This document shows, piece after piece, positions 1-64,000 of a stretch of 64,000 nucleotides of DNA (the stretch's first letter is position 1; every line of letters starts with the position of its first letter). The notes below the pieces were generated by a model. That model did no database searches. It had not been told where the DNA came from and saw nothing but the letters and a program-made list of their open reading frames with translations. Origin of the DNA: an uncultured Prevotellaceae bacterium (lineage in GTDB: Bacteria; Bacteroidota; Bacteroidia; Bacteroidales; Bacteroidaceae); the NCBI GenBank assembly GCA_947176895.1, contig CAMWSK010000001.1, positions 62,001 to 126,000 on the forward strand. Direction: 5' to 3'. A program made the translations under genes and the position numbers.

Positions 1-1
1 C

Positions 2-436
2 CATGTGATGGACATCCCCACCCTCTACCACGCCTGTACGGGTCCCGACCAGTGGTGCACGATACGCCTAAGTCTAAACGGGAAACAGCTTCTCTTTGAA
101 AGTCTCATCGAGAGCGACACGGAAAACCTGACGGCAAACGTGGGCTACACGCGTTTTCACATCGAGCGCGGCCTCATCATCGGCCTACCGTCGTTGGCCG
201 AACCCTTGGCCGATGCACCCGTAGTCACCTGTTACGACATCGCCTGTCCCAACTGCCTGGACGATGCCATCAGCAAGAATCTCACGATTCAAGAGAACGG
301 AAAAGCCAAATGCTCGCGGTGCAACCGCACCTACGACCTCAGTAACCAAGGAATCGTTTCGGAAGGAGAACGAGGAAAAACGCTGGAACGCTACCGCGTA
401 AACTACAACGGCAACACACTGATTGTAGATAACTAA
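2..436 (+). CDS. Ferredoxin/Rieske-like secreted protein, C-terminal part (5' end outside window)
   Basis: About 143 residues are visible. A small C-terminal module carries two CxxC pairs (ACPNC and CSRC) about 25 residues apart, followed by a tail ending in YRVNYNGNTLIVDN. This arrangement resembles the small Bacteroidales lipoproteins annotated as nitrite reductase/ring-hydroxylating ferredoxin subunit, in which the pairs probably bind a metal or Fe-S centre. Those proteins normally begin with a lipoprotein signal, which is missing here. The frame is open to the first base, so the true start probably lies upstream, although GTG at 5 or ATG at 8 are possible. Function is unknown; the family match is by recognition of the tail and cysteine pattern only. 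Confidence 0.6.
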   Translation, partial: HVMDIPTLYHACTGPDQWCTIRLSLNGKQLLFESLIESDTENLTANVGYTRFHIERGLIIGLPSLAEPLADAPVVTCYDIACPNCLDDAISKNLTIQENGKAKCSRCNRTYDLSNQGIVSEGERGKTLERYRVNYNGNTLIVDN

Positions 437-455
437 TGAAAAAAACGCAGAGATT

Positions 456-487
456 TTTGGCAGAAAAGATAAAAACACTTACCTTTG
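456..487 (+). promoter_or_regulatory. Promoter of tRNA-Leu
   Basis: TTTG at 456-459, a 20-nt spacer and TACCTTTG at 480-487 exactly fit the Bacteroidetes sigma-A consensus. The tRNA begins 13 nt after the -7 box. Confidence 0.8.
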
Positions 488-500
488 CACTCGGTAACAA

Positions 501-582
501 GCCCAGATGGCGGAATCGGTAGACGCGCTGGTCTCAAACACCAGTAGGGAAACCTGTGCCGGTTCGACCCCGGCTCTGGGTA
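501..582 (+). tRNA. tRNA-Leu (anticodon CAA)
   Basis: The acceptor stem 501-507 pairs with 575-581 (one G-U), followed by discriminator A582. The anticodon stem 528-532/540-544 encloses the loop CTCAAAC with anticodon CAA at 535-537. A long variable arm and the T-loop GGTTCGACCCC at 561-571 fit a class II leucine tRNA. The 3' CCA is not encoded. It has its own promoter upstream and a strong terminator just downstream, so it is a single-gene transcription unit. Confidence 0.95.
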
Positions 583-587
583 CGGAA

Positions 588-632
588 AGGACGGTTAAGA
601 TGCCTGATCAGGGCACTTGACCGTCTTTCTTG
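588..632 (+). terminator. Intrinsic terminator after tRNA-Leu
   Basis: Stem GACGGTTAAG...TGCC (590-604) pairs with GGCACTTGACCGTC (612-625), with one G-U pair and a bulged A. It is followed by TTTCTTGTTT. Confidence 0.8.
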
Positions 633-651
633 TTTATAAACATCTATAACC

Positions 652-2217
652 ATGAACATCAAAACCTCTCTTCTTTCACTATTGTGCTGCGTTTCCGTTG
701 CACAAGTTCCGGCTCAGACACAAAATCTTCCGGATGATGCCGTACATCCTGACTGGCAAAGCGAAATCCCACGCGTGGTATATCCCGACCAAGACTTGGT
801 ACAACTTTACGAAAAGACTTGGGAGATTGCTGCCGGCCGCGTACGCAAAGGACCCGAAGGCATGGCGGCTTCGCCGTATCTTGACGAGAACTGCTACGAA
901 GACCAGATATGGATATGGGACGGATGCTTCATGGTTCTCTTCTCAAAGTACGCGCCCAAAGCCTACCCGGGCAAGGAGACGCTGATGAACTACTACGTGC
1001 CCATCCATGACCACGTGCGCACGCCGCTGCTCATCCATTGGCGCGACAACCCGCCACTCTTCTCTTGGGTGGAATACGAGAACTACCGCTTTACCGGCGA
1101 CCGAGATCATTTGAACAAAGTGCTCTATGACAAACAATACCTGCAAAAGCACTTTGTCTACTTCGACACGATTCCGCAAGGCGACATCAACACCGATGTC
1201 TCTCCCTACGGCAACCCCATCCACCGAGGCGTGGTACACGACAACGAGGGACGCATCAGCGGTTACACATGGCATGGCTGTTCCAGCGGCATGGACAACA
1301 CGCCGCGAGGCCGTGATGCGGGCGGTTGGAACAAGGTGATGTGGGTGGACGCCATCAGTCAGCAGGCTCTCTCGGCTTTGAAAATATCAGAGTTGTTCCG
1401 CGCCACAGGAGACAAGAAGCAGGCCAAAGAATGGCAGCAAAAGTATGAAGAGCTGAAGCGCACGGTGAACGAACGTTATTGGGACGAGCAGGACGGCTAC
1501 TATTATGACATCAGCGTGGAGGATGGGAAACCCTGCCGCATCATGACCCCGGCCTCGTTCTGGGCCATGCTGGCGGGCATACCTTCCCGTGAGCAGGCCG
1601 ATCGCATGGTTGAATACCTGAAAAACGAGGACTTCCTGGGTGGCGAGCGCCCATGGGTGACGCTCTCACGCAAAGACAAGGACCACAACCATGCCAGCGG
1701 CGACTACTGGCGCGGCGGCATCTGGCTGCCCACCACCTACATGGGCACCAAGGCCTTGGAGAAGTATGGTTATTATGATTTGGCCGACGAGCTGGCCGAG
1801 CGGGTGGTGAGGCTGCAATTGCGCACCTACCAGTCTGTGGAGCCGCACACCATTTGGGAGTGTTACAGCCCCTCGGCCGACAGTCCCTCCACCGAGCACG
1901 GTCACAGGGCGCGTCCCGACTTCTGCGGATGGTCTGCCCTCGGCCCCATCTCGCTGTTCATCGAGAACATCATGGGATTCCGCCGTGCGGATGCCCTCAC
2001 CCGCACCGTCACCTGGTCGCTGAAAGCCAAGAACGGCACACACGGCCTCCGCAATTTCCACTTCGGAGACATCACCACGGACGTCATCTACAATGCTGAG
2101 ACCGGCTGCATCGAAACCACATCCGACAAGCCCTACCGCCTGGATGTCAACGGCAAGAAAATCCGGGTGAAGAGCGGCAGGCACACCTATCCCCTACCCT
2201 CGAAATACGTGCGCTGA
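652..2217 (+). CDS. Exported GH63/GH37-like (alpha/alpha)6-barrel glycosidase
   Basis: 521 residues with an N-terminal signal peptide (about residues 1-22, ending near VPAQTQ). The body reads as an (alpha/alpha)6-barrel glycosidase of the trehalase / GH63 / mannosylglycerate-hydrolase-like group. Visible motifs are IWIWDGCFM near residue 90, GGWNKVMWVDA, ERYWDEQDGYYYD, GGIWLPTTYMG and, near the C terminus, TIWECYSP followed by GHRARPDFCGWSALGP. It should act in the periplasm or outside the cell on an oligosaccharide. The exact linkage cannot be read from the sequence, and no transporter or other polysaccharide-utilisation gene lies beside it. It stands alone between the tRNA terminator and a 27-bp hairpin terminator, so it is probably monocistronic. 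Confidence 0.8.
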   Translation: MNIKTSLLSLLCCVSVAQVPAQTQNLPDDAVHPDWQSEIPRVVYPDQDLVQLYEKTWEIAAGRVRKGPEGMAASPYLDENCYEDQIWIWDGCFMVLFSKYAPKAYPGKETLMNYYVPIHDHVRTPLLIHWRDNPPLFSWVEYENYRFTGDRDHLNKVLYDKQYLQKHFVYFDTIPQGDINTDVSPYGNPIHRGVVHDNEGRISGYTWHGCSSGMDNTPRGRDAGGWNKVMWVDAISQQALSALKISELFRATGDKKQAKEWQQKYEELKRTVNERYWDEQDGYYYDISVEDGKPCRIMTPASFWAMLAGIPSREQADRMVEYLKNEDFLGGERPWVTLSRKDKDHNHASGDYWRGGIWLPTTYMGTKALEKYGYYDLADELAERVVRLQLRTYQSVEPHTIWECYSPSADSPSTEHGHRARPDFCGWSALGPISLFIENIMGFRRADALTRTVTWSLKAKNGTHGLRNFHFGDITTDVIYNAETGCIETTSDKPYRLDVNGKKIRVKSGRHTYPLPSKYVR

Positions 2218-2237
2218 GCATCATAGCAAGAGGCTGT

Positions 2238-2298
2238 CAAAATAAACTGCACTCCAAAAGTTAGATACAAAAACTTTTGGAGTGCAGTTTATTTTGAC
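2238..2298. terminator. Perfect 27-bp palindrome, bidirectional terminator
   Basis: A 27-nt left arm at 2238-2264 is exactly complementary to 2272-2298, around a 7-nt loop. It separates two convergent genes. A/T-rich outer arms supply the U-tract in both directions. The inner sequence (GCACTCCAAAAGTTAGA) resembles ends of IS3-family elements. Confidence 0.75.
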
Positions 2299-2315
2299 TC
2301 AGTTTTTTCCTTAAT

Positions 2316-3269
2316 TTACCTTCTAATCAACTTGATTGTGGATTCGGTCTGTACGCCGTTTCTCTTGTGTTTAACGACAAGTACCCCTTTGTAATTCATC
2401 CGATTGATTTCAGACAGATTGGTAAACGTTCCCAACTTCACGCCATCCATGCGATATGCCTCATATACATCGTGATTGGCGGACGTTGAAGGGATAGCTG
2501 TGGTGCCATGGTCTTTTGTCGGAAAAGATGAAACGATGCCGTAAGGCTGCAACTCTACCGTATATGTGTCTTTCCCATAATCGTTTTCGACCTCAAAGTC
2601 AATCCACGCATAATAGGGAGCGGTTATGTGGCCTGCAACGCCATAAGCTATATTGGGCTCCCGAAGAATACTTGATTTCAGAATGGAACTGTATTCCTCT
2701 TCCACGGAAACATACACTTTATCTGCTCCATGGTACACGATCTTGTAGTGTGCATCATAGGATGCGTAGGGGGCGTTGTCAACGATTTTTTCGATGACGA
2801 CAGACTCGATAAAGGGCTTTAGCTCGAAATAAATCTTAAAGGGTTTCGTCTCGTGCTTTACGCCATCCGACATATACGAAAAGAACAAAGCCCCTTCAAC
2901 CTCTCCATCATCCGTTATTTCGTAGCGGCTTTCATCGGAAACCGGTTCAACGGTACACGAATGATTGTTGTCCGGCAGCACAATCGTTTGCGATGTGCCA
3001 TCCGCCAAGGGAAGGACAAGCCTCCATTCCGGATTCTGTATGGCAACGCCGTCCTCCTTGATGTGGAAATCATGAGACAAATAGGCTGATGCCCGTCCCG
3101 TGTCCGACACATCATCACCGGCATTTTCTATTGAAAGTGGAGATGACATCGTGTCTTGAGCCTGCGCATGTAAGAGTATGTTTGTGAACAACAATCCGCA
3201 TACGACAACAACTTTCCTGACAAAGCTATAAAATTTTCCTGTTTTCACATTTTCATGCACCATAATCAT
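2316..3269 (-). CDS. Secreted protein of unknown function
   Basis: 317 residues. A hydrophobic signal segment (about residues 18-36, VVVVCGLLFTNILLHAQAQ) precedes a beta-rich body without a motif I recognise. The last 50 residues, VYEAYRMDGVKLG... to ...TIKLIRR, look like a short Ig-like or sorting tail of the kind ending many Bacteroidales secreted proteins, but match to a T9SS domain is weak. A box reading TAACTTTG on the minus strand (3276-3283) ends 6 nt before the first ATG, so a leaderless message from this ATG is likely; ATG at codon 3 is the alternative. Base composition is less GC-rich than that of the neighbours. I do not recognise the protein and assign no function. Confidence 0.6.
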   Translation of the reverse strand: MIMVHENVKTGKFYSFVRKVVVVCGLLFTNILLHAQAQDTMSSPLSIENAGDDVSDTGRASAYLSHDFHIKEDGVAIQNPEWRLVLPLADGTSQTIVLPDNNHSCTVEPVSDESRYEITDDGEVEGALFFSYMSDGVKHETKPFKIYFELKPFIESVVIEKIVDNAPYASYDAHYKIVYHGADKVYVSVEEEYSSILKSSILREPNIAYGVAGHITAPYYAWIDFEVENDYGKDTYTVELQPYGIVSSFPTKDHGTTAIPSTSANHDVYEAYRMDGVKLGTFTNLSEINRMNYKGVLVVKHKRNGVQTESTIKLIRR

Positions 3270-3363
3270 TTAAGACAAAGTTACAGAATTATTTTGTTTG
3301 GGTGATGATTTCCGCAAGTTTTTTGATACCATGATAGAAAAATCTACATCGGAATCAAAGAAA

Positions 3364-3397
3364 AAGAGGTTGCATCCTTTTAAGGGTGCAACCTCTT
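3364..3397 (-). terminator. Terminator of rubrerythrin gene
   Basis: AAGAGGTTGCATCC pairs with GGGTGCAACCTCTT around a short TTTTAA loop. On the minus strand it is followed by TTTCTTTG. Confidence 0.8.
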
Positions 3398-3419
3398 GTC
3401 TATTTATCTTATACAGGGC

Positions 3420-3989
3420 TTACTTCTTGAAGTAGCGGTTGAAGAGGCCTTGGAAGCCGGCGCCGTGACGAGCCTCGTCCTTCGCCATCTCGTGAACGCT
3501 GTCGTGGATGGCATCCAGGTTCAGCTGCTTGGCAGCCTTGGCAATCTCCATCTTGCCCTCGCAGGCGCCCTGCTCGGCCATCATGCGCTTCTCCAGGTTC
3601 GTCTTCGTGTTCCAAACCACCTCGCCCAACATCTCGGCGAAACGGCTGGCGTGGTCGGCCTCCTCCAGGGCGTAGCGCTTGAAGGCCTCGGCAATCTCGG
3701 GATAGCCCTCGCGGTCGGCCTGGCGGCTCATGGCCAGGTACATGCCCACCTCGGTGCACTCACCCATGAAGTGGTCGTGCAGGCCCTGGCGCACGAAGTC
3801 TCCCTGCTCGCCCTCGGGAATGCTGTTGGCGATGCCCAACTCATGCTCGGTGACGAAGGTCAGGCCGGCCTCCTCGTCCATCAGTTTGAACTTGCTGCCG
3901 GGTACGCCGCACTGGGGGCAGCGCTCGGGAGCCGTTTCACCTTCATGTACATATCCGCAAACGGGGCAAATCCATTTCTTTGTTGTCAT
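3420..3989 (-). CDS. rbr: Reverse rubrerythrin (rubredoxin domain first)
   Basis: 189 residues. The N terminus is a rubredoxin-type iron site with C8, C11, C24 and C27 ([10 protein letters not shown]...CPQCG). It is followed by a four-helix diiron domain with the paired motifs ...E-EADH (EEADHASR) and ...E-ARH (DEARHGAG). This order is the reverse of classical rubrerythrin, in which the rubredoxin follows the diiron domain. The family reduces hydrogen peroxide (NADH peroxidase in anaerobes) in the cytoplasm and protects against oxygen exposure. The gene is transcribed alone: a TATCTTTG box on the minus strand lies at 4035-4042 and a clean terminator follows the stop. Confidence 0.92.
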
Positions 3990-4034
3990 AGTCGTAATCT
4001 TTAATTGGTTAGTGTTTTTGTTTTATTTCTGAAG

Positions 4035-4042
4035 CAAAGATA
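4035..4042 (-). promoter_or_regulatory. -7 box of rubrerythrin promoter
   Basis: Minus-strand TATCTTTG about 45 nt upstream of the rubrerythrin start. No good TTTG -33 element is visible. Confidence 0.55.
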
Positions 4043-4153
4043 GAACAAAAGCCACTACTTTGCAAGCGTTTTTTCGGGATATTTTTCCTGTTTTCCCGAA
4101 TGGACAACTCCTTTTCCCAAATGTACCATTCAAGCCTCGGAACGTACCGATAG

Positions 4154-4234
4154 AAACATGAGAATGTTTGAAATAAAACATCAACACGTTTTTCAAAAAC
4201 ATCCTCATGTTTTTTGAAAACATGTTCATGTTTC
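4154..4234. repeat. 21-bp palindrome array, locus 1 (4 units)
   Basis: Four imperfect palindromes of the form AAAACATG-NN-CATGTTTT are centred at 4161.5, 4183.5, 4204.5 and 4225.5, spaced 22, 21 and 21 bp. This fills most of the 314-bp divergent gap between rubrerythrin (3989) and the flavoprotein (4304). The right edge runs into TTTCATCGG, which resembles the inner part of the right terminal repeat of the MITE copies at 13.6 and 61.6 kb. Confidence 0.8.
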
Positions 4235-4291
4235 ATCGGCTACATCGCGATGAATTTCGGACAGCCGGACCAGAATCTCACAGATAAGCCT

Positions 4292-4299
4292 TATCTTTG
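4292..4299 (+). promoter_or_regulatory. -7 box directly in front of the flavoprotein ATG
   Basis: TATCTTTG ends 4 nt before ATG 4304. The message is therefore probably leaderless, which also decides the start codon. Confidence 0.65.
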
Positions 4300-4303
4300 C
4301 CCC

Positions 4304-5539
4304 ATGAAAGTGATTATTGTGGGTGCGGGAGCCGCCGGGTGCTTTGCCGCCATTGAACTGAAACGATGCCGTCCGGATGCCGAGGTTGTGGTGCTGGAGA
4401 GCGGACAACGGGCGCTGGCCAAGGTGATGATTACGGGCGGAGGCCGCTGCAACCTGACCAACAGCTTCCGGGGCGTGACCTCCCCGGAGCGCGTCTATCC
4501 CCGAGGCCACCGGCTGATGAAACGGCTGTTCCACCGGTTTGGTCCCGAGGCTACCCGCCAATGGTGGGAGCAGGAGGGAGTGCGGCTGGTGACGCAAGAG
4601 GACGAGTGTGTGTTTCCGCGTTCGCAGCGGGCAGGCGAAGTGGTGGAGACACTGCTGCGCGGGATGCAGGAGGCGGGCGCTTCCTTAATATGTCGCGCGC
4701 GCGTGGAGTCCATAAGGCAGACGACCGAAGGCGAGGCGGGCGGCAGATGGGAGCCGGTCACGGCCGACGGACGCACGTGGAGAGCCGACTGCGTATTGGT
4801 AAGCGTGGGCGGGAAACTCGGCGAATTGGGCAAAAGCCTGGAAGCGCAGGGCGTGAAGATGGAGGCGCCGGTGCCCTCGCTGTTCAGTTTTTGCCTGCCC
4901 GGATGCCCAATCACCAAGCTGCCCGGCCTGGTGGTGGAGCACGCTGCCGTGGGCATCGCCGGCACGAAATTCGCATCGCAGGGCGCCCTGCTCCTCACAC
5001 ACTGGGGCGTAAGCGGGCCCGCCGTGCTGAAATTATCCTCGTTGGCTGCGCGTTGGCTGGCGGAGGCGGGCTATGAATGCCGGCTGAGCATCAACTGGCT
5101 GGCCGGATATTCCGAGGGCGAAGTGCGCGAATTGTTGCTCGACCTCAAGGCGGGCAACCCGCAGAAACAGCTGGTGAGCGTGCACCCCTCTGAACTGCAG
5201 GGCCGTCTGTGGCAGGCGATTCTGCTGCAAAGCGGCCTCGCCCCGGAGCAACGGTGGTGCGAGCTGACGGCCAAGGGCATGAACAAGCTGGTGACAGAAC
5301 TGACGGCAAGCACCTATGCGATGGACGGAAAAAACCGCTTCAAAGAGGAGTTCGTGACCTGCGGAGGCGTCGCCTTGGGCCAGCTCGACGGAAACACCCT
5401 GGAACACAAGACACTCTCCGGCCTGTTCTTCGCCGGCGAAGCCATGGACGTGGATGCCGTCACGGGCGGTTTCAACCTGCAGGCGGCATGGACCACCGGG
5501 TGGGTGGCGGCACAAAGCATCGCCGAAAAGTTTCCATGA
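4304..5539 (+). CDS. BaiN/HI0933-type FAD-dependent oxidoreductase
   Basis: 411 residues from ATG 4304; an in-frame extension back to 4214 runs through repeat DNA and is unlikely to be translated. The N terminus MKVIIVGAGAAG is a Rossmann dinucleotide-binding motif. It is followed by TGGGRCNLTN, characteristic of the HI0933/BaiN flavoprotein family, and the C-terminal FAD segment GLFFAGEAMDVDAVTGGFNLQAAW. Members are cytoplasmic flavoproteins annotated as NAD(P)/FAD-dependent oxidoreductases; the physiological substrate is unknown for most, despite the link of one member to bile-acid dehydroxylation. The gene is alone on its strand, with the GT cluster starting from its own promoter downstream. 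Confidence 0.88.
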   Translation: MKVIIVGAGAAGCFAAIELKRCRPDAEVVVLESGQRALAKVMITGGGRCNLTNSFRGVTSPERVYPRGHRLMKRLFHRFGPEATRQWWEQEGVRLVTQEDECVFPRSQRAGEVVETLLRGMQEAGASLICRARVESIRQTTEGEAGGRWEPVTADGRTWRADCVLVSVGGKLGELGKSLEAQGVKMEAPVPSLFSFCLPGCPITKLPGLVVEHAAVGIAGTKFASQGALLLTHWGVSGPAVLKLSSLAARWLAEAGYECRLSINWLAGYSEGEVRELLLDLKAGNPQKQLVSVHPSELQGRLWQAILLQSGLAPEQRWCELTAKGMNKLVTELTASTYAMDGKNRFKEEFVTCGGVALGQLDGNTLEHKTLSGLFFAGEAMDVDAVTGGFNLQAAWTTGWVAAQSIAEKFP

Positions 5540-5546
5540 CTTCGTC

Positions 5547-5577
5547 TTTGACATATGGTTACCTTTCCCTATCTTTG
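5547..5577 (+). promoter_or_regulatory. Promoter of glycosyltransferase cluster
   Basis: TTTG at 5547-5550, 19-nt spacer and TATCTTTG at 5570-5577. The first GT starts 42 nt downstream. Confidence 0.75.
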
Positions 5578-5619
5578 TAAGGGAAAAGAATGGTTTAACC
5601 CCCAAACAAGTCGCTGCCT

Positions 5620-6585
5620 ATGAACCGGGAAAAAGAAATCGCCCCCGTGGCTATGTTTGTCTACAACCGAACAGCCAACGCCCGCCGGACGCTGGAGGCG
5701 TTGCTGCGCAACACGCTGGCCCCGAGGACCGACCTGTATGTGTTCAGCGACGGGGGACGGGACGAAAAATCGTGGAAGCAGGTGAACGCCCTCAGACGTA
5801 TGCTGAAAGAGGAACAGGAGAAAGTGCAGAACCACGGATTGCTTCGCTCGATGACCATCGTGGAACGCGAGCGGAACATCTACCTGGAAGAAAACATCCT
5901 GCAGGGCATTGCCCAAGTGATGCGGGACAATGACCGGATCGTCGTGCTGGAAGACGACATCGTCACGGGCCCTTACTTTCTGGAGTGGATGAATCAGGGA
6001 CTCGACCTGTACGAAGACAACCCTCGGGTGATGCACATCTCGGGCTTCACCCACCTGGACCTGCCCGGGGGTGTGGAGGGGAACGGTTTTTATTTCACGC
6101 CCCACATGGGCGGCTGGGGATGGGCCACCTGGCGCGACAAATGGCAGGCACACTTCCGGCACTTCGAGAGCCGCGAACAGGCGTTGGCCACACTCACACC
6201 GCAGCAAATCAAGGAAATCGAATACGACGGCGAGTTTCCCTGCCTGAAGTTTCTTGACGCAAACCCCATCCCCTGGGATGTCTGCTGGGAGATAGCCATC
6301 AAACGCGTGGGCGGACTGTGCCTCACCCCTTGCCGCACACTGGTGAAGAACATCGGGCTGTACAACGGCACCCACTTCTTCAGCAGCCGCCTGATCCAAC
6401 GTTTTTCTTTCGACCGTCCCGCCGTGACCACGCCCATAAGAGTCGTACCCGTGGAGAACGTGCAGCCGACCCTGTGGGTGGAGAAGGACTTCAAACAAGC
6501 CGTGCATCATTGGGGCATCGTGTACACGCCTTTGGGAAAGATTATCCGCCGGGCATACCTGTTTATAAAAGGAAAGGGAAAATAA
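5620..6585 (+). CDS. GT-A fold (GT2-like) glycosyltransferase
   Basis: 321 residues, no signal peptide. The N terminus VAMFVYNRTANARRTLEALL and the acidic metal-binding motif VVLEDDIVTGPYFL (about residues 108-121) mark a GT-A glycosyltransferase domain. A downstream GGWGWATWRDKW block is common in Bacteroidales sugar transferases next to capsule and LPS loci. It presumably transfers an activated sugar on the cytoplasmic side of the membrane. The stop overlaps the start of the next gene (TAATG), so the three GT genes form one operon driven by the promoter at 5547-5577. Donor and acceptor cannot be inferred. Confidence 0.82.
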   Translation: MNREKEIAPVAMFVYNRTANARRTLEALLRNTLAPRTDLYVFSDGGRDEKSWKQVNALRRMLKEEQEKVQNHGLLRSMTIVERERNIYLEENILQGIAQVMRDNDRIVVLEDDIVTGPYFLEWMNQGLDLYEDNPRVMHISGFTHLDLPGGVEGNGFYFTPHMGGWGWATWRDKWQAHFRHFESREQALATLTPQQIKEIEYDGEFPCLKFLDANPIPWDVCWEIAIKRVGGLCLTPCRTLVKNIGLYNGTHFFSSRLIQRFSFDRPAVTTPIRVVPVENVQPTLWVEKDFKQAVHHWGIVYTPLGKIIRRAYLFIKGKGK

Positions 6586-7835
6586 TGAAAGTGCTGATTG
6601 TGAACGCCAGCGAACGCATCGGGGGTGCAGCCATAGCGGCACGCCGGCTGGCCATAGCCCTGAGGAAGCAGGGACACGATGTGACCATGCTGGTGGGCGA
6701 CAAGCAGGGCGAAGAGCCTTGGGTCGTGCAGGCGGCCCCCCTATGGCAACTGAAACTCAACAAAACCGTCGAACGCGGGCGCATCTTCGCACTCAACCGT
6801 TTCAGCAAGGAAGGCCTGTGGGACATTGACATCGCCGGAGACGGCGTGGACATCACCCCGCTGCAGGTGTTCAAAGAGGCCGACGTGGTGCATCTGCATT
6901 GGGTGAACCAAGGCTTTCTGAGTGGAAAAAGCATCCTGAAAATCATGCAGAGCGGCAAACGCATCGTGTGGACCATGCACGACATGTGGCCCTTCACCGG
7001 CATCTGCCACCACGCGGGAGAGTGCAGACGGCATAGGAAGGAGTGCGGCGAATGCCCGCTGCTGCGCCTGCCGAAGGCTGACGATATGAGCCGACAACTG
7101 GTGGAACAGAAGCGGGAATGGTATGGAGAAACCGCAAGACTCAGCTTCGTGGCATGCAGCCACTGGCTGGAAGAGCTGGCACAACAAAGCTCTCTGCTGA
7201 GGGACCGGCACGTGACGTGCATCCCCAACCCCATCGACACGCACACCTTCTGCCCGGGCGATAAAATCGAAGCCCGAAAGAAACTGGGGCTGCCCCTGAA
7301 GACGCATCTGGTGCTCTTCGCCAGCATGAAGGTGACCGACGAGCGAAAGGGAGTAAACTATCTGCTGGAAACGGCCCGCCTGCTGAAGAAGAAATACAAG
7401 CAGGACGACAGCAACCTGGCTTTCGTGGCCATGGGGCAACATGCCGAACGGCTGCAGGAACGGATACAGTTTCCCGTCTATTCCTTGGGATATGTGAGCG
7501 ACATGCAGCAAATAGCCACGGTCTACCGTGCCGTGGATTTGTTCGTCACCCCCTCCCTATACGAGAATCTGCCCAACACCATCGTGGAGGCAATGGCCTG
7601 CGGCACGCCCTGTGTGGGGTTCCGCACTGGCGGCATCCCCGAGATGATCGACCACCTGGCCAACGGCTATGTGGCCAACTACAAGGACAGCGATGACCTG
7701 GCCCAAGGCATCCTGCACACGCTCTCCCATCCCGGCATGGGCGATGCCGCCGAACATTATGCCCAATATATGTATGACGAGGCCCGCGTGGCCCGACAAT
7801 ATGCCGAAATCTATCGGCTAATGCCCGAGAACTAA
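6585..7835 (+). CDS. GT4-family glycosyltransferase
   Basis: 416 residues from ATG 6585, which overlaps the upstream TAA by one base; a longer reading frame back to 6318 lies inside the previous gene and is rejected. The N terminus MKVLIVNASERIGGAAIAARRLAIALRKQG is the first Rossmann strand and loop of GT-B enzymes. The C-terminal SLYENLPNTIVEAMACGTPCVGFRTGG is the typical GT4 nucleotide-sugar motif (E-x7-E). A Cys-rich stretch (CHHAGECRRHRKECGECPLL, about residues 137-156) is common in the wcaL/colanic-type subgroup. It is the middle gene of the three-GT operon. Confidence 0.88.
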   Translation: MKVLIVNASERIGGAAIAARRLAIALRKQGHDVTMLVGDKQGEEPWVVQAAPLWQLKLNKTVERGRIFALNRFSKEGLWDIDIAGDGVDITPLQVFKEADVVHLHWVNQGFLSGKSILKIMQSGKRIVWTMHDMWPFTGICHHAGECRRHRKECGECPLLRLPKADDMSRQLVEQKREWYGETARLSFVACSHWLEELAQQSSLLRDRHVTCIPNPIDTHTFCPGDKIEARKKLGLPLKTHLVLFASMKVTDERKGVNYLLETARLLKKKYKQDDSNLAFVAMGQHAERLQERIQFPVYSLGYVSDMQQIATVYRAVDLFVTPSLYENLPNTIVEAMACGTPCVGFRTGGIPEMIDHLANGYVANYKDSDDLAQGILHTLSHPGMGDAAEHYAQYMYDEARVARQYAEIYRLMPEN

Positions 7836-8624
7836 ATGAAAAACCAGCCCCTCATTACCCTCATCACCGTCACCTTCAACGCACAGGACACCATCGAGCG
7901 GACACTCAGAAGCGTGGAAGAACAGACCTACCAGCACATCGAACATATCATCGTGGATGGTTGTTCCAACGACAACACCCTGTCGCACGTGCGCAGATAT
8001 GTGGAACGCAACCGGCATCCGCACGGACACGTCATCCGGACACTGTGTGAGCGGGACGAAGGACTGTACGATGCCATGAACAAGGGCATCCGGCTGGCCA
8101 CGGGAGCCTATCTGGCGTTTCTGAACGCGGGCGACAAGCTGCACAGCCCCGATACGCTGGAGAAGATGGCCGAACAGATAGACTGGGAACCCGAAAGCCG
8201 CAACTATGCGGTGGTCTACGGCCAGACGAACTTAGTGGACAATGAAGGGAACTTCATCAGAGAGCGGCGACTGAGAGCACCCGAGAAGCTCACATGGGAC
8301 ACGTTTCGATGGGGCATGCTGGTTTGTCACCAAAGTTTCTATGCCCGCACAGACCTGGCAAAAGCCGTAAGCTATGACCTTAATTATCGTTTCTCTGCCG
8401 ACTATGACTGGTGTATCCGCATCATGAAATTAAGTGAAAGCCGGCGCTTGCGCAACCTGAACACCCATCAGGTGCTCACCGATTACCTGAGCGAGGGACT
8501 TACGACCAAGAATCATCGCAAGTCCCTCGCCGAGAGATACCGGGTGATGGCCAGGCATTGGGGCAAGCTTCCCGCCGCCTGGCAACACTTTTTATTTGTT
8601 TTCCGCGCTGTCTTTAAGCGCTGA
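7836..8624 (+). CDS. GT2-family glycosyltransferase
   Basis: 262 residues. It starts on the base after the upstream stop. The GT-A signature is clear: ITLITVTFNAQDTIERTLRSVEEQTYQHIEHIIVDGCSNDNT at the N terminus and ERDEGLYDAMNKGIRLATGAYLAFLNAGD, typical of the WcaA/WbbD subgroup. It should add a sugar to a surface-polysaccharide precursor. Its last 33 bases overlap the 3' end of the convergent yfhO gene, and no terminator lies between the two. Confidence 0.88.
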   Translation: MKNQPLITLITVTFNAQDTIERTLRSVEEQTYQHIEHIIVDGCSNDNTLSHVRRYVERNRHPHGHVIRTLCERDEGLYDAMNKGIRLATGAYLAFLNAGDKLHSPDTLEKMAEQIDWEPESRNYAVVYGQTNLVDNEGNFIRERRLRAPEKLTWDTFRWGMLVCHQSFYARTDLAKAVSYDLNYRFSADYDWCIRIMKLSESRRLRNLNTHQVLTDYLSEGLTTKNHRKSLAERYRVMARHWGKLPAAWQHFLFVFRAVFKR

Positions 8625-11144
8625 TTTCTTCTGCTTCCGCCTGCGGTTTCCCTCCCAGATAATCAAAGAGAAGAAGAGAAACGTCATCAGGATGAGTGCC
8701 GCATTGGCAATCGTCTCGGTGCGTTTCACGCTTTGGGGACGGAAGAGCATCTCCACCTCGTGCTCGCCCTCACCGATGTGTATGGCGCGAAGCACATAGT
8801 CCACACGACCCAATTCCACGGGCTTGCCGTCCACGGTACAGCTCCATCCGGGGTAATAGATTTCGCTGAACACCAGTACGCCCCCGTTCGATTTCACGTG
8901 ATACTTCATGCGGTCGCTCTCGCTCTCCAGCAGTTTCACTTCCGCCGTGCTGTCGGCCTTCGCCTCGCCCAGCGTCTGTTGGAACTTTTTGTCGGCCACG
9001 GCCACACGGCGCGTGTCAAGACCGCCCTTCAGGGCATCCATTTCCCGGTCGGCATTGTCCACATACCTCACCTCGTCCACCATCCAGGCGCGGCCGTTGG
9101 CATAAGGATTGATGACGGCATCGGCATTGGGGTTGCTGATGATGTAGCGGGTGTTGAGCATGTTCAGCGCGGAGCATGTCTTCAGCGTGTCCAGATTCGC
9201 CAGCATCAGTTTCATCTCGGGCATCAGCAGATGCTCTATCACCTCCTGGTAGCGGCGCAGCTTGGCGGGATGATAGCCGCCGATGCTCTGGTGGAAATAA
9301 GAGGTGGTGTTGTCGTTGAACGTGCTCACGGCAAGGTTCAGCACGCGGCCCTGCTCCCCATCCTGCCGGATGAAGTTGTCGGCCCGCGAAGGAGTTATCT
9401 CCTCTTCACCGGCCTTGGGAAACTCGAAGTTGCCATCATTCAGGTAGCGTTTGTTCACGCCCCACATATCCACCAGGCAGAGCAAGGTGATGCAAGCCAC
9501 CAGGCTGAAGCCGCCGATGCGACGATAACGGAAAACCATCAAGGCAAAGAAGCCCACAACGATGATCATAAACGAACGCAAGGCATCGGTCGTGAACATG
9601 GCACGGCGCATGGCCTGAAGGCTGTCCACCAGTTGCTCCACGGGATAGCCTATTTCCTTGAGCTGCACAAGCAGCCGGCTGTCGTTCGCCTCACTGATAT
9701 AATTGCCGAAGAACATGTCGGGCATCAGCCAGAAGAGCAGGCACACGCCTGCCGTGAGGCCAAGGGCCACGTAGGTCCACACGGTGTTGCTCACCCCGTA
9801 TGTTTTGTTGGCAAAGAAATCCTTCTCCTCCACCATGCGCTTCAAGCCCAGCATGGCCAGGAAGGGAATGGTAAACTCGGCAATCACCAGGATGCTGGCC
9901 ACGGTGCGGAACTTGTCGTACATGGGCACATAGTCCAGGAAGAAATCGGTGAAACCCATAAAGTTCCTGCCCCAGGCCAACAGGATGCTGAGCACCGTAG
10001 CCACTAACATACACCATTTCATCGGGCCTGTGACAATGAACAGGCTGAGCACGAACAGGAAAACGACGAAAGCGCCCACATACACGGGTCCGGAGGTGCC
10101 GGGCTGCTCGCCGAAGTATTGTCCCACAAAATCATACACGTTTTGTCCGTCCTGCGACAGCCGGATGCCCTGCAGCTCGGGGTCCGCCTTCTTCATGGCG
10201 TTCTCGTTCAGCGACAGAGGCGTGGAAGCTCCTCCCTTCACATTGGGAATCATCAGCGACCATGTCTCGCCGATGCCATAGCTCCAGGCCGTGATGTAGC
10301 TGCGCTCCAGGCCGTCGTTGGTCTGATTGGCCTTATCCTCCCCCTGATAGGTGAGCTCGGATTTGGAGCGCATGGTCTCCTTGCCGTATTGCCAGGTGTG
10401 GAACAGGTTGCTCACGTTCACGGCAATGCCCAGCAAGCCGCCCGCAAAAGCGCAAGCCACGGCCTTGCCCACCTGCTTCCACTCGCGGCTGCGGGCCAGT
10501 CCGATGACAAAGGCCACGGCCATCAACCCCATCACGCTGAGGAAATAATAGCTCATCTGTACATGGTTGTTGAAGATCTGCAAGGCGGTGAAGATGCCCG
10601 TGACCAACGCTCCCCACAGATACTTGCCGCGGAAACAGAGCACCACGCCGGCAATGGTGGGAGGAATGAAGCAAAGGGTGAGCAGCTTCCAGATATGTCC
10701 TGCGGCGATGATGATGAAATAGTAGCTGCTGAACGCCCACAAGATGGCACCCAAGGCGGCCATCCATTGGCGGAAATCGAAAGCACGCAACAGAATATAG
10801 AAACCCAGAAGCATCATAAACACATAGCCGGCCACCGTGGGCAGACCCAACTGATAGATACCCTGCAACGTGCCGAGGTGGTCGGTGCTGTGATAGGACG
10901 GCGATGTCTGGTAAGTGGGCATGCCGCTGAACGTGTTCTCCATCCAGCGGGTGCGCTCGCCGTCGTGCGTGTCGCGATAACGCTGCATCTCGGCAGCCGT
11001 ACCCGAGAAGGCCGAGTGGTCGTGCCCGGCCAGCACCTTCCCGTCCTGCACGGGTTCCCAAAAATAGAGCACGCTGATGAGGGCGAAGAGGGCTATCATG
11101 GCCACTTCCCACACCACATTCTTATGTTTCAGAAGGAATTTCAT
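8592..11144 (-). CDS. YfhO-family polytopic membrane protein
   Basis: 850 residues with roughly a dozen hydrophobic segments, starting with the first at residues 15-28 (AMIALFALISVLYF). The first periplasmic loop contains the family motif GHDHSAFSGTAAEM. The C-terminal third is soluble (YIISNPNADAVINPYANGRAWMVDEVRYV) and is followed by a final membrane segment and a Lys/Arg-rich tail. YfhO proteins belong to the GT-C-like membrane superfamily and are implicated in glycosylating teichoic acids or surface glycans in other phyla; the role in Bacteroidales is not settled. Placement tail-to-tail with three glycosyltransferases suggests envelope glycan work. Transcription may read through from rpsO, as no clear promoter is visible. 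Confidence 0.88.
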   Translation of the reverse strand: MKFLLKHKNVVWEVAMIALFALISVLYFWEPVQDGKVLAGHDHSAFSGTAAEMQRYRDTHDGERTRWMENTFSGMPTYQTSPSYHSTDHLGTLQGIYQLGLPTVAGYVFMMLLGFYILLRAFDFRQWMAALGAILWAFSSYYFIIIAAGHIWKLLTLCFIPPTIAGVVLCFRGKYLWGALVTGIFTALQIFNNHVQMSYYFLSVMGLMAVAFVIGLARSREWKQVGKAVACAFAGGLLGIAVNVSNLFHTWQYGKETMRSKSELTYQGEDKANQTNDGLERSYITAWSYGIGETWSLMIPNVKGGASTPLSLNENAMKKADPELQGIRLSQDGQNVYDFVGQYFGEQPGTSGPVYVGAFVVFLFVLSLFIVTGPMKWCMLVATVLSILLAWGRNFMGFTDFFLDYVPMYDKFRTVASILVIAEFTIPFLAMLGLKRMVEEKDFFANKTYGVSNTVWTYVALGLTAGVCLLFWLMPDMFFGNYISEANDSRLLVQLKEIGYPVEQLVDSLQAMRRAMFTTDALRSFMIIVVGFFALMVFRYRRIGGFSLVACITLLCLVDMWGVNKRYLNDGNFEFPKAGEEEITPSRADNFIRQDGEQGRVLNLAVSTFNDNTTSYFHQSIGGYHPAKLRRYQEVIEHLLMPEMKLMLANLDTLKTCSALNMLNTRYIISNPNADAVINPYANGRAWMVDEVRYVDNADREMDALKGGLDTRRVAVADKKFQQTLGEAKADSTAEVKLLESESDRMKYHVKSNGGVLVFSEIYYPGWSCTVDGKPVELGRVDYVLRAIHIGEGEHEVEMLFRPQSVKRTETIANAALILMTFLFFSLIIWEGNRRRKQKKSALKDSAENK

Positions 11145-11170
11145 TGCTGTTTTGATTGAGTGATAAAATA

Positions 11171-11200
11171 AAAAAAGCTGCAGTGTGTGATACTGCAGCT
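11171..11200 (-). terminator. Terminator of rpsO
   Basis: AGCTGCAGT (11176-11184) pairs with ACTGCAGCT (11192-11200). Six or more U follow on the minus strand. Confidence 0.85.
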
Positions 11201-11235
11201 GTACATTTCTGTTCTTTTGTAAGGCGAAGGCTGCA

Positions 11236-11505
11236 TTACTTACGCAGACCCAAAGCCTTGATGATGGCGCGGTAGCGGTTGATGTCGCGCTCCTTCAGGT
11301 AGGTGAGCAAGGCACGACGCTTACCAACCAGACCGGTCAGTGCACGCTCGGTGCTGTGATCCTTACGGTTCTTCTTCATGTGCTCGGTCAGGTTCTTGAT
11401 GCGGAACGTGAACAAAGCAATCTGACTCTCGGCGCTACCGGTGTCGGTGGCACCCTTACCATAGGTTGAGAACAACTCTACCTTCTTCTCTGAATTCAAA
11501 TACAT
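11236..11505 (-). CDS. rpsO: 30S ribosomal protein S15
   Basis: 89 residues, the normal length. The conserved S15 sequence is clear: GATDTGSAESQIALFTFRI, a helix pair, and KRRALLTYLKERDINRYRAIIKALGLRK at the C terminus. It binds 16S rRNA in the central domain early in 30S assembly. It has a full-consensus promoter 76 nt upstream and a terminator, so it is transcribed alone. No autoregulatory leader is obvious in the short 5' region. Confidence 0.97.
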   Translation of the reverse strand: MYLNSEKKVELFSTYGKGATDTGSAESQIALFTFRIKNLTEHMKKNRKDHSTERALTGLVGKRRALLTYLKERDINRYRAIIKALGLRK

Positions 11506-11581
11506 GATTCTTAGTGTATTTAATGTTTAACTTGTTATCCGCTGAGCGGCCACTCTATGGCACTCCTGCGAAAATGCGATG

Positions 11582-11613
11582 CAAAGGTACGTAATTTCCT
11601 GTTATCGACCAAA
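11582..11613 (-). promoter_or_regulatory. Promoter of rpsO
   Basis: On the minus strand TTTG (11610-11613), a 20-nt spacer and TACCTTTG (11582-11589). Confidence 0.8.
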
Positions 11614-11622
11614 TTTTCTTGT

Positions 11623-13437
11623 TCATTCTTCCTTTCGTCCGGCACGCTTGCGCTCCAGATGGTCCAGAATGGCCTTGCGCATGCGCATGCTTTTGGGGGT
11701 AACCTCCACCAGCTCGTCTCCCTTGATGTACTCCAGCGCCTCCTCCAGCGAAAGGATGGTGGCGGGAATGATGCGGGCCTTCTCGTCACTTCCGCTGGCC
11801 CGCATGTTGGTCAGCTGCTTGGCTTTGGTCACGTTCACCACCAGGTCGTTGTCGTGCACATGCTCGCCCACGACCTGCCCGGCATACACCTGGTCCTGGG
11901 GCTGGATGAAGAACTTGCCGCGGTCCTGCAGGTTGTTGATGCTGTAGGCATAGGCGTTTCCGCTCTCCAGGGCAATCATGGAACCGTTGGTGCGGCGCAC
12001 GATGTCGCCCTTGAAGGGTTCGTAGGTCTTGAAGCGGTGGGCCATGATAGCCTCGCCCTGGCTGGCGGTGAGCACATTGGTACGCAGACCGATGATGCCG
12101 CGCGAAGGGATGTTGAACTCGATGTTCACGCGTTCGCCCTGGCTCTCCATGCTGGTCATCTCGCCCTTGCGGCGTGTCACCATGTCAATCATCTTGCTCG
12201 CGAACTCCTCGGGCACGTTGATGGTCAGCTCCTCGATAGGCTCGCACTTCACGCCGTCAATCTCCTTATATATCACCTGGGGCTGTCCCACCTGCAACTC
12301 ATAACCTTCGCGGCGCATGGTCTCCACCAGCACGCTCAGATGAAGCACACCGCGTCCGCTCACAATCCAGCGGTCGTTAGCATCCTCCATGGGAGCCACG
12401 CGCAGGGCGAGGTTCTTCTCCAGCTCCTTGTCCAGGCGCTCGGCGATGTGGCGCGAAGTGCAGAACTTTCCCTCCTTGCCGAAGAAAGGACTGTCGTTGA
12501 TGGTGAAGAGCATGGACATGGTGGGTTCGTCGATGGTGATGGTGGGCAGCGGCTCGGGGTTGGCGAAATCGCAGATGGTGTCGCCGATTTCAAAGCGGTC
12601 AAGCCCGACGATGGCACAGATGTCGCCGCTGTGCACCTCGGCGGTCTTGGCACGGCCCATACCCGTAAAGGTGTGTATCTCCTTGATTTTCGTCTTCTCC
12701 TGCTGGCCGTTGCGGTGGGCGATGGTGATGTTCATGCCCTCCTTCAGGGTGCCGCGGTGCACGCGTCCCACAGCGATGCGTCCCGTGTAGTTGCTGTAGT
12801 CCAGACTGGTGATGAGCATCTGGGGTGTACCCTCCAGCACGGTGGGGGCAGGGATGTGCTCCAGCACCACATCCAACAGGTAGGTGATGTCCTCGGTGGG
12901 TTTATTGTAGTCGGGACCCATCCAGTTGTTCTTGGCAGAACCGTACACCACGGGGAAGTCAAGCTGCTCTTCGGTGGCGTTCAGGTCACACATCAGGTCG
13001 AACACCATCTCGTACACCTCCTCGGGACGGCAGTTGGGCTTGTCCACCTTGTTCACCACCACCACGGGCTTCAACCCAAGTTCCAGCGCCTTTTGCAGCA
13101 CGAAACGCGTCTGTGGCATGGGCCCCTCGAAAGCGTCCACCAGCAGAAGCACGCCGTCGGCCATGTTCAGCACACGCTCCACCTCGCCACCGAAGTCGCT
13201 GTGTCCCGGAGTGTCGATGACGTTAATCTTCGTATCTTTATAGGTGATGCTCACATTCTTCGACAGGATGGTGATGCCGCGTTCCCGCTCCAACTCGTTG
13301 TTGTCGAGCATCAGCTCGCCCGTCTGCTGGTTGTCGCGGAAAAGGTTTCCGGCCAGCAACATCTTGTCCACCAAGGTGGTTTTTCCGTGGTCTACGTGCG
13401 CAATAATTGCGATATTACGAATGTTCTGCTTCTCCAT
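11623..13437 (-). CDS. typA: Ribosome-associated translational GTPase TypA/BipA
   Basis: 604 residues. The G domain begins NIAIIAHVDHGKTTLVDKML (G1), followed by the switch II motif DTPGHSDFGGEVER and NKVDKPN (G4). Elongation-factor domains II and III and the BipA C-terminal domain follow, ending GRKEE. It binds the 70S ribosome and supports growth under stress and in the cold, and helps 50S assembly in other bacteria. A minus-strand TACCTTTG box at 13467-13474 lies 30 nt upstream. rpsO follows in the same direction 117 bp downstream with its own promoter. Confidence 0.96.
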   Translation of the reverse strand: MEKQNIRNIAIIAHVDHGKTTLVDKMLLAGNLFRDNQQTGELMLDNNELERERGITILSKNVSITYKDTKINVIDTPGHSDFGGEVERVLNMADGVLLLVDAFEGPMPQTRFVLQKALELGLKPVVVVNKVDKPNCRPEEVYEMVFDLMCDLNATEEQLDFPVVYGSAKNNWMGPDYNKPTEDITYLLDVVLEHIPAPTVLEGTPQMLITSLDYSNYTGRIAVGRVHRGTLKEGMNITIAHRNGQQEKTKIKEIHTFTGMGRAKTAEVHSGDICAIVGLDRFEIGDTICDFANPEPLPTITIDEPTMSMLFTINDSPFFGKEGKFCTSRHIAERLDKELEKNLALRVAPMEDANDRWIVSGRGVLHLSVLVETMRREGYELQVGQPQVIYKEIDGVKCEPIEELTINVPEEFASKMIDMVTRRKGEMTSMESQGERVNIEFNIPSRGIIGLRTNVLTASQGEAIMAHRFKTYEPFKGDIVRRTNGSMIALESGNAYAYSINNLQDRGKFFIQPQDQVYAGQVVGEHVHDNDLVVNVTKAKQLTNMRASGSDEKARIIPATILSLEEALEYIKGDELVEVTPKSMRMRKAILDHLERKRAGRKEE

Positions 13438-13466
13438 TTTCTTCTCAATCTGTTGTTTTCGAGGTG

Positions 13467-13474
13467 CAAAGGTA
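13467..13474 (-). promoter_or_regulatory. -7 box of typA promoter
   Basis: Minus-strand TACCTTTG 30 nt before the typA start. No matching -33 TTTG was found. Confidence 0.55.
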
Positions 13475-13630
13475 CAAAAAAAAGCGTTTTGCTTCTCTTT
13501 GCCGGCATATTATTTCTTTGACGTTGTTCCGGGAAGAGAGTTTCCGCACGTCCCACAAGCAAATCCCTTAAACATGCAGACGTAAAAGTTGTTGTTTCCC
13601 AATATTTTCTATAACCAAAAGTTTTAGTTA

Positions 13631-13837
13631 ACATGAGTTCGATAAAATCCCAATAAAACAAGCGGGGTGTTTCATGCCGTTTGCAGGACCTTCAAAAAAA
13701 AGATGTGCATGTTTCGGGAAAAACATGGTCATCTTTTTCAAAAACATGGTCATGTTTTTAAAAAACGTGTTCATGTATTTTTCGGGGACTTGGGAGGAGG
13801 AAGATTTTACAGGCTTTAAGATTCATCGGACTCACGT
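13631..13837. mobile_element. MITE-like element, copy 1 (207 bp)
   Basis: The left end ACATGAGTTCGATAAAATC and the reverse complement of the right end, ACGTGAGTCCGATGAATC, form terminal inverted repeats. TAGTTA directly flanks both ends (13625-13630 and 13838-13843), a candidate 6-bp target-site duplication. The interior aligns along its whole length with 61594-61798 and carries a palindrome array. No transposase is encoded. It occupies most of the 567-bp gap between the typA promoter and the M16-protease terminator; apart from these sites I see nothing else in that gap. Confidence 0.75.
13694..13781. repeat. 21-bp palindrome array, locus 2 (inside MITE copy 1)
   Basis: Units are centred at 13706.5, 13728.5, 13749.5 and 13770.5 (spacing 22, 21, 21). 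The third unit, AAAAACATGGTCATGTTTTT, is a perfect 9-bp inverted repeat around a 2-nt centre. Confidence 0.8.
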
Positions 13838-13936
13838 TAGTTACATAAAATATGGCTAAAACTTTCAGCTAAAGAATTTTTCGCAATGAAACAAATTACC
13901 CACACCCCACAACAGAACCCTTTGTATCACCCTTTT

Positions 13937-13980
13937 CAAAAAAAACAAGAGGAGCCGCCCGAATAAACGAGCGGCTCCTC
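13937..13980 (-). terminator. Terminator after M16 protease gene
   Basis: GAGGAGCCGC (13949-13958) pairs with GCGGCTCCTC (13971-13980). Eight U follow within 13 nt on the minus strand. Confidence 0.85.
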
Positions 13981-14004
13981 ATAAAATAAAATGTGCGTGT
14001 CTTG

Positions 14005-16839
14005 TTACTTCTCTTCTGCCAGAGGCTCCATGATGACGGCAAAGTCGTTCTTTGACTTCAGCAACAGCTTGGCCATCTTCTGTACATCCTTGCCGGTGAT
14101 ACTCTGCAGCGTCTCCAGATACTTGGTGCTGTTGTCCAACCCACGGCGGTAATAAGTCTCAAGATAAGCCAACCATGTATCGTTCTCGCGCTGCCCCTCC
14201 TGATAGGTCTTCGCCATATACTCCTTCACCTTGGCCAAGTACTTGGCCTCATCCACACCGTTCAGGGCGATGTTCTCCAGCTCGTGGCGGATAACCTGCA
14301 GGCAGGTGTCGGTCATTTCGGGCTTGACGGGAGCAAAAGTCTGCAGCACGATGGAGAACTTGTTATCGTTCTTCTGTGTCTCTATTCGGGATTGTGTGCC
14401 GGTGCTGTAGGCAGCGCCCATCTCCTCACGTACGGTTTCGGTAAGGCGGGTATCAAGCACTTCACCCAAAATCTCAGCGGCAATATCGTTCTTCAGCGAA
14501 TACTTCACAGGGGCAACGTTCACCAACACCATCGTGGTACTTGGCTGCTCCTGCTTCTTCCGGAAACGGGTGAGGTGGCTGCCCTTTCTGAATTCGACGT
14601 GGTTGTCGAAAGGCTTGTCGTTACGTTTCACGGTGGGCAGGGTGGCCAGGTATTGGCAAGCATACTGGCGGATGCTGTCGTTGTCGAAAGAACCTGCGAT
14701 GATGAAGGTGAAATCGCCGGCATCGGCAAAGCGGTCGTTGTAAATCTCTATAGCGCGGTCATAGCTCACCTTGTCCACATCGGCCTCATCCATGGTGATA
14801 ACATAGGGATTGTCGCCGAAAAGGGTGGTCTTGATGGAATCGGACAATGCCTTCATGGGGTTGAGTGCCTGGTTGCGCAGGCTGAGCCGCTGCTGTTCCA
14901 GCAGGGCGGCCACGGCCTTGTCGTCGCGGGTGAGAGGACGGAAACGCAGGTAGGTCAGCTCGAACATGGTGCGCAGGTCCTTGGGAACAGCCGTTCCGCT
15001 GATATACTCACGGGTACCGAGAACAGAGGGATTGGCCGAAGCCTGCTTGCCGGCCAAGGCCTTGGGCAACTCGGTGCTGGAGAACTCGCCCAATCCGCTG
15101 GCACCGATCAGGGCGGGAAGCATCTGCAGCGTATACTGGTCCTCCAGGCCATAACGGTTGGTTCCGCCGGGGCTGTAAGCCCGCATCACCACCTCGTTGG
15201 CCTTGAAATCGGTCTGCTTCAGGATGACACGCACGCCATTGCTCAGGGTGAGGATGGTGCTGCCGAACATGCCGGGCTTCTCGCTGACGATGGTTCCGGG
15301 AACGGGCAGCTCACTGATGAGGGGCACATTCTTCACATTATCAACATAGGCCTCCAGTTCCATCTGTTGGGCGGCATGAACGGCGTCCAGCAACTCCTGC
15401 TCGGTAGGCTGCACATAGCCGTCCTTTTCAGGGTTCATGCTCAGGATCACCAGATTGCTGTCGTTGGGTGCGGCCAACTCTGCCATATATTGGTTGATGA
15501 CTTCCACGGGAATGTTGGCAACAAGCGGAGTGTAAAGCTGATACTCGAACTCGATGCCGGGCATGGCCTCGTTCTCCAGGAAGTGTTTCACGCACTCCTG
15601 CACGTAACCGTTGCTGTTGGCCGTTTCACGATTGTTGTAGAGAGCCTCCACCTGAGACAGGAACTCGCTGCTGGCACGCTGATACTCGGAAGCGGTGAAA
15701 CCATGTCTGGCAGCACGATAGACCTCGGCCATGGCAGCCTGCACGGCCTCCTGTGTGCGTCCCTCCTTGGGAATGATTTGTGTGGTGAACGACTTGGTGA
15801 CGGCGGAAAGCAGAAATTCCTCATCACTCACCCCAGCGTTCAGAAAAGGAGTTTCGGGATCCTGGCCCAAATCGCTCAGACGCTGGTTGAGCATGTTCTC
15901 AGCCATCCCCTTAACATAATTCATCACCAGAAAAGCCACGCTGTTACGCTGCTCGCGAGGCAAAGCATCCTCATGCTTGTTCATCACAAGCACGATAGGC
16001 ATGGTCTGTTCCTTGTCGTGATCGCTCACCACGATAGGCTCGGCATTATCGGGCACGGAGAAATAAATACGCTCCTTAGGATTGACGGGGGCGGGGATGT
16101 CTGCGAAGATTTCCTTCAGACGCTTCTCGGTGCGGTCAACGTCCAGGTCACCCACGATGACAATACCCTGCAGGTCGGGACGATACCAGGTCTCGTAATA
16201 AGCACGCAAGACTTCCGGCTTGAAGTTGTCCACCACTTCCATGGTGCCGATGGGCAGGCGGTTGCCGGGACGGCTGTTGCTCATCAGCTTGGGCAGCTGA
16301 CGTTCGAAGATGCGCTGGCTGGCCGAACTGCGCGAACGCCACTCTTCGTGAATCACGCCGCGCTCCTTGTCAATCTCCTTGGGGTCCAGGGTAAGGTCGT
16401 GGCTCCAGTCGTGAAGGATGAGCATCACGCTGTCGATAGTGCTCTCGCGCTGGGTGGGCACGTTATCAATGTTATACACGGTTTCGTCCACGGAGGTATA
16501 GGCGTTCAGCTGGGCGCCGAACTTCACACCGATGGTCTCCAGCCACTTCACCACATTGTTTTCGGGGAAGTTTTTGGTGCCGTTGAAGCACATGTGCTCC
16601 AGAAAGTGCGCCAGACCGCGCTGGTCATCCTCCTCCAACACGGAACCCACTTTTTGGGCGATATAGAAGAACGCCTGGTTCTTGGGGTGCTCATTGTGGC
16701 GGATATAATAGGTAAGTCCGTTTTCCAACTTGCCATAACGCGTCTGGGGATCGATGGGAAGCTCCTGCATCGGTCCCATGGGTTGTGCGCTTGCCACCAG
16801 AGCGGTGAACAAGGCCATTAAGAGAAATAAACGTCTCAT
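14005..16839 (-). CDS. Periplasmic M16-family zinc metallopeptidase (PqqL-like)
   Basis: 944 residues, with a signal peptide (residues 1-19, MRRLFLLMALFTALVASAQ). The inverted zinc motif HxxEH is at H78-E81-H82 (LAHFLEHMCFNGTKN), and the downstream glutamate lies in the ...KERGVIHEEW segment. Two M16 halves follow, the second catalytically inactive, as in PqqL/insulinase-type enzymes acting as a clam-shell on peptides. It starts 40 nt after the dsbD stop on the same strand and ends at a strong terminator, so it could be the last gene of the transcript that carries the peptide/Tat operon. Whether it processes the CXXX peptide is speculation. Confidence 0.92.
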   Translation of the reverse strand: MRRLFLLMALFTALVASAQPMGPMQELPIDPQTRYGKLENGLTYYIRHNEHPKNQAFFYIAQKVGSVLEEDDQRGLAHFLEHMCFNGTKNFPENNVVKWLETIGVKFGAQLNAYTSVDETVYNIDNVPTQRESTIDSVMLILHDWSHDLTLDPKEIDKERGVIHEEWRSRSSASQRIFERQLPKLMSNSRPGNRLPIGTMEVVDNFKPEVLRAYYETWYRPDLQGIVIVGDLDVDRTEKRLKEIFADIPAPVNPKERIYFSVPDNAEPIVVSDHDKEQTMPIVLVMNKHEDALPREQRNSVAFLVMNYVKGMAENMLNQRLSDLGQDPETPFLNAGVSDEEFLLSAVTKSFTTQIIPKEGRTQEAVQAAMAEVYRAARHGFTASEYQRASSEFLSQVEALYNNRETANSNGYVQECVKHFLENEAMPGIEFEYQLYTPLVANIPVEVINQYMAELAAPNDSNLVILSMNPEKDGYVQPTEQELLDAVHAAQQMELEAYVDNVKNVPLISELPVPGTIVSEKPGMFGSTILTLSNGVRVILKQTDFKANEVVMRAYSPGGTNRYGLEDQYTLQMLPALIGASGLGEFSSTELPKALAGKQASANPSVLGTREYISGTAVPKDLRTMFELTYLRFRPLTRDDKAVAALLEQQRLSLRNQALNPMKALSDSIKTTLFGDNPYVITMDEADVDKVSYDRAIEIYNDRFADAGDFTFIIAGSFDNDSIRQYACQYLATLPTVKRNDKPFDNHVEFRKGSHLTRFRKKQEQPSTTMVLVNVAPVKYSLKNDIAAEILGEVLDTRLTETVREEMGAAYSTGTQSRIETQKNDNKFSIVLQTFAPVKPEMTDTCLQVIRHELENIALNGVDEAKYLAKVKEYMAKTYQEGQRENDTWLAYLETYYRRGLDNSTKYLETLQSITGKDVQKMAKLLLKSKNDFAVIMEPLAEEK

Positions 16840-16879
16840 TCTCGTTGATTGATTAAATTAAAATAAGTTGTTGTTTGTT

Positions 16880-19018
16880 TTATTTCCGATTGTTCTTCAA
16901 GCCGGTCTCCAACCACCGCACATAGCTGTCCACGTCTTCATCAAAACCATAGGAGTGGTTCAGGGGATTTCCCGACGGGTCCACCGGCACATAGAAGGGT
17001 TGGGCGTTGGCGCCGAACTTCACGCGCTGCAGATAGCTCCACTTGTCTCCCACGGTGCGCAACTTGCGGGGCCTGCCGTTCTCGGTCACCTCCATGGGGG
17101 CGGCCAGGTTGGCCTTCTCGTCCACATACAAGGAGATAAGCACATACTTCTCGGCTATCAGGCGGCTCACCCGGGCATCCGTCCACACGGCAGCCTCCAT
17201 CTTGCGGCAGTTGACACAGCCATAACCGGTGAAGTCGAGCAGCACGGGCATATCGTGTTCCCGGGCATAGGCCATGCCCTCTTCGTAATCATAGAAATGT
17301 TTGCCAGTCTCGCTCTCGCCAAGTTTGAAGTCCTGCGTGGACATGGGAGGCGCGAAAGCACTCACGGCCTTGCAGGGAGCGCCCCACAAGCCGGGAATCA
17401 TGTAGATAGCGAAGGCAAAGCTGATGAGAGCGACAAAGAAACGGGTCACTCCCGTGCGGGGATGCTGAACAATTTCGCCCATTTCATCGTATTCATCCTC
17501 GTCGTGGGGGAAGCGTATCCACCCGATGAGGTAGGCACCCAGCAGGGCGAAGAGCACAATCCACAGACTGAGGAACACCTCACGGTCCAGGATTCCCCAT
17601 CCGTAGGCCAAGTCGGCAACGGACAGGAACTTCAGGGCAAAAGCCAGTTCGATAAAGCCAAGGCACACCTTCACGCAGTTCATCCAGTTGCCGCTCTTGG
17701 GGGCTTTCTTCATCATCTGCGGGAACAGGGCAAAGAGGGTGAAGGGCAAGGCCAAGGCGATGGCAAAGCCCAGCATGCCCATGGCGGGCGCGGCCCATTG
17801 GCCACTGGTGCCCACCTCCACCAGCAGGAAGCCGATGATGGGGCCCGTGCAACTGAAACTCACCAGCGAGAGGGTGAAAGCCATCAGGAAGATGCTCAGC
17901 AGACCCGTGCTTTTGCCGGCCTTGCTGTCCACGGCATTGCTCCAGCGGCTGGGCAACGTCAGTTCGAAGCCTCCCAGGAAGCTGGCGCCGAAGAGCAGCA
18001 ACATCAGGAAGAAGATGATATTAAACACCGCATTCGTGGCCAAGGCATTCAGCGCATCCGCACCGAAAGCGGCCGTGACAACCAGGCCCAGGCCCACATA
18101 GATGACCACGATGCTCAGGCCATAGGTCACTGCATCGCGGATGCCTTTTCCACGGCTGTCCTTGTTTCTCTTGAGGAAGAAGCTCACCGTCATGGGGATA
18201 ATCGGCCACACGCAAGGGGTGACCAAAGCGGCCAGACCGGCCAGGAAGCCCAACAGGAAAATCATCAGCAAACTGCGGGATGCCACATTTTCCGGCATCG
18301 CTCCACCCTTATAATCGTTCAGTTTGTCGATTACGGGAGCCCACAAGTCGTTGGGCACGGTTGCCGTCTCGGCAACCGTGCTGTCTTTTGCCTGTGCGAG
18401 TACGACCAAAGAATCTGCTCTTGCCGACTCCTCCTCCGTTAATTCGTATGGGTCTTCCTCAATAATCACTTGTTCTTCCGCCGTAATCTTGGCAGGCAAG
18501 TCTTTCACTTCGGGTGCTTTCTTCTCGGTTACCGGCAGTTTGTCCTGCACCTTCGCCTCTTTCTTGGGTCCATCGCCCAAGAAAGAGAAGTTCACATCTG
18601 TGGGAGGCAGGCAATTGTTGTCGCTGCAAGTTCCATAGGTCAGGAAGCCCGCCACGGCATACTTCTCGCCCGTGATGCGGAATTTCTGCACGAAGGTGGC
18701 CTTGCCTTCCAAATAGCTCACCTCCATATTGAATATGGGATCCATGCCCTTGTGCACTTTCCCCCTCACCTTCAGCGGGCCCACAGGCTCTGCGCCCTCT
18801 TGCTTCTCCAGTTTCAGTTCGGCTTTCGTGGGACCGCCTTCGGCGATGTCCGTGCCATAGACATGCCATCCGGCATCGATGGTGGCGGCAAACGTTACTT
18901 CAAATTCGGTGTCAGACAATAACTTTTGCTCTACATTGAACTTCACAGGTTCAACTATCTGTGCATGCAGTCCGAAGCATGCCGACAGAGCTACAATAAT
19001 AAGCTTTAATCGATTCAT
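16880..19018 (-). CDS. dsbD: Protein-disulfide reductase DsbD family
   Basis: 712 residues from the ATG at 19018, chosen because a TACCTTTG box ends 5 nt upstream. A signal peptide (MNRLKLIIVALSACFGLHAQ) is followed by an N-terminal DsbD-alpha-like domain with a CSDNNC pair, an acidic linker and about eight membrane segments. The latter carry the conserved TPCVWPIIPMTVSFF and SCTGPIIG motifs. The C-terminal thioredoxin domain has the active site GYGCVNCRKME. It passes electrons from cytoplasmic thioredoxin to periplasmic thiols. It lies 70 nt after tatC and upstream of the M16 gene, next to an operon for a seven-cysteine exported peptide. Confidence 0.93.
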   Translation of the reverse strand: MNRLKLIIVALSACFGLHAQIVEPVKFNVEQKLLSDTEFEVTFAATIDAGWHVYGTDIAEGGPTKAELKLEKQEGAEPVGPLKVRGKVHKGMDPIFNMEVSYLEGKATFVQKFRITGEKYAVAGFLTYGTCSDNNCLPPTDVNFSFLGDGPKKEAKVQDKLPVTEKKAPEVKDLPAKITAEEQVIIEEDPYELTEEESARADSLVVLAQAKDSTVAETATVPNDLWAPVIDKLNDYKGGAMPENVASRSLLMIFLLGFLAGLAALVTPCVWPIIPMTVSFFLKRNKDSRGKGIRDAVTYGLSIVVIYVGLGLVVTAAFGADALNALATNAVFNIIFFLMLLLFGASFLGGFELTLPSRWSNAVDSKAGKSTGLLSIFLMAFTLSLVSFSCTGPIIGFLLVEVGTSGQWAAPAMGMLGFAIALALPFTLFALFPQMMKKAPKSGNWMNCVKVCLGFIELAFALKFLSVADLAYGWGILDREVFLSLWIVLFALLGAYLIGWIRFPHDEDEYDEMGEIVQHPRTGVTRFFVALISFAFAIYMIPGLWGAPCKAVSAFAPPMSTQDFKLGESETGKHFYDYEEGMAYAREHDMPVLLDFTGYGCVNCRKMEAAVWTDARVSRLIAEKYVLISLYVDEKANLAAPMEVTENGRPRKLRTVGDKWSYLQRVKFGANAQPFYVPVDPSGNPLNHSYGFDEDVDSYVRWLETGLKNNRK

Positions 19019-19023
19019 AGCGA

Positions 19024-19031
19024 CAAAGGTA
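19024..19031 (-). promoter_or_regulatory. -7 box in front of dsbD
   Basis: Minus-strand TACCTTTG ends 5 nt before the dsbD ATG. Transcripts from here would be almost leaderless. Confidence 0.55.
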
Positions 19032-19088
19032 CGGAAAAGTTCATATATACCGATTTCTTTGCCGCTTTTTTTAAGCCTTTTATGCTCT

Positions 19089-19889
19089 TCAAACTTTCTT
19101 TGCACCCCACTTCAACACCCAAATGCTAACCTCATACAACAGGTAGAGAGGGACGGAAACAAGAATAAGAGTCATTAAGTCCGGGGGTGTGATGATGGCA
19201 GCAACCAGCATGATGATCAGTACCGCATGCCTGCGGTAGGCGGAAAGCATAGAAGATGAGATTATCCCCATCTTACCCAGCACAAGAGCGATAACGGGAA
19301 GCTGAAACACGACTCCCATCAATAATGTCAACGTGGTGAATGTAGAAACATAGCTGTCCAAAGTGATGGTGGAATGAATACGCTCTGCCACACGATACGT
19401 GCCAAGAAAACGGAACGATATGGGAAACAGGATATAATAGCTCATCAACACGCCAACGATGAACAGGATGTATATCACGATTACGGTCTGCACGGAATAC
19501 CGCCTCTCCTTCTCGTAAAGTGCAGGAGACACGAACCGGAACAACTCATATAATATATAAGGAGACGCCCCTAACAACCCGAGATAGACCGCCGTTGTGA
19601 TGTGTGTCATAAACTGGCTTGACAAGTCTGTGGCAATCAGGTCTACATGAAACTTTTCAAAATGAAAGTTACTGAAGCCCAACATCCGGATGCAACGCTC
19701 TATCCATCGATAGGTGACAAAGTCCCATTCACCGGGAGCCAGAAGCAGTTGCCAGGTGACATCCTTGAAACAGAACACGATGACGGCAAGCACTCCTGCC
19801 ACACCGATAATTCGGAAAAGCATTCGGCGGAGCACTTGCATGTGCCCGCCGAACGTCAACAAATCTTCCTTGTTATTGCTTTTCTTCAT
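19089..19889 (-). CDS. tatC: Sec-independent translocase subunit TatC
   Basis: 266 residues from the ATG at 19889 ([24 protein letters not shown]); a longer frame reaches into tatA and is unlikely. Six membrane segments are visible. Family landmarks are the N-terminal E/H-rich segment before helix 1, [14 protein letters not shown] after helix 2, and the ITPPDL loop near the C terminus. TatC recognises the twin-arginine signal and forms the receptor complex. It overlaps tatA by 17 nt and closes an operon whose first gene encodes a twin-arginine peptide. No tatB is present, so a minimal TatAC pathway is expected. Confidence 0.95.
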
Positions 19890-20115
19890 CCGTATTCTTT
19901 TCCTCGTCCCCGGCCGGTTTTTCTTCCTCCGGAATGTTGCCTTCAGTGGCGTTCTCCACATCGTTCACACCTTTCTTAAATTCCTTCACGCCTTGTCCTA
20001 GGCCGCGCATCATCTCGGGCAACTTCTTTCCGCCAAAAAGCAACAAGGCTATTCCGCCGATAAGAAGCAACTCTGTTGTTCCGATGAACAACAACTGGCA
20101 GGTAAGCATAACCAT
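19873..20115 (-). CDS. tatA: Sec-independent translocase subunit TatA
   Basis: 80 residues. One N-terminal membrane helix ([23 protein letters not shown]) contains the family FGGKKLPE hinge. The amphipathic helix [16 protein letters not shown] and an acidic tail follow. It oligomerises to form the Tat passage for folded proteins. It starts 11 nt after the CXXX accessory gene and overlaps tatC, so translation is probably coupled. Confidence 0.94.
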
Positions 20116-20126
20116 ATCCGATGTTT

Positions 20127-20405
20127 TTAATTATTCGTGACAAGCATAATCTCACATGTGTCGAAATTGATTTCCCAATTTCCGTCCGCAGAAGATTCCC
20201 ATTGGTACTTCTCCGCCATCCGGTCCCACCAGTTCTGGAACTTTGTGCCGGTTTCGCCCAGGTCTTTCACCAGTTTCTCATACAATTCTCCATTGTCAGC
20301 CGTCAGAATCTTGGCCAACTCGTTCAGTCCGTTGCGACGCTCAAACAATGTTTGAATCTCATTCTTCTCCTCAGCGGTCACTTGACCTACTAACTTCTTT
20401 ACCAT
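20127..20405 (-). CDS. CXXX-repeat peptide modification system accessory protein
   Basis: 92 residues, no signal or membrane segment. It is mostly helical and charged at the N terminus ([30 protein letters not shown]), then [15 protein letters not shown] and [14 protein letters not shown]. Size, sequence character and position match the family named CXXX repeat peptide modification system protein (TIGR04116, from memory). A role as a peptide-binding or scaffold subunit for the radical-SAM enzymes is plausible but not shown. Its start overlaps the end of the SPASM-partner gene by 7 nt, and tatA follows after 11 nt. Confidence 0.7.
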
Positions 20406-21382
20406 TCTTCTTTTACATCAAAAGGGTCCAAATAATCTATTTCCTTTATCTCCTCTCTCTCGGGCAGGAATGTGCCATGCCGGCGGATGCGGTTGAGCAG
20501 ATTGCGGCTTGCATTGCGCTCCAGGTGGGCAACCACACATTGCTCGTGGCTTGGCGTGTTCACCTCGTAGGTGGTCTTGCGGTTCAACCACACACAGCGT
20601 TTGCATTGATAGGCATCGCAATGGCGGCAAATCGGAGCATGGTCGAGTCTGTAGAGTTGCGGATTCTTGATGTCAGGTCCGTTCTCCAAGTCGCCGATGC
20701 TATATTTTGCCTTGCCCAAACCAAAGTCCTCCTCATCACCGGCAAGGTAGAATGCGGGACATACGTAGAAGCATCCGTCAGGCGCCAAAGTGATATTCTC
20801 CCAACCGGCATTGCAGTTGTTCATCTTGTCGAGCATCATGCGGTCGGTCAGAATGTTCATCTGGGGATATTTGCCCTCCATATAAAGTTTCTCTACCTCT
20901 TCCGACAACATCGCCAAGGCCTCCTTGTACGTTCCGAAGTCCTCTTCCGTGAAGGTCTCCACGTCTGTGATGACAACATTCAAGCGGGCAGTCTTTGAAA
21001 TCAAGCTTTTCAAGAGTTGCCGTTTCCCAAACAAATCGGCCTTGTTGGTTCTAATCACGTATGCGGTTTCGTCTGAAAGATTGCAAGAGTCAATATCCGT
21101 CCAACCATTGAAAACCACAACATCCGCATTCTCTTTGATCACGGCGTCTTCGCACGAAGAGGAAACGATGTCGCTATGATCGATGCTGTCAATGACATCT
21201 TTGTACTCCTGTGGCAACTCATAGTCAGGGTAGACGAACTGAATCATCAGGTTCTCCTTCATGGCATAAAGGATGCCCTGCTTCAGAGTGTCCAAAGGCA
21301 TCAGCCGTTTTGTCTCACGATTGCTGTAATGGCAATAGGATGTGCTTGCATCATCCAATAAGATAATAAGATATTGCACCAT
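20399..21382 (-). CDS. CXXX-repeat peptide maturase (SPASM-like partner without radical-SAM motif)
   Basis: 327 residues. The C-terminal half has a cysteine pattern like a SPASM/twitch iron-sulfur domain: CNAGWENITLAPDGCFYVCPAFY, then CRHCDAYQCKRCVWLN and a final C in HEQCVV. The N-terminal half reads like a degenerate barrel but has no CxxxCxxC for the radical-SAM cluster. This matches the protein family called CXXX repeat peptide maturase (TIGR04119, from memory) and suggests a catalytically distinct or non-catalytic partner of the real radical-SAM enzyme upstream. It starts 3 nt after that gene's stop. Confidence 0.75.
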   Translation of the reverse strand: MVQYLIILLDDASTSYCHYSNRETKRLMPLDTLKQGILYAMKENLMIQFVYPDYELPQEYKDVIDSIDHSDIVSSSCEDAVIKENADVVVFNGWTDIDSCNLSDETAYVIRTNKADLFGKRQLLKSLISKTARLNVVITDVETFTEEDFGTYKEALAMLSEEVEKLYMEGKYPQMNILTDRMMLDKMNNCNAGWENITLAPDGCFYVCPAFYLAGDEEDFGLGKAKYSIGDLENGPDIKNPQLYRLDHAPICRHCDAYQCKRCVWLNRKTTYEVNTPSHEQCVVAHLERNASRNLLNRIRRHGTFLPEREEIKEIDYLDPFDVKEEW

Positions 21383-21385
21383 GGC

Positions 21386-22603
21386 CTAACAGATTGTATT
21401 GTTTACGGTTGGCTTGCTCTTCTCAAACTCCTCACGCCGCCCTTCCAATTCCAACTTGCGGAACAACTTATTCCAATAATAATTGTTGGCACGGACGCGT
21501 GCCTTGTGCATCTTGCAGATGGTGGTACTTCTTTGATAAATAGTAGGCGTATCCGCAGCATCATAGTTTTCTCCTTGACACCAAGCGCATCCACTGGCCA
21601 CTTCGCACTTCATACATTCTTCGGAACTTTGCAGACTTCTCTTCAACGTTAGATATGGACGAAGAAGGTTCTTGTTTATGCCAGTTCCAGAATAAACATT
21701 ACCTATAATAATCGGTTTGCGAGAACGCAAAGAATACGCAGCAAAGCGTGTACATGGATAGAAATTTCCGGCGGCATCTACAGAAAGCATCATTCCAGCT
21801 CCACACCAATTTCCGTCGTCAGCCAGCGGATGACCTATATTTTCATCAAAGAACGAACATGTATGATCAATATAATAGCGGTTATCAATAATATAATCTG
21901 CCAACTGTATCAGTTGTTCCTCAAGCAATTTGTCGTCACCTTCCTCCCAAACATCTTCAAACACGCAATTTATCAACACATTTTGGATACCCAAGTTGAA
22001 CAGGTGTGCTACACTTTCTTTGATATATGGAATGTCGTCATGACTAATTGTAACTTTCGTATGAATGCCCTCAAACTGAGACAACCACAGGGGGATATTC
22101 TTTACAACATCACGATACGAGCCTCTTCCGCTTTCCTTATAGATTCTATTGATGTCGTGCTTCCTCTCGGTTCCGTCTATCGTGATGCAAATCTGCAAAT
22201 GCGTGATGTTCTTTGAGATGAACCTTTGTACCTTCTCTGAATGATAATTCAATCCATTTGTGGTTACCATGAACACGTAATCATTAAACCACTTATGGTT
22301 TCTGCGGTACATCTCAATCTTCAAATAATCGCAAATCTTGTCTATCAGGTCAATTTCCAAGAAAGGCTCTCCTCCGATGAAATCAAACTGAACACATTCA
22401 TCAGAGAAGTTTTCTGTATCTGAAAGAATATAGTCTATCGTTCTTTTTGCGACATCCCAACTCATTCTTTCCTTAGAGTTCTTTCCCACCAAATAACAAT
22501 ATTTACAAGCTAATTGGCAATCTTTTGTTACAATAAAAGTAATACATTTACGCATGTCATCATTATAGGCACTGCGTTCTTTTGCATTTTTCTTTTTTCC
22601 CAT
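21386..22603 (-). CDS. Radical-SAM/SPASM peptide maturase, CXXX-repeat target family
   Basis: 405 residues. The radical-SAM cluster motif is C29-x3-C33-x2-C36 (TKDCQLACKYCYL), followed by FDFIGGEPFLE (GGEP, SAM binding) and a C-terminal SPASM domain: WCGAGMMLSVDAAGNFYPC...CMKCEVASGCAWCQGE...C. Such enzymes bind three 4Fe-4S clusters and make radical crosslinks (thioether or C-C) on ribosomal peptides. The precursor lies directly upstream, and the match is to the CXXX-repeat maturase family (TIGR04115, from memory). The gene is clearly AT-richer than tatC or dsbD, which hints at transfer. A terminator-like stem sits between it and the precursor, so it is probably expressed below the precursor. 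Confidence 0.88.
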   Translation of the reverse strand: MGKKKNAKERSAYNDDMRKCITFIVTKDCQLACKYCYLVGKNSKERMSWDVAKRTIDYILSDTENFSDECVQFDFIGGEPFLEIDLIDKICDYLKIEMYRRNHKWFNDYVFMVTTNGLNYHSEKVQRFISKNITHLQICITIDGTERKHDINRIYKESGRGSYRDVVKNIPLWLSQFEGIHTKVTISHDDIPYIKESVAHLFNLGIQNVLINCVFEDVWEEGDDKLLEEQLIQLADYIIDNRYYIDHTCSFFDENIGHPLADDGNWCGAGMMLSVDAAGNFYPCTRFAAYSLRSRKPIIIGNVYSGTGINKNLLRPYLTLKRSLQSSEECMKCEVASGCAWCQGENYDAADTPTIYQRSTTICKMHKARVRANNYYWNKLFRKLELEGRREEFEKSKPTVNNTIC

Positions 22604-22610
22604 ATTAAAT

Positions 22611-22696
22611 CAAAAAAAGGGGCAGTTGTTCTTTCCTAAATGTACCACATTTCTCGTTATGGTTGATTTACCAAAACACTTAAGTCAACTGCCCCT
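22611..22696 (-). terminator. Intra-operon terminator/attenuator between peptide and enzyme genes
   Basis: AGGGGCAGTTG (22618-22628) pairs exactly with CAACTGCCCCT (22686-22696) around a 57-nt loop. On the minus strand the stem is followed at once by seven U, 8 nt before the radical-SAM ATG. Confidence 0.65.
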
Positions 22697-22710
22697 AACC
22701 TACAATAGTT

Positions 22711-22989
22711 TTACAAACGTCCGCTGGTACTGGAACGAACACCAAGGCATCCGGTCTTACAACCACCAGAACATTTAAGACGGCAGGTCGCGTCACATTT
22801 ACCTTTACAAGAACCATTACAGCCAGAACTACTACCTCCTCCGGAAGGTTCCGGTTCATCCGTATCACACGATGACAGCACCATCGGACCAAAGGCAATA
22901 GCACCTAAGATGGGCAACGCACCTTTGGCTGCTTTTTTGAAGAACTCACGTCTTGACTGCAGTTCTTCGTTGTGATTCTTTTTCTCCAT
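22711..22989 (-). CDS. CXXX-repeat RiPP precursor with Tat signal and lipobox
   Basis: 92 residues from the ATG at 22989; the in-frame extension upstream runs through the structured leader and is rejected. The twin-arginine motif SRREFFKK (residues 12-19) is followed by a hydrophobic core and LSSC at 38-41, a credible lipobox. A short acidic and Gly/Ser linker leads to the core, with cysteines at 57, 61, 65, 69, 73, 77 and 81, exactly every fourth residue. The spaced residues are small or basic (NGS, KGK, DAT, RLK, SGG, KTG). This matches the Cys-rich CXXX-repeat radical-SAM target peptides. The gene order precursor, two maturases, accessory, tatA, tatC supports modification in the cytoplasm and then Tat export and lipidation. 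Chemistry and activity are unknown. Confidence 0.85.
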   Translation of the reverse strand: MEKKNHNEELQSRREFFKKAAKGALPILGAIAFGPMVLSSCDTDEPEPSGGGSSSGCNGSCKGKCDATCRLKCSGGCKTGCLGVRSSTSGRL

Positions 22990-23056
22990 ATTGTTTGAAG
23001 ATTTAGAATGCCTGTCGACCTCCCAGTTTCGGCGTAGATAAAATGTTTCGCTGACT

Positions 23057-23447
23057 ATACAAAAAAAGCGTGGAGATCCGTACCTGTCACTCGTCCCACA
23101 CTCTGAGGCTTCTCGCATTGCCCATCTTAGTTGAACGAGCAACGCGAAACCCACGCCGATGAATTTATATAACTATCCCTATACGCCATACACCGCCCCC
23201 TCTGATACCCAAGGTGGCAGAAACAGCACAATAGAGATGCTTTATAAAAACACCCCATGAGCATCTACCGTTGCCTTGTCCAAGACTAAGATGAAATTTT
23301 GCGAGAATTTCAGAGTGTCAAGAACAAAGCGCATTGTAAACGCTTTCCTATATATAGCAGTCCTTTTTCTCCCACCACATCCGCTTCGAACAAGTTCTTA
23401 GCTTCGGCGTGGATGCCCCACCCTAAAGGGGAGACTTCAAGAACCAT
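23057..23447 (-). ncRNA. Structured leader element, copy A, upstream of the CXXX operon
   Basis: About 390 nt on the minus strand, similar in two long blocks to 46561-47013. From 5' to 3' it has a TATCTTTG box (23451-23458); hairpin AAAGCG/CGCTTT (23326-23346); a 7-bp hairpin with loop CTCGCAA (23292-23312); and a 3' domain closed by GCGTGG/CCACGC (23068-23073/23151-23156) and followed by seven U (23061-23067). Inside that domain GCGTTGC can pair with GCAATGC (23139-23145/23115-23121), and CTCGTTC with GGACGAG, in interleaved order, a possible pseudoknot. It ends 72 nt before the precursor ATG. It fills most of the 616-bp gene-less stretch 22990-23605. I cannot name the family. Confidence 0.65.
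23310..23447 (-). CDS. Possible 45-residue leader ORF in element copy A
   Basis: ATG at 23447 opens a 45-codon frame beginning MVLEVSPLGWGIH and ending at TGA inside the second hairpin. The -7 box ends only 3 nt before this ATG, so the transcript may start too late for it. In copy B the same region is in another frame, which speaks against conserved coding. Confidence 0.2.
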   Translation of the reverse strand: MVLEVSPLGWGIHAEAKNLFEADVVGEKGLLYIGKRLQCALFLTL

Positions 23448-23450
23448 GTG

Positions 23451-23458
23451 CAAAGATA
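23451..23458 (-). promoter_or_regulatory. -7 box of leader element copy A / CXXX operon
   Basis: Minus-strand TATCTTTG. A clear -33 TTTG is not visible here, but the other copy has a full promoter at the same relative place. Confidence 0.6.
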
Positions 23459-23550
23459 TGGTATTTTTTACTTTCTAAAAAAAACATTTCCTGGAAATTC
23501 TTCGTATTTTGCTATTTTCCACAAGAAAACCAACAACACCAAGAAACAAG

Positions 23551-23586
23551 AAACTCCGAAAAGAACAAGCCGTCTTTCCGGAGTTT
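23551..23586 (-). terminator. Terminator of ricin-domain beta-galactosidase gene
   Basis: AAACTCCG pairs with CGGAGTTT around a 20-nt loop, just after the stop at 23606. TTGTTTCTT follows on the minus strand. Confidence 0.65.
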
Positions 23587-23605
23587 CCGTATCAATCCGT
23601 TCGAG

Positions 23606-27982
<4,377 letters not shown>

Positions 27983-27990
27983 TCAGGTAG

Positions 27991-27998
27991 CAAATATA
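27991..27998 (-). promoter_or_regulatory. -7 box of ricin-domain beta-galactosidase
   Basis: Minus-strand TATATTTG (fits TAnnTTTG), 32 nt before the start codon. Confidence 0.5.
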
Positions 27999-28038
27999 CA
28001 GAATTAAATCGAGCCCTTGCATACCGGATTTCAAAAAA

Positions 28039-28581
28039 TCACCACTCCACATCCTCACGTCCGTCCACGTGATTCAGGTGACGGGCCAGAACGAAGAGAT
28101 AGTCGCTCAGGCGATTGATGAAGCGCAGAAGGCGGGCATCCACCGTAGCCCCCGTCTCTTTCAACCGCAAGATACAGCGCTCGGCCCGACGACAAACCGT
28201 GCGGCACACGTGGGCCTGGGCCGATGCCACACTGCCACCGGGCAGGATGAACGCACGCATGGGCGTGAGCGAGGACTGCAGGCGGTCGATTTCCTTCTCC
28301 ACCCTTTCCACATCATCAGCCGTCACCACCAGGGATTCGGCCACCTCACCCGCATCACTGTCCGTGGCCAGATTACCGCCCACCACAAACAACCGGCGCT
28401 GCACCCGGCTCAGAAAGTCGCGGTCAGCATCCTGCGTGCAATGGCACAAGAGCAGACCGATGTGGCTGTTCAACTCATCGACCGTGCCATAAGCCTCCAG
28501 CCTGTCACAACTCTTGCTCACTCTCTGTCCGCCCACAAGGCTGGTCTGCCCGGCGTCTCCTGTACGTGTGTAAATACTCAT
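28039..28581 (-). CDS. PduO-type cob(I)alamin adenosyltransferase
   Basis: 180 residues. The N-terminal IYTRTGDAGQTSLVGGQRVSKS is the ATP-binding signature of PduO-type ATP:corrinoid adenosyltransferases. It is followed by the helical segments VDELNSHIGLLL, FILPGGS and CRRAERCILRL...LRFINRLSDYLFVLAR, with the conserved R and N residues of the corrinoid/ATP site. It makes adenosylcobalamin in the cytoplasm for B12-dependent enzymes such as methylmalonyl-CoA mutase. No other cobalamin gene is near. It probably has its own promoter in the 186-bp gap, where I see no clear box. Confidence 0.93.
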   Translation of the reverse strand: MSIYTRTGDAGQTSLVGGQRVSKSCDRLEAYGTVDELNSHIGLLLCHCTQDADRDFLSRVQRRLFVVGGNLATDSDAGEVAESLVVTADDVERVEKEIDRLQSSLTPMRAFILPGGSVASAQAHVCRTVCRRAERCILRLKETGATVDARLLRFINRLSDYLFVLARHLNHVDGREDVEW

Positions 28582-28661
28582 CTGCTAATGCTTTATCGTT
28601 ATTTCGGCTACTAATTTACGTTTTTTTTCACAACCGCAAAAAAAACACTGCGGCGAAGGGC

Positions 28662-28724
28662 AAAAAACATGAACATCTTTTTCAAAAACATGAACATGAA
28701 AATAAAAAACATGTTCATGTTTTT
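28662..28724. repeat. 21-bp palindrome array, locus 3 (3 units)
   Basis: Centres are 28672.5, 28693.5 and 28714.5, exactly 21 bp apart. The third unit, AAAAACATGTTCATGTTTTT, has perfect 9-bp arms. No MITE terminal repeats are visible, but TTCATCG follows 7 nt to the right. It lies between the adenosyltransferase start and the helicase stop. Confidence 0.8.
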
Positions 28725-28767
28725 GGCCGTTCATCGCAATCTTTATATTTATGGGGCAACGGGGAGC

Positions 28768-30225
28768 TCATTCCTCAGCCGGACGCTCGGTCTGATTCTC
28801 CGGCCAGTTGACCAAATAGACGTGTTCCGTGGCACGCGTCAGGGCGGTGTAGAGCCAGCGGAAATAGTCGGGCGAAAGCATATCCTCGGTGAGGTAGCCC
28901 TGGTCGATATAGACATGCTGCCACTGGCCGCCCTGCGCCTTGTGGCAGGTGATGGCATAGGCATATTTCACCTGAAGGGCGTTGTAGTAGATGTCCTGCT
29001 TCACCCGGTTCATCAGTTCGCGGCGCACGGATATCTCAGGATAGTCCTCGCAAACGGCGTGAAACAAGCGTTCCTGCTGCTCCCGGGTCAGTGCAGGCGC
29101 CTCGGCCTGAAGCGTATCGAGAAGCAGGGTCAGCTCCATCTCCTGATGGTTGTAGTCGGGAAAACGCAGCGTTGCATCCACAAACCGGAAGCCATAGAAG
29201 CCGCGCTCGTTGTGCACACGCCTGACGACGGCCACGTCACCATTGGCGATGAAGGGCATCTGAGAGGCGGCATCCTTATTCTCCTCCGCCAGCTTCTCGG
29301 TCCAGAAATAATTGTTTTTGGCCACGATAATCTGGTCGCCGCTGCCCAGTTCCGCATCCATGTCCAGGATGCGTGCCCTTATACCATTATTATATATGTT
29401 GGCACGTTTGTTGCTGCGCGTCACCACGATGGTCTGGTCGGTGCCGCAACGGTGATAGCTCTGTTCCAGGCTTTCGATAAGCTCGTTGCCCGGCAGGATG
29501 GTGATGTCGGGAAACCCCGTCACCCTCATCTTGGGGAAAGCGGAAAAGGCCTGCCCGTCGATCAGATTGCGCAGTCGGGTGGCATTCCACAAAATGCCGG
29601 ACTCATCGGCCTGGCGCACCACTTGAGTCAGCTCCATCTGCCTCACGTGCAAACCATAACCCCGCAGCCACGAAACGCTGAGAGCCGGACTTTGCTCCTC
29701 GCCCACCGGGGGCAGCTGAGCCCGGTCGCCGATAAGCAAAAGGCGGCAGTTCTCGCCGGCATAGACATGACGCACCAGATCGTCCAGCAGACGCCCGCTG
29801 CCGAAATATCCTCCGCTGTTGCCGCTGTTTGCAATCATCGAAGCCTCGTCCACGATGAAAAGGGTGTCTCGCATCAGATTGGGCGTCTGCACAAAATTGT
29901 TCATCTCGGGATTGAACACTTTCTGACGATATATCTTGCGGTGAATGGTATAGGCGGGCAGCCCGGCATAGAGCGAGAACACCTTGGCGGCCCGCCCCGT
30001 GGGAGCCAGCAGGAGCGTGCGCAGGTTCAAGCGGGTCAGGACCCGCACCAAGGCACTCACCAACGAGGTTTTTCCCGTGCCCGCATATCCGCGCAGCAAA
30101 AACGCCTCCTCACGGTCCGGAGAAAACAGGAAATCGGCCCAAAGCGACACCGTTTCACGCTGCCGGGAAGTGGGCACATGGGAAAATTCCGCAAGGATAA
30201 GGGATTCTATGTCTTCCTTTCTCAT
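28768..30225 (-). CDS. RecD-like ATP-dependent DNA helicase (AAA_30/UvrD_C_2)
   Basis: 485 residues. Walker A is GYAGTGKT (LRGYAGTGKTSLVSAL), Walker B is LFIVDEASM, and LLIGDRAQLPPVG is the SF1B motif III. The C-terminal UvrD_C_2 motif, AYAITCHKAQGGQWQHVYID, and LYTALTRATEHVYLV complete a superfamily 1B (RecD/Pif1-type) helicase. It lacks the long N-terminal region of RecD2. Many Bacteroidales genomes carry this short form, often annotated as ATP-dependent endonuclease or RecD-like helicase. It acts on DNA 5'-3' in repair or recombination by family analogy. Confidence 0.9.
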   Translation of the reverse strand: MRKEDIESLILAEFSHVPTSRQRETVSLWADFLFSPDREEAFLLRGYAGTGKTSLVSALVRVLTRLNLRTLLLAPTGRAAKVFSLYAGLPAYTIHRKIYRQKVFNPEMNNFVQTPNLMRDTLFIVDEASMIANSGNSGGYFGSGRLLDDLVRHVYAGENCRLLLIGDRAQLPPVGEEQSPALSVSWLRGYGLHVRQMELTQVVRQADESGILWNATRLRNLIDGQAFSAFPKMRVTGFPDITILPGNELIESLEQSYHRCGTDQTIVVTRSNKRANIYNNGIRARILDMDAELGSGDQIIVAKNNYFWTEKLAEENKDAASQMPFIANGDVAVVRRVHNERGFYGFRFVDATLRFPDYNHQEMELTLLLDTLQAEAPALTREQQERLFHAVCEDYPEISVRRELMNRVKQDIYYNALQVKYAYAITCHKAQGGQWQHVYIDQGYLTEDMLSPDYFRWLYTALTRATEHVYLVNWPENQTERPAEE

Positions 30226-30322
30226 TATTACAGATAAAAAAGTTGGAGTAAATGTGGGAAAGTTCGGTTTAAATGTTTAATTTTGCAAGACGAAGATACA
30301 AATAAATAGCAAAATAACCATC

Positions 30323-31018
30323 ATGAAAGGATCTAGAATCGCAATTAACTCTGTTTTGTTTGTCTGCGCAGTGGCATTGGCCTTCATCTGCTATCGCAGC
30401 ATCAAGGACCGGGAGGAATTTAACACCGAAGTGGTTCTGCGCGAAAATCTTGTAAAGGCCCGCCTGCTTGAGGTGCGTGCCGTAGAAGAGGCATACAAGG
30501 CGCAATACGGCCGCTATTGCCCCGACTGGGATACGCTCATCGCCTACATCCAGGTGGGGCAACTGCCCACCATCACCAAGCAGGGCGTGCTGAGCGACTG
30601 GCACCTGGAACAGGGCCTCACAGAGAGCAAGCTGGCCAAAATCCTGCACTCGCCCAACAACGCCGCAGACATCGAGAAATATCGCCTGCAGGACTTCGTG
30701 CGCGACACAGTGTGGAGCAGCCTGAAGGACTCTCTCCTGGGGCCTGACTATGACGTGAACCAGATTTGCATCATCCCCAGTTCAGACAATGAGAAGTTTA
30801 TCCTGGAGACCGATTCGTTCATGAACAAGAGCCAGATTATAATCCAGACCATGCAATGTATGGCTCCCTTTGCCTCTTATCTGCACGGCGACCGCAACGA
30901 CTGGGTTCGTGAGAAGGACAACCGAGAGAAAGATGCCGAGGACCGTGGCGTATACGGCGGTCTGAAGATTGGTGAAGAAGGCGAAGCATGGAACAATAAT
31001 GCCGGTAACTGGGAATAA
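30323..31018 (+). CDS. Membrane-anchored protein of unknown function
   Basis: 231 residues. One N-terminal membrane helix (residues 7-23, AINSVLFVCAVALAFIC) is followed by a coiled-coil-like helix (ENLVKARLLEVRAVEEAYKAQYGRYCPDWDTL) resembling the first part of pilin-like or type II secretion proteins, and a polar C terminus. I do not recognise the family. In this order it is commonly found upstream of DUF3822 and rsmD, as here. A TAATTTTG box at 30278-30285 lies 37 nt upstream. The next gene overlaps its last 20 nt, so the three genes form one operon. Confidence 0.7.
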   Translation: MKGSRIAINSVLFVCAVALAFICYRSIKDREEFNTEVVLRENLVKARLLEVRAVEEAYKAQYGRYCPDWDTLIAYIQVGQLPTITKQGVLSDWHLEQGLTESKLAKILHSPNNAADIEKYRLQDFVRDTVWSSLKDSLLGPDYDVNQICIIPSSDNEKFILETDSFMNKSQIIIQTMQCMAPFASYLHGDRNDWVREKDNREKDAEDRGVYGGLKIGEEGEAWNNNAGNWE

Positions 31019-31706
31019 TCCTTTCACAGATAAAAGATTGTCCATCTGCGTGTCTGCGGGTGGATTTTCTTTTTTATCCGCCGCTGCACAGGTTCACAAA
31101 AAAGCGGAACCCGAGCAGTTGCTCACCGAGCTACGCACAGAACTGGAGCGATACACCCTGGTCAACAATGATTTCTCCGAGGTGACTCTGCTTATCGACG
31201 GCCTCTCCACACGCATTCCCCTGAACGAGTTCCGCAGCGAAGAGGTGCAGTCTCTCTTCCGGTTGACCTATGGAAACGGAGTGCCCGAAGGCACGGTAAT
31301 CCGCTATGAAGTGCTGGGAGTGCTGGAACTGGTGGAGGTCTTTGCCTTGAGGCCCGAAGTGGAAGACATCGTGAAAGAGTTTTTCCCCTCCGCATCCACC
31401 CACAGCCTGCACGGACAGATTCTTTTGCGCGGATTGGAGGCCGAAGCACGCATGCCGCTGGGAAAAAGACGCATGCACGCCAGCGTCAAAGGCTCGCAAC
31501 TCATGCTTTTCACGTTTGTGGACAACCGGCTCAACTATTGCAACACGTTTGCCGCTGGCGACCTTCGGGGAAGGCTCTACTACACGCTCTATGTGTGGAC
31601 CCATCTGGAACTGGCACAAGAGCGCGACATCCTGGTGCTGCATGGCTCGGATGAAGAGTTCCACACAGAAATTAAACAATTCATACGAGACATCGAATGC
31701 GTGTAA
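30999..31706 (+). CDS. DUF3822 family protein
   Basis: 235 residues from ATG 30999 (MPVTGNNPFTDKRLSICVSAGGFSFL); ATG 30969 in the same frame is a less likely start because it overlaps the upstream gene further. The sequence fits the Bacteroidetes DUF3822 family, which has an actin/FtsA-like two-lobe look (DKRLSICVSAGGFSF; GSQLMLFTFVDNRLNYCNTF; DILVLHGSDEE) but no known function. It is consistently linked to rsmD; here its stop overlaps the rsmD start by 10 nt. Confidence 0.8.
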   Translation: MPVTGNNPFTDKRLSICVSAGGFSFLSAAAQVHKKAEPEQLLTELRTELERYTLVNNDFSEVTLLIDGLSTRIPLNEFRSEEVQSLFRLTYGNGVPEGTVIRYEVLGVLELVEVFALRPEVEDIVKEFFPSASTHSLHGQILLRGLEAEARMPLGKRRMHASVKGSQLMLFTFVDNRLNYCNTFAAGDLRGRLYYTLYVWTHLELAQERDILVLHGSDEEFHTEIKQFIRDIECV

Positions 31707-32230
31707 TCACCGGAAAATACAAAGGGCGGCACTTTCAGGTGCCCCGCACCTTCAAGGCCCGTCCCACCACGGACTTCGCCAAGGAAAACATCTTCAACGT
31801 GCTGCAAAGCTATGTGGACTTTGACGAGGAACCTGCGGCGCTCGACCTCTTTGCCGGCACAGGAAGCATCACACTGGAGTTGCTGAGTCGTGGCTGCGGT
31901 CAGGTGGTCTGTGTGGAAAAAGACCCTCTTCACTTCAGTTTCATTACCGGTTTTATTGACAAACTGGGTGACAAGAACGCTTTTCCCGTGCGGGGAGATG
32001 TCTTTAAATACTTGGCAAAAACGCGCGAACAATTTGACATAATCTTTGCCGACCCACCATATACCTTGGACAACATCCAAGAGATTCCCGACCTCATCCT
32101 CGACCGCAACCTGCTGAAGGAGGGGGGCATTCTGGTGCTGGAGCACGGCAAGGCCAACGATTTCTCCGGACACGAAAGGTTAGCGGACCACCGTACTTAC
32201 GGAAGCGTCAACTTCTCGTTGTTCCGGTAG
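31697..32230 (+). CDS. rsmD: 16S rRNA (guanine966-N2)-methyltransferase RsmD
   Basis: 177 residues. It begins MRVITGKYKGRHFQVPRTFKARPTTDFAKENIFNVL, the RsmD signature, then the SAM-binding motif ALDLFAGTGSITLELLSRG and the catalytic DPPY (IIFADPPYTLDNI). It methylates G966 of 16S rRNA in the 30S subunit. It is the last gene of a three-gene operon and is followed by a perfect long hairpin. Confidence 0.95.
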   Translation: MRVITGKYKGRHFQVPRTFKARPTTDFAKENIFNVLQSYVDFDEEPAALDLFAGTGSITLELLSRGCGQVVCVEKDPLHFSFITGFIDKLGDKNAFPVRGDVFKYLAKTREQFDIIFADPPYTLDNIQEIPDLILDRNLLKEGGILVLEHGKANDFSGHERLADHRTYGSVNFSLFR

Positions 32231-32276
32231 CCCACAATTTTCCTTTCAAGCCGGTCATCAGATTCGCAATTTTTCT

Positions 32277-32340
32277 ATCGTTCCAATAAAAACGTCCGCT
32301 TGTTTTAATCGAAACAAGCGGACGTTTTTATTGGAACGAT
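32277..32340. terminator. Perfect 30-bp hairpin, bidirectional terminator
   Basis: 32277-32306 pairs with 32311-32340 (one G-U) around loop AATC. T/A-rich stretches give U-tracts both ways for the convergent rsmD and outer-membrane protein genes. Confidence 0.8.
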
Positions 32341-32360
32341 TCAGGCTTATTCTTTTTTCC

Positions 32361-35300
32361 CTACATAATTCTCGCGGGACGCATGGGTGCCGAACCACGT
32401 TCGCGGCCGGGGCCTCCACCGGGACCGCCGGGACCTCCCATACCGGGTGCGCCCATACCGGGACCGTTCTCCTTACGTGCCTGCTTGTTACCCACCAGGT
32501 TGAGTTTATAGATGAGGTGAACCATGAAGTAACTGTTGATGGCGTTGTTGTAAGAATCGCTACGCATGGTGGCGCTGATCGAACGACTGATGTTTGAACG
32601 TTGCCCCAACACGTCATACCATTCAAGCGACACCGTAAGGTCCTGACCTTTCAACCACTTCTTCAGTCCCTGGCTGAGCTGGGCGTTCCATATCAGTTCG
32701 TTGGTGTTCATGGACTTGTCGTCATATCCGCGACGACTTTCCTTCACGATGTCCGAACTGAAGGTCATGTTCCAAGGAGTGGTCACCTGGGCATTGCCAC
32801 CATATTCAAAGGTCCACGTATCCAGGTTGGCCTTGGTCTGCACATTGTTACGTGCGTGATTGTAGCTGAAACTGCCTTGTAAGCCGAAATCCACACTCCA
32901 ATCCTGGTTCAGTCCCAGGTCTCTGCGATAGTTGAGACGGAGATTTTCGCGCACGCTCGTCTGCTTGGTAATCTGTTTGGAAATATTCGTGTGGGCGAAA
33001 AGACCGTCCATATCCACATTGCCGCCGGGTCCGCTGGTCAGATATTTGCGTGCGTCATCATCTATGTCTCCACTCTGATAGCCCACGGAATGGGTGTAAC
33101 CCACCAAGGTGAAAGAACTGATGTTAAAATATTTTCTCTTACCCATGGCCGTATTGAACACAAAATTGGGCTGAATGTTCCAATTGCCGTCGATATTCAA
33201 GGGGCGGCTGTAACGGGCACCCGTCTGCTGGTCATAGATGGTGGCATTGGAAATGCTGCGGCGCGTGTTGGTGGCATTCAGATGAATGCCATAGGTGGTT
33301 TGCGTCTCCTCTAAATAATTATTATAGAAAAGGTAGAACCTGTCGCTCCAGGAACTCTTAAGGCCGGCATTACCTGTGGAGATATTCAAGGGGTCGCTGG
33401 TGTCCAACACCTCAAGCAAATTGGTCATGGAGGGTTGGTTCATGGAGCCGAAATAGCGCATGTTCAGCTGGCTGGTCTTGGAAATCTTCCAGCGCACACC
33501 CAGTGAGGGCGACCAATTATTGGTATGCCGAACGATGGTCGTATCCACATCGGCCTTCTGATAGTCCATATGGGTGGTCTGAGGCTGGAAACTTACACCG
33601 GCATTCACGCGCAGACTGGACTCATCGCCCAATTTCTTAATGTATCGGAACATCAATCTGGCATCGTGGTTCAATTCCTTATAGGTGGCATACTGCGAGT
33701 TTTGAAAATCCTTAATCATAGATGTCGGGTCCAGACCGGGCAATATACCCGTATAGAGTTGCTCCGCCGTGTAATTGGTGAGACCTTCTTTCTCCAAATA
33801 ATCTGTCATATCCTGCCAAGTGAGCATGGTGCGGTTTTGGTCTTGGAAGCGGCGTTGCGCCTGATAACTTATCTGCAGATTCAGGGATTTGGTCAGGGGT
33901 TCGGTGTAGCTCAAGCGGCCTTGATAGTAATAACTCTTGCTGGGTGAAGTGGTCGTTTGATAGGTATTGTCATCGGTGAGACCGCTTTGATAATACTTCA
34001 CCAACGAGAGGCTGTTGGCATCGCTGTAGCTCTTGCTGTAGTTTCCTGCCAGGTCAAGGGTAACATTGCGACCGGCTTTCTGCAATCGGCGGTTGATTTG
34101 CAGGCGTGCACCTCCGCTATTGCTGTGCCCTTCGCTTTCGGAGATGCGGTCATTGGCATTCACGCGAATGTTGTCCTCGTCGTTCCAGTCGGCGTATTCC
34201 TTCAGGGGGTCGGTCATTCCCGCTTTGTAGGGGTCGCTGTTGAAGGTCACGCTTTGGCTTTTCGAGAAGAGGTCATTCCTGCTGAATGAATAGGTGGGGC
34301 GGAAATTGACGTTGGTCATCGAGTCGGGACTCCACTCCAATTTAAAACCGGCGTTCACGTCATGGGCATTACGCAGGCTGCTTGCCATTGAATTGGTGAA
34401 GTTGCTGGCCGACTCCGTCAGGAAGGTCTGGCTGTTGGTGCGCCCCAGTTGGTCAGTTTCGTTGCCACGATAACGCACATTTCCGCCGATTTCCAGGGCA
34501 CCGGCCTCACGGTCCTTCTTGCCGTTCTCCCAATTGAAGTTCACTCCCCCCTCGGTGGTGGTTCGGATTCCGTCGCCGGCACCACGCCATCCCCCGAAGC
34601 CGCGGTCGGACACATTGTTGCGCCCGCCGATGACGGCCAGCTGATAGTTGTCCATGAATCGCATCACGTTGCCCTTGGCGGTGTAGCGTTCCTCGGTGCC
34701 GGCCCCCAGGTCCAGGTTCAGGATCCAACCTTCTTTCATACCTTTCTTAACGGTGAAGTCCAGCACCGTCTCTTCCTCGCCGTCGTCAATACCGGTGACG
34801 CGGGCATAATCGCTCTGACGGTCATATGCTTTCACGTTCTTCACCATGTTGGCGGGCAGGTTCTTCACGGCCGTTTGTGTATCTCCGTTCATAAACTCCT
34901 TGCCTTCCACCATAATCTTCTTCACCGTCTTGCCGTTGATTTTGATGGTTCCGTCGTCCTGAATCTCAGCGCCCGGGAACTTCTTGATAAGTGCCTCCAG
35001 ATTCGACCCCTCGGGCACGCGATAGGCATCGGCATTATATACAAATGTGTCGGCCCTCACCTCCACTTGGGCTGCCGCCGCCGACACGATGGCCTCGCGC
35101 ATCACTTTCACATCCTCGTTCATCGTCACCGTACCCAGGTTCATCGTCTCCTGGTCCTTCTTAATGGTGATGGAATGGAACTGTGTCACATAACCCATGT
35201 AAGTATATCTTAGGAGGAATGTTCCCTCCTTTCGCGTGCTGATACGCCACGTTCCTTCTATGCCCGTGGCCACACCGGCCACCACGGCACTGTCCTTGGG

Positions 35301-35441
35301 ATTGAGAAGGGCGACTCCGGTGCCTGCAAGAGGTTCACCCTCGGCGGCTCCGTCCAACACTTTACCCGTGAGGACATGGCTCTGTGCCCATACGGATGTA
35401 CCCATTATACATAAAAAGAGGAGGAGGGAAAGTTTTTTCAT
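32361..35441 (-). CDS. Outer-membrane beta-barrel protein with carboxypeptidase-regulatory domain
   Basis: 1026 residues. A signal peptide (MKKLSLLLFLCIMGTSVWAQ) is followed by a carboxypeptidase-regulatory-like domain (about 22-110: LTGKVLDGAAEGEPLAGTGV...FLLRYTYMGYVT). A plug-like region follows (PEGSNLEALIKKFPGAEIQDDGTIKINGKTVKKIMVEGKEF), then a long beta-barrel typical of the Bacteroidetes OMP_b-brl_3 / TonB-dependent-receptor-like family. It ends with an unusual Gly/Pro/Met-rich tail (GPGMGAPGMGGPGGPGGGPG). No SusD partner is adjacent, so it is not an obvious Sus-type glycan importer; substrate unknown. Confidence 0.88.
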   Translation of the reverse strand: MKKLSLLLFLCIMGTSVWAQSHVLTGKVLDGAAEGEPLAGTGVALLNPKDSAVVAGVATGIEGTWRISTRKEGTFLLRYTYMGYVTQFHSITIKKDQETMNLGTVTMNEDVKVMREAIVSAAAAQVEVRADTFVYNADAYRVPEGSNLEALIKKFPGAEIQDDGTIKINGKTVKKIMVEGKEFMNGDTQTAVKNLPANMVKNVKAYDRQSDYARVTGIDDGEEETVLDFTVKKGMKEGWILNLDLGAGTEERYTAKGNVMRFMDNYQLAVIGGRNNVSDRGFGGWRGAGDGIRTTTEGGVNFNWENGKKDREAGALEIGGNVRYRGNETDQLGRTNSQTFLTESASNFTNSMASSLRNAHDVNAGFKLEWSPDSMTNVNFRPTYSFSRNDLFSKSQSVTFNSDPYKAGMTDPLKEYADWNDEDNIRVNANDRISESEGHSNSGGARLQINRRLQKAGRNVTLDLAGNYSKSYSDANSLSLVKYYQSGLTDDNTYQTTTSPSKSYYYQGRLSYTEPLTKSLNLQISYQAQRRFQDQNRTMLTWQDMTDYLEKEGLTNYTAEQLYTGILPGLDPTSMIKDFQNSQYATYKELNHDARLMFRYIKKLGDESSLRVNAGVSFQPQTTHMDYQKADVDTTIVRHTNNWSPSLGVRWKISKTSQLNMRYFGSMNQPSMTNLLEVLDTSDPLNISTGNAGLKSSWSDRFYLFYNNYLEETQTTYGIHLNATNTRRSISNATIYDQQTGARYSRPLNIDGNWNIQPNFVFNTAMGKRKYFNISSFTLVGYTHSVGYQSGDIDDDARKYLTSGPGGNVDMDGLFAHTNISKQITKQTSVRENLRLNYRRDLGLNQDWSVDFGLQGSFSYNHARNNVQTKANLDTWTFEYGGNAQVTTPWNMTFSSDIVKESRRGYDDKSMNTNELIWNAQLSQGLKKWLKGQDLTVSLEWYDVLGQRSNISRSISATMRSDSYNNAINSYFMVHLIYKLNLVGNKQARKENGPGMGAPGMGGPGGPGGGPGRERGSAPMRPARIM

Positions 35442-35566
35442 GTCTTAGCGTTGTATTTTGCGTTGTATTTTCATTTGACTAAAACTAAGACCCAAGAAAA
35501 CAGGGAAAGTTTAATCACCTGACTGCAAAAAAATGTAAACCCCACCCCTCTTGCAATTATTTTATC

Positions 35567-35574
35567 TAATTTTG
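35567..35574 (+). promoter_or_regulatory. -7 box in front of aroB
   Basis: TAATTTTG ends 8 nt before ATG 35583. It supports that ATG over the GTG at 35574, which overlaps the box. Confidence 0.6.
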
Positions 35575-35582
35575 TGATAGAT

Positions 35583-36641
35583 ATGGAAAAGAAACAAGAT
35601 ATCATTATCAGCCAAAATATCGCCGCTACGCTCACAGAGGCCATAGAAAAGGTGAAACATGACCGCCTGTTCGTGCTCACCGACACCACCACCCTGCAGC
35701 TATGCTGGCCCGTGGTGAACCCATTGCCCGTTCTGGGCAAGGCACAGATGATTACCATCGGAGCCACCGACGAGTGCAAGACGTTGGAAAGCCTGAGCCA
35801 CGTGTGGACATGCCTGCAACAGGGAGGAGCCACACGCCACAGCCTGCTGGTGAACCTGGGAGGCGGAATGGTCACAGACCTGGGTGGCTTTGCCGCCAGC
35901 ACCTTCAAGCGGGGGATTGCCTATATCAACGTGCCCACCACACTGCTGAGCATGGTCGACGCCTCGGTAGGCGGCAAGACGGGCATCAACTTTGGCGGAC
36001 TGAAGAACGAGATTGGCGTGTTCAACAGTTCGGAGAGCGTGATTCTCGACGGCGTTTTCCTGCGCACACTCAGCCACGACAATATCCTCTCGGGCTATGC
36101 CGAGATGCTGAAGCATGGTCTTATCAGCAACGAGGAGCACTGGAACGAGTTGTTGAGTTTCGACTTGGACCGGCCCGACTACAATACCCTTACCCAAATG
36201 GTGGGCACCAGCGTGGCAGTGAAGGAGCGCATCGTGGAGGAAGACCCTCACGAACACGGCATACGCAAGGCGCTGAACGTGGGGCACACCGTGGGGCATG
36301 CCTTCGAGGCCCTGGCCCTGGAACAGGGTCGTACCGTGTTGCATGGCTACGCCGTAGCCTGGGGCATGGTATGTGAACTGTTTCTCTGTGCCGTGCACTG
36401 CGGCTTCCCCACCGAACGGATGCGACAGGCCGTTCAGTTCATCCGTCACCATTACGGAGAATTTGCCATCACCTGCAACGACTATCCCCGCCTGTTCGAG
36501 TTCATGACCCACGACAAGAAGAACACCGCCGGGCAAGTCAATTTCACCCTGCTGGGCAATATCGGCGACATCCGCATCAATCAGACAGCCACCCGAGAGG
36601 AGATTTACGAAATGCTCGATTTCTTCCGCGAAGGACTGTGA
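35583..36641 (+). CDS. aroB: 3-dehydroquinate synthase
   Basis: 352 residues from ATG 35583. The NAD-binding signature GGGMVTDLGGFAASTFKRGI, the VPTTLLSMVDASVGGKTGINF block, and the zinc ligands in ...GYAEMLKHGLIS...NVGHTVGHAFE...HGYAVAWGM are intact. It converts DAHP to 3-dehydroquinate, the second step of the shikimate pathway. The next pathway gene recognised here, aroK, lies far off at 58 kb. Monocistronic from the box at 35567-35574. lemA begins 146 bp downstream. Confidence 0.95.
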   Translation: MEKKQDIIISQNIAATLTEAIEKVKHDRLFVLTDTTTLQLCWPVVNPLPVLGKAQMITIGATDECKTLESLSHVWTCLQQGGATRHSLLVNLGGGMVTDLGGFAASTFKRGIAYINVPTTLLSMVDASVGGKTGINFGGLKNEIGVFNSSESVILDGVFLRTLSHDNILSGYAEMLKHGLISNEEHWNELLSFDLDRPDYNTLTQMVGTSVAVKERIVEEDPHEHGIRKALNVGHTVGHAFEALALEQGRTVLHGYAVAWGMVCELFLCAVHCGFPTERMRQAVQFIRHHYGEFAITCNDYPRLFEFMTHDKKNTAGQVNFTLLGNIGDIRINQTATREEIYEMLDFFREGL

Positions 36642-36787
36642 GAGCCAACCCTCAAAATTACCGGAATTAGCGCCACGTCCCTACTTTGTGGATGATTTTT
36701 ATCACTTTGGCACGCTTTTTGATTCACCCGACTATAGAACAAACATCAACAACCAAGTACTAACTATATAAATAAGGAGAAAAAACT

Positions 36788-37345
36788 ATGACAGCACTTT
36801 GGATTATCCTGGGCATCGTTGCCCTGATTGCCCTGTGGCTTATGGGGACCTACAACAACCTGGTGGGACTGCGCAACAACCGCGAGAGCGCTTTTGCCAA
36901 CGTAGACGTGCAGCTGCAGCAACGCTACGACCTGATTCCCAATTTGGTGAACACCGTGAAAGGCTATGCCACCCACGAGAAGGAACTCCTGGAAAGCGTC
37001 ACACGCGCCCGCTCGGCAGCCATGGGAGCCACCGGCATCGACCAGAAGGTGGAGGCCGAGAACCAACTCTCTGCCGCCCTGCAGGGACTGAAAGTGCAGT
37101 TGGAGGCTTATCCCGAATTGAAAGCCAACCAGAACTTCATGCAGTTGCAGAGCGAACTGGCCGACATCGAGAACAAACTGGCCGCCACCCGCCGCTTCTT
37201 CAACAGCACCACCAAGGAGCTGAACACCAGCATCCAGAGTTTCCCTGCCAATCTGGTGGCCGGCATGTTTGGCTTCCACACCCAGCCGATGTTTGAAGTG
37301 GCCGACCGCGCCACCATGTCCACAGCCCCCAAAGTAAGTTTCTAA
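36788..37345 (+). CDS. lemA: LemA family protein
   Basis: 185 residues. An N-terminal membrane helix (LWIILGIVALIALWLMGTYNNL) is followed by the LemA helical-bundle signature RNNRESAFANVDVQLQQRYDLIPNLVNTVKGYATHE and ...ADIENKLAATRRFFNSTTKELNT...FPANLVAGMFGF. LemA proteins sit in the inner membrane with the helices outside; the function is unclear. An AAGGAG ribosome site lies just upstream. It is paired with the M48 protease gene 6 nt downstream, a common LemA-HtpX arrangement in Bacteroidetes. Confidence 0.93.
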   Translation: MTALWIILGIVALIALWLMGTYNNLVGLRNNRESAFANVDVQLQQRYDLIPNLVNTVKGYATHEKELLESVTRARSAAMGATGIDQKVEAENQLSAALQGLKVQLEAYPELKANQNFMQLQSELADIENKLAATRRFFNSTTKELNTSIQSFPANLVAGMFGFHTQPMFEVADRATMSTAPKVSF

Positions 37346-37351
37346 AGGAGC

Positions 37352-38359
37352 ATGAAATACGTAGGAATGCAAACCCAAATCCGGCGCAACAACTTTTATT
37401 CCATGTTGTTGCTGCTGGCTTTCCCTGTGATACTATTGGTCACGGTGTGGGTTTTCCTTTTTCTTATCAACTGGTTTAACGGAGGCTTTTACGATGCCTA
37501 TGGCGATTTTGTGCACGAAGTGAACTATACCGAAGTCAATGCCTATTTCCTAAAGGCCCTGCCTTGGGTGGTAGGGGGAGTCGGAGTATGGTTCCTCATC
37601 GCATACGCGTTCAACAGCCAGATGATTCAGAGCGCCGTGGGAGCACGCCCCCTGGAGCGGCGCGAGAACCCGCGCGTGTACAACATCGTGGAGAACCTGT
37701 GCATCGCCAACGGAATGGACATGCCCAAAGTGAACGTGGTGAACGACCCCCAGCTCAACGCCTTTGCCAGCGGCATCAACAAAAGCAGCTACACCGTGAC
37801 GGTGACCACCGGCCTGCTGGATCTGCTGGATGATGACGAATTGGCAGGAGTCATCGGCCACGAACTGACACATATACGCAACCGCGACACCCGGCTGCTG
37901 ATTACCGGCATCATCTTTGTGGGTATCATCAGCACACTCATGAGCATGATCGTGCGTATGCTCTACTACAACCTGTGGTTCGGAGGAGGCAGCCGCCGGA
38001 GCAGTGACAAGGAGGGAAACAACGGAGCCGGCATGGTCATCGTCCTGGCAGTGGGCCTTGTGTGCATGGCCATCGCCTACCAGTTCTCCATACTCACCCG
38101 CTTCGCCATCTCACGCCGGCGCGAGTACATGGCCGATGCCGGAGGTGCCGAGATGTGCGGCAACCCACGCGCCCTGGCCAGTGCGCTGCGCAAGATATCC
38201 CGCGACCCGGGACTGGACAACGTGGAGCGGGAGGATGTGGCCCAACTCTTCATCATGCGTCCCGATGAGATGAAAGAGGGGGTGATGAGCCTGCTCAGCG
38301 GTCTCTTCAGCACCCACCCCGACCCCGCCAAACGCATCGCCATCCTGGAGCAATTCTGA
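37352..38359 (+). CDS. HtpX-like M48-family membrane metalloprotease
   Basis: 335 residues, with two N-terminal membrane helices (SMLLLLAFPVILLVTVWVFLFL and ALPWVVGGVGVWFLIAYAF). The zinc site is HELTH (GVIGHELTHIRNRDT) with third ligand in REYMADAGGAE. Two further membrane segments and the STHPDPAKRIAIL motif follow. It probably degrades misfolded membrane proteins in envelope quality control, by analogy with HtpX. Translationally linked to lemA and followed by a terminator. Confidence 0.93.
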   Translation: MKYVGMQTQIRRNNFYSMLLLLAFPVILLVTVWVFLFLINWFNGGFYDAYGDFVHEVNYTEVNAYFLKALPWVVGGVGVWFLIAYAFNSQMIQSAVGARPLERRENPRVYNIVENLCIANGMDMPKVNVVNDPQLNAFASGINKSSYTVTVTTGLLDLLDDDELAGVIGHELTHIRNRDTRLLITGIIFVGIISTLMSMIVRMLYYNLWFGGGSRRSSDKEGNNGAGMVIVLAVGLVCMAIAYQFSILTRFAISRRREYMADAGGAEMCGNPRALASALRKISRDPGLDNVEREDVAQLFIMRPDEMKEGVMSLLSGLFSTHPDPAKRIAILEQF

Positions 38360-38387
38360 ACGCAAGACAAGATTGTGACATAACACA

Positions 38388-38430
38388 GCACCCCAAAAGT
38401 CTTTACCCGACTTTTGGGGTGCCTTTTTAT
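38388..38430 (+). terminator. Terminator of lemA-M48 operon
   Basis: GCACCCCAAAAGT (38388-38400) pairs with ACTTTTGGGGTGC (38410-38422). CTTTTTATT follows. Confidence 0.9.
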
Positions 38431-38436
38431 TGGCAG

Positions 38437-38522
38437 AAAAACATCAAGACGTTTTTGAAAAACATGTTCATGTTTTTAGATAAACATCCTCATGTTTTTC
38501 CCAAAACATTCACATGCTTTTG
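38437..38522. repeat. 21-bp palindrome array, locus 4 (4 units)
   Basis: Centres at 38446.5, 38467.5, 38489.5 and 38511.5 (21, 22, 22 bp). The first unit reads ACATC-AA-GACGT, in which both arms differ from the consensus yet still pair. To the right, ACAGGCTTTAATACGGCATCG (38554-38574) resembles the right flank inside MITE copy 1. Lies between convergent genes. Confidence 0.78.
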
Positions 38523-38586
38523 GAAACTTTTACAAGAGACCGTGCCACACAGGCTTTAATACGGCATCGTCGATTAGCCAAGTATC

Positions 38587-39141
38587 TTACTCACAAGAGG
38601 CTAACGCTTCGCTCACAGCCTTTTCGATAGCCTCGCCACGAAGGCCGCGTGCCAGGATGGTGCCGTCGGGAGCAAAAAGGATGATTTCCGGAATGCCCTC
38701 GATATCATAGGCATCACTGCCGGCCTGCTGTGCATTGAGCATCTGGGGATAGTTGATACCCAACTCGTCCACAGCCGCCTTTGTGTCGGCGGGCTCGTCC
38801 CAGGTGGCAACACCCAGCACAGTGAATTTATCGCCGGCATATTTGTCGTGAACAGCTATCAGGTTGGGCACCTCCATGCGGCAGGGACCGCACCAGCTGG
38901 CCCAGAAATCCGCCAACACATACCGGCCCTTGCCCACATAGTCGCTCAACTTCGTGGTCTTGCCCTCATAGGTGGCTTCGAAGTCGACAAACATCTGACC
39001 CTCCTGATTTCCGGTTTCTACGGTTGCCTCGGCAACGGCAGTGTCTTCGGTCCCGGTTTCCGCAACGGCAGTTTTGGTCTTTTGGCAACCCACCATGCCA
39101 AGTGTGGCCGCCAGAATCAAGCTAAGAGGAAGCTTCTTCAT
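38587..39141 (-). CDS. TlpA/thioredoxin-like lipoprotein
   Basis: 184 residues from the ATG at 39141. The signal ends in a lipobox (LGMVGC, C19). A Thr/Glu/Ala-rich linker leads to a TlpA-type thioredoxin domain: MFVDFEATYEGKTTKLSDYVGKGRYVLADFWASWCGPCRMEVPNL with a CGPC active site, the cis-Pro in IEGIPEIILF and a C-terminal helix. It is probably a periplasm-facing thiol-disulfide reductase, possibly fed by DsbD. A TACATTTG box on the minus strand (39178-39185) gives a short leader. Confidence 0.92.
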   Translation of the reverse strand: MKKLPLSLILAATLGMVGCQKTKTAVAETGTEDTAVAEATVETGNQEGQMFVDFEATYEGKTTKLSDYVGKGRYVLADFWASWCGPCRMEVPNLIAVHDKYAGDKFTVLGVATWDEPADTKAAVDELGINYPQMLNAQQAGSDAYDIEGIPEIILFAPDGTILARGLRGEAIEKAVSEALASCE

Positions 39142-39193
39142 ACTCTTTTCGTTTAAATGATTAATGATAAACATTTACAAATGTAGGGATAAA

Positions 39194-39225
39194 TTTGTTG
39201 CTTTCAGTCTAAAAAACTATTTTTG
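39194..39225 (+). promoter_or_regulatory. Full-consensus promoter of sulfatase gene
   Basis: TTTG (39194-39197), 20-nt spacer, TATTTTTG (39218-39225). The ATG at 39231 is 5 nt further, so the message is probably leaderless. Confidence 0.78.
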
Positions 39226-39230
39226 TAATC

Positions 39231-40775
39231 ATGAAAAAGTTTTTATATCTTTTACCCACACTCAGCTTGGCCGCAGAAGCCATGGCTCAGGGTCAGCAAA
39301 GACCCAACATCGTGTACATCATGAGCGACGACCACACGGCACAGATGATGTCGTGCTATGGCCACAGCCCCATCTCCACGCCCCACATGGACGCCATCGC
39401 CGAGGGGGGAGTGCTGTTCAACAACAGCTTCGTGGCCAACAGCCTCAGCGGCCCCTCACGCGCCTGCATGCTGACGGGCAAGCACAGCCACAAGAACGGT
39501 TTTACCAACAACGAGCACGGCATCTTCGACGGATCGCAACAGACCATGCCCAAACTGATGCGGCAGGCCGGCTATCAGACGGCCCTCATCGGCAAATGGC
39601 ACCTGGTGAGCACACCCACAGGATTCGACCACTTCGAGATTGTGCCCGGGCAAGGCGACTACTACAACCCCACGTTCATCACCATGGACGGCAAAGAGCA
39701 CATCGAAAAAGGCTATCTCACGAACATCACCACGGACAAGGCCATCGAATGGATGGAGCAGCGTGACAAGGAAAAGCCCTTCATCCTCTTCGTACACCAC
39801 AAGGCCGTGCACCGCGACTGGCTGCCCGAGATGAAGTACCTGCGCCTCTATGAAGACCAAACCTTCCCCTACCCCGAGACATTCCACGACGCATGGGGCG
39901 GAAGAAAGGCCGCACGCCTGCAGGAAATGAGCATTGCCTCGCCCCACGACATGGACCTCATCTACGACAACAAGATTTACTCTCCCGGCGACACCTCACG
40001 CCTGTGCGAACGCTACCTGAGCTACGTGAACCGGCTGGACGAGGCCGACCGCAAGACCTATTTCGAGTTTCACGACTCGCTGACCGCAGCCTTCAAGAAG
40101 AATCCGCCCGTGGGACAGGCTCTGAAGGAATACAAGTACCAACGGTACATGCGCGACTATGCCAAGGTGACCCGCTCGCTCGACGACAACATCGGCCGGT
40201 TGACCGATTACCTGAAGGAAGCCGGCCTGTGGGACAACACCCTGGTGGTGTACACCAGCGACCAGGGCTTCTACATGGGCGAGCACGGATGGTTCGACAA
40301 GCGGTTCATGTACGAGGAGAGCTTCAACACCCCCCTCATCATGCACCTGCCCCGGGGCTATGAGCGTCGCGGCAACATCGATGAAATGGTGCAGAACATC
40401 GACTATGCCCCCACGTTCCTTGACATGGCCGGAGCGCCCATCCCCGAAGACATTCAGGGCCAAAGCCTGGTGCCCCTGCTGAAAGGCGAGAAGGTCATCG
40501 GCCGCTGGCGCGATGCCATCTACTACCACTTCTACGAGTATCCCGCCGAGCACTCGGCCCGCCGCCACTACGGCATACGAACCAAGAGCTGGAAACTCAT
40601 TCATTTCTATAACGATATAGACCAATGGGAGATGTATGACCTGGAGAAAGACCCCCACGAACTGCACAACCTCTACGGCCAGCCCCGCTATGCCAAGCAG
40701 CAGAAACAACTGCACAAACAATTGCGTCGCCTGCAAAAGCAATACGATGACCCCATCGAGAGCCAAATCAAGTAA
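39231..40775 (+). CDS. Exported Ser-type sulfatase
   Basis: 514 residues. A signal peptide (to about residue 20) precedes RPNIVYIMSDDHTAQMMSCYG with the metal-binding Asp pair. The sulfatase signature SLSGPSRACMLTG puts serine 73 at the position converted to formylglycine, so an anaerobic sulfatase-maturing enzyme (anSME) would be needed; none is in the window. GKWHL, DNTLVVYTSDQGFYMGEHGW and the C-terminal subdomain (DKRFMYEESFNTPLIM) are present. It probably desulfates a host or dietary glycan in the periplasm, consistent with the two beta-galactosidases. Substrate not assignable. Confidence 0.92.
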   Translation: MKKFLYLLPTLSLAAEAMAQGQQRPNIVYIMSDDHTAQMMSCYGHSPISTPHMDAIAEGGVLFNNSFVANSLSGPSRACMLTGKHSHKNGFTNNEHGIFDGSQQTMPKLMRQAGYQTALIGKWHLVSTPTGFDHFEIVPGQGDYYNPTFITMDGKEHIEKGYLTNITTDKAIEWMEQRDKEKPFILFVHHKAVHRDWLPEMKYLRLYEDQTFPYPETFHDAWGGRKAARLQEMSIASPHDMDLIYDNKIYSPGDTSRLCERYLSYVNRLDEADRKTYFEFHDSLTAAFKKNPPVGQALKEYKYQRYMRDYAKVTRSLDDNIGRLTDYLKEAGLWDNTLVVYTSDQGFYMGEHGWFDKRFMYEESFNTPLIMHLPRGYERRGNIDEMVQNIDYAPTFLDMAGAPIPEDIQGQSLVPLLKGEKVIGRWRDAIYYHFYEYPAEHSARRHYGIRTKSWKLIHFYNDIDQWEMYDLEKDPHELHNLYGQPRYAKQQKQLHKQLRRLQKQYDDPIESQIK

Positions 40776-40811
40776 AGCGTGCGGGCAAAACGCTATGTAA
40801 ATAGTTTTTCG

Positions 40812-40819
40812 TACCTTTG
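40812..40819 (+). promoter_or_regulatory. -7 box of gpmI
   Basis: TACCTTTG 34 nt before the gpmI ATG. Confidence 0.55.
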
Positions 40820-40853
40820 TATCGCAAAAGAAACATATAAAACATAAACAACT

Positions 40854-42374
40854 ATGGCAAAGAAAGCTTTATTGATGATTTTGGACGGATGGGGCATCGG
40901 CAACCATGGCAAGGGTGACACCATCTTCCAGACTCCCACCCCCTACATGGACTACCTGAACGCCACATACCCCAACAGCCGGCTGCAGGCCAGCGGCGAG
41001 AACGTGGGTCTGCCCGACGGACAGATGGGTAACAGCGAAGTGGGCCACCTGAACATCGGTGCCGGACGCATCGTTTATCAGGATCTGGTGAAAATCAACC
41101 GTGCATGCGCCGACGGCAGCATCATGCAAAACGCTGAAATCAAGAGCGCATACGAATACGCCAAGGCCAACGGCAAAAACGTACACCTTATGGGTCTGAC
41201 CTCCGACGGCGGCGTGCACAGCTCGCTGGACCACCTGTTCAAGTTGGTGGAAATCGGTAAGGAATATGGCGTGCAGAACACCTTTGTACACTGCTTCATG
41301 GACGGTCGCGACACCGACCCCAAGAGTGGTAAGGGCTTTATCGAGGCCCTGCAAGCCGAGTGCGACAAGGCCGGCAACGCCACCATCGCCAGCATCATCG
41401 GCCGCTTCTATGCCATGGACCGTGACAAACGCTGGGACCGCGTGAAGACGGCTTACGACCTGCTCGTAAGCGGCGAGGGCAAACAGGCCGCCAACATGGT
41501 GGAGGCCATGGAGGAGAGCTATGCCGACGGCGTGACCGACGAATTCGTGCTGCCCATCAACAACAGCACCGTGGACGGAACCATCAAGGAGGGCGACGTG
41601 GTCATCTTCTTCAACTATCGCAACGACCGCGCCAAAGAGCTGACCATCGTGCTCACCCAGCAGGATATGGACGATCAGGGCATGCACACCATCCCCGGAC
41701 TGCAATACTACTGCATGACTCCCTATGATGCAAGCTTCAAGGGCGTGCACATCATCTTCCCCAAGGAGAACGTGACCAACACCCTGGGCGAATACCTCAG
41801 CCAGCAGGGCAAGACCCAGTTGCACACCGCTGAAACCGAGAAGTATGCCCACGTGACCTTCTTCTTCAACGGCGGACGCGAGACCCCCTACGAAGGCGAG
41901 GAGCGCATCCTGGTGGCAAGCCCCAAGGTGCAGACCTACGACCTGAAGCCCGAAATGAGCGCCCCCGAGGTGAAAGACCGCCTGGTGGCAGCCATCAAGG
42001 AGGACAAATACGACTTCATCGTGGTTAACTTCGCCAACGGCGACATGGTGGGTCACACCGGTGTGTACGAAAGTATCCAGAAAGCCGTGACAACCGTGGA
42101 CCAATGCGTGAAGGAAGTGGTGGAAGCCGCCAAGGCCGCCGACTACGAGACCATCATCATCGCCGACCACGGAAATGCCGACAACGCCATCAACCCCGAT
42201 GGCAGCGCAAACACCGCCCACAGCCTCAACCCCGTTCCCTTCATCTATGTGACCGAGAACAAGCAGGCCAAGGTGGAGGACGGCGTGCTGGCCGATGTGG
42301 CTCCCAGCATCCTGCACATCATGGGTCTGCCGCAGCCCGCCGAGATGACCGGTAAGTGCCTGATCGAAGACTAA
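40854..42374 (+). CDS. gpmI: 2,3-bisphosphoglycerate-independent phosphoglycerate mutase
   Basis: 506 residues. The N terminus [11 protein letters not shown] and the nucleophile segment [23 protein letters not shown] (serine attacks the phosphate), [13 protein letters not shown], and the C-terminal metal site [14 protein letters not shown] and [17 protein letters not shown] are all intact. It interconverts 3- and 2-phosphoglycerate in glycolysis and gluconeogenesis using two Mn ions. Own promoter and terminator, so monocistronic. Confidence 0.97.
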
Positions 42375-42400
42375 AGACGTATTTAATCAATATGAGGAAA

Positions 42401-42437
42401 AAACAGGGGGGGGCTATTGTCGGCACACCCCCTGTTT
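42401..42437 (+). terminator. Terminator of gpmI
   Basis: AAACAGGGGG (42401-42410) pairs with CCCCCTGTTT (42428-42437). The 17-nt loop begins with three more G. Confidence 0.7.
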
Positions 42438-42465
42438 GCTTTCTTCATTCCTAACACCCCATCCC

Positions 42466-43128
42466 ATGAACGTAAACATCGAGCCGGAATGGAAAGAGGC
42501 TCTTGCATCCGAATTTGAAAAGCCTTATTTCAAGGACCTGACCGACTTCGTCCGACACGAATATGCCGCAGGCACCTGCTATCCCGCAGGAAGGAACATC
42601 TTCAATGCATTCTGGCAGACACCGCTGAGCCGCGTGCGCGTGGTCATCCTGGGACAAGACCCTTACCACGATGTGAACCAGGCCCATGGCCTCTGCTTCT
42701 CGGTGCAGCCGGGAGTTCCCTTCCCGCCCTCGCTGCAAAACATCTTCAAGGAGGTGAGCGCAGAAACGGGAGCACCCATTCCCGCCGACGGCAATCTCAC
42801 ACGATGGGCAGAACAAGGTGTCTTCCTGCTGAACACCTGCCTCACCGTGCGTGCCCACCAGGCCTTCAGCCACTCGGGCAAAGGATGGGAAACCTTCACC
42901 GATGCCGTGATACAGACACTCGGAAGCCGGCGCACGGGGCTGGTGTTCCTGCTTTGGGGAGCACCGGCAGGCAGAAAAGCCTCCCTGATAGACCAATCGA
43001 AGCATCTGGTGCTGCGCAGCGCACATCCCAGTCCCCTGAGCGCCTATCGAGGCTTCTTCGGCAACGGCCACTTCACACGATGCAACGAATACCTCACACA
43101 ACAGGGTACATCCCCCATCATCTGGTAA
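42466..43128 (+). CDS. ung: Uracil-DNA glycosylase (family 1)
   Basis: 220 residues from ATG 42466 (MNVNIEPEWKEALASEFEKPYF). The water-activating motif GQDPYH (VVILGQDPYHDVNQAHGLCFSV) and the C-terminal HPSPLSAYRGFFG loop are intact. It removes uracil from DNA to start base-excision repair. Ung lies 4 bp before the DUF3109 gene, so the two are probably co-transcribed. Confidence 0.96.
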   Translation: MNVNIEPEWKEALASEFEKPYFKDLTDFVRHEYAAGTCYPAGRNIFNAFWQTPLSRVRVVILGQDPYHDVNQAHGLCFSVQPGVPFPPSLQNIFKEVSAETGAPIPADGNLTRWAEQGVFLLNTCLTVRAHQAFSHSGKGWETFTDAVIQTLGSRRTGLVFLLWGAPAGRKASLIDQSKHLVLRSAHPSPLSAYRGFFGNGHFTRCNEYLTQQGTSPIIW

Positions 43129-43132
43129 GGAT

Positions 43133-43693
43133 ATGAGCAAAGAGAGCATACCCGCCGGCCTGCTGATGGTGGGCGATGTCATTCTGCACAGCGACATCAT
43201 CACCGAATATTTCTGTTGCGACATCGCCAAATGTCAAGGCAGGTGTTGTGAGGAAGGCGATGCCGGAGCACCGGTCACGATGGAAGAGGTGGAGCAGATT
43301 GAAAACCAACTTGACCGTATCTGGCCCCAGCTCTCCGCAGGCGCACAGGCCGTCATCGACCGTCAGGGTGTGGCCTATGCCGATCCGGAGGGTGAACTTG
43401 TCACGTCAATCGTCAACAACCGCGACTGCGCTTTCCGCGGGTGCCGCGGATGCCTGCTCACTCCCCGCCCCATCAGTTGCCACCTCTACCCCATCCGGGC
43501 TAAACAGATGGGCCAATTCATCGGCCTGAACTACCACCGATGGGACATCTGTCGCGATGCCGTTGTCCTGGGAGAACAACGGGGCATACACGTCTACGAG
43601 TTCCTGAAAGAGCCTCTCGTCCGCCTCTTGGGCGAGGATTGGTACAGGGAACTGGAGCAGACGGCCAAGGAAGTTCTGCACACCGACAAGTAG
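43133..43693 (+). CDS. DUF3109 family cysteine-rich protein
   Basis: 186 residues, cytoplasmic. Cysteine clusters FCCDIAKCQGRCCEEGDAG near the N terminus and CAFRGCRGCLLTPRPISCHLYPIR in the middle are the mark of the DUF3109/UPF0153 (YkgJ-like) group, thought to bind zinc or an iron-sulfur centre. No function is established. It ends 7 nt before the convergent M6 protease gene with no terminator between. Confidence 0.88.
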   Translation: MSKESIPAGLLMVGDVILHSDIITEYFCCDIAKCQGRCCEEGDAGAPVTMEEVEQIENQLDRIWPQLSAGAQAVIDRQGVAYADPEGELVTSIVNNRDCAFRGCRGCLLTPRPISCHLYPIRAKQMGQFIGLNYHRWDICRDAVVLGEQRGIHVYEFLKEPLVRLLGEDWYRELEQTAKEVLHTDK

Positions 43694-43700
43694 TGTTTTT

Positions 43701-45992
43701 TTACGGAACGAACACCTTCTGTATATCGTCTCCGTACCGGATGGTATAAATGCCACATTTGAGAGGAATTTGCACAAGAGAGACAACATTATTGAAGACG
43801 CACCTTCCACTTAAGTCGTAGATATAAATGCGTCCGGCTTTGTTGTTGGGTGTACGTAAAGTCAAAATGCCACGCTCGATTGTATATGAAATTCCTTCGG
43901 CATGACTTTTTATGATGCCCGTATTTTTGATTACGACTTTCTGAAGAACCAGATTGTCTAACATTATATTTCCTCCACTGCCGACGATGCCACAAAGTGC
44001 AATCTCAAAAGGAGAGGAAATCCCTTCCAAGAGAAGTTTTGTCTCTTTCCAAATCCCGACGGGTGCAGAATAGTTTCTAAGCAGTTTCCATTCAGCACTT
44101 CCCAGCTCGCGGATTTGGACGGACAAAGAGCTTGGCGAGGTGTTGCTTGTGGAAAGGTCGAATGATAAAAGAAGGGCGTTGTCGGTCTGCTGAAACTCCG
44201 GCGTAATCAGCATAGTCAATATTCTGTCGTCTTCACTGCTCCATGGATCAGAGGGATATTCAAGTTTGGCATGGTATGAAATAGATGTGCCGGCGATATG
44301 CTTTCCCACTTTCCAATAATTCTCTCCGATAACAGTTTTCTGTTTCCAATCATTGCTGAGAACCACATGATTGAAGTCATCTTTCCATATAGTATCGCCG
44401 ACAATTGCATAGTTGTTCTGATTGCCTGTCTCAACATTCCCGATGTGGATGCGAAAATACAACATATCGTTTTCTTCTTCAATCGCGGTAAGGGAAAAAC
44501 CTGCGTCCGTTCCGTCTTGACAAATGGCTGCAGGCGTTGAATCTATTGAAAACTCATCTTTATGGCAACTTCCAGGAAACGGACACCCGTCGCTGTTAAT
44601 GTTCCCATAGGAATCGGGGGCAGATGTTGGTACGGAAAAGTTGGATGAGGCGCATACTATCGAACATTCCTGAGGGAATGTGGCATTGATGGAGTTACTG
44701 ATACACTTTGTCGACAAGCCGCTCCCTATATGATAAATGAGCAACCCCTCTCCGGGTACGGCTTTGTCGAACGATACCTGACGGCGATTTTCCAACAGGA
44801 AAAACTCACCCTCTACGGGTGTATTGATTCTGACAAGAGTGTTCCTCTCATATGAGGGTGCGAGGCTCAAGTCTTTGCTGTCGGCAATGACGATTTCATC
44901 GTCCCACCCGAAGTCATACACTCTGACGTATGGATTGAAGTTCGCAGGATTTACACCGTCATCGTTCCAACTGCCGGAGGCCATGATGTCCCAGTTTCCT
45001 GTCCCTTGATAGTTTCCACCAACCTGATAATCGGTATCATAATAATCCATCGCCCCCAAGGCATGTCCTATCTCATGGCAATGCGGTCCGATTCGTGATA
45101 TGCCACTGCCATTGCGACCGCGTAGCTCCGGGGCACATGAATAGCGATCGATTCGGACATTACCAAGATTTATCTCGCTAAAAGTCATCTCGTGTGCCCA
45201 AATGGCATTCGAGGAAGCTCCTGCCTCTTCTCCATATCCGGCATAGATAATGTGCATATTGTCAACATAACCGTCTCCATCGGCATCATATTCCGCAAGG
45301 TCTGTTTGCGAACAAATGAAGGAAAGAGCTTCTTGAAAAAGGGCATACGGGTTCTTATCTGCCCCTCCCATACCTACATTCTGTCCGTAGTAAGACATTT
45401 CATGCCGTGCAGTGTAAGGACCGAACACATCACTGACAAGATTTAATTGGCCATGCGATACGAAGCTGTAATAGTCTGAGACACTTCCTGTCGCACCATC
45501 TGCCGAGTAGTTCCTCTGATTGAACAAGTTATTGAAGTCTGCAACGGTTTTTGTGAATCCGACATCAGGAAACTGCATCAAGACAACAAGTGCTTTTCTA
45601 TTTCCGATGACAAGCTTTTTTGTTTTAGACCGACGGATTTTTCTTTCATTAGCATACTTGTCAATGGGTAGTGGACGGAGTCCCTTTTCTTGTTTTGACA
45701 AAAAGTTTCGGAGTTCCTTACTCCTATATTCCGGAGCCTCTATGCGATAAACCGATTTCTGCACGTTCCCTTCCTCGTTTGTGCTGGTGAAATACCAACC
45801 ATCCGAATCTTGCACAATAGCATATCCGTCCTCTGTAAAACCGTATTTGCAGTACTCGTCACCGCAAAGTGTGATGTATGTCTCCCCCTTGTCTGTCTTG
45901 ACAGAAATCGGATATGGATAGGCAATTCCGGCCATGCAAAAATGCGGTCGAGCCATTAAACCTATAATAACCAAAAGAACACGTTGAATCAT
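43701..45992 (-). CDS. Secreted M6-family metalloprotease with T9SS-type tail
   Basis: 763 residues. A signal peptide (to about residue 22) is followed by an M6 peptidase domain: KALVVLMQFPDVGF, DADGDGYVDNMHIIYAGYGEEAG and the zinc site HCHEIGHALGAMDYYD (HExxH with downstream Asp). A beta-rich middle part with a jelly-roll-like domain (SFDLSTSNTSPSSLSVQIRELGS) comes next. The end GRIYIYDLSGRCVFNNVV...YTIRYGDDIQKVFVP is a type-A T9SS sorting domain. It should be exported and degrade extracellular protein. AT-richer than flanking genes. It follows the small lipoprotein gene by 68 nt, downstream of leader element copy B. Confidence 0.92.
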   Translation of the reverse strand: MIQRVLLVIIGLMARPHFCMAGIAYPYPISVKTDKGETYITLCGDEYCKYGFTEDGYAIVQDSDGWYFTSTNEEGNVQKSVYRIEAPEYRSKELRNFLSKQEKGLRPLPIDKYANERKIRRSKTKKLVIGNRKALVVLMQFPDVGFTKTVADFNNLFNQRNYSADGATGSVSDYYSFVSHGQLNLVSDVFGPYTARHEMSYYGQNVGMGGADKNPYALFQEALSFICSQTDLAEYDADGDGYVDNMHIIYAGYGEEAGASSNAIWAHEMTFSEINLGNVRIDRYSCAPELRGRNGSGISRIGPHCHEIGHALGAMDYYDTDYQVGGNYQGTGNWDIMASGSWNDDGVNPANFNPYVRVYDFGWDDEIVIADSKDLSLAPSYERNTLVRINTPVEGEFFLLENRRQVSFDKAVPGEGLLIYHIGSGLSTKCISNSINATFPQECSIVCASSNFSVPTSAPDSYGNINSDGCPFPGSCHKDEFSIDSTPAAICQDGTDAGFSLTAIEEENDMLYFRIHIGNVETGNQNNYAIVGDTIWKDDFNHVVLSNDWKQKTVIGENYWKVGKHIAGTSISYHAKLEYPSDPWSSEDDRILTMLITPEFQQTDNALLLSFDLSTSNTSPSSLSVQIRELGSAEWKLLRNYSAPVGIWKETKLLLEGISSPFEIALCGIVGSGGNIMLDNLVLQKVVIKNTGIIKSHAEGISYTIERGILTLRTPNNKAGRIYIYDLSGRCVFNNVVSLVQIPLKCGIYTIRYGDDIQKVFVP

Positions 45993-46060
45993 GTCATTGT
46001 AGTGTTAGAAAATCGGAGCTTGGGACTATATCCGCAAGGCTCCGATTCGTGAAATGTTTT

Positions 46061-46483
46061 TTATCTTTTGTATAACACCGCGACAACAGAATTGTTTGAG
46101 GTATTAATCAAAGTCATCTTGAAACCGCTCTCGATAGTACCCTCAAGAGAGGCATTGCCTGATTCTTTCGGCGAAAGCAAAACAAGATTCTTGGCTCTTC
46201 TGAAAGAGTAGGAGAACGTGTTGGTTAGTGTCTGCGTACCTTCATTATAAGAGATTGACAAGATTGCCGTGGATGACGAGAACGTCAGCACTGTGGTTGA
46301 ACTTGACCCATCCGAGTAGGAAGACTCTTCAACCCACCTGGTTCCGATAACCTCATTCTCATCCACTTCAGAGACGGGAGGTATCACAGGGTCGTCATCA
46401 TCGTCACTGCAAGACGTTAAACCGAAGGTGCACAATGCCATGAAGAGGCAAGGCAACAACTTAAGGTACTTTTTTAAAAGCAT
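46061..46483 (-). CDS. Small lipoprotein of unknown function
   Basis: 140 residues from the ATG at 46483. The signal MLLKKYLKLLPCLFMALCTFGLTSC ends in a lipobox with the Cys at 25, followed by an Asp-run (SDDDDDP) that often marks surface-exposed Bacteroidales lipoproteins. The rest is a beta-rich lipocalin-like domain (IGTRWVEESSYSDGSSSTTVLTFSSS...SLEGTIESGFKMTLI). I do not recognise the family. It lies between leader element copy B and the M6 protease and is probably co-transcribed with the protease. Confidence 0.75.
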   Translation of the reverse strand: MLLKKYLKLLPCLFMALCTFGLTSCSDDDDDPVIPPVSEVDENEVIGTRWVEESSYSDGSSSTTVLTFSSSTAILSISYNEGTQTLTNTFSYSFRRAKNLVLLSPKESGNASLEGTIESGFKMTLINTSNNSVVAVLYKR

Positions 46484-46560
46484 AATGTTTGTTTTTTGCG
46501 GCCTTACAGACTCCCCCACTTGGCCAAGTTAAGATGATGAATGTTGACGTTCTTTCTGAT

Positions 46561-47013
46561 ATACAAAAAAAGCGTGGAAGTCTGTACCAGTCACTCGTTC
46601 CACAACTTGAGGCTCTCGCATTGCCCGATACAGTTGAACGAGCAACGCAGAAACCCACGCCGATGATTTATATATGACACACCCTGCCATTCCCATACAT
46701 AAGCACCCACCAATGTGGTATGCACATATATGGCCGACAAACAGGGAGTATTCATAAAAAACATCCCATGAGCATCTACCGTTGCCTTGTCCTGACTGTA
46801 TCTTGGAAATTTGCGAGATTTCAAGTTGTCAAGAAACAAAGCGCTTGTAAACGCTTTTCCCATATATAGTGAATCCAATCCCCCACATCCCTGCCGATGG
46901 AAATACTCTTTGAGAGTTGCCATCACGCATGCTTCGGCGCAGGTGTCTTCATCATGTGTTGTGCCCGGACGCTTCCGCAACGATAGCACAGAGAGGAAGA
47001 ACTTGGAATTCAT
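46561..47013 (-). ncRNA. Structured leader element, copy B, upstream of lipoprotein/M6 protease
   Basis: About 450 nt, similar to 23057-23447. It has the same hairpin AAAGCG/CGCTTT (46838-46857), the hairpin with loop CTCGCAA (46806-46822), and the 3' domain closed by GCGTGG/CCACGC (46572-46577/46655-46660), with the same 77-nt interior as copy A and seven U after it (46565-46571). Within the domain CTCGTTC pairs perfectly with GAACGAG; in copy A the second arm is GGACGAG, keeping a wobble pair. The element fills most of the 741-bp stretch between 46484 and the gene at 47225. Confidence 0.65.
46591..47013 (-). CDS. Doubtful 140-residue ORF across leader element copy B
   Basis: ATG 47013 opens a frame beginning MNSKFFLSVLSLRKRPG that continues through the element and ends at a TGA inside the pseudoknot region. 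It is a likely automatic gene call. The -7 box ends 2 nt before this ATG, and the homologous stretch in copy A is frame-shifted and stops after 45 codons, so I favour RNA over protein. Confidence 0.25.
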   Translation of the reverse strand: MNSKFFLSVLSLRKRPGTTHDEDTCAEACVMATLKEYFHRQGCGGLDSLYMGKAFTSALFLDNLKSRKFPRYSQDKATVDAHGMFFMNTPCLSAIYVHTTLVGAYVWEWQGVSYINHRRGFLRCSFNCIGQCESLKLWNE

Positions 47014-47015
47014 TG

Positions 47016-47047
47016 CAAAGATATAAAAAAACGTAAATGGTTGCAAA
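47016..47047 (-). promoter_or_regulatory. Full-consensus promoter of leader element copy B
   Basis: Minus-strand TTTG (47044-47047), 20-nt spacer, TATCTTTG (47016-47023). Confidence 0.78.
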
Positions 47048-47088
47048 TGTTTCCTTGATTTTTCCCGGTCCCCGTAATTTTTACTAAC

Positions 47089-47096
47089 TATCTTTG
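47089..47096 (+). promoter_or_regulatory. Plus-strand -7 box
   Basis: TATCTTTG pointing toward the DUF3592 gene. A second one, TAACTTTG, lies at 47176-47183, about 40 nt before its ATG. Neither has a perfect -33 element. Confidence 0.45.
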
Positions 47097-47224
47097 TGAC
47101 ACCTTTTCACCCGCCAAGAAAGCCACAAAGCCGTCTTTCTTGTACATCCGGAGTAAAAAATTCGCAGTTTTTTCATAACTTTGTAATATAAAAAGAAACG
47201 CTTGTCAAGAATGGTGTAATAGAT

Positions 47225-47632
47225 ATGAAGTCTAAAACTTTTCTGATTTTACTGCTACTCACAGGAAGTATTTTATTTGCCATCGGTGCGTACAACCTTT
47301 ATCTTCTATATGATAAGTCCGGCAAGATGGAACATACCACCGGATTCGTTACACATTTGAGAACCGAAAAAACATATCGTCACCGGAAAATATACTATAA
47401 ACGCACTGCTCTTATCCAATACGGGGAAGACCTTCATAAAGACCACGTAAGCAGACAATTGTACAACCCCTTTATCTTCCAAGGAAGTGAAATTGCCCTA
47501 TGGTATTCTCCAGACCACACAGAGGAGGCGGTAATACCCTCTGAGGAAGGCTTTAAATGGGGCGGCATATGGATATTGGGCGGGCTTTGCCTATTTGCAG
47601 GAATAACAATCATAAAAACAAAAAAAATATGA
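47225..47632 (+). CDS. DUF3592-like membrane protein
   Basis: 135 residues with one membrane helix at each end (FLILLLLTGSILFAIGAYNLYLLY and GIWILGGLCLFAGITII). Between them lies a beta-rich exposed loop (GFVTHLRTEKTYRHRKIYYKRTALIQYG...GSEIALWYSPDHTEEAVIP), the arrangement of DUF3592 proteins. Function unknown. The stop overlaps the start of the M48 gene (ATGA), so the pair is translationally coupled. Confidence 0.75.
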   Translation: MKSKTFLILLLLTGSILFAIGAYNLYLLYDKSGKMEHTTGFVTHLRTEKTYRHRKIYYKRTALIQYGEDLHKDHVSRQLYNPFIFQGSEIALWYSPDHTEEAVIPSEEGFKWGGIWILGGLCLFAGITIIKTKKI

Positions 47633-48456
47633 ACATTAAGAAAGATTTATTGAGAGCAGCAGCTCTTGTGCTGCTAAGTTTGCTGGAAGTAACGCCCGTC
47701 ATGGCACAATTCAATTTGAAGAAAGCGGTCAGCGGAGCGGTAAAGGCAACCAAGGCCGTGACACTGACAGACGAACAGATGGCCGGCTATGTCAAGGAGT
47801 ATATCGATTGGATGGATACACATAATCAGGTATGTGCGGAAGATAGCCCTTATACGATACGGCTTGCGAAGTTGACCGAGGGATTAACGGATGCAGACGG
47901 CATTACCCTGAACTTCAAGGTATATCATGTAATCGACGTGAACGCTTTCGCTTGTGCGGATGGCAGCATCCGTGTGTTTTCTTCTCTTATGGATATCATG
48001 AGTGACGAAGAACTGTTAGGCGTAATCGGCCACGAAGTGGGACATATCGCCCATCGGGATTCAAAGAAAGGCTTCCGCACAGCTCTGCTTACATCTGCAT
48101 TAAAAGACGGGATTTCATCGAATGGAGGCAAAACGGCTGCTCTGACCGAATCGCAACTTGGTAATTTGAGTGAGGCTCTGGTCAATGCCACCTATTCCCA
48201 AAAGCAAGAACGTGAAGCCGATGATTATGGCTATGATTTCTTAAAACGTGCGGGTAAGAATCCGTGGGCGATGGCTCTTTCGTTCCGGAAACTAAAAAAA
48301 ATGCAGGAAGAAGCCGGAGCGGCAAAGAACAGCAAACTGAACCAACTTTTCTCCACCCATCCCGACCTTGATGTACGTATCAAGCGTATGGAAGAACGTG
48401 CCACATCCGAGGGTATCGAAAAACCGGAAACCATCGTCACAACGGCTGAACAATAA
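47629..48456 (+). CDS. Periplasmic M48-family metallopeptidase (BepA/YcaL-like)
   Basis: 275 residues from ATG 47629, which overlaps the upstream TGA. A signal peptide (to about residue 26, VTPVMAQ) precedes the M48 catalytic domain: VNAFACADGSIRVFSSLMDIMSDEELLGVIGHEVGHIAHRDS with zinc motif HEVGH, third ligand in QEREADDYGYDF and the C-terminal STHPDLDVRIKRME. Unlike the gene at 37.4 kb it has no membrane helices and should be soluble or lipid-associated in the periplasm, possibly in outer-membrane protein quality control. AT-richer than the GC-rich neighbours. Confidence 0.9.
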   Translation: MNIKKDLLRAAALVLLSLLEVTPVMAQFNLKKAVSGAVKATKAVTLTDEQMAGYVKEYIDWMDTHNQVCAEDSPYTIRLAKLTEGLTDADGITLNFKVYHVIDVNAFACADGSIRVFSSLMDIMSDEELLGVIGHEVGHIAHRDSKKGFRTALLTSALKDGISSNGGKTAALTESQLGNLSEALVNATYSQKQEREADDYGYDFLKRAGKNPWAMALSFRKLKKMQEEAGAAKNSKLNQLFSTHPDLDVRIKRMEERATSEGIEKPETIVTTAEQ

Positions 48457-48487
48457 GAAAAACATCTGATTCAAACTTGTAAGGGAA

Positions 48488-48520
48488 GGGGACGTTCTTT
48501 CGAGAACGCCCCCCTTTTTA
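48488..48520. terminator. Terminator between convergent M48 and aspartyl protease genes
   Basis: GGGGACGTTCT pairs with AGAACGCCCC around a TTCG loop. CCTTTTTATT follows on the plus strand. Confidence 0.85.
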
Positions 48521-49837
48521 TTACAATTCCGTTGAGAACACCATATCGACAAGGTTGAAACGGACTTTGCGGAACAGCATCATACTCTTTATCCCGAGGT
48601 TGTTTTCTTCCATATAATGGCCATGATGCTGCTCGGTCTGCACAGCAACAGATGGCACTTTAACCGAATTGCCGCCAAGGGTCAGGGTCGCGTCCGGCAA
48701 TGTATAACAAAGCACCGACCACACGCCTCCCACTCCGGCCTGGTTGACGGTATCGCTTTGGCAGTGTAATGTGAGATATTCCCTGTTCGCCTCGAAAAAA
48801 TCCTTGTTGAGCCTTCCGTAACCGGCATCACCGCTGTCGAGCTTTATCAGCAACGGCTGTCGGTTGATTTCGGCAGCGGCCAAAAGATTCATGCCCGTGG
48901 AAAAACACATGTTGGGCCGGACATGGGATGGAGCGGCTGCATTTCGCGGAATCTGCATTTCCTTCGCACGGAAGTCAAGCGTCACATCCTTGAGTTGAAG
49001 CATCAGCTCGCTGCCCACGATAAGATTAAGCACATCAATATACCTGTCTGCTTTTTCGTTATGGCTTCTAACATCAATGACATAGAACGGCACATCCTTT
49101 ACCGTGACGTTTCCCAACGTCAGTTCCCGGGCCAGAGCATATCGCCCGGCAGACGACTCCACTCCCGTTGCCGCGACATCTGCATCCAGAAATTCCAAGC
49201 CGTAGGCTTTCGCCAAAGAATCCGTAATGACATTGACTCCGGCACCCGTATCAAACGTTATTCTCACAGGGGTGCCATTTATCTGCGCATCGGTAATCTG
49301 CATCAGGTATTGTTCGCTCTCCATCTTTCCCGCACGAACAGTATCAAAGGGAACAATTCCCTTCTCACCATCAATGGAAATCCGGTAAGGCGAATACTTT
49401 GTCAGGGCCTTGTACTGTGCCGCCATATTGGCATAAGGCACAAGGGTTGCCGAATCCACCGCCCGGTAAGCCGATGACAAGACTGAGGATAACAGGCTGT
49501 ATGCCTCGTCGTTTCTGCCCACACGGCTCAAATCCATCGCATACATGACAGAACTTGAAAGAAACAAGTTTAAATCAAGATGCTCTGACCGGGTTTTGAA
49601 AAGCTCGTCAAAAGCCTCGATCGAAAGGTCGGGACGGTTGAAGCGGTTACCAATCATACACCTTGAGAATACCTCCAGAAAGGGATTGATTGAGTCTTTA
49701 GGGGTGCTGTAATAGATATCATACAGACCGAAATTGTCGGAAGCGTTCATCGCGGCACCGATGCGCTCGTCCACACTCTGAGCCTTTGCCGACATGATTA
49801 AGACAGTTACCGTCAAAAGCAGAACCGGTTTCTTCAT
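48521..49837 (-). CDS. Retropepsin-like aspartic protease, exported
   Basis: 438 residues. A signal peptide (to about residue 19) is followed by an all-helical region with repeat-like helices (to about residue 150). A retropepsin-like domain carries the catalytic motif ITFDTGAGVNVITDS, and a second half has LIKLDSGDAGYG at the equivalent place. Other landmarks are LIVGSELMLQLKDVTLDFRAKEMQI and LGIKSMMLFRKVRFNLVDMVF. This is the aspartyl-protease-family arrangement common in Bacteroidales periplasmic proteins. Substrate unknown. Confidence 0.85.
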   Translation of the reverse strand: MKKPVLLLTVTVLIMSAKAQSVDERIGAAMNASDNFGLYDIYYSTPKDSINPFLEVFSRCMIGNRFNRPDLSIEAFDELFKTRSEHLDLNLFLSSSVMYAMDLSRVGRNDEAYSLLSSVLSSAYRAVDSATLVPYANMAAQYKALTKYSPYRISIDGEKGIVPFDTVRAGKMESEQYLMQITDAQINGTPVRITFDTGAGVNVITDSLAKAYGLEFLDADVAATGVESSAGRYALARELTLGNVTVKDVPFYVIDVRSHNEKADRYIDVLNLIVGSELMLQLKDVTLDFRAKEMQIPRNAAAPSHVRPNMCFSTGMNLLAAAEINRQPLLIKLDSGDAGYGRLNKDFFEANREYLTLHCQSDTVNQAGVGGVWSVLCYTLPDATLTLGGNSVKVPSVAVQTEQHHGHYMEENNLGIKSMMLFRKVRFNLVDMVFSTEL

Positions 49838-49851
49838 AAGAGAATCATATT

Positions 49852-49909
49852 AGCTTCGAAAAAACGAAGAGGGGCTGCGCCGTAAGACTTCATTACGACA
49901 CAACCCCTC
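49852..49909 (-). terminator. Terminator of second beta-galactosidase gene
   Basis: GAGGGGCTGCGCCGTAA (49869-49885) pairs with TTACGACACAACCCCTC (49893-49909) with some mismatches. CTTCG and six U follow on the minus strand. Confidence 0.7.
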
Positions 49910-49934
49910 AATCTTCTATCTCAATCTTTAATCG

Positions 49935-54005
<4,071 letters not shown>

Positions 54006-54023
54006 TCACGCACATATACCTTA

Positions 54024-54055
54024 CAAAGATAAAGAAAAGCACATACTACACCAAA
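54024..54055 (-). promoter_or_regulatory. Full-consensus promoter of second beta-galactosidase
   Basis: Minus-strand TTTG (54052-54055), 20-nt spacer, TATCTTTG (54024-54031), 58 nt before the start codon. Confidence 0.8.
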
Positions 54056-54117
54056 CAAACCCGCATGTTTTTAGGCAGGACGGATATTTTTGAGGAGCTA
54101 ACACCGAAACAAAAAAA

Positions 54118-54145
54118 CAGAGGACGGACTCCCGTCCATCCTCTG
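54118..54145 (-). terminator. Terminator of the topA-to-anti-sigma run
   Basis: CAGAGGACGGAC pairs with GTCCATCCTCTG around TCCC. Seven U follow on the minus strand. Confidence 0.85.
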
Positions 54146-54195
54146 CCTCGTTTTAGAAAAGCAAAAATATTAATTTAATTAAAAAAGAATTCTCT

Positions 54196-54678
54196 TCAAC
54201 GTTGGTTGTTATCGATAAACAGCTTCACGGTATCCGCAGCCGCATCCATGGTGGCCGTGGCGGCATCAAACGTGGTGACGGTGGCTGTGTCCATCACCTG
54301 CAGATTCTGTTGTCTGACAGTCCCGGCTTGCGGACTCTCCCATCCCTGCTGCACGGCCATGCCCACGGAAAGCACCATGGCCAACACGGCAGCCACCTTA
54401 TAGAAAGGACGCCAACGGCTGTTGAGGCTCACGCTACGCGCCTTCACCTGATGGGGGTCACGCGAATCAATAAGAGCCATCACGCGCTTGTCGAAGTCGG
54501 CATCCAACCGGACGTTCTCCACACTTTCCTGCTCTGCCACGAACATCTTGCGATAAGGAAGCAGACTTTCGGGCACATCATCCTGCGCAAAGAAACTGCG
54601 AAGGATAGCCTCCTCCTCCAACGAGGTGCCGCATTCCCAGTATTGCTCCAGCAGTTGTTCGATGTATTTATAGTCCAT
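54196..54678 (-). CDS. Putative anti-sigma factor (single-pass membrane protein)
   Basis: 160 residues. A helical acidic N-terminal half (MDYKYIEQLLEQYWECGTSLEEEAILRSFFAQ...PYRKMFV) is followed by one membrane helix (VAAVLAMVLSVGMAVQQGW, about residues 94-112) and a short outer tail. The start overlaps the ECF sigma gene by 11 nt. Size, topology and partner gene fit a cytoplasmic sigma-binding domain anchored in the membrane, but no zinc anti-sigma motif is present, so the assignment rests on context. Confidence 0.65.
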   Translation of the reverse strand: MDYKYIEQLLEQYWECGTSLEEEAILRSFFAQDDVPESLLPYRKMFVAEQESVENVRLDADFDKRVMALIDSRDPHQVKARSVSLNSRWRPFYKVAAVLAMVLSVGMAVQQGWESPQAGTVRQQNLQVMDTATVTTFDAATATMDAAADTVKLFIDNNQR

Positions 54679-55183
54679 AATGTTCGATTTGCTCGATGAT
54701 TGCTTTTATTTTCTTTCTGGCCCGATGCAGATAGACCTTCACCTGTGACTCGCCAAGACCGAGCAACAGCCCTATCTCCTCGTAGCTTTTCCCTTCCATG
54801 TCGCGCAACTCCATGATGCTTCGCTGCACCTCGGGCAGTCGGTCCATCGCCTGACGGACAAGTCGGATTCCTTCTCCGCGAACCATTTGTTCGTGTGGCG
54901 AAACATCAGCAATTGCACTTTGAGGCGCTTCTTCCTCCAGCGACACGTCTCTGCGGTTGGCCTTTTTCACGAAGTCGAGCGCCTGATTGCGACAGATGGT
55001 GATGCAGAACGCCTCCATGCTTTCGATGGTTTCCCACCTTTCCCGGGCATCCCACACGCGAAGCATCGTCTCTTGCACGATGTCCTGTGCGTCCTCCCGG
55101 TTCAGCGTGATGCGAAGCGCCAAGCGAAAAAGTTTGTCTTTCAGCGGAAGCACTTCGGCCTGGAATCTCTGTATGTTCATCAC
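54668..55183 (-). CDS. ECF-subfamily RNA polymerase sigma factor
   Basis: 171 residues. Region 2 is KLFRLALRITLNREDAQDIVQETMLRVWDARERWETIESMEAFCITICRNQALDFVKK. Region 4 (LPEVQRSIMELRDMEGKSYEEIGLLLGLGESQVKVYLHRARKKIK) is a canonical helix-turn-helix for the -35 element. It should be held by the protein encoded immediately downstream. It lies 77 bp after argB and may be transcribed with the topA-aroK-speA-argB run or alone. Regulon unknown. Confidence 0.9.
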   Translation of the reverse strand: MMNIQRFQAEVLPLKDKLFRLALRITLNREDAQDIVQETMLRVWDARERWETIESMEAFCITICRNQALDFVKKANRRDVSLEEEAPQSAIADVSPHEQMVRGEGIRLVRQAMDRLPEVQRSIMELRDMEGKSYEEIGLLLGLGESQVKVYLHRARKKIKAIIEQIEHYGL

Positions 55184-55260
55184 TCTCTGTATATGAAGAC
55201 GAGCGAGTGGCTAAAAAGTTACACCCGCCCGTCAAAAAAAATCGTTTTTTTCTGAAATTT

Positions 55261-56028
55261 CTATTGAAGGATTGTGCCGTTGTTTCCGGCAATGTCTACC
55301 GCGCTGGTGATAATCACCTTCTTCACGCCGCGGTCTATGGCCCCAAAAGCGTTGTCCAATTTGGGTATCATGCCGCCGCTGACCACCTCTTCGGCCTTCA
55401 GGCGGGCATACATTTCTCTGCTGATTCCGGGTATCACGCTGTCGTCATCGTCAGGATCCAGCAACACGCCGTTCTTTTCAAAAGCCATCGTGAGGGTGAC
55501 ATCAAAAAACGGAACCAAAGCACAGGCCACCTCACCGGCGATGGTGTCTGCGTTCGTGTTGAGCATGTGACCCTGTCCGTCGTGGGTGAGAGGCGCCACC
55601 ACAGGCACGATACCCTTATGTATCAGGTCGCTCAACAATGCCCCGTCCACACGGTCCACATCGCCCACCCATCCATAGTCCACAGTCCTTACGGGACGTT
55701 TGTGACTGAGGATAAGGTTCATGTCGGCTCCTGTCAGTCCCATGGCGTTCACCTGACGAGCCTGCAGGCCCGTGACAATATTCTTGTTCACCAGCCCCCC
55801 GTACACCATTGTCACCACGCCCAGCATGGCCTCATCGGTAATACGGCGGCCATCCACCATCTTGCTCTCGACGCCCAGTTGCGATGCGATGCGGGTGGCA
55901 CTGCGTCCTCCGCCGTGCACCAACACCTTATGGCCGGGCAAGGCAGCAAACTGACAGAGAAGTTCATCCAAGTATTCAGGCTGCTCCACCACGGCGCCGC
56001 CCACTTTTATCACATTGATTTGCTCCAT
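55261..56028 (-). CDS. argB: Acetylglutamate kinase
   Basis: 255 residues from the ATG at 56028, preceded by AAGGAG. The amino-acid-kinase fold is clear: INVIKVGGAVVEQPEYLDELLCQFAAL, KVLVHGGGRSATRIASQLG, VNAMGLTGADMNLI and GMIPKLDNAFGAIDRGVKKVIIT. It phosphorylates N-acetylglutamate, second step of arginine synthesis; in this order Bacteroidetes use succinylated intermediates in later steps, so substrate preference should be kept open. It follows the arginine decarboxylase gene by 28 nt. Confidence 0.92.
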   Translation of the reverse strand: MEQINVIKVGGAVVEQPEYLDELLCQFAALPGHKVLVHGGGRSATRIASQLGVESKMVDGRRITDEAMLGVVTMVYGGLVNKNIVTGLQARQVNAMGLTGADMNLILSHKRPVRTVDYGWVGDVDRVDGALLSDLIHKGIVPVVAPLTHDGQGHMLNTNADTIAGEVACALVPFFDVTLTMAFEKNGVLLDPDDDDSVIPGISREMYARLKAEEVVSGGMIPKLDNAFGAIDRGVKKVIITSAVDIAGNNGTILQ

Positions 56029-56056
56029 CTCCTTACTACTATTATTTATATAGGAT

Positions 56057-57952
56057 TTACTGCTCCAGATAGGTGTAGCCATAAAGTCCGGCACGATAGG
56101 TACTGATAAACTCCTTACCCTCGGCCGCCGTAATCTTCTTGTCCTTCACGGCCCGGCTGACCCAGATTTCCAATCGGCGAACCAGACTCTTAGGGTCATA
56201 CTGCACATACTCCAACACATCGGCAATGGTTTCCCCGTCTATGGTCTGCTCGATGGTGTAGCCGGTCTCGTCCACCGTGATGTGGACAGCATTGGTGTCA
56301 CCGAACAGGTTGTGCATATTGCCCAGAATCTCCTGATAGGCGCCCACCAGGAACACGCCGATATAATAGTGCTCCCCATCTTTCAGGGCGTGGAGAGGAA
56401 TGTAGCTGGTCTGATGGGTTCCGTTTACATAAGCCGTAACCTTGCCATCGCTGTCGCAAGTGATATCGTGAAGGGTGGCGCTGCGGGTGGGTTCCTCACC
56501 CAAGCGTGAAATGGGCATGATAGGGAACAGCTGGTCGATGCCCCACGAATCGGGCATACTTTGGAAGAGCGAGAAATTACAGAAATACTTGTCGGCCATC
56601 TGTTTGTCCAGCATCCTCAACTCGTCGGGCACATGTTTCTGATGATGTGCCATCTCGGCAATCTCATGACTCAATGCCCAATAGATACTTTCAATGTGTG
56701 CACGGGTCTTCAGGTCTATAAGGCCATGGCTGAACAAGTCAATGGCTTCCTCGCGAATATCCTCGGCATCGTGCCAATCCTCCAGCATCGAGCGGCTGGT
56801 GAACTTCTCCCAGATGTCGTTCAGGTCGTGCACCAGCTTGTGGTCATCAGGTCCCGGCTGGAAATCATCAGGCATTTGGGGTGCCGAGGCACTCTCCATG
56901 GCATCGATAATCAGCACGCTGTGGTGAGCCGACAGCGAGCGTCCGCCCTCCGTTATCAGGTTGGGGTGGGGCACCCCGGCCTTGTTGGCAGCCTCCACAA
57001 AGGTGTAGACACAGTCGTTCACATACTCCTGGATGCTGTAATTCACGCTGCTTTCGCTGTTGCTGGAGCGTGTGCCGTCATAATCCACACCCAAGCCGCC
57101 GCCACAGTCCACGAAGTTTATTTCAAAACCCATGCTGTGCAATTGGACATAGAACTGGGCAGCTTCGCGCAAGGCTGAACTGATGTTGCGGATTTTGGTG
57201 ATTTGCGAGCCAATATGGAAGTGGATAAGCTTCAAGCAATCACGCAACCCCATATTGTCCAGCAAGCCCAAAGCCATCAGCAACTCGGTACTGTTCAGTC
57301 CGAATTTGGAAGCATCCCCGCCGCTCTCGCTCCACTTTCCGCTGCCGTTTCTGGCCAATTTGATGCGTACGCCCAGGTTGGGACGCACGTTCAACTTCTT
57401 GGCGGTCTCGGCAATCACGTTCAGTTCATGCAGTTTCTCCACCACCAGGAACACGCGTTTGCCCATCTTTTGGGCCAACAGAGCCATCTCGATATAATTC
57501 TGGTCCTTGTGTCCGTTGCAGATAATCAGGCTGTCGCTGTCCATATTGGTGGCCAACACGGCATGCAGCTCCGGTTTGGAACCGGCCTCCAGCCCCAGGT
57601 TGTAACGCTTTCCGTGACTGATGATCTCCTCCACAACGGGACGCATCTGGTTCACCTTGATGGGGAAGATGATGAAGTGCTCGGCCTGGTAGTTGTATTC
57701 TTTGGTGGCTTTGCGGAAACATTCATCGGTCTTTTCAATACGGTTGTCCAGGATGTCGGGGAAGCGCAACAGCATGGGGGCGGTGATGTGGCGGCTCTGC
57801 AGCTCGTCCACCACCTCTTTCAGATCCACCTGCACGCCGTTCTTCTTGGGACTGACATACACGTGCCCCTTATCGTTGATGCCAAAATAGTTGACTCCCC
57901 AGCCCTTGATGTTGTAAAGCTCCTCCGAGTCTTCGATTCGCCATTTCTTCAT
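56057..57952 (-). CDS. speA: Biosynthetic arginine decarboxylase
   Basis: 631 residues. The PLP-lysine block FIIFPIKVNQMRPVVEEIISHG, the LGLEAGSKPELHAVL segment, GGGLGVDYDGT (phosphate loop), the catalytic-Cys-type region and the C-terminal half match the SpeA family. It makes agmatine for polyamines in the cytoplasm. The pairing with argB places synthesis and consumption of arginine in one operon. It lies 34 nt after aroK; the gap contains a CA/TG microsatellite (57971-57986). Confidence 0.95.
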   Translation of the reverse strand: MKKWRIEDSEELYNIKGWGVNYFGINDKGHVYVSPKKNGVQVDLKEVVDELQSRHITAPMLLRFPDILDNRIEKTDECFRKATKEYNYQAEHFIIFPIKVNQMRPVVEEIISHGKRYNLGLEAGSKPELHAVLATNMDSDSLIICNGHKDQNYIEMALLAQKMGKRVFLVVEKLHELNVIAETAKKLNVRPNLGVRIKLARNGSGKWSESGGDASKFGLNSTELLMALGLLDNMGLRDCLKLIHFHIGSQITKIRNISSALREAAQFYVQLHSMGFEINFVDCGGGLGVDYDGTRSSNSESSVNYSIQEYVNDCVYTFVEAANKAGVPHPNLITEGGRSLSAHHSVLIIDAMESASAPQMPDDFQPGPDDHKLVHDLNDIWEKFTSRSMLEDWHDAEDIREEAIDLFSHGLIDLKTRAHIESIYWALSHEIAEMAHHQKHVPDELRMLDKQMADKYFCNFSLFQSMPDSWGIDQLFPIMPISRLGEEPTRSATLHDITCDSDGKVTAYVNGTHQTSYIPLHALKDGEHYYIGVFLVGAYQEILGNMHNLFGDTNAVHITVDETGYTIEQTIDGETIADVLEYVQYDPKSLVRRLEIWVSRAVKDKKITAAEGKEFISTYRAGLYGYTYLEQ

Positions 57953-57986
57953 TCCTATAAATAAAATCTCTTGGTGTGTGTGTGTG

Positions 57987-58514
57987 TTACAGATTCAGTT
58001 CTTTTCTCACTAAGTCTATGGTGATGTTTATTCTCTCAAAGTTGTCCATCAGGCTCACATCCACGATGTGTTTGGCCTTTGAATAGAACGGTTCGCGGGC
58101 AGCCAACGACTCTTGGATGTATTGCTCCAGTTCTTCGGGTGACTTGCCCTTAATCAGAGGCCGTTCGGTGCGTCCCATTCTCAAGTGCTGCGCCAGCACC
58201 TCGGGTGCAGCCTTCAGGTAAAGCGTTTCACCCAACGAGTTCATGTAGTCCATGTTATCGAAAAAGCAGGGAGTTCCTCCGCCGCAACTGAGCACGATGT
58301 CCTCAAACTCGGCCACCTCATGCAGCATTCTCCGTTCCATGTCGCGGAATCCCTCTTCGCCCTTCTCGGCAAAGATCTCGGCCACCTTCTTGTGAAAACG
58401 CGTCTCGATATACCAGTCAAGGTCATAGAACTGCACACCCAGCGTGTTGGCCAGTTGTCTTCCCACGGTGGTCTTGCCCGACCCCATGTAGCCCACTAAG
58501 ATAACGCGTATCAT
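57987..58514 (-). CDS. aroK: Shikimate kinase
   Basis: 175 residues. Walker A GYMGSGKTTVGRQLA, the shikimate-binding Asp (FYDLDWYIETR), FRDMERRML, and VLSCGGGTPCFFDNMDYM (P-loop partner) are intact, as is the lid region RMGRTERPLI. It phosphorylates shikimate at O3. Its start overlaps the topA stop by 4 nt (TATGA-type coupling). Confidence 0.96.
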   Translation of the reverse strand: MIRVILVGYMGSGKTTVGRQLANTLGVQFYDLDWYIETRFHKKVAEIFAEKGEEGFRDMERRMLHEVAEFEDIVLSCGGGTPCFFDNMDYMNSLGETLYLKAAPEVLAQHLRMGRTERPLIKGKSPEELEQYIQESLAAREPFYSKAKHIVDVSLMDNFERINITIDLVRKELNL

Positions 58515-60847
58515 GCTTTCTTGGCGTAACGTCCCCGGCGAACAGGTTTCTCGCCGGGAGCAGGCGCTTTGTCCACGATTTCCTTACATTGCTCATAGGT
58601 AAGTTCGGCAGCCGTCTCGTGCAGGGCCTTGGGCAGGCGATAATTCGTTCCCTTATAAACGATATAAGGACCGTAACGGCCGTTGAGAACTTCCATTTCG
58701 GGATCCTCGTCGAATTGTTTCAGATGGCGCTGTGCCTCCTCCTGATGCTTTTTTTCTATCAGTTCCTTAGCCTCATCCAGCGTCAGAGTCAAGGGGTCCC
58801 GGTCTTTGGGGATGGAGACGTATTTCTTGTCATATTGCACATAGGGGCCGAAGCGACCCGTACCCACGGTGACGGTCTTCCCCTCCCATTCGCCCAAAGT
58901 ACGGGGAAGGCGGAACAGCTCCAGTGCCTCTTCCAGGGTGATGGTTTCCAGGCTTTGGTCCTTCTTCAGCTGTGCGAAGCGGGGTTTCTCGGCATCCTCG
59001 GCAGTACCAATCTGGGCTACCGGTCCGAAGCGTCCGATCTTCACCGACACGCTCAATCCGCTCTTGGGGTCAGTGCCCAATACCCGTTCGCCCACACGAT
59101 GCTCGCTGCGAATGTTCATAATCTCCTCCACCTGGGGGTTGAACGTCTCATAGAAACCGCGAATCATCCGGTTCCAGTCGGTATGTCCCTCGGCAATCTC
59201 GTCGAAGTTCTTTTCCACGTCGGCCGTAAAGTTGTAATCCATGATGTGGGGGAAGCTTTCCATCAGGAAGTCCGTCACCACGATACCTACGTCCGTAGGC
59301 ATCAGTTTGCCCTTTTCGGCACCCACGTTCATCTTCTTTTCCGTACGTTTAATCTTATCGCCCTTCAACGTGAGCACGGTATAAGGCGTGCTCACACCGG
59401 GCTTGTCGCCTTTCTCCACGTATTCACGCTGTTGGATGGTGGTGATGGTGGTGGCATAGGTGCTGGGGCGTCCGATACCCAGTTCCTCCAGCTTCTTCAC
59501 CAGCGAAGCCTCGTTATAGCGTGCGGGGCGCTGGGCAAAGCGCTGTGTGGCCGTCACCTCCTGACGCACCATCTGTTCGCCCATCTCCATCTGGGGCAAC
59601 CGGTCGGTGCCGCTCTTGGTTTCGTTGCCTTCATCATCACTTTCCATGTACACGCGCAGGAAGCCGTCGAACATCACCACCTCACCCGTGGCCACGAAAT
59701 GACGGTCGGTGCCGCCCACGCCGATGTTCACGGTGGTTTTCTGCAGACGGGCATCCGCCATCTGGCTGGCGATGGTACGTTTCCATATCAACTCGTAGAG
59801 GCGGCGTTCCTGGCTGGTTCCCTCGATGGTGGGGGTGTTCATATAGGTGGGGCGAATGGCCTCGTGCGCCTCTTGTGCCCCTTTGCTCTTGGTATGGTAC
59901 TGACGGTTTTTCACATACTCGGCCCCCATCGTCTCGGTCACATACTGTTTGCTGGTGTTCAGACACAGGGAAGAAAGGTTCGTGCTGTCGGTACGCATAT
60001 AGGTGATACGTCCGCTCTCATACAGCATCTGCGCCACGCGCATCGTCTGGTTCACCGTGAAGCCGAGCTTGTGTGCGGCCTCCTGTTGCAGGGTGCTGGT
60101 AGTGAAAGGAGGGGCCGGAGTACGTGTGGCGGGGCGTGTCTGCACGTCGTCCACGGTGAGGGTGGCCGTGCGCAGCTGCTCCAGAAAGGCCTGGGCCTCG
60201 GCCTCGGTGTCGAATTTCTTGTCAAGCTCGGCCTTCACCGACTCGCCTTTGCTGTTCAGCAGTTCGGCCGTCACGCGATAGACATCCTCGCCCTTGAAGG
60301 CCTGCACCTCGCGCTCGCGCTCCACAATCAGGCGCACGGCCACACTCTGCACGCGGCCGGCACTGAGCGAGGGCTTCACCTTGCGCCACAGGATGGGGCT
60401 GAGCTTGAACCCCACCATACGGTCCAGCAGGCGGCGGGCCTGCTGCGCGTCCACCAGATTGCGGTCGATATCCCGGGGATGAAGGATGGCCTCCTTGATG
60501 GCCGTCTCGGTGATTTCGTGGAACACGATGCGCTTGGTGGTGGCGGGGTCCAGCTGAAGCACCTCGTTCAGATGCCAGCTGATAGCCTCTCCCTCGCGGT
60601 CCTCATCGGATGCCAGCCACACACGCTTGGCGTTCTTGCACTGTGCTTTCAGGTCCTCCACCACTTTTTTCTTGTCGGCGGGCACCTCATATTGTGGCTG
60701 AAAGGTAGTGGTGTCTATGCTGAAACTCTTCTTTTTCAGGTCACGTATATGTCCGTAGCTGGACATCACCTTATAGTCCTCGCCCAAAAACTTCTCGATG
60801 GTCTTGGCCTTGGCAGGGCTCTCCACTATTACCAGATTATCTTTCAT
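58511..60847 (-). CDS. topA: DNA topoisomerase I (type IA)
   Basis: 778 residues. The TOPRIM domain starts NLVIVESPAKAKTIEKFLG and includes LASDEDREGEAISWHL. The active tyrosine is in RITYMRTDSTNLS. The C terminus has no zinc fingers; instead it has beta-repeat modules (VKIGRFGPVAQIG; VTVGTGRFGPYVQYD; VLNGRYGPYIVYKG), as in other Bacteroidetes topoisomerases, and a basic tail RRGRYAKKA. It relaxes negative supercoils. First gene of the run; a minus-strand TATCTTTG box is at 60876-60883. Confidence 0.97.
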   Translation of the reverse strand: MKDNLVIVESPAKAKTIEKFLGEDYKVMSSYGHIRDLKKKSFSIDTTTFQPQYEVPADKKKVVEDLKAQCKNAKRVWLASDEDREGEAISWHLNEVLQLDPATTKRIVFHEITETAIKEAILHPRDIDRNLVDAQQARRLLDRMVGFKLSPILWRKVKPSLSAGRVQSVAVRLIVEREREVQAFKGEDVYRVTAELLNSKGESVKAELDKKFDTEAEAQAFLEQLRTATLTVDDVQTRPATRTPAPPFTTSTLQQEAAHKLGFTVNQTMRVAQMLYESGRITYMRTDSTNLSSLCLNTSKQYVTETMGAEYVKNRQYHTKSKGAQEAHEAIRPTYMNTPTIEGTSQERRLYELIWKRTIASQMADARLQKTTVNIGVGGTDRHFVATGEVVMFDGFLRVYMESDDEGNETKSGTDRLPQMEMGEQMVRQEVTATQRFAQRPARYNEASLVKKLEELGIGRPSTYATTITTIQQREYVEKGDKPGVSTPYTVLTLKGDKIKRTEKKMNVGAEKGKLMPTDVGIVVTDFLMESFPHIMDYNFTADVEKNFDEIAEGHTDWNRMIRGFYETFNPQVEEIMNIRSEHRVGERVLGTDPKSGLSVSVKIGRFGPVAQIGTAEDAEKPRFAQLKKDQSLETITLEEALELFRLPRTLGEWEGKTVTVGTGRFGPYVQYDKKYVSIPKDRDPLTLTLDEAKELIEKKHQEEAQRHLKQFDEDPEMEVLNGRYGPYIVYKGTNYRLPKALHETAAELTYEQCKEIVDKAPAPGEKPVRRGRYAKKA

Positions 60848-60875
60848 TTTCAGTGATTTTTTATTTTTTCGCCCA

Positions 60876-60883
60876 CAAAGATA
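60876..60883 (-). promoter_or_regulatory. -7 box of topA promoter
   Basis: Minus-strand TATCTTTG 28 nt before the topA ATG, partly inside the gap to the NUDIX gene. Confidence 0.55.
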
Positions 60884-60898
60884 GGTTCTTTTTTTTAC

Positions 60899-61435
60899 CT
60901 ACACCTTATATATAGGGGTATTTTTCAAAATTTCACGCAAGCCGGTCCGCGTGCTTTCAAAGGCAAAATCCCCGATGTGCAGTTCTTCCGGTCTCATCCA
61001 CATCACCTCGGCGGCATCGTCCATCGCACGCGGTTCGGCATCCCCGTCCACTTCACAGGCAAAGAACAGATCGAGCGTGTGAACGGTGAACCCGCCATAT
61101 GCATAGGTGTTGGGGCGGGAGAGCAGATAGCGTACCTCCCGCACCCGCAGCCCCGTCTCCTCCATCACCTCGCGCCGCACGCCCTCCTCGGCCGTTTCCT
61201 CTAAATCGCAGAAACCTCCGGGCAGGTCCAACCACCCTTTTTGCGGCTCGCGTCCCCGCCTCACCACCAGCAGCTCGCCACGTCCGTTGCGGATAAGCGC
61301 CACGTTGGCTGCCGAGGCGTTGTGATAGTAGACAAAACCACAACGGGCACAGCGCTTGCTGCGGTCGTCGTTGATTGCAAATTCACCGCTGCCGCAGTGC
61401 GGACAGTGGCGGAAAAGGTCGAGAGGATGGGGCAT
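60899..61435 (-). CDS. NUDIX hydrolase with N-terminal zinc ribbon
   Basis: 178 residues. An N-terminal zinc ribbon (CPHCGSGEFAINDDRSKRCARCG) is followed by a NUDIX domain with the box GGFCDLEETAEEGVRREVMEETGL, matching Gx5Ex7REUxEExGU. The zinc ribbon plus NUDIX layout resembles NudC-like or ADP-ribose-type pyrophosphatases, but NudC motifs after the box are missing. It hydrolyses a nucleoside-diphosphate-linked compound of unknown identity. A minus-strand TATCTTTG box lies at 61461-61468. Confidence 0.9.
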   Translation of the reverse strand: MPHPLDLFRHCPHCGSGEFAINDDRSKRCARCGFVYYHNASAANVALIRNGRGELLVVRRGREPQKGWLDLPGGFCDLEETAEEGVRREVMEETGLRVREVRYLLSRPNTYAYGGFTVHTLDLFFACEVDGDAEPRAMDDAAEVMWMRPEELHIGDFAFESTRTGLREILKNTPIYKV

Positions 61436-61593
61436 AAGCTGTTATTTTTCCATTCATTGGCAAAGATATATCTTTTTTCAAATGTTTTTTGCCATCATAC
61501 TCGTAAAAACTTTACCAAACACTTCTGCTATAAGGAAGTTTTATTGTAAATTTGTTTCCGATGAACAGGGTGAATTATGGCTTGTATTTCATA

Positions 61594-61798
61594 ACGTGAG
61601 TTCGATGAAATCAGATAAAGCAAGCCGGGTGTGTTTGACTCCGTTGGCAGAGCCTTCAAAAGCATGTGCATGTTTTTGGAAAAAGATGTTCATGTTTTTC
61701 AAAAACGTGTTCATGTTTTTCAAAAACATCAAGATGTTTTTTTCGAGGACTTGGAGACGGGGAATCCCGCAGACAATCAAGACTCATCAAACTCACGT
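61594..61798. mobile_element. MITE-like element, copy 2 (205 bp)
   Basis: The left end ACGTGAGTTCGATGAAATC and the reverse complement of the right end, ACGTGAGTTTGATGAGTC, are terminal inverted repeats. The interior aligns with copy 1 (13631-13837). The flanks TTCATA and TGAATA match at only 4 of 6 bases, so any target duplication has decayed. It sits in the 423-bp divergent gap between the NUDIX gene and the transglutaminase-like gene; the rest of that gap holds only promoter-like sequence. Confidence 0.75.
61657..61743. repeat. 21-bp palindrome array, locus 5 (inside MITE copy 2)
   Basis: Centres at 61667.5, 61689.5, 61710.5 and 61731.5 (22, 21, 21). The fourth unit, AAAAACATC-AA-GATGTTTTT, keeps full pairing although both arms changed from CATG to CATC/GATG. 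Confidence 0.8.
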
Positions 61799-61858
61799 TG
61801 AATACTATGTTTTACCCATCACATAACATGTTGGATTTATGCTTAATTTCATTTAACC

Positions 61859-63124
61859 ATGAGAAAACTTTACTACATTGTTCCGCTGGCCATGGCCGCC
61901 GGTTTGTTTGTGAGCTGTGACAATGACACGGCAGACACCGAGGAGATTATTCCCAAAGAAGCCGTTGACGGTTCTTTAGAGAACACCACCCGGGCATTTC
62001 CCGAAGACGATGGTGCCAGACGATTGTTGAGCCAGCCGGTCAGAATGTTTTGGCAGATATTGCAAGGTGCAGACGATACCTTCCCTCGCAGACGGGCCGG
62101 CTATCAGATTGAAGATGCCCAGTATGAGGAAATAAAGCAGTTCACCGACAAATTGGTTGCGGACAACAACGCATCCACCGAGACCCTGAAATTCCGTGCC
62201 ATCTGGAACTGGATAACAGAAAACATCAAATACAACAACAATCTTGAGCAATACAGCAACGAGCCCTACGATGTGTTTGTCAATAAAATATGTGTCTGTC
62301 AGGGCTATGCCAACATACTGAACGTCATGCTATATTCACAAGGCATTGACGTAATCAACGTCAACGGGCTCCTTGGAGACATCGGCGGACATGCGTGGAA
62401 CTATGTTCGCCTTAACGGGACATGGCGGGTTTACGACCCCACAAACGGTGGTGAATTTAAAGCCTCGGAAACATCTGCATACATGAATTGGCTGATGCCC
62501 TTTTCCGCCGACGGCAACTTTCTGGAAACACCTGAGTATGCCTACAACTATACGGAATGTATGCTGAACCTTAACGTTGTCAAAAAGGCCGACGATGCCA
62601 TGACGGTTCCTTTCAGTGTCACCCTCAACAACGGCAGTCGCTACAAGGTGATGTCCTTCTCTCCCTCCGAGCCTCTCCCGGACAATGTGCGTGAGCTGTA
62701 CATCGGCAGCAATATCGAGAGCCTTGGCAACAGCTTCATCGGCCTCAAAGACAACGCTCCCAACATGGAGGCCGCATACGTCGACCCGAACAACAAATAC
62801 CTTGAGAGCTTTGACGGAGTTGTCTATAACAAAGGCGGGGAAGAACCGCTATACATCCCCGCAGCCATGAAAAAACTGATACTGCGCCCCTTGGACGTCA
62901 TCGGCAAGAACCACGTATTCAACCACGCCGGCATAGAGGAAATCGTCATTTCCGATGGCACCAAGCGTCTTGAGGCATGGGCTGTGGAGAAATGCCCCAA
63001 CCTGAAAGTTGCCTATGTGCCCATGGACACGGAATTAGATGGGAATGCCTTCATGGGCGTTCATCCCGACTTCCAAATCATCCGCAAAGACCAGACCGGC
63101 ATAAAGGACATTCTGGCAGACTGA
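61859..63124 (+). CDS. Transglutaminase-like lipoprotein with LRR-type C terminus
   Basis: 421 residues. The signal ends in a lipobox (LFVSC, Cys 20). A transglutaminase-like domain follows with catalytic Cys in NKICVCQGYANILNVML, His in IGGHAWNYVRLNG and Asp in WRVYDPTNGG. The C-terminal part (VRELYIGSNIESLGNSFIGL...IEEIVISDGTKRLEAWAVEKCPNLKVAYVP) reads as BspA-type leucine-rich repeats. It is probably surface-exposed; such domains act as proteases or crosslinkers, and this one's activity is unknown. AT-richer than the neighbours. Confidence 0.83.
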   Translation: MRKLYYIVPLAMAAGLFVSCDNDTADTEEIIPKEAVDGSLENTTRAFPEDDGARRLLSQPVRMFWQILQGADDTFPRRRAGYQIEDAQYEEIKQFTDKLVADNNASTETLKFRAIWNWITENIKYNNNLEQYSNEPYDVFVNKICVCQGYANILNVMLYSQGIDVINVNGLLGDIGGHAWNYVRLNGTWRVYDPTNGGEFKASETSAYMNWLMPFSADGNFLETPEYAYNYTECMLNLNVVKKADDAMTVPFSVTLNNGSRYKVMSFSPSEPLPDNVRELYIGSNIESLGNSFIGLKDNAPNMEAAYVDPNNKYLESFDGVVYNKGGEEPLYIPAAMKKLILRPLDVIGKNHVFNHAGIEEIVISDGTKRLEAWAVEKCPNLKVAYVPMDTELDGNAFMGVHPDFQIIRKDQTGIKDILAD

Positions 63125-63160
63125 TGCTCTGCCCGTAAGTTTTTCAGACTTGCCATTTAC

Positions 63161-63204
63161 AGGAGAGAAGCTGTGTGTGTGTGTATAAGCACAGCTTCTC
63201 TCCT
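63161..63204 (+). terminator. Terminator of transglutaminase-like gene
   Basis: AGGAGAGAAGCTGTG pairs exactly with CACAGCTTCTCTCCT (63190-63204). The loop is mostly TG repeats, and GTGTTTG follows. Confidence 0.8.
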
Positions 63205-63256
63205 GTGTTTGATGACATTTATTCTTTTCATCGACAATAATATATCTTTTTTTCCT

Positions 63257-63264
63257 TATCTTTG
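63257..63264 (+). promoter_or_regulatory. -7 box of the methyltransferase gene
   Basis: TATCTTTG, 11 nt before ATG 63276. Confidence 0.6.
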
Positions 63265-63275
63265 CGACATCAACG

Positions 63276-64000
63276 ATGACCAACGAAGAATATATCACGC
63301 TGCATCGCGAATCCGACGTCCGTTCCCTCATGCTGGGCAAAGCTCCCGATGGGGTTGACTTGTTGTGGTGTGCCCGGCAAATCGAGGGATGGCAGATAGC
63401 CCGGCGGAAACTGCCCCGGTGGGCTGCCACACCCGGCCTGCACTACCCGCCACGGTTGGGCATGGAGCAGTGCAGCAGCACCGAGACGGCTCTTTACAAG
63501 CAAGCACAGCTGACCCGTCTGCTAAAGCCCGCCGAGCGTACCCGTCTGGTGGACCTCACGGGCGGATTGGCCGTTGATTTCTCCGCTCTTGCCCCTCTTT
63601 TCCATCAAGCCACCTACGTAGAGATGCTTCCCCACCTGTGCGAGCTGGCGCGTCACAACCTGCCCCTGCTGGGACTTCCCGGGGCAACGGTTGTCAACAC
63701 GTCCACGCCCGCCCCCGGCCTTTGGGCCAAAAGCGGCACGGTGGTCTTTCTCGACCCCGCCCGCCGCGACGAATCGGGCCGGAAGACGGTGGCCATCGAG
63801 GACTGCACGCCCAACGTGCTCGAACTGCAGGACCTGTGGGCACCCTGCAGGATGATTGTCATCAAGCTGTCGCCCATGCTGGACATTGCTGGGGCTTTGA
63901 GCCGGATCGGCGGCGTGCGCGAGGTGCACGTGGTGAGCCTGCGCGGCGAGTGTCGCGAGCTGCTGCTGGTGATAGAGCCGGATTTCCGCGGAGACCCCAT
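63276..64000 (+). CDS. Class I SAM-dependent methyltransferase, THUMP-like (3' end outside window)
   Basis: The frame is open from ATG 63276 to the window end, about 241 residues. It begins MTNEEYITLHRESDVRSLMLGK. A SAM-binding motif LVDLTGGLAVDFSALA, a second acidic motif ATYVEMLPHLCELA and a catalytic-type VVFLDPARRDESGRK are visible. This matches the Bacteroidetes methyltransferases annotated as THUMP-like domain proteins, presumably RNA-directed. The C-terminal part is missing only because the window stops. Confidence 0.85.
   Translation, partial: MTNEEYITLHRESDVRSLMLGKAPDGVDLLWCARQIEGWQIARRKLPRWAATPGLHYPPRLGMEQCSSTETALYKQAQLTRLLKPAERTRLVDLTGGLAVDFSALAPLFHQATYVEMLPHLCELARHNLPLLGLPGATVVNTSTPAPGLWAKSGTVVFLDPARRDESGRKTVAIEDCTPNVLELQDLWAPCRMIVIKLSPMLDIAGALSRIGGVREVHVVSLRGECRELLLVIEPDFRGDP

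Follow-up and report, generated by a model that had tools for sequence, protein, structure and literature searches.

To our knowledge, few classes of cis-regulatory RNA are known in Bacteroidota. The closest described relatives of the leader RNA analysed in this work are the terminator-type riboswitches and attenuators which, like this leader, place a structured RNA with a stem and a U-run between promoter and gene, use alternative pairings (putative ones in this leader) and occur in several copies per genome. The leader differs from the known classes of this kind in its lack of an Rfam match, in the three docking helices between its two hairpins, in a covarying pairing that spans its U-run and in targets without a shared metabolic pathway. 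The UpxY, LoaP and RfaH leaders resemble it in that a terminator-like element precedes accessory (surface or natural-product) operons, and a few of its copies do sit ahead of upxY; however, most copies do not lie near upxY, and most upxY genes lack the leader. According to one report, UpxY proteins keep transcription from terminating prematurely in the leaders that precede upxY (PMC7819879). The FopS and GibS RNAs are, like our leader, multicopy paralogous RNAs of Bacteroidaceae, and FopS, a group of trans-acting sRNAs of Bacteroides of ~65-70 nt, has a canonical sigma-ABfr promoter (PMC11697453). Identity with them was rejected, since the leader is ~315-450 nt long and lies in cis before a gene.

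The sequence-only reading of this DNA had named an Rfam search among its checks, and no known family matched: at the gathering threshold Rfam 15 found a tRNA only in the whole window (the complete 64,000-nt stretch analysed here), and at E up to 10 it gave four chance-level matches, none of them for the leader. In the searchable literature we found no description of the leader. A possible unnamed earlier sighting is HMP2_1881 (Fremin and Bhatt 2021), a 108-bp candidate RNA, mostly from Bacteroidetes, located near radical SAM domains and expressed in faecal samples, for which the parts of the main text that we draw on describe no family or function (PMC8040213). Going by that description only, it resembles the 3' domain of the leader in size and context, and it may be part of this leader. 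If so, transcription of the family would already be supported and ours would not be the first sighting, but both architecture and switch would be new all the same.

The two copies in the window and the genes behind them

Two copies were found in the window, both on the minus strand, as are all the features located below, and each has the promoter box that the sequence-only reading had noticed, the predicted -7 box TATCTTTG of the Bacteroidota TAnnTTTG type (23451-23458 for copy 1, 47016-47023 for copy 2). From predicted start to the end of the U-run, the leader RNAs extend over 23061-23450 and 46565-47015; the start of copy 1 was placed ~7 nt past the -7 box, and starts, ends and gene starts are sequence-based predictions throughout. 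The 3' domain, read earlier as a closing stem followed by seven U, holds up in both copies. It is 97 nt long in each, with the stem GCGTGG...CCACGC followed by T7 (23061-23067; 46565-46571). This closing stem, P5, has 7 bp, and the ~77 nt that it encloses exceed what is found in textbook terminators; a terminator scan restricted to loops of 3-8 does not list it. When the covariance model of the 3' domain was run across the window, it found these two loci only, at 103-104 bits (E ~1e-23; copy 2, with P5, P6, P7 and U7, at 46565-46668 with 103.8 bits), and its sole extra match was an antisense shadow of copy 2.

Behind copy 1 lies a CXXX-repeat RiPP precursor gene (22711-22989, ATG at 22987-22989; its TIGR04117 match is below cut-off), which adjoins a radical SAM maturase (TIGR04115). 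A CXXX maturase (TIGR04119), TatC and a DsbD-like protein are further products of the RiPP operon (16880-22603, minus strand). The N-terminus of the precursor is twin-arginine-like (SRREFFKKAAKG), which suggests Tat export of a cysteine-rich modified peptide. Copy 2 is followed by a gene for a 140-aa lipoprotein (46061-46483).

Distribution and fold of the leader

A BLAST search with copy 1 yielded further copies in the source genome and in 32 of 61 genomes of the genus, and 29 of the copies found in this way were used to make model R1. The source genome carries six copies, five of them strong; the weak one (34.5 bits) retains the kissing loop CCTCGGA/TCCGAGG. Within the family, R1 matched 215/301 genomes in 24 of 30 genera, with up to 13 matches per genome; within the order it matched 55 of 247 genomes, some of these matches being weak and possibly due to chance; and a phylum-wide draw gave the source genome, one weak match and nothing else. 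The leader RNA is essentially restricted to Bacteroidales. Carriers among the matches listed are Prevotella, Segatella copri, Phocaeicola, Bacteroides, Parabacteroides and Muribaculaceae, with species counts to be read as at least the number named; the genomes surveyed are mostly metagenome assemblies, and family and genus were partly inferred from named matches. Two Phocaeicola plasmids also carry copies. One of them, on a Phocaeicola dorei plasmid (L254; NZ_CP072250.1, 54084-54187), precedes a hypothetical protein gene and would make a handy laboratory system. Cultured carriers include Phocaeicola dorei CL06T03C03, with a copy on its plasmid, and Segatella copri. Three IMG/VR contigs classed as viral (L185, L186, L187) carry the leader, and may be phage or misclassified bacterial contigs. 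Copies from Bacteroides/Phocaeicola-type genomes (L255-L263) form a divergent subfamily that scores ~41-51 bits with R1 and merits a separate model; the kissing loop CTTCGCA is mostly kept in it, and E:E' (see below) can be followed by eye, e.g. GTACCT/AGGTAC and GTATCTGA/TCAGATAC.

Covariation was analysed in these homologues, another of the checks that had been proposed. In the 3' domain, 97.9% of cells in the 98 R1-aligned matches are paired and 16 of 21 pairs are compensatory, as against 41-50% paired in slid controls; ~10 of these 98 are low-scoring matches that shadow other rows in antisense, which makes the counts slightly impure. The seven pairs of the P5 stem are kept at 99%, and a U-rich tail follows the stem in nearly all of 188 copies. 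The strand assigned to the element is supported by G-U variants, which are common when it is read on that strand. The pairing CTCGTTC/GRACGAG, already proposed from the letters, proved to be helix P6 (GTTGCTCGTTC/GGACGAGTGAC, hairpin 23086-23143 in copy 1), with 96-97% paired and compensatory change in 10 of 11 pairs across the 98 aligned matches. P6 encloses E', the hairpin P7 (23107-23122), which bears the kissing loop, and F'.

The partners of these three segments lie in the 5' half of the RNA. There, covariation supports P1 (5' strand 23336-23346, partner GTAGATGC at 23261-23268) and P2 (5' strand 23317-23332), with F, P3 and E inside the loop of P2. The loop of P3 (TTCTCGCA, 23300-23307) kisses the loop of P7 (TGCGAGAA, 23110-23117) in copy 1, as does the loop TCTCGCA (46812-46818) with its P7 loop (46614-46620) in copy 2; this is the pairing of CTCGCAA with TGCGAG suggested earlier, and 7-8 nt are complementary in nearly all of 185 copies, in more than 12 sequence variants. 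Just 3' of P3, segment E (CATCTTAGTC, 23284-23293; GATACAGTC, 46794-46802) pairs with E', just 5' of P7 (AACTAAGATG, 23123-23132; 46627-46635), and just 5' of P3, segment F (ACACTCTGA, 23310-23318; ACAACTTGA, 46821-46829) pairs with F', just 3' of P7 (TCAGAGTGT, 23098-23106; 46602-46610). When the duplex energies of own and swapped partners were compared, we obtained z values of -21.6 for P3xP7, -39.4 for E:E' and -42.1 for F:F' (control 0.9), with 0 of 2000 permutations reaching the observed value in each case. Having a P3xP7 match (139 of 168 non-redundant copies) was part of how the tested elements were selected, which makes the P3xP7 value the least independent of the three. E:E' shows all four Watson-Crick pairs at eight adjacent positions almost throughout, with a register set per sequence that makes the percentages optimistic.

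For the full core, nine helices emerged from a MAFFT alignment of 40 copies, with compensatory changes in 42 of 61 pairs; the covariation score was 0.366, compared with 0.087-0.134 when the strands were slid; F:F', E:E' and P3xP7 alone scored 0.518, against 0.091-0.204 in controls. Comparison across the copies thus shows hairpins P2 and P6 docked loop-to-loop through three long-range helices, a fold that amounts in effect to a junction closed by a kissing loop. Two of the three pairings of the sequence-only reading, P6 and the loop-loop contact, are part of this topology; the third, GCGTTGC/GCAATGC, found no support across the family, as GTTGC has its partner in the GCAAC-type strand of P6 instead and changes on the GCAATGC side are uncompensated in a GCAATCC subtype (L014, L020, L033). 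F:F', E:E', the second hairpin and the pairing across the U-run described below were absent from that reading.

Pairing across the U-run and the proposed switch

The next gene downstream is co-directional in 112 of the 115 copies with enough flank, and in 181/187 of a larger set. The distance from leader to gene has a median of 70-72 nt (quartiles 53, 70 and 81 nt in the 187-copy set). A TAnnTTTG box lies inside this gap in only 2 of 112 copies; in most copies the box is found 190-300 nt upstream of the P6 motif and 3' domain. The gap can also hold a hairpin with a G-rich loop, D, mostly 9-28 nt ahead of the start codon; under a strict rule it is present in 29% of gaps, compared with 1.6% of shuffles and 5% of control genes. 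The partner of D is segment C, which consists of the 3' arm of P5 and a few preceding nucleotides, and the two change together (GACTCCC/GGGAGTC, GATTCCC/GGGAATC, GGCTCC/GGAGCC, GTCTCCA/TGGAGAC). In copy 1, C (GGATCTCCACGC, 23068-23079) directly precedes U7 (23061-23067), and the hairpin with loop D (GGGAGGTC, 23017-23024) occupies 23010-23033, ~20 nt ahead of the start codon; in copy 2 the hairpin lies at 46500-46525, and the partner of its loop (GGGGAGTCTG, 46507-46516) is CAGACTTCC within C. Loop D is clear in a subset of copies only. The permutation test for C:D gave z -11.3, against 0.5 and -0.6 for neighbouring control segments. Matched to the whole leader, D gave a weak signal (own 5.75, swapped 5.41 nt) until the comparison was limited to C, and no pairing signal was seen between the gap and the B arm or between the gap and the segment upstream of C. 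Since C:D spans the U-run, it can form only in read-through RNA, which implies that selection acts on the read-through mRNA. Among the comparative data, this covariation across the U-run is the strongest argument for a leader acting in cis.

On the 5' side a second candidate partner was identified. Strand A (CCACGCCGA, 23404-23412 in copy 1) could form 9 bp with B (TCGGCGTGGG, 23150-23159), which forms the 5' side of the terminator-like P5 stem, and is a candidate antiterminator strand. A:B with at least 7 Watson-Crick pairs occurs in 39% of copies vs 3% of shuffles, but own against swapped partners gave a weak z of -3.3 across the family; the pairing can be made out in fewer than half of the copies, and the antiterminator may be different from A:B, or absent. 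The computed energies are -18.2 (copy 1) and -12.0 (copy 2) kcal/mol for A:B, -10.8 kcal/mol in both copies for B:C, and -12.0 (copy 1) and -17.1 (copy 2) kcal/mol for C:D. Since neither A:B nor C:D is less stable than B:C in either window copy, B:C on the one hand and A:B plus C:D on the other are plausible alternatives, and the sequence in which the parts are transcribed (A, B, C, U-run, D) would be compatible with A:B antiterminating first and C being captured afterwards.

We consider it likely that each copy is a cis-acting attenuator leader of the terminator type. The promoter, the start, termination and read-through at the leader are here inferred from sequence. The comparison shows the docked 3' domain closed by B:C, with the U-run directly after it and ~70 nt before the co-directional gene; we propose that B:C and the U-run act as an intrinsic terminator, so that the default product would be a short terminated RNA. 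In the alternative state, strand A near the 5' end would hold B and the RNA polymerase would read through; loop D of the hairpin transcribed next would then capture C, so that the terminator stem would stay open in the mRNA, and the captured C:D would place structure ~20 nt before the start codon. A ligand or an RNA-binding protein that acts on all copies within a genome may set the balance between the two states. The leader would probably decide whether the gene downstream is switched on. The earlier description of the element as a structured cis-regulatory RNA with a terminator-like stem just ahead of a gene fits the comparative data well.

The position of the D hairpin, mostly close ahead of the start codon, and its pairing with the leader would also suit a purely translational switch, in which B:C would be no real terminator and ribosome binding would be affected through hairpin D. 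Translation alone leaves unexplained the GC-rich stem and the U-run kept in nearly all copies, and we regard such a switch as rather unlikely.

The sequence-only reading had left the choice between a cis leader and a multicopy small RNA. A trans-acting RNA of ~315-450 nt with its own promoter and terminator, for which the gene behind would be incidental, could be suspected from the promoter and terminator-like end predicted in nearly every copy and from the several paralogues per genome. Its probability appears low to us: the gene is co-directional in 181 of 187 cases, at a narrow distance and without a promoter of its own, loop D past the U-run covaries with C ahead of it, and the same gene families recur downstream across genera. 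It is the cis side of that choice, with the gene ~70 nt away and the covariation spanning the U-run, that is favoured over a free small RNA; the terminated product may have a dual role.

Target genes and biological meaning

Inspection of the genes behind other copies, which had also been recommended, showed RiPP, BspA-type, UpxY and LytTR proteins to recur. In a family-wide protein search for CXXX RiPP precursor loci, 24 of 30 had the leader within 1.5-kb flanks, and in most of these it lies directly ahead of the precursor gene. Among 148 downstream proteins analysed with Pfam and NCBIfam there were 12 BspA-type LRR proteins, 5 UpxY, 5 CXXX precursors, 4 LytTR, 4 DUF4595 and 3 Big_2 proteins, while AbiH, a protein kinase and a DNA methylase were each seen once; lipoproteins are further targets. 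By a crude signal-peptide rule, 54% of downstream proteins are positive vs 35% of the others on the same contigs. A 73-aa protein (MPxFxITxK...NPVxTNGGQ...VADAF) recurs behind the leader in several genomes (L060, L104, L127, L152) and is likely Pfam DUF6140. No pathway common to the downstream genes was found among the 148 proteins with Pfam and NCBIfam, an unusual trait for a metabolite riboswitch.

The 5 UpxY proteins among these 148, and the antitermination role reported for UpxY in leaders (PMC7819879), would speak for a processive antitermination leader as in Bacteroides capsule operons, that is, a target site of this specialised NusG paralogue. Of the more than 30 upxY genes above cut-off in a total of 16 genomes, the leader precedes two only (one each in G302 and G343); one genome (G274) has several upxY genes, none of them preceded by the leader, three others (G065, G068, G087) have upxY above cut-off without a credible leader, and most targets of the leader are not capsule loci. 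UpxY is not the common factor in the 16 genomes, so a definition of the family as UpxY leaders was rejected, and we judge a UpxY target site improbable. The two copies before upxY (L236, L238) have a longer gap of ~240 nt, and a terminator leader ahead of an antiterminator gene is an unusual arrangement. As for a mobile repeat or transposon end (a MITE or insertion-sequence guide RNA) scattered before genes, the many copies, some on plasmids and viral-classed contigs, might recall one, but nine helices with compensatory change, a conserved distance and orientation to the gene, recurring targets and the lack of any transposase or recombinase that recurs in the downstream families, where the sequence-only reading would have looked for a known repeat with transposase, make it extremely improbable.

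The attenuator leader may, we suggest tentatively and with somewhat less than even confidence, represent a new class among the large regulatory RNAs of Bacteroidales. Its sensor would be a pair of hairpins that three parallel long-range helices dock together, and its terminator would be controlled from both sides, with A before it and D after it competing for its arms. One signal would then govern, across the order, a regulon made up of surface, RiPP and regulatory genes along with defence-like ones. Exact compensatory mutants can be predicted from the covariation, which makes the model directly testable. Bacteroidota dominate the human gut, and in the family sampled here the leader is common (~70% of genomes), multicopy and elaborately structured. 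It fronts genes of interaction with host or competitors, namely RiPP peptides, BspA-type surface proteins, lipoproteins and UpxY. A signal shared by the copies would co-regulate surface, RiPP and regulatory genes and, once found, would expose a layer of control that such genes have in common.
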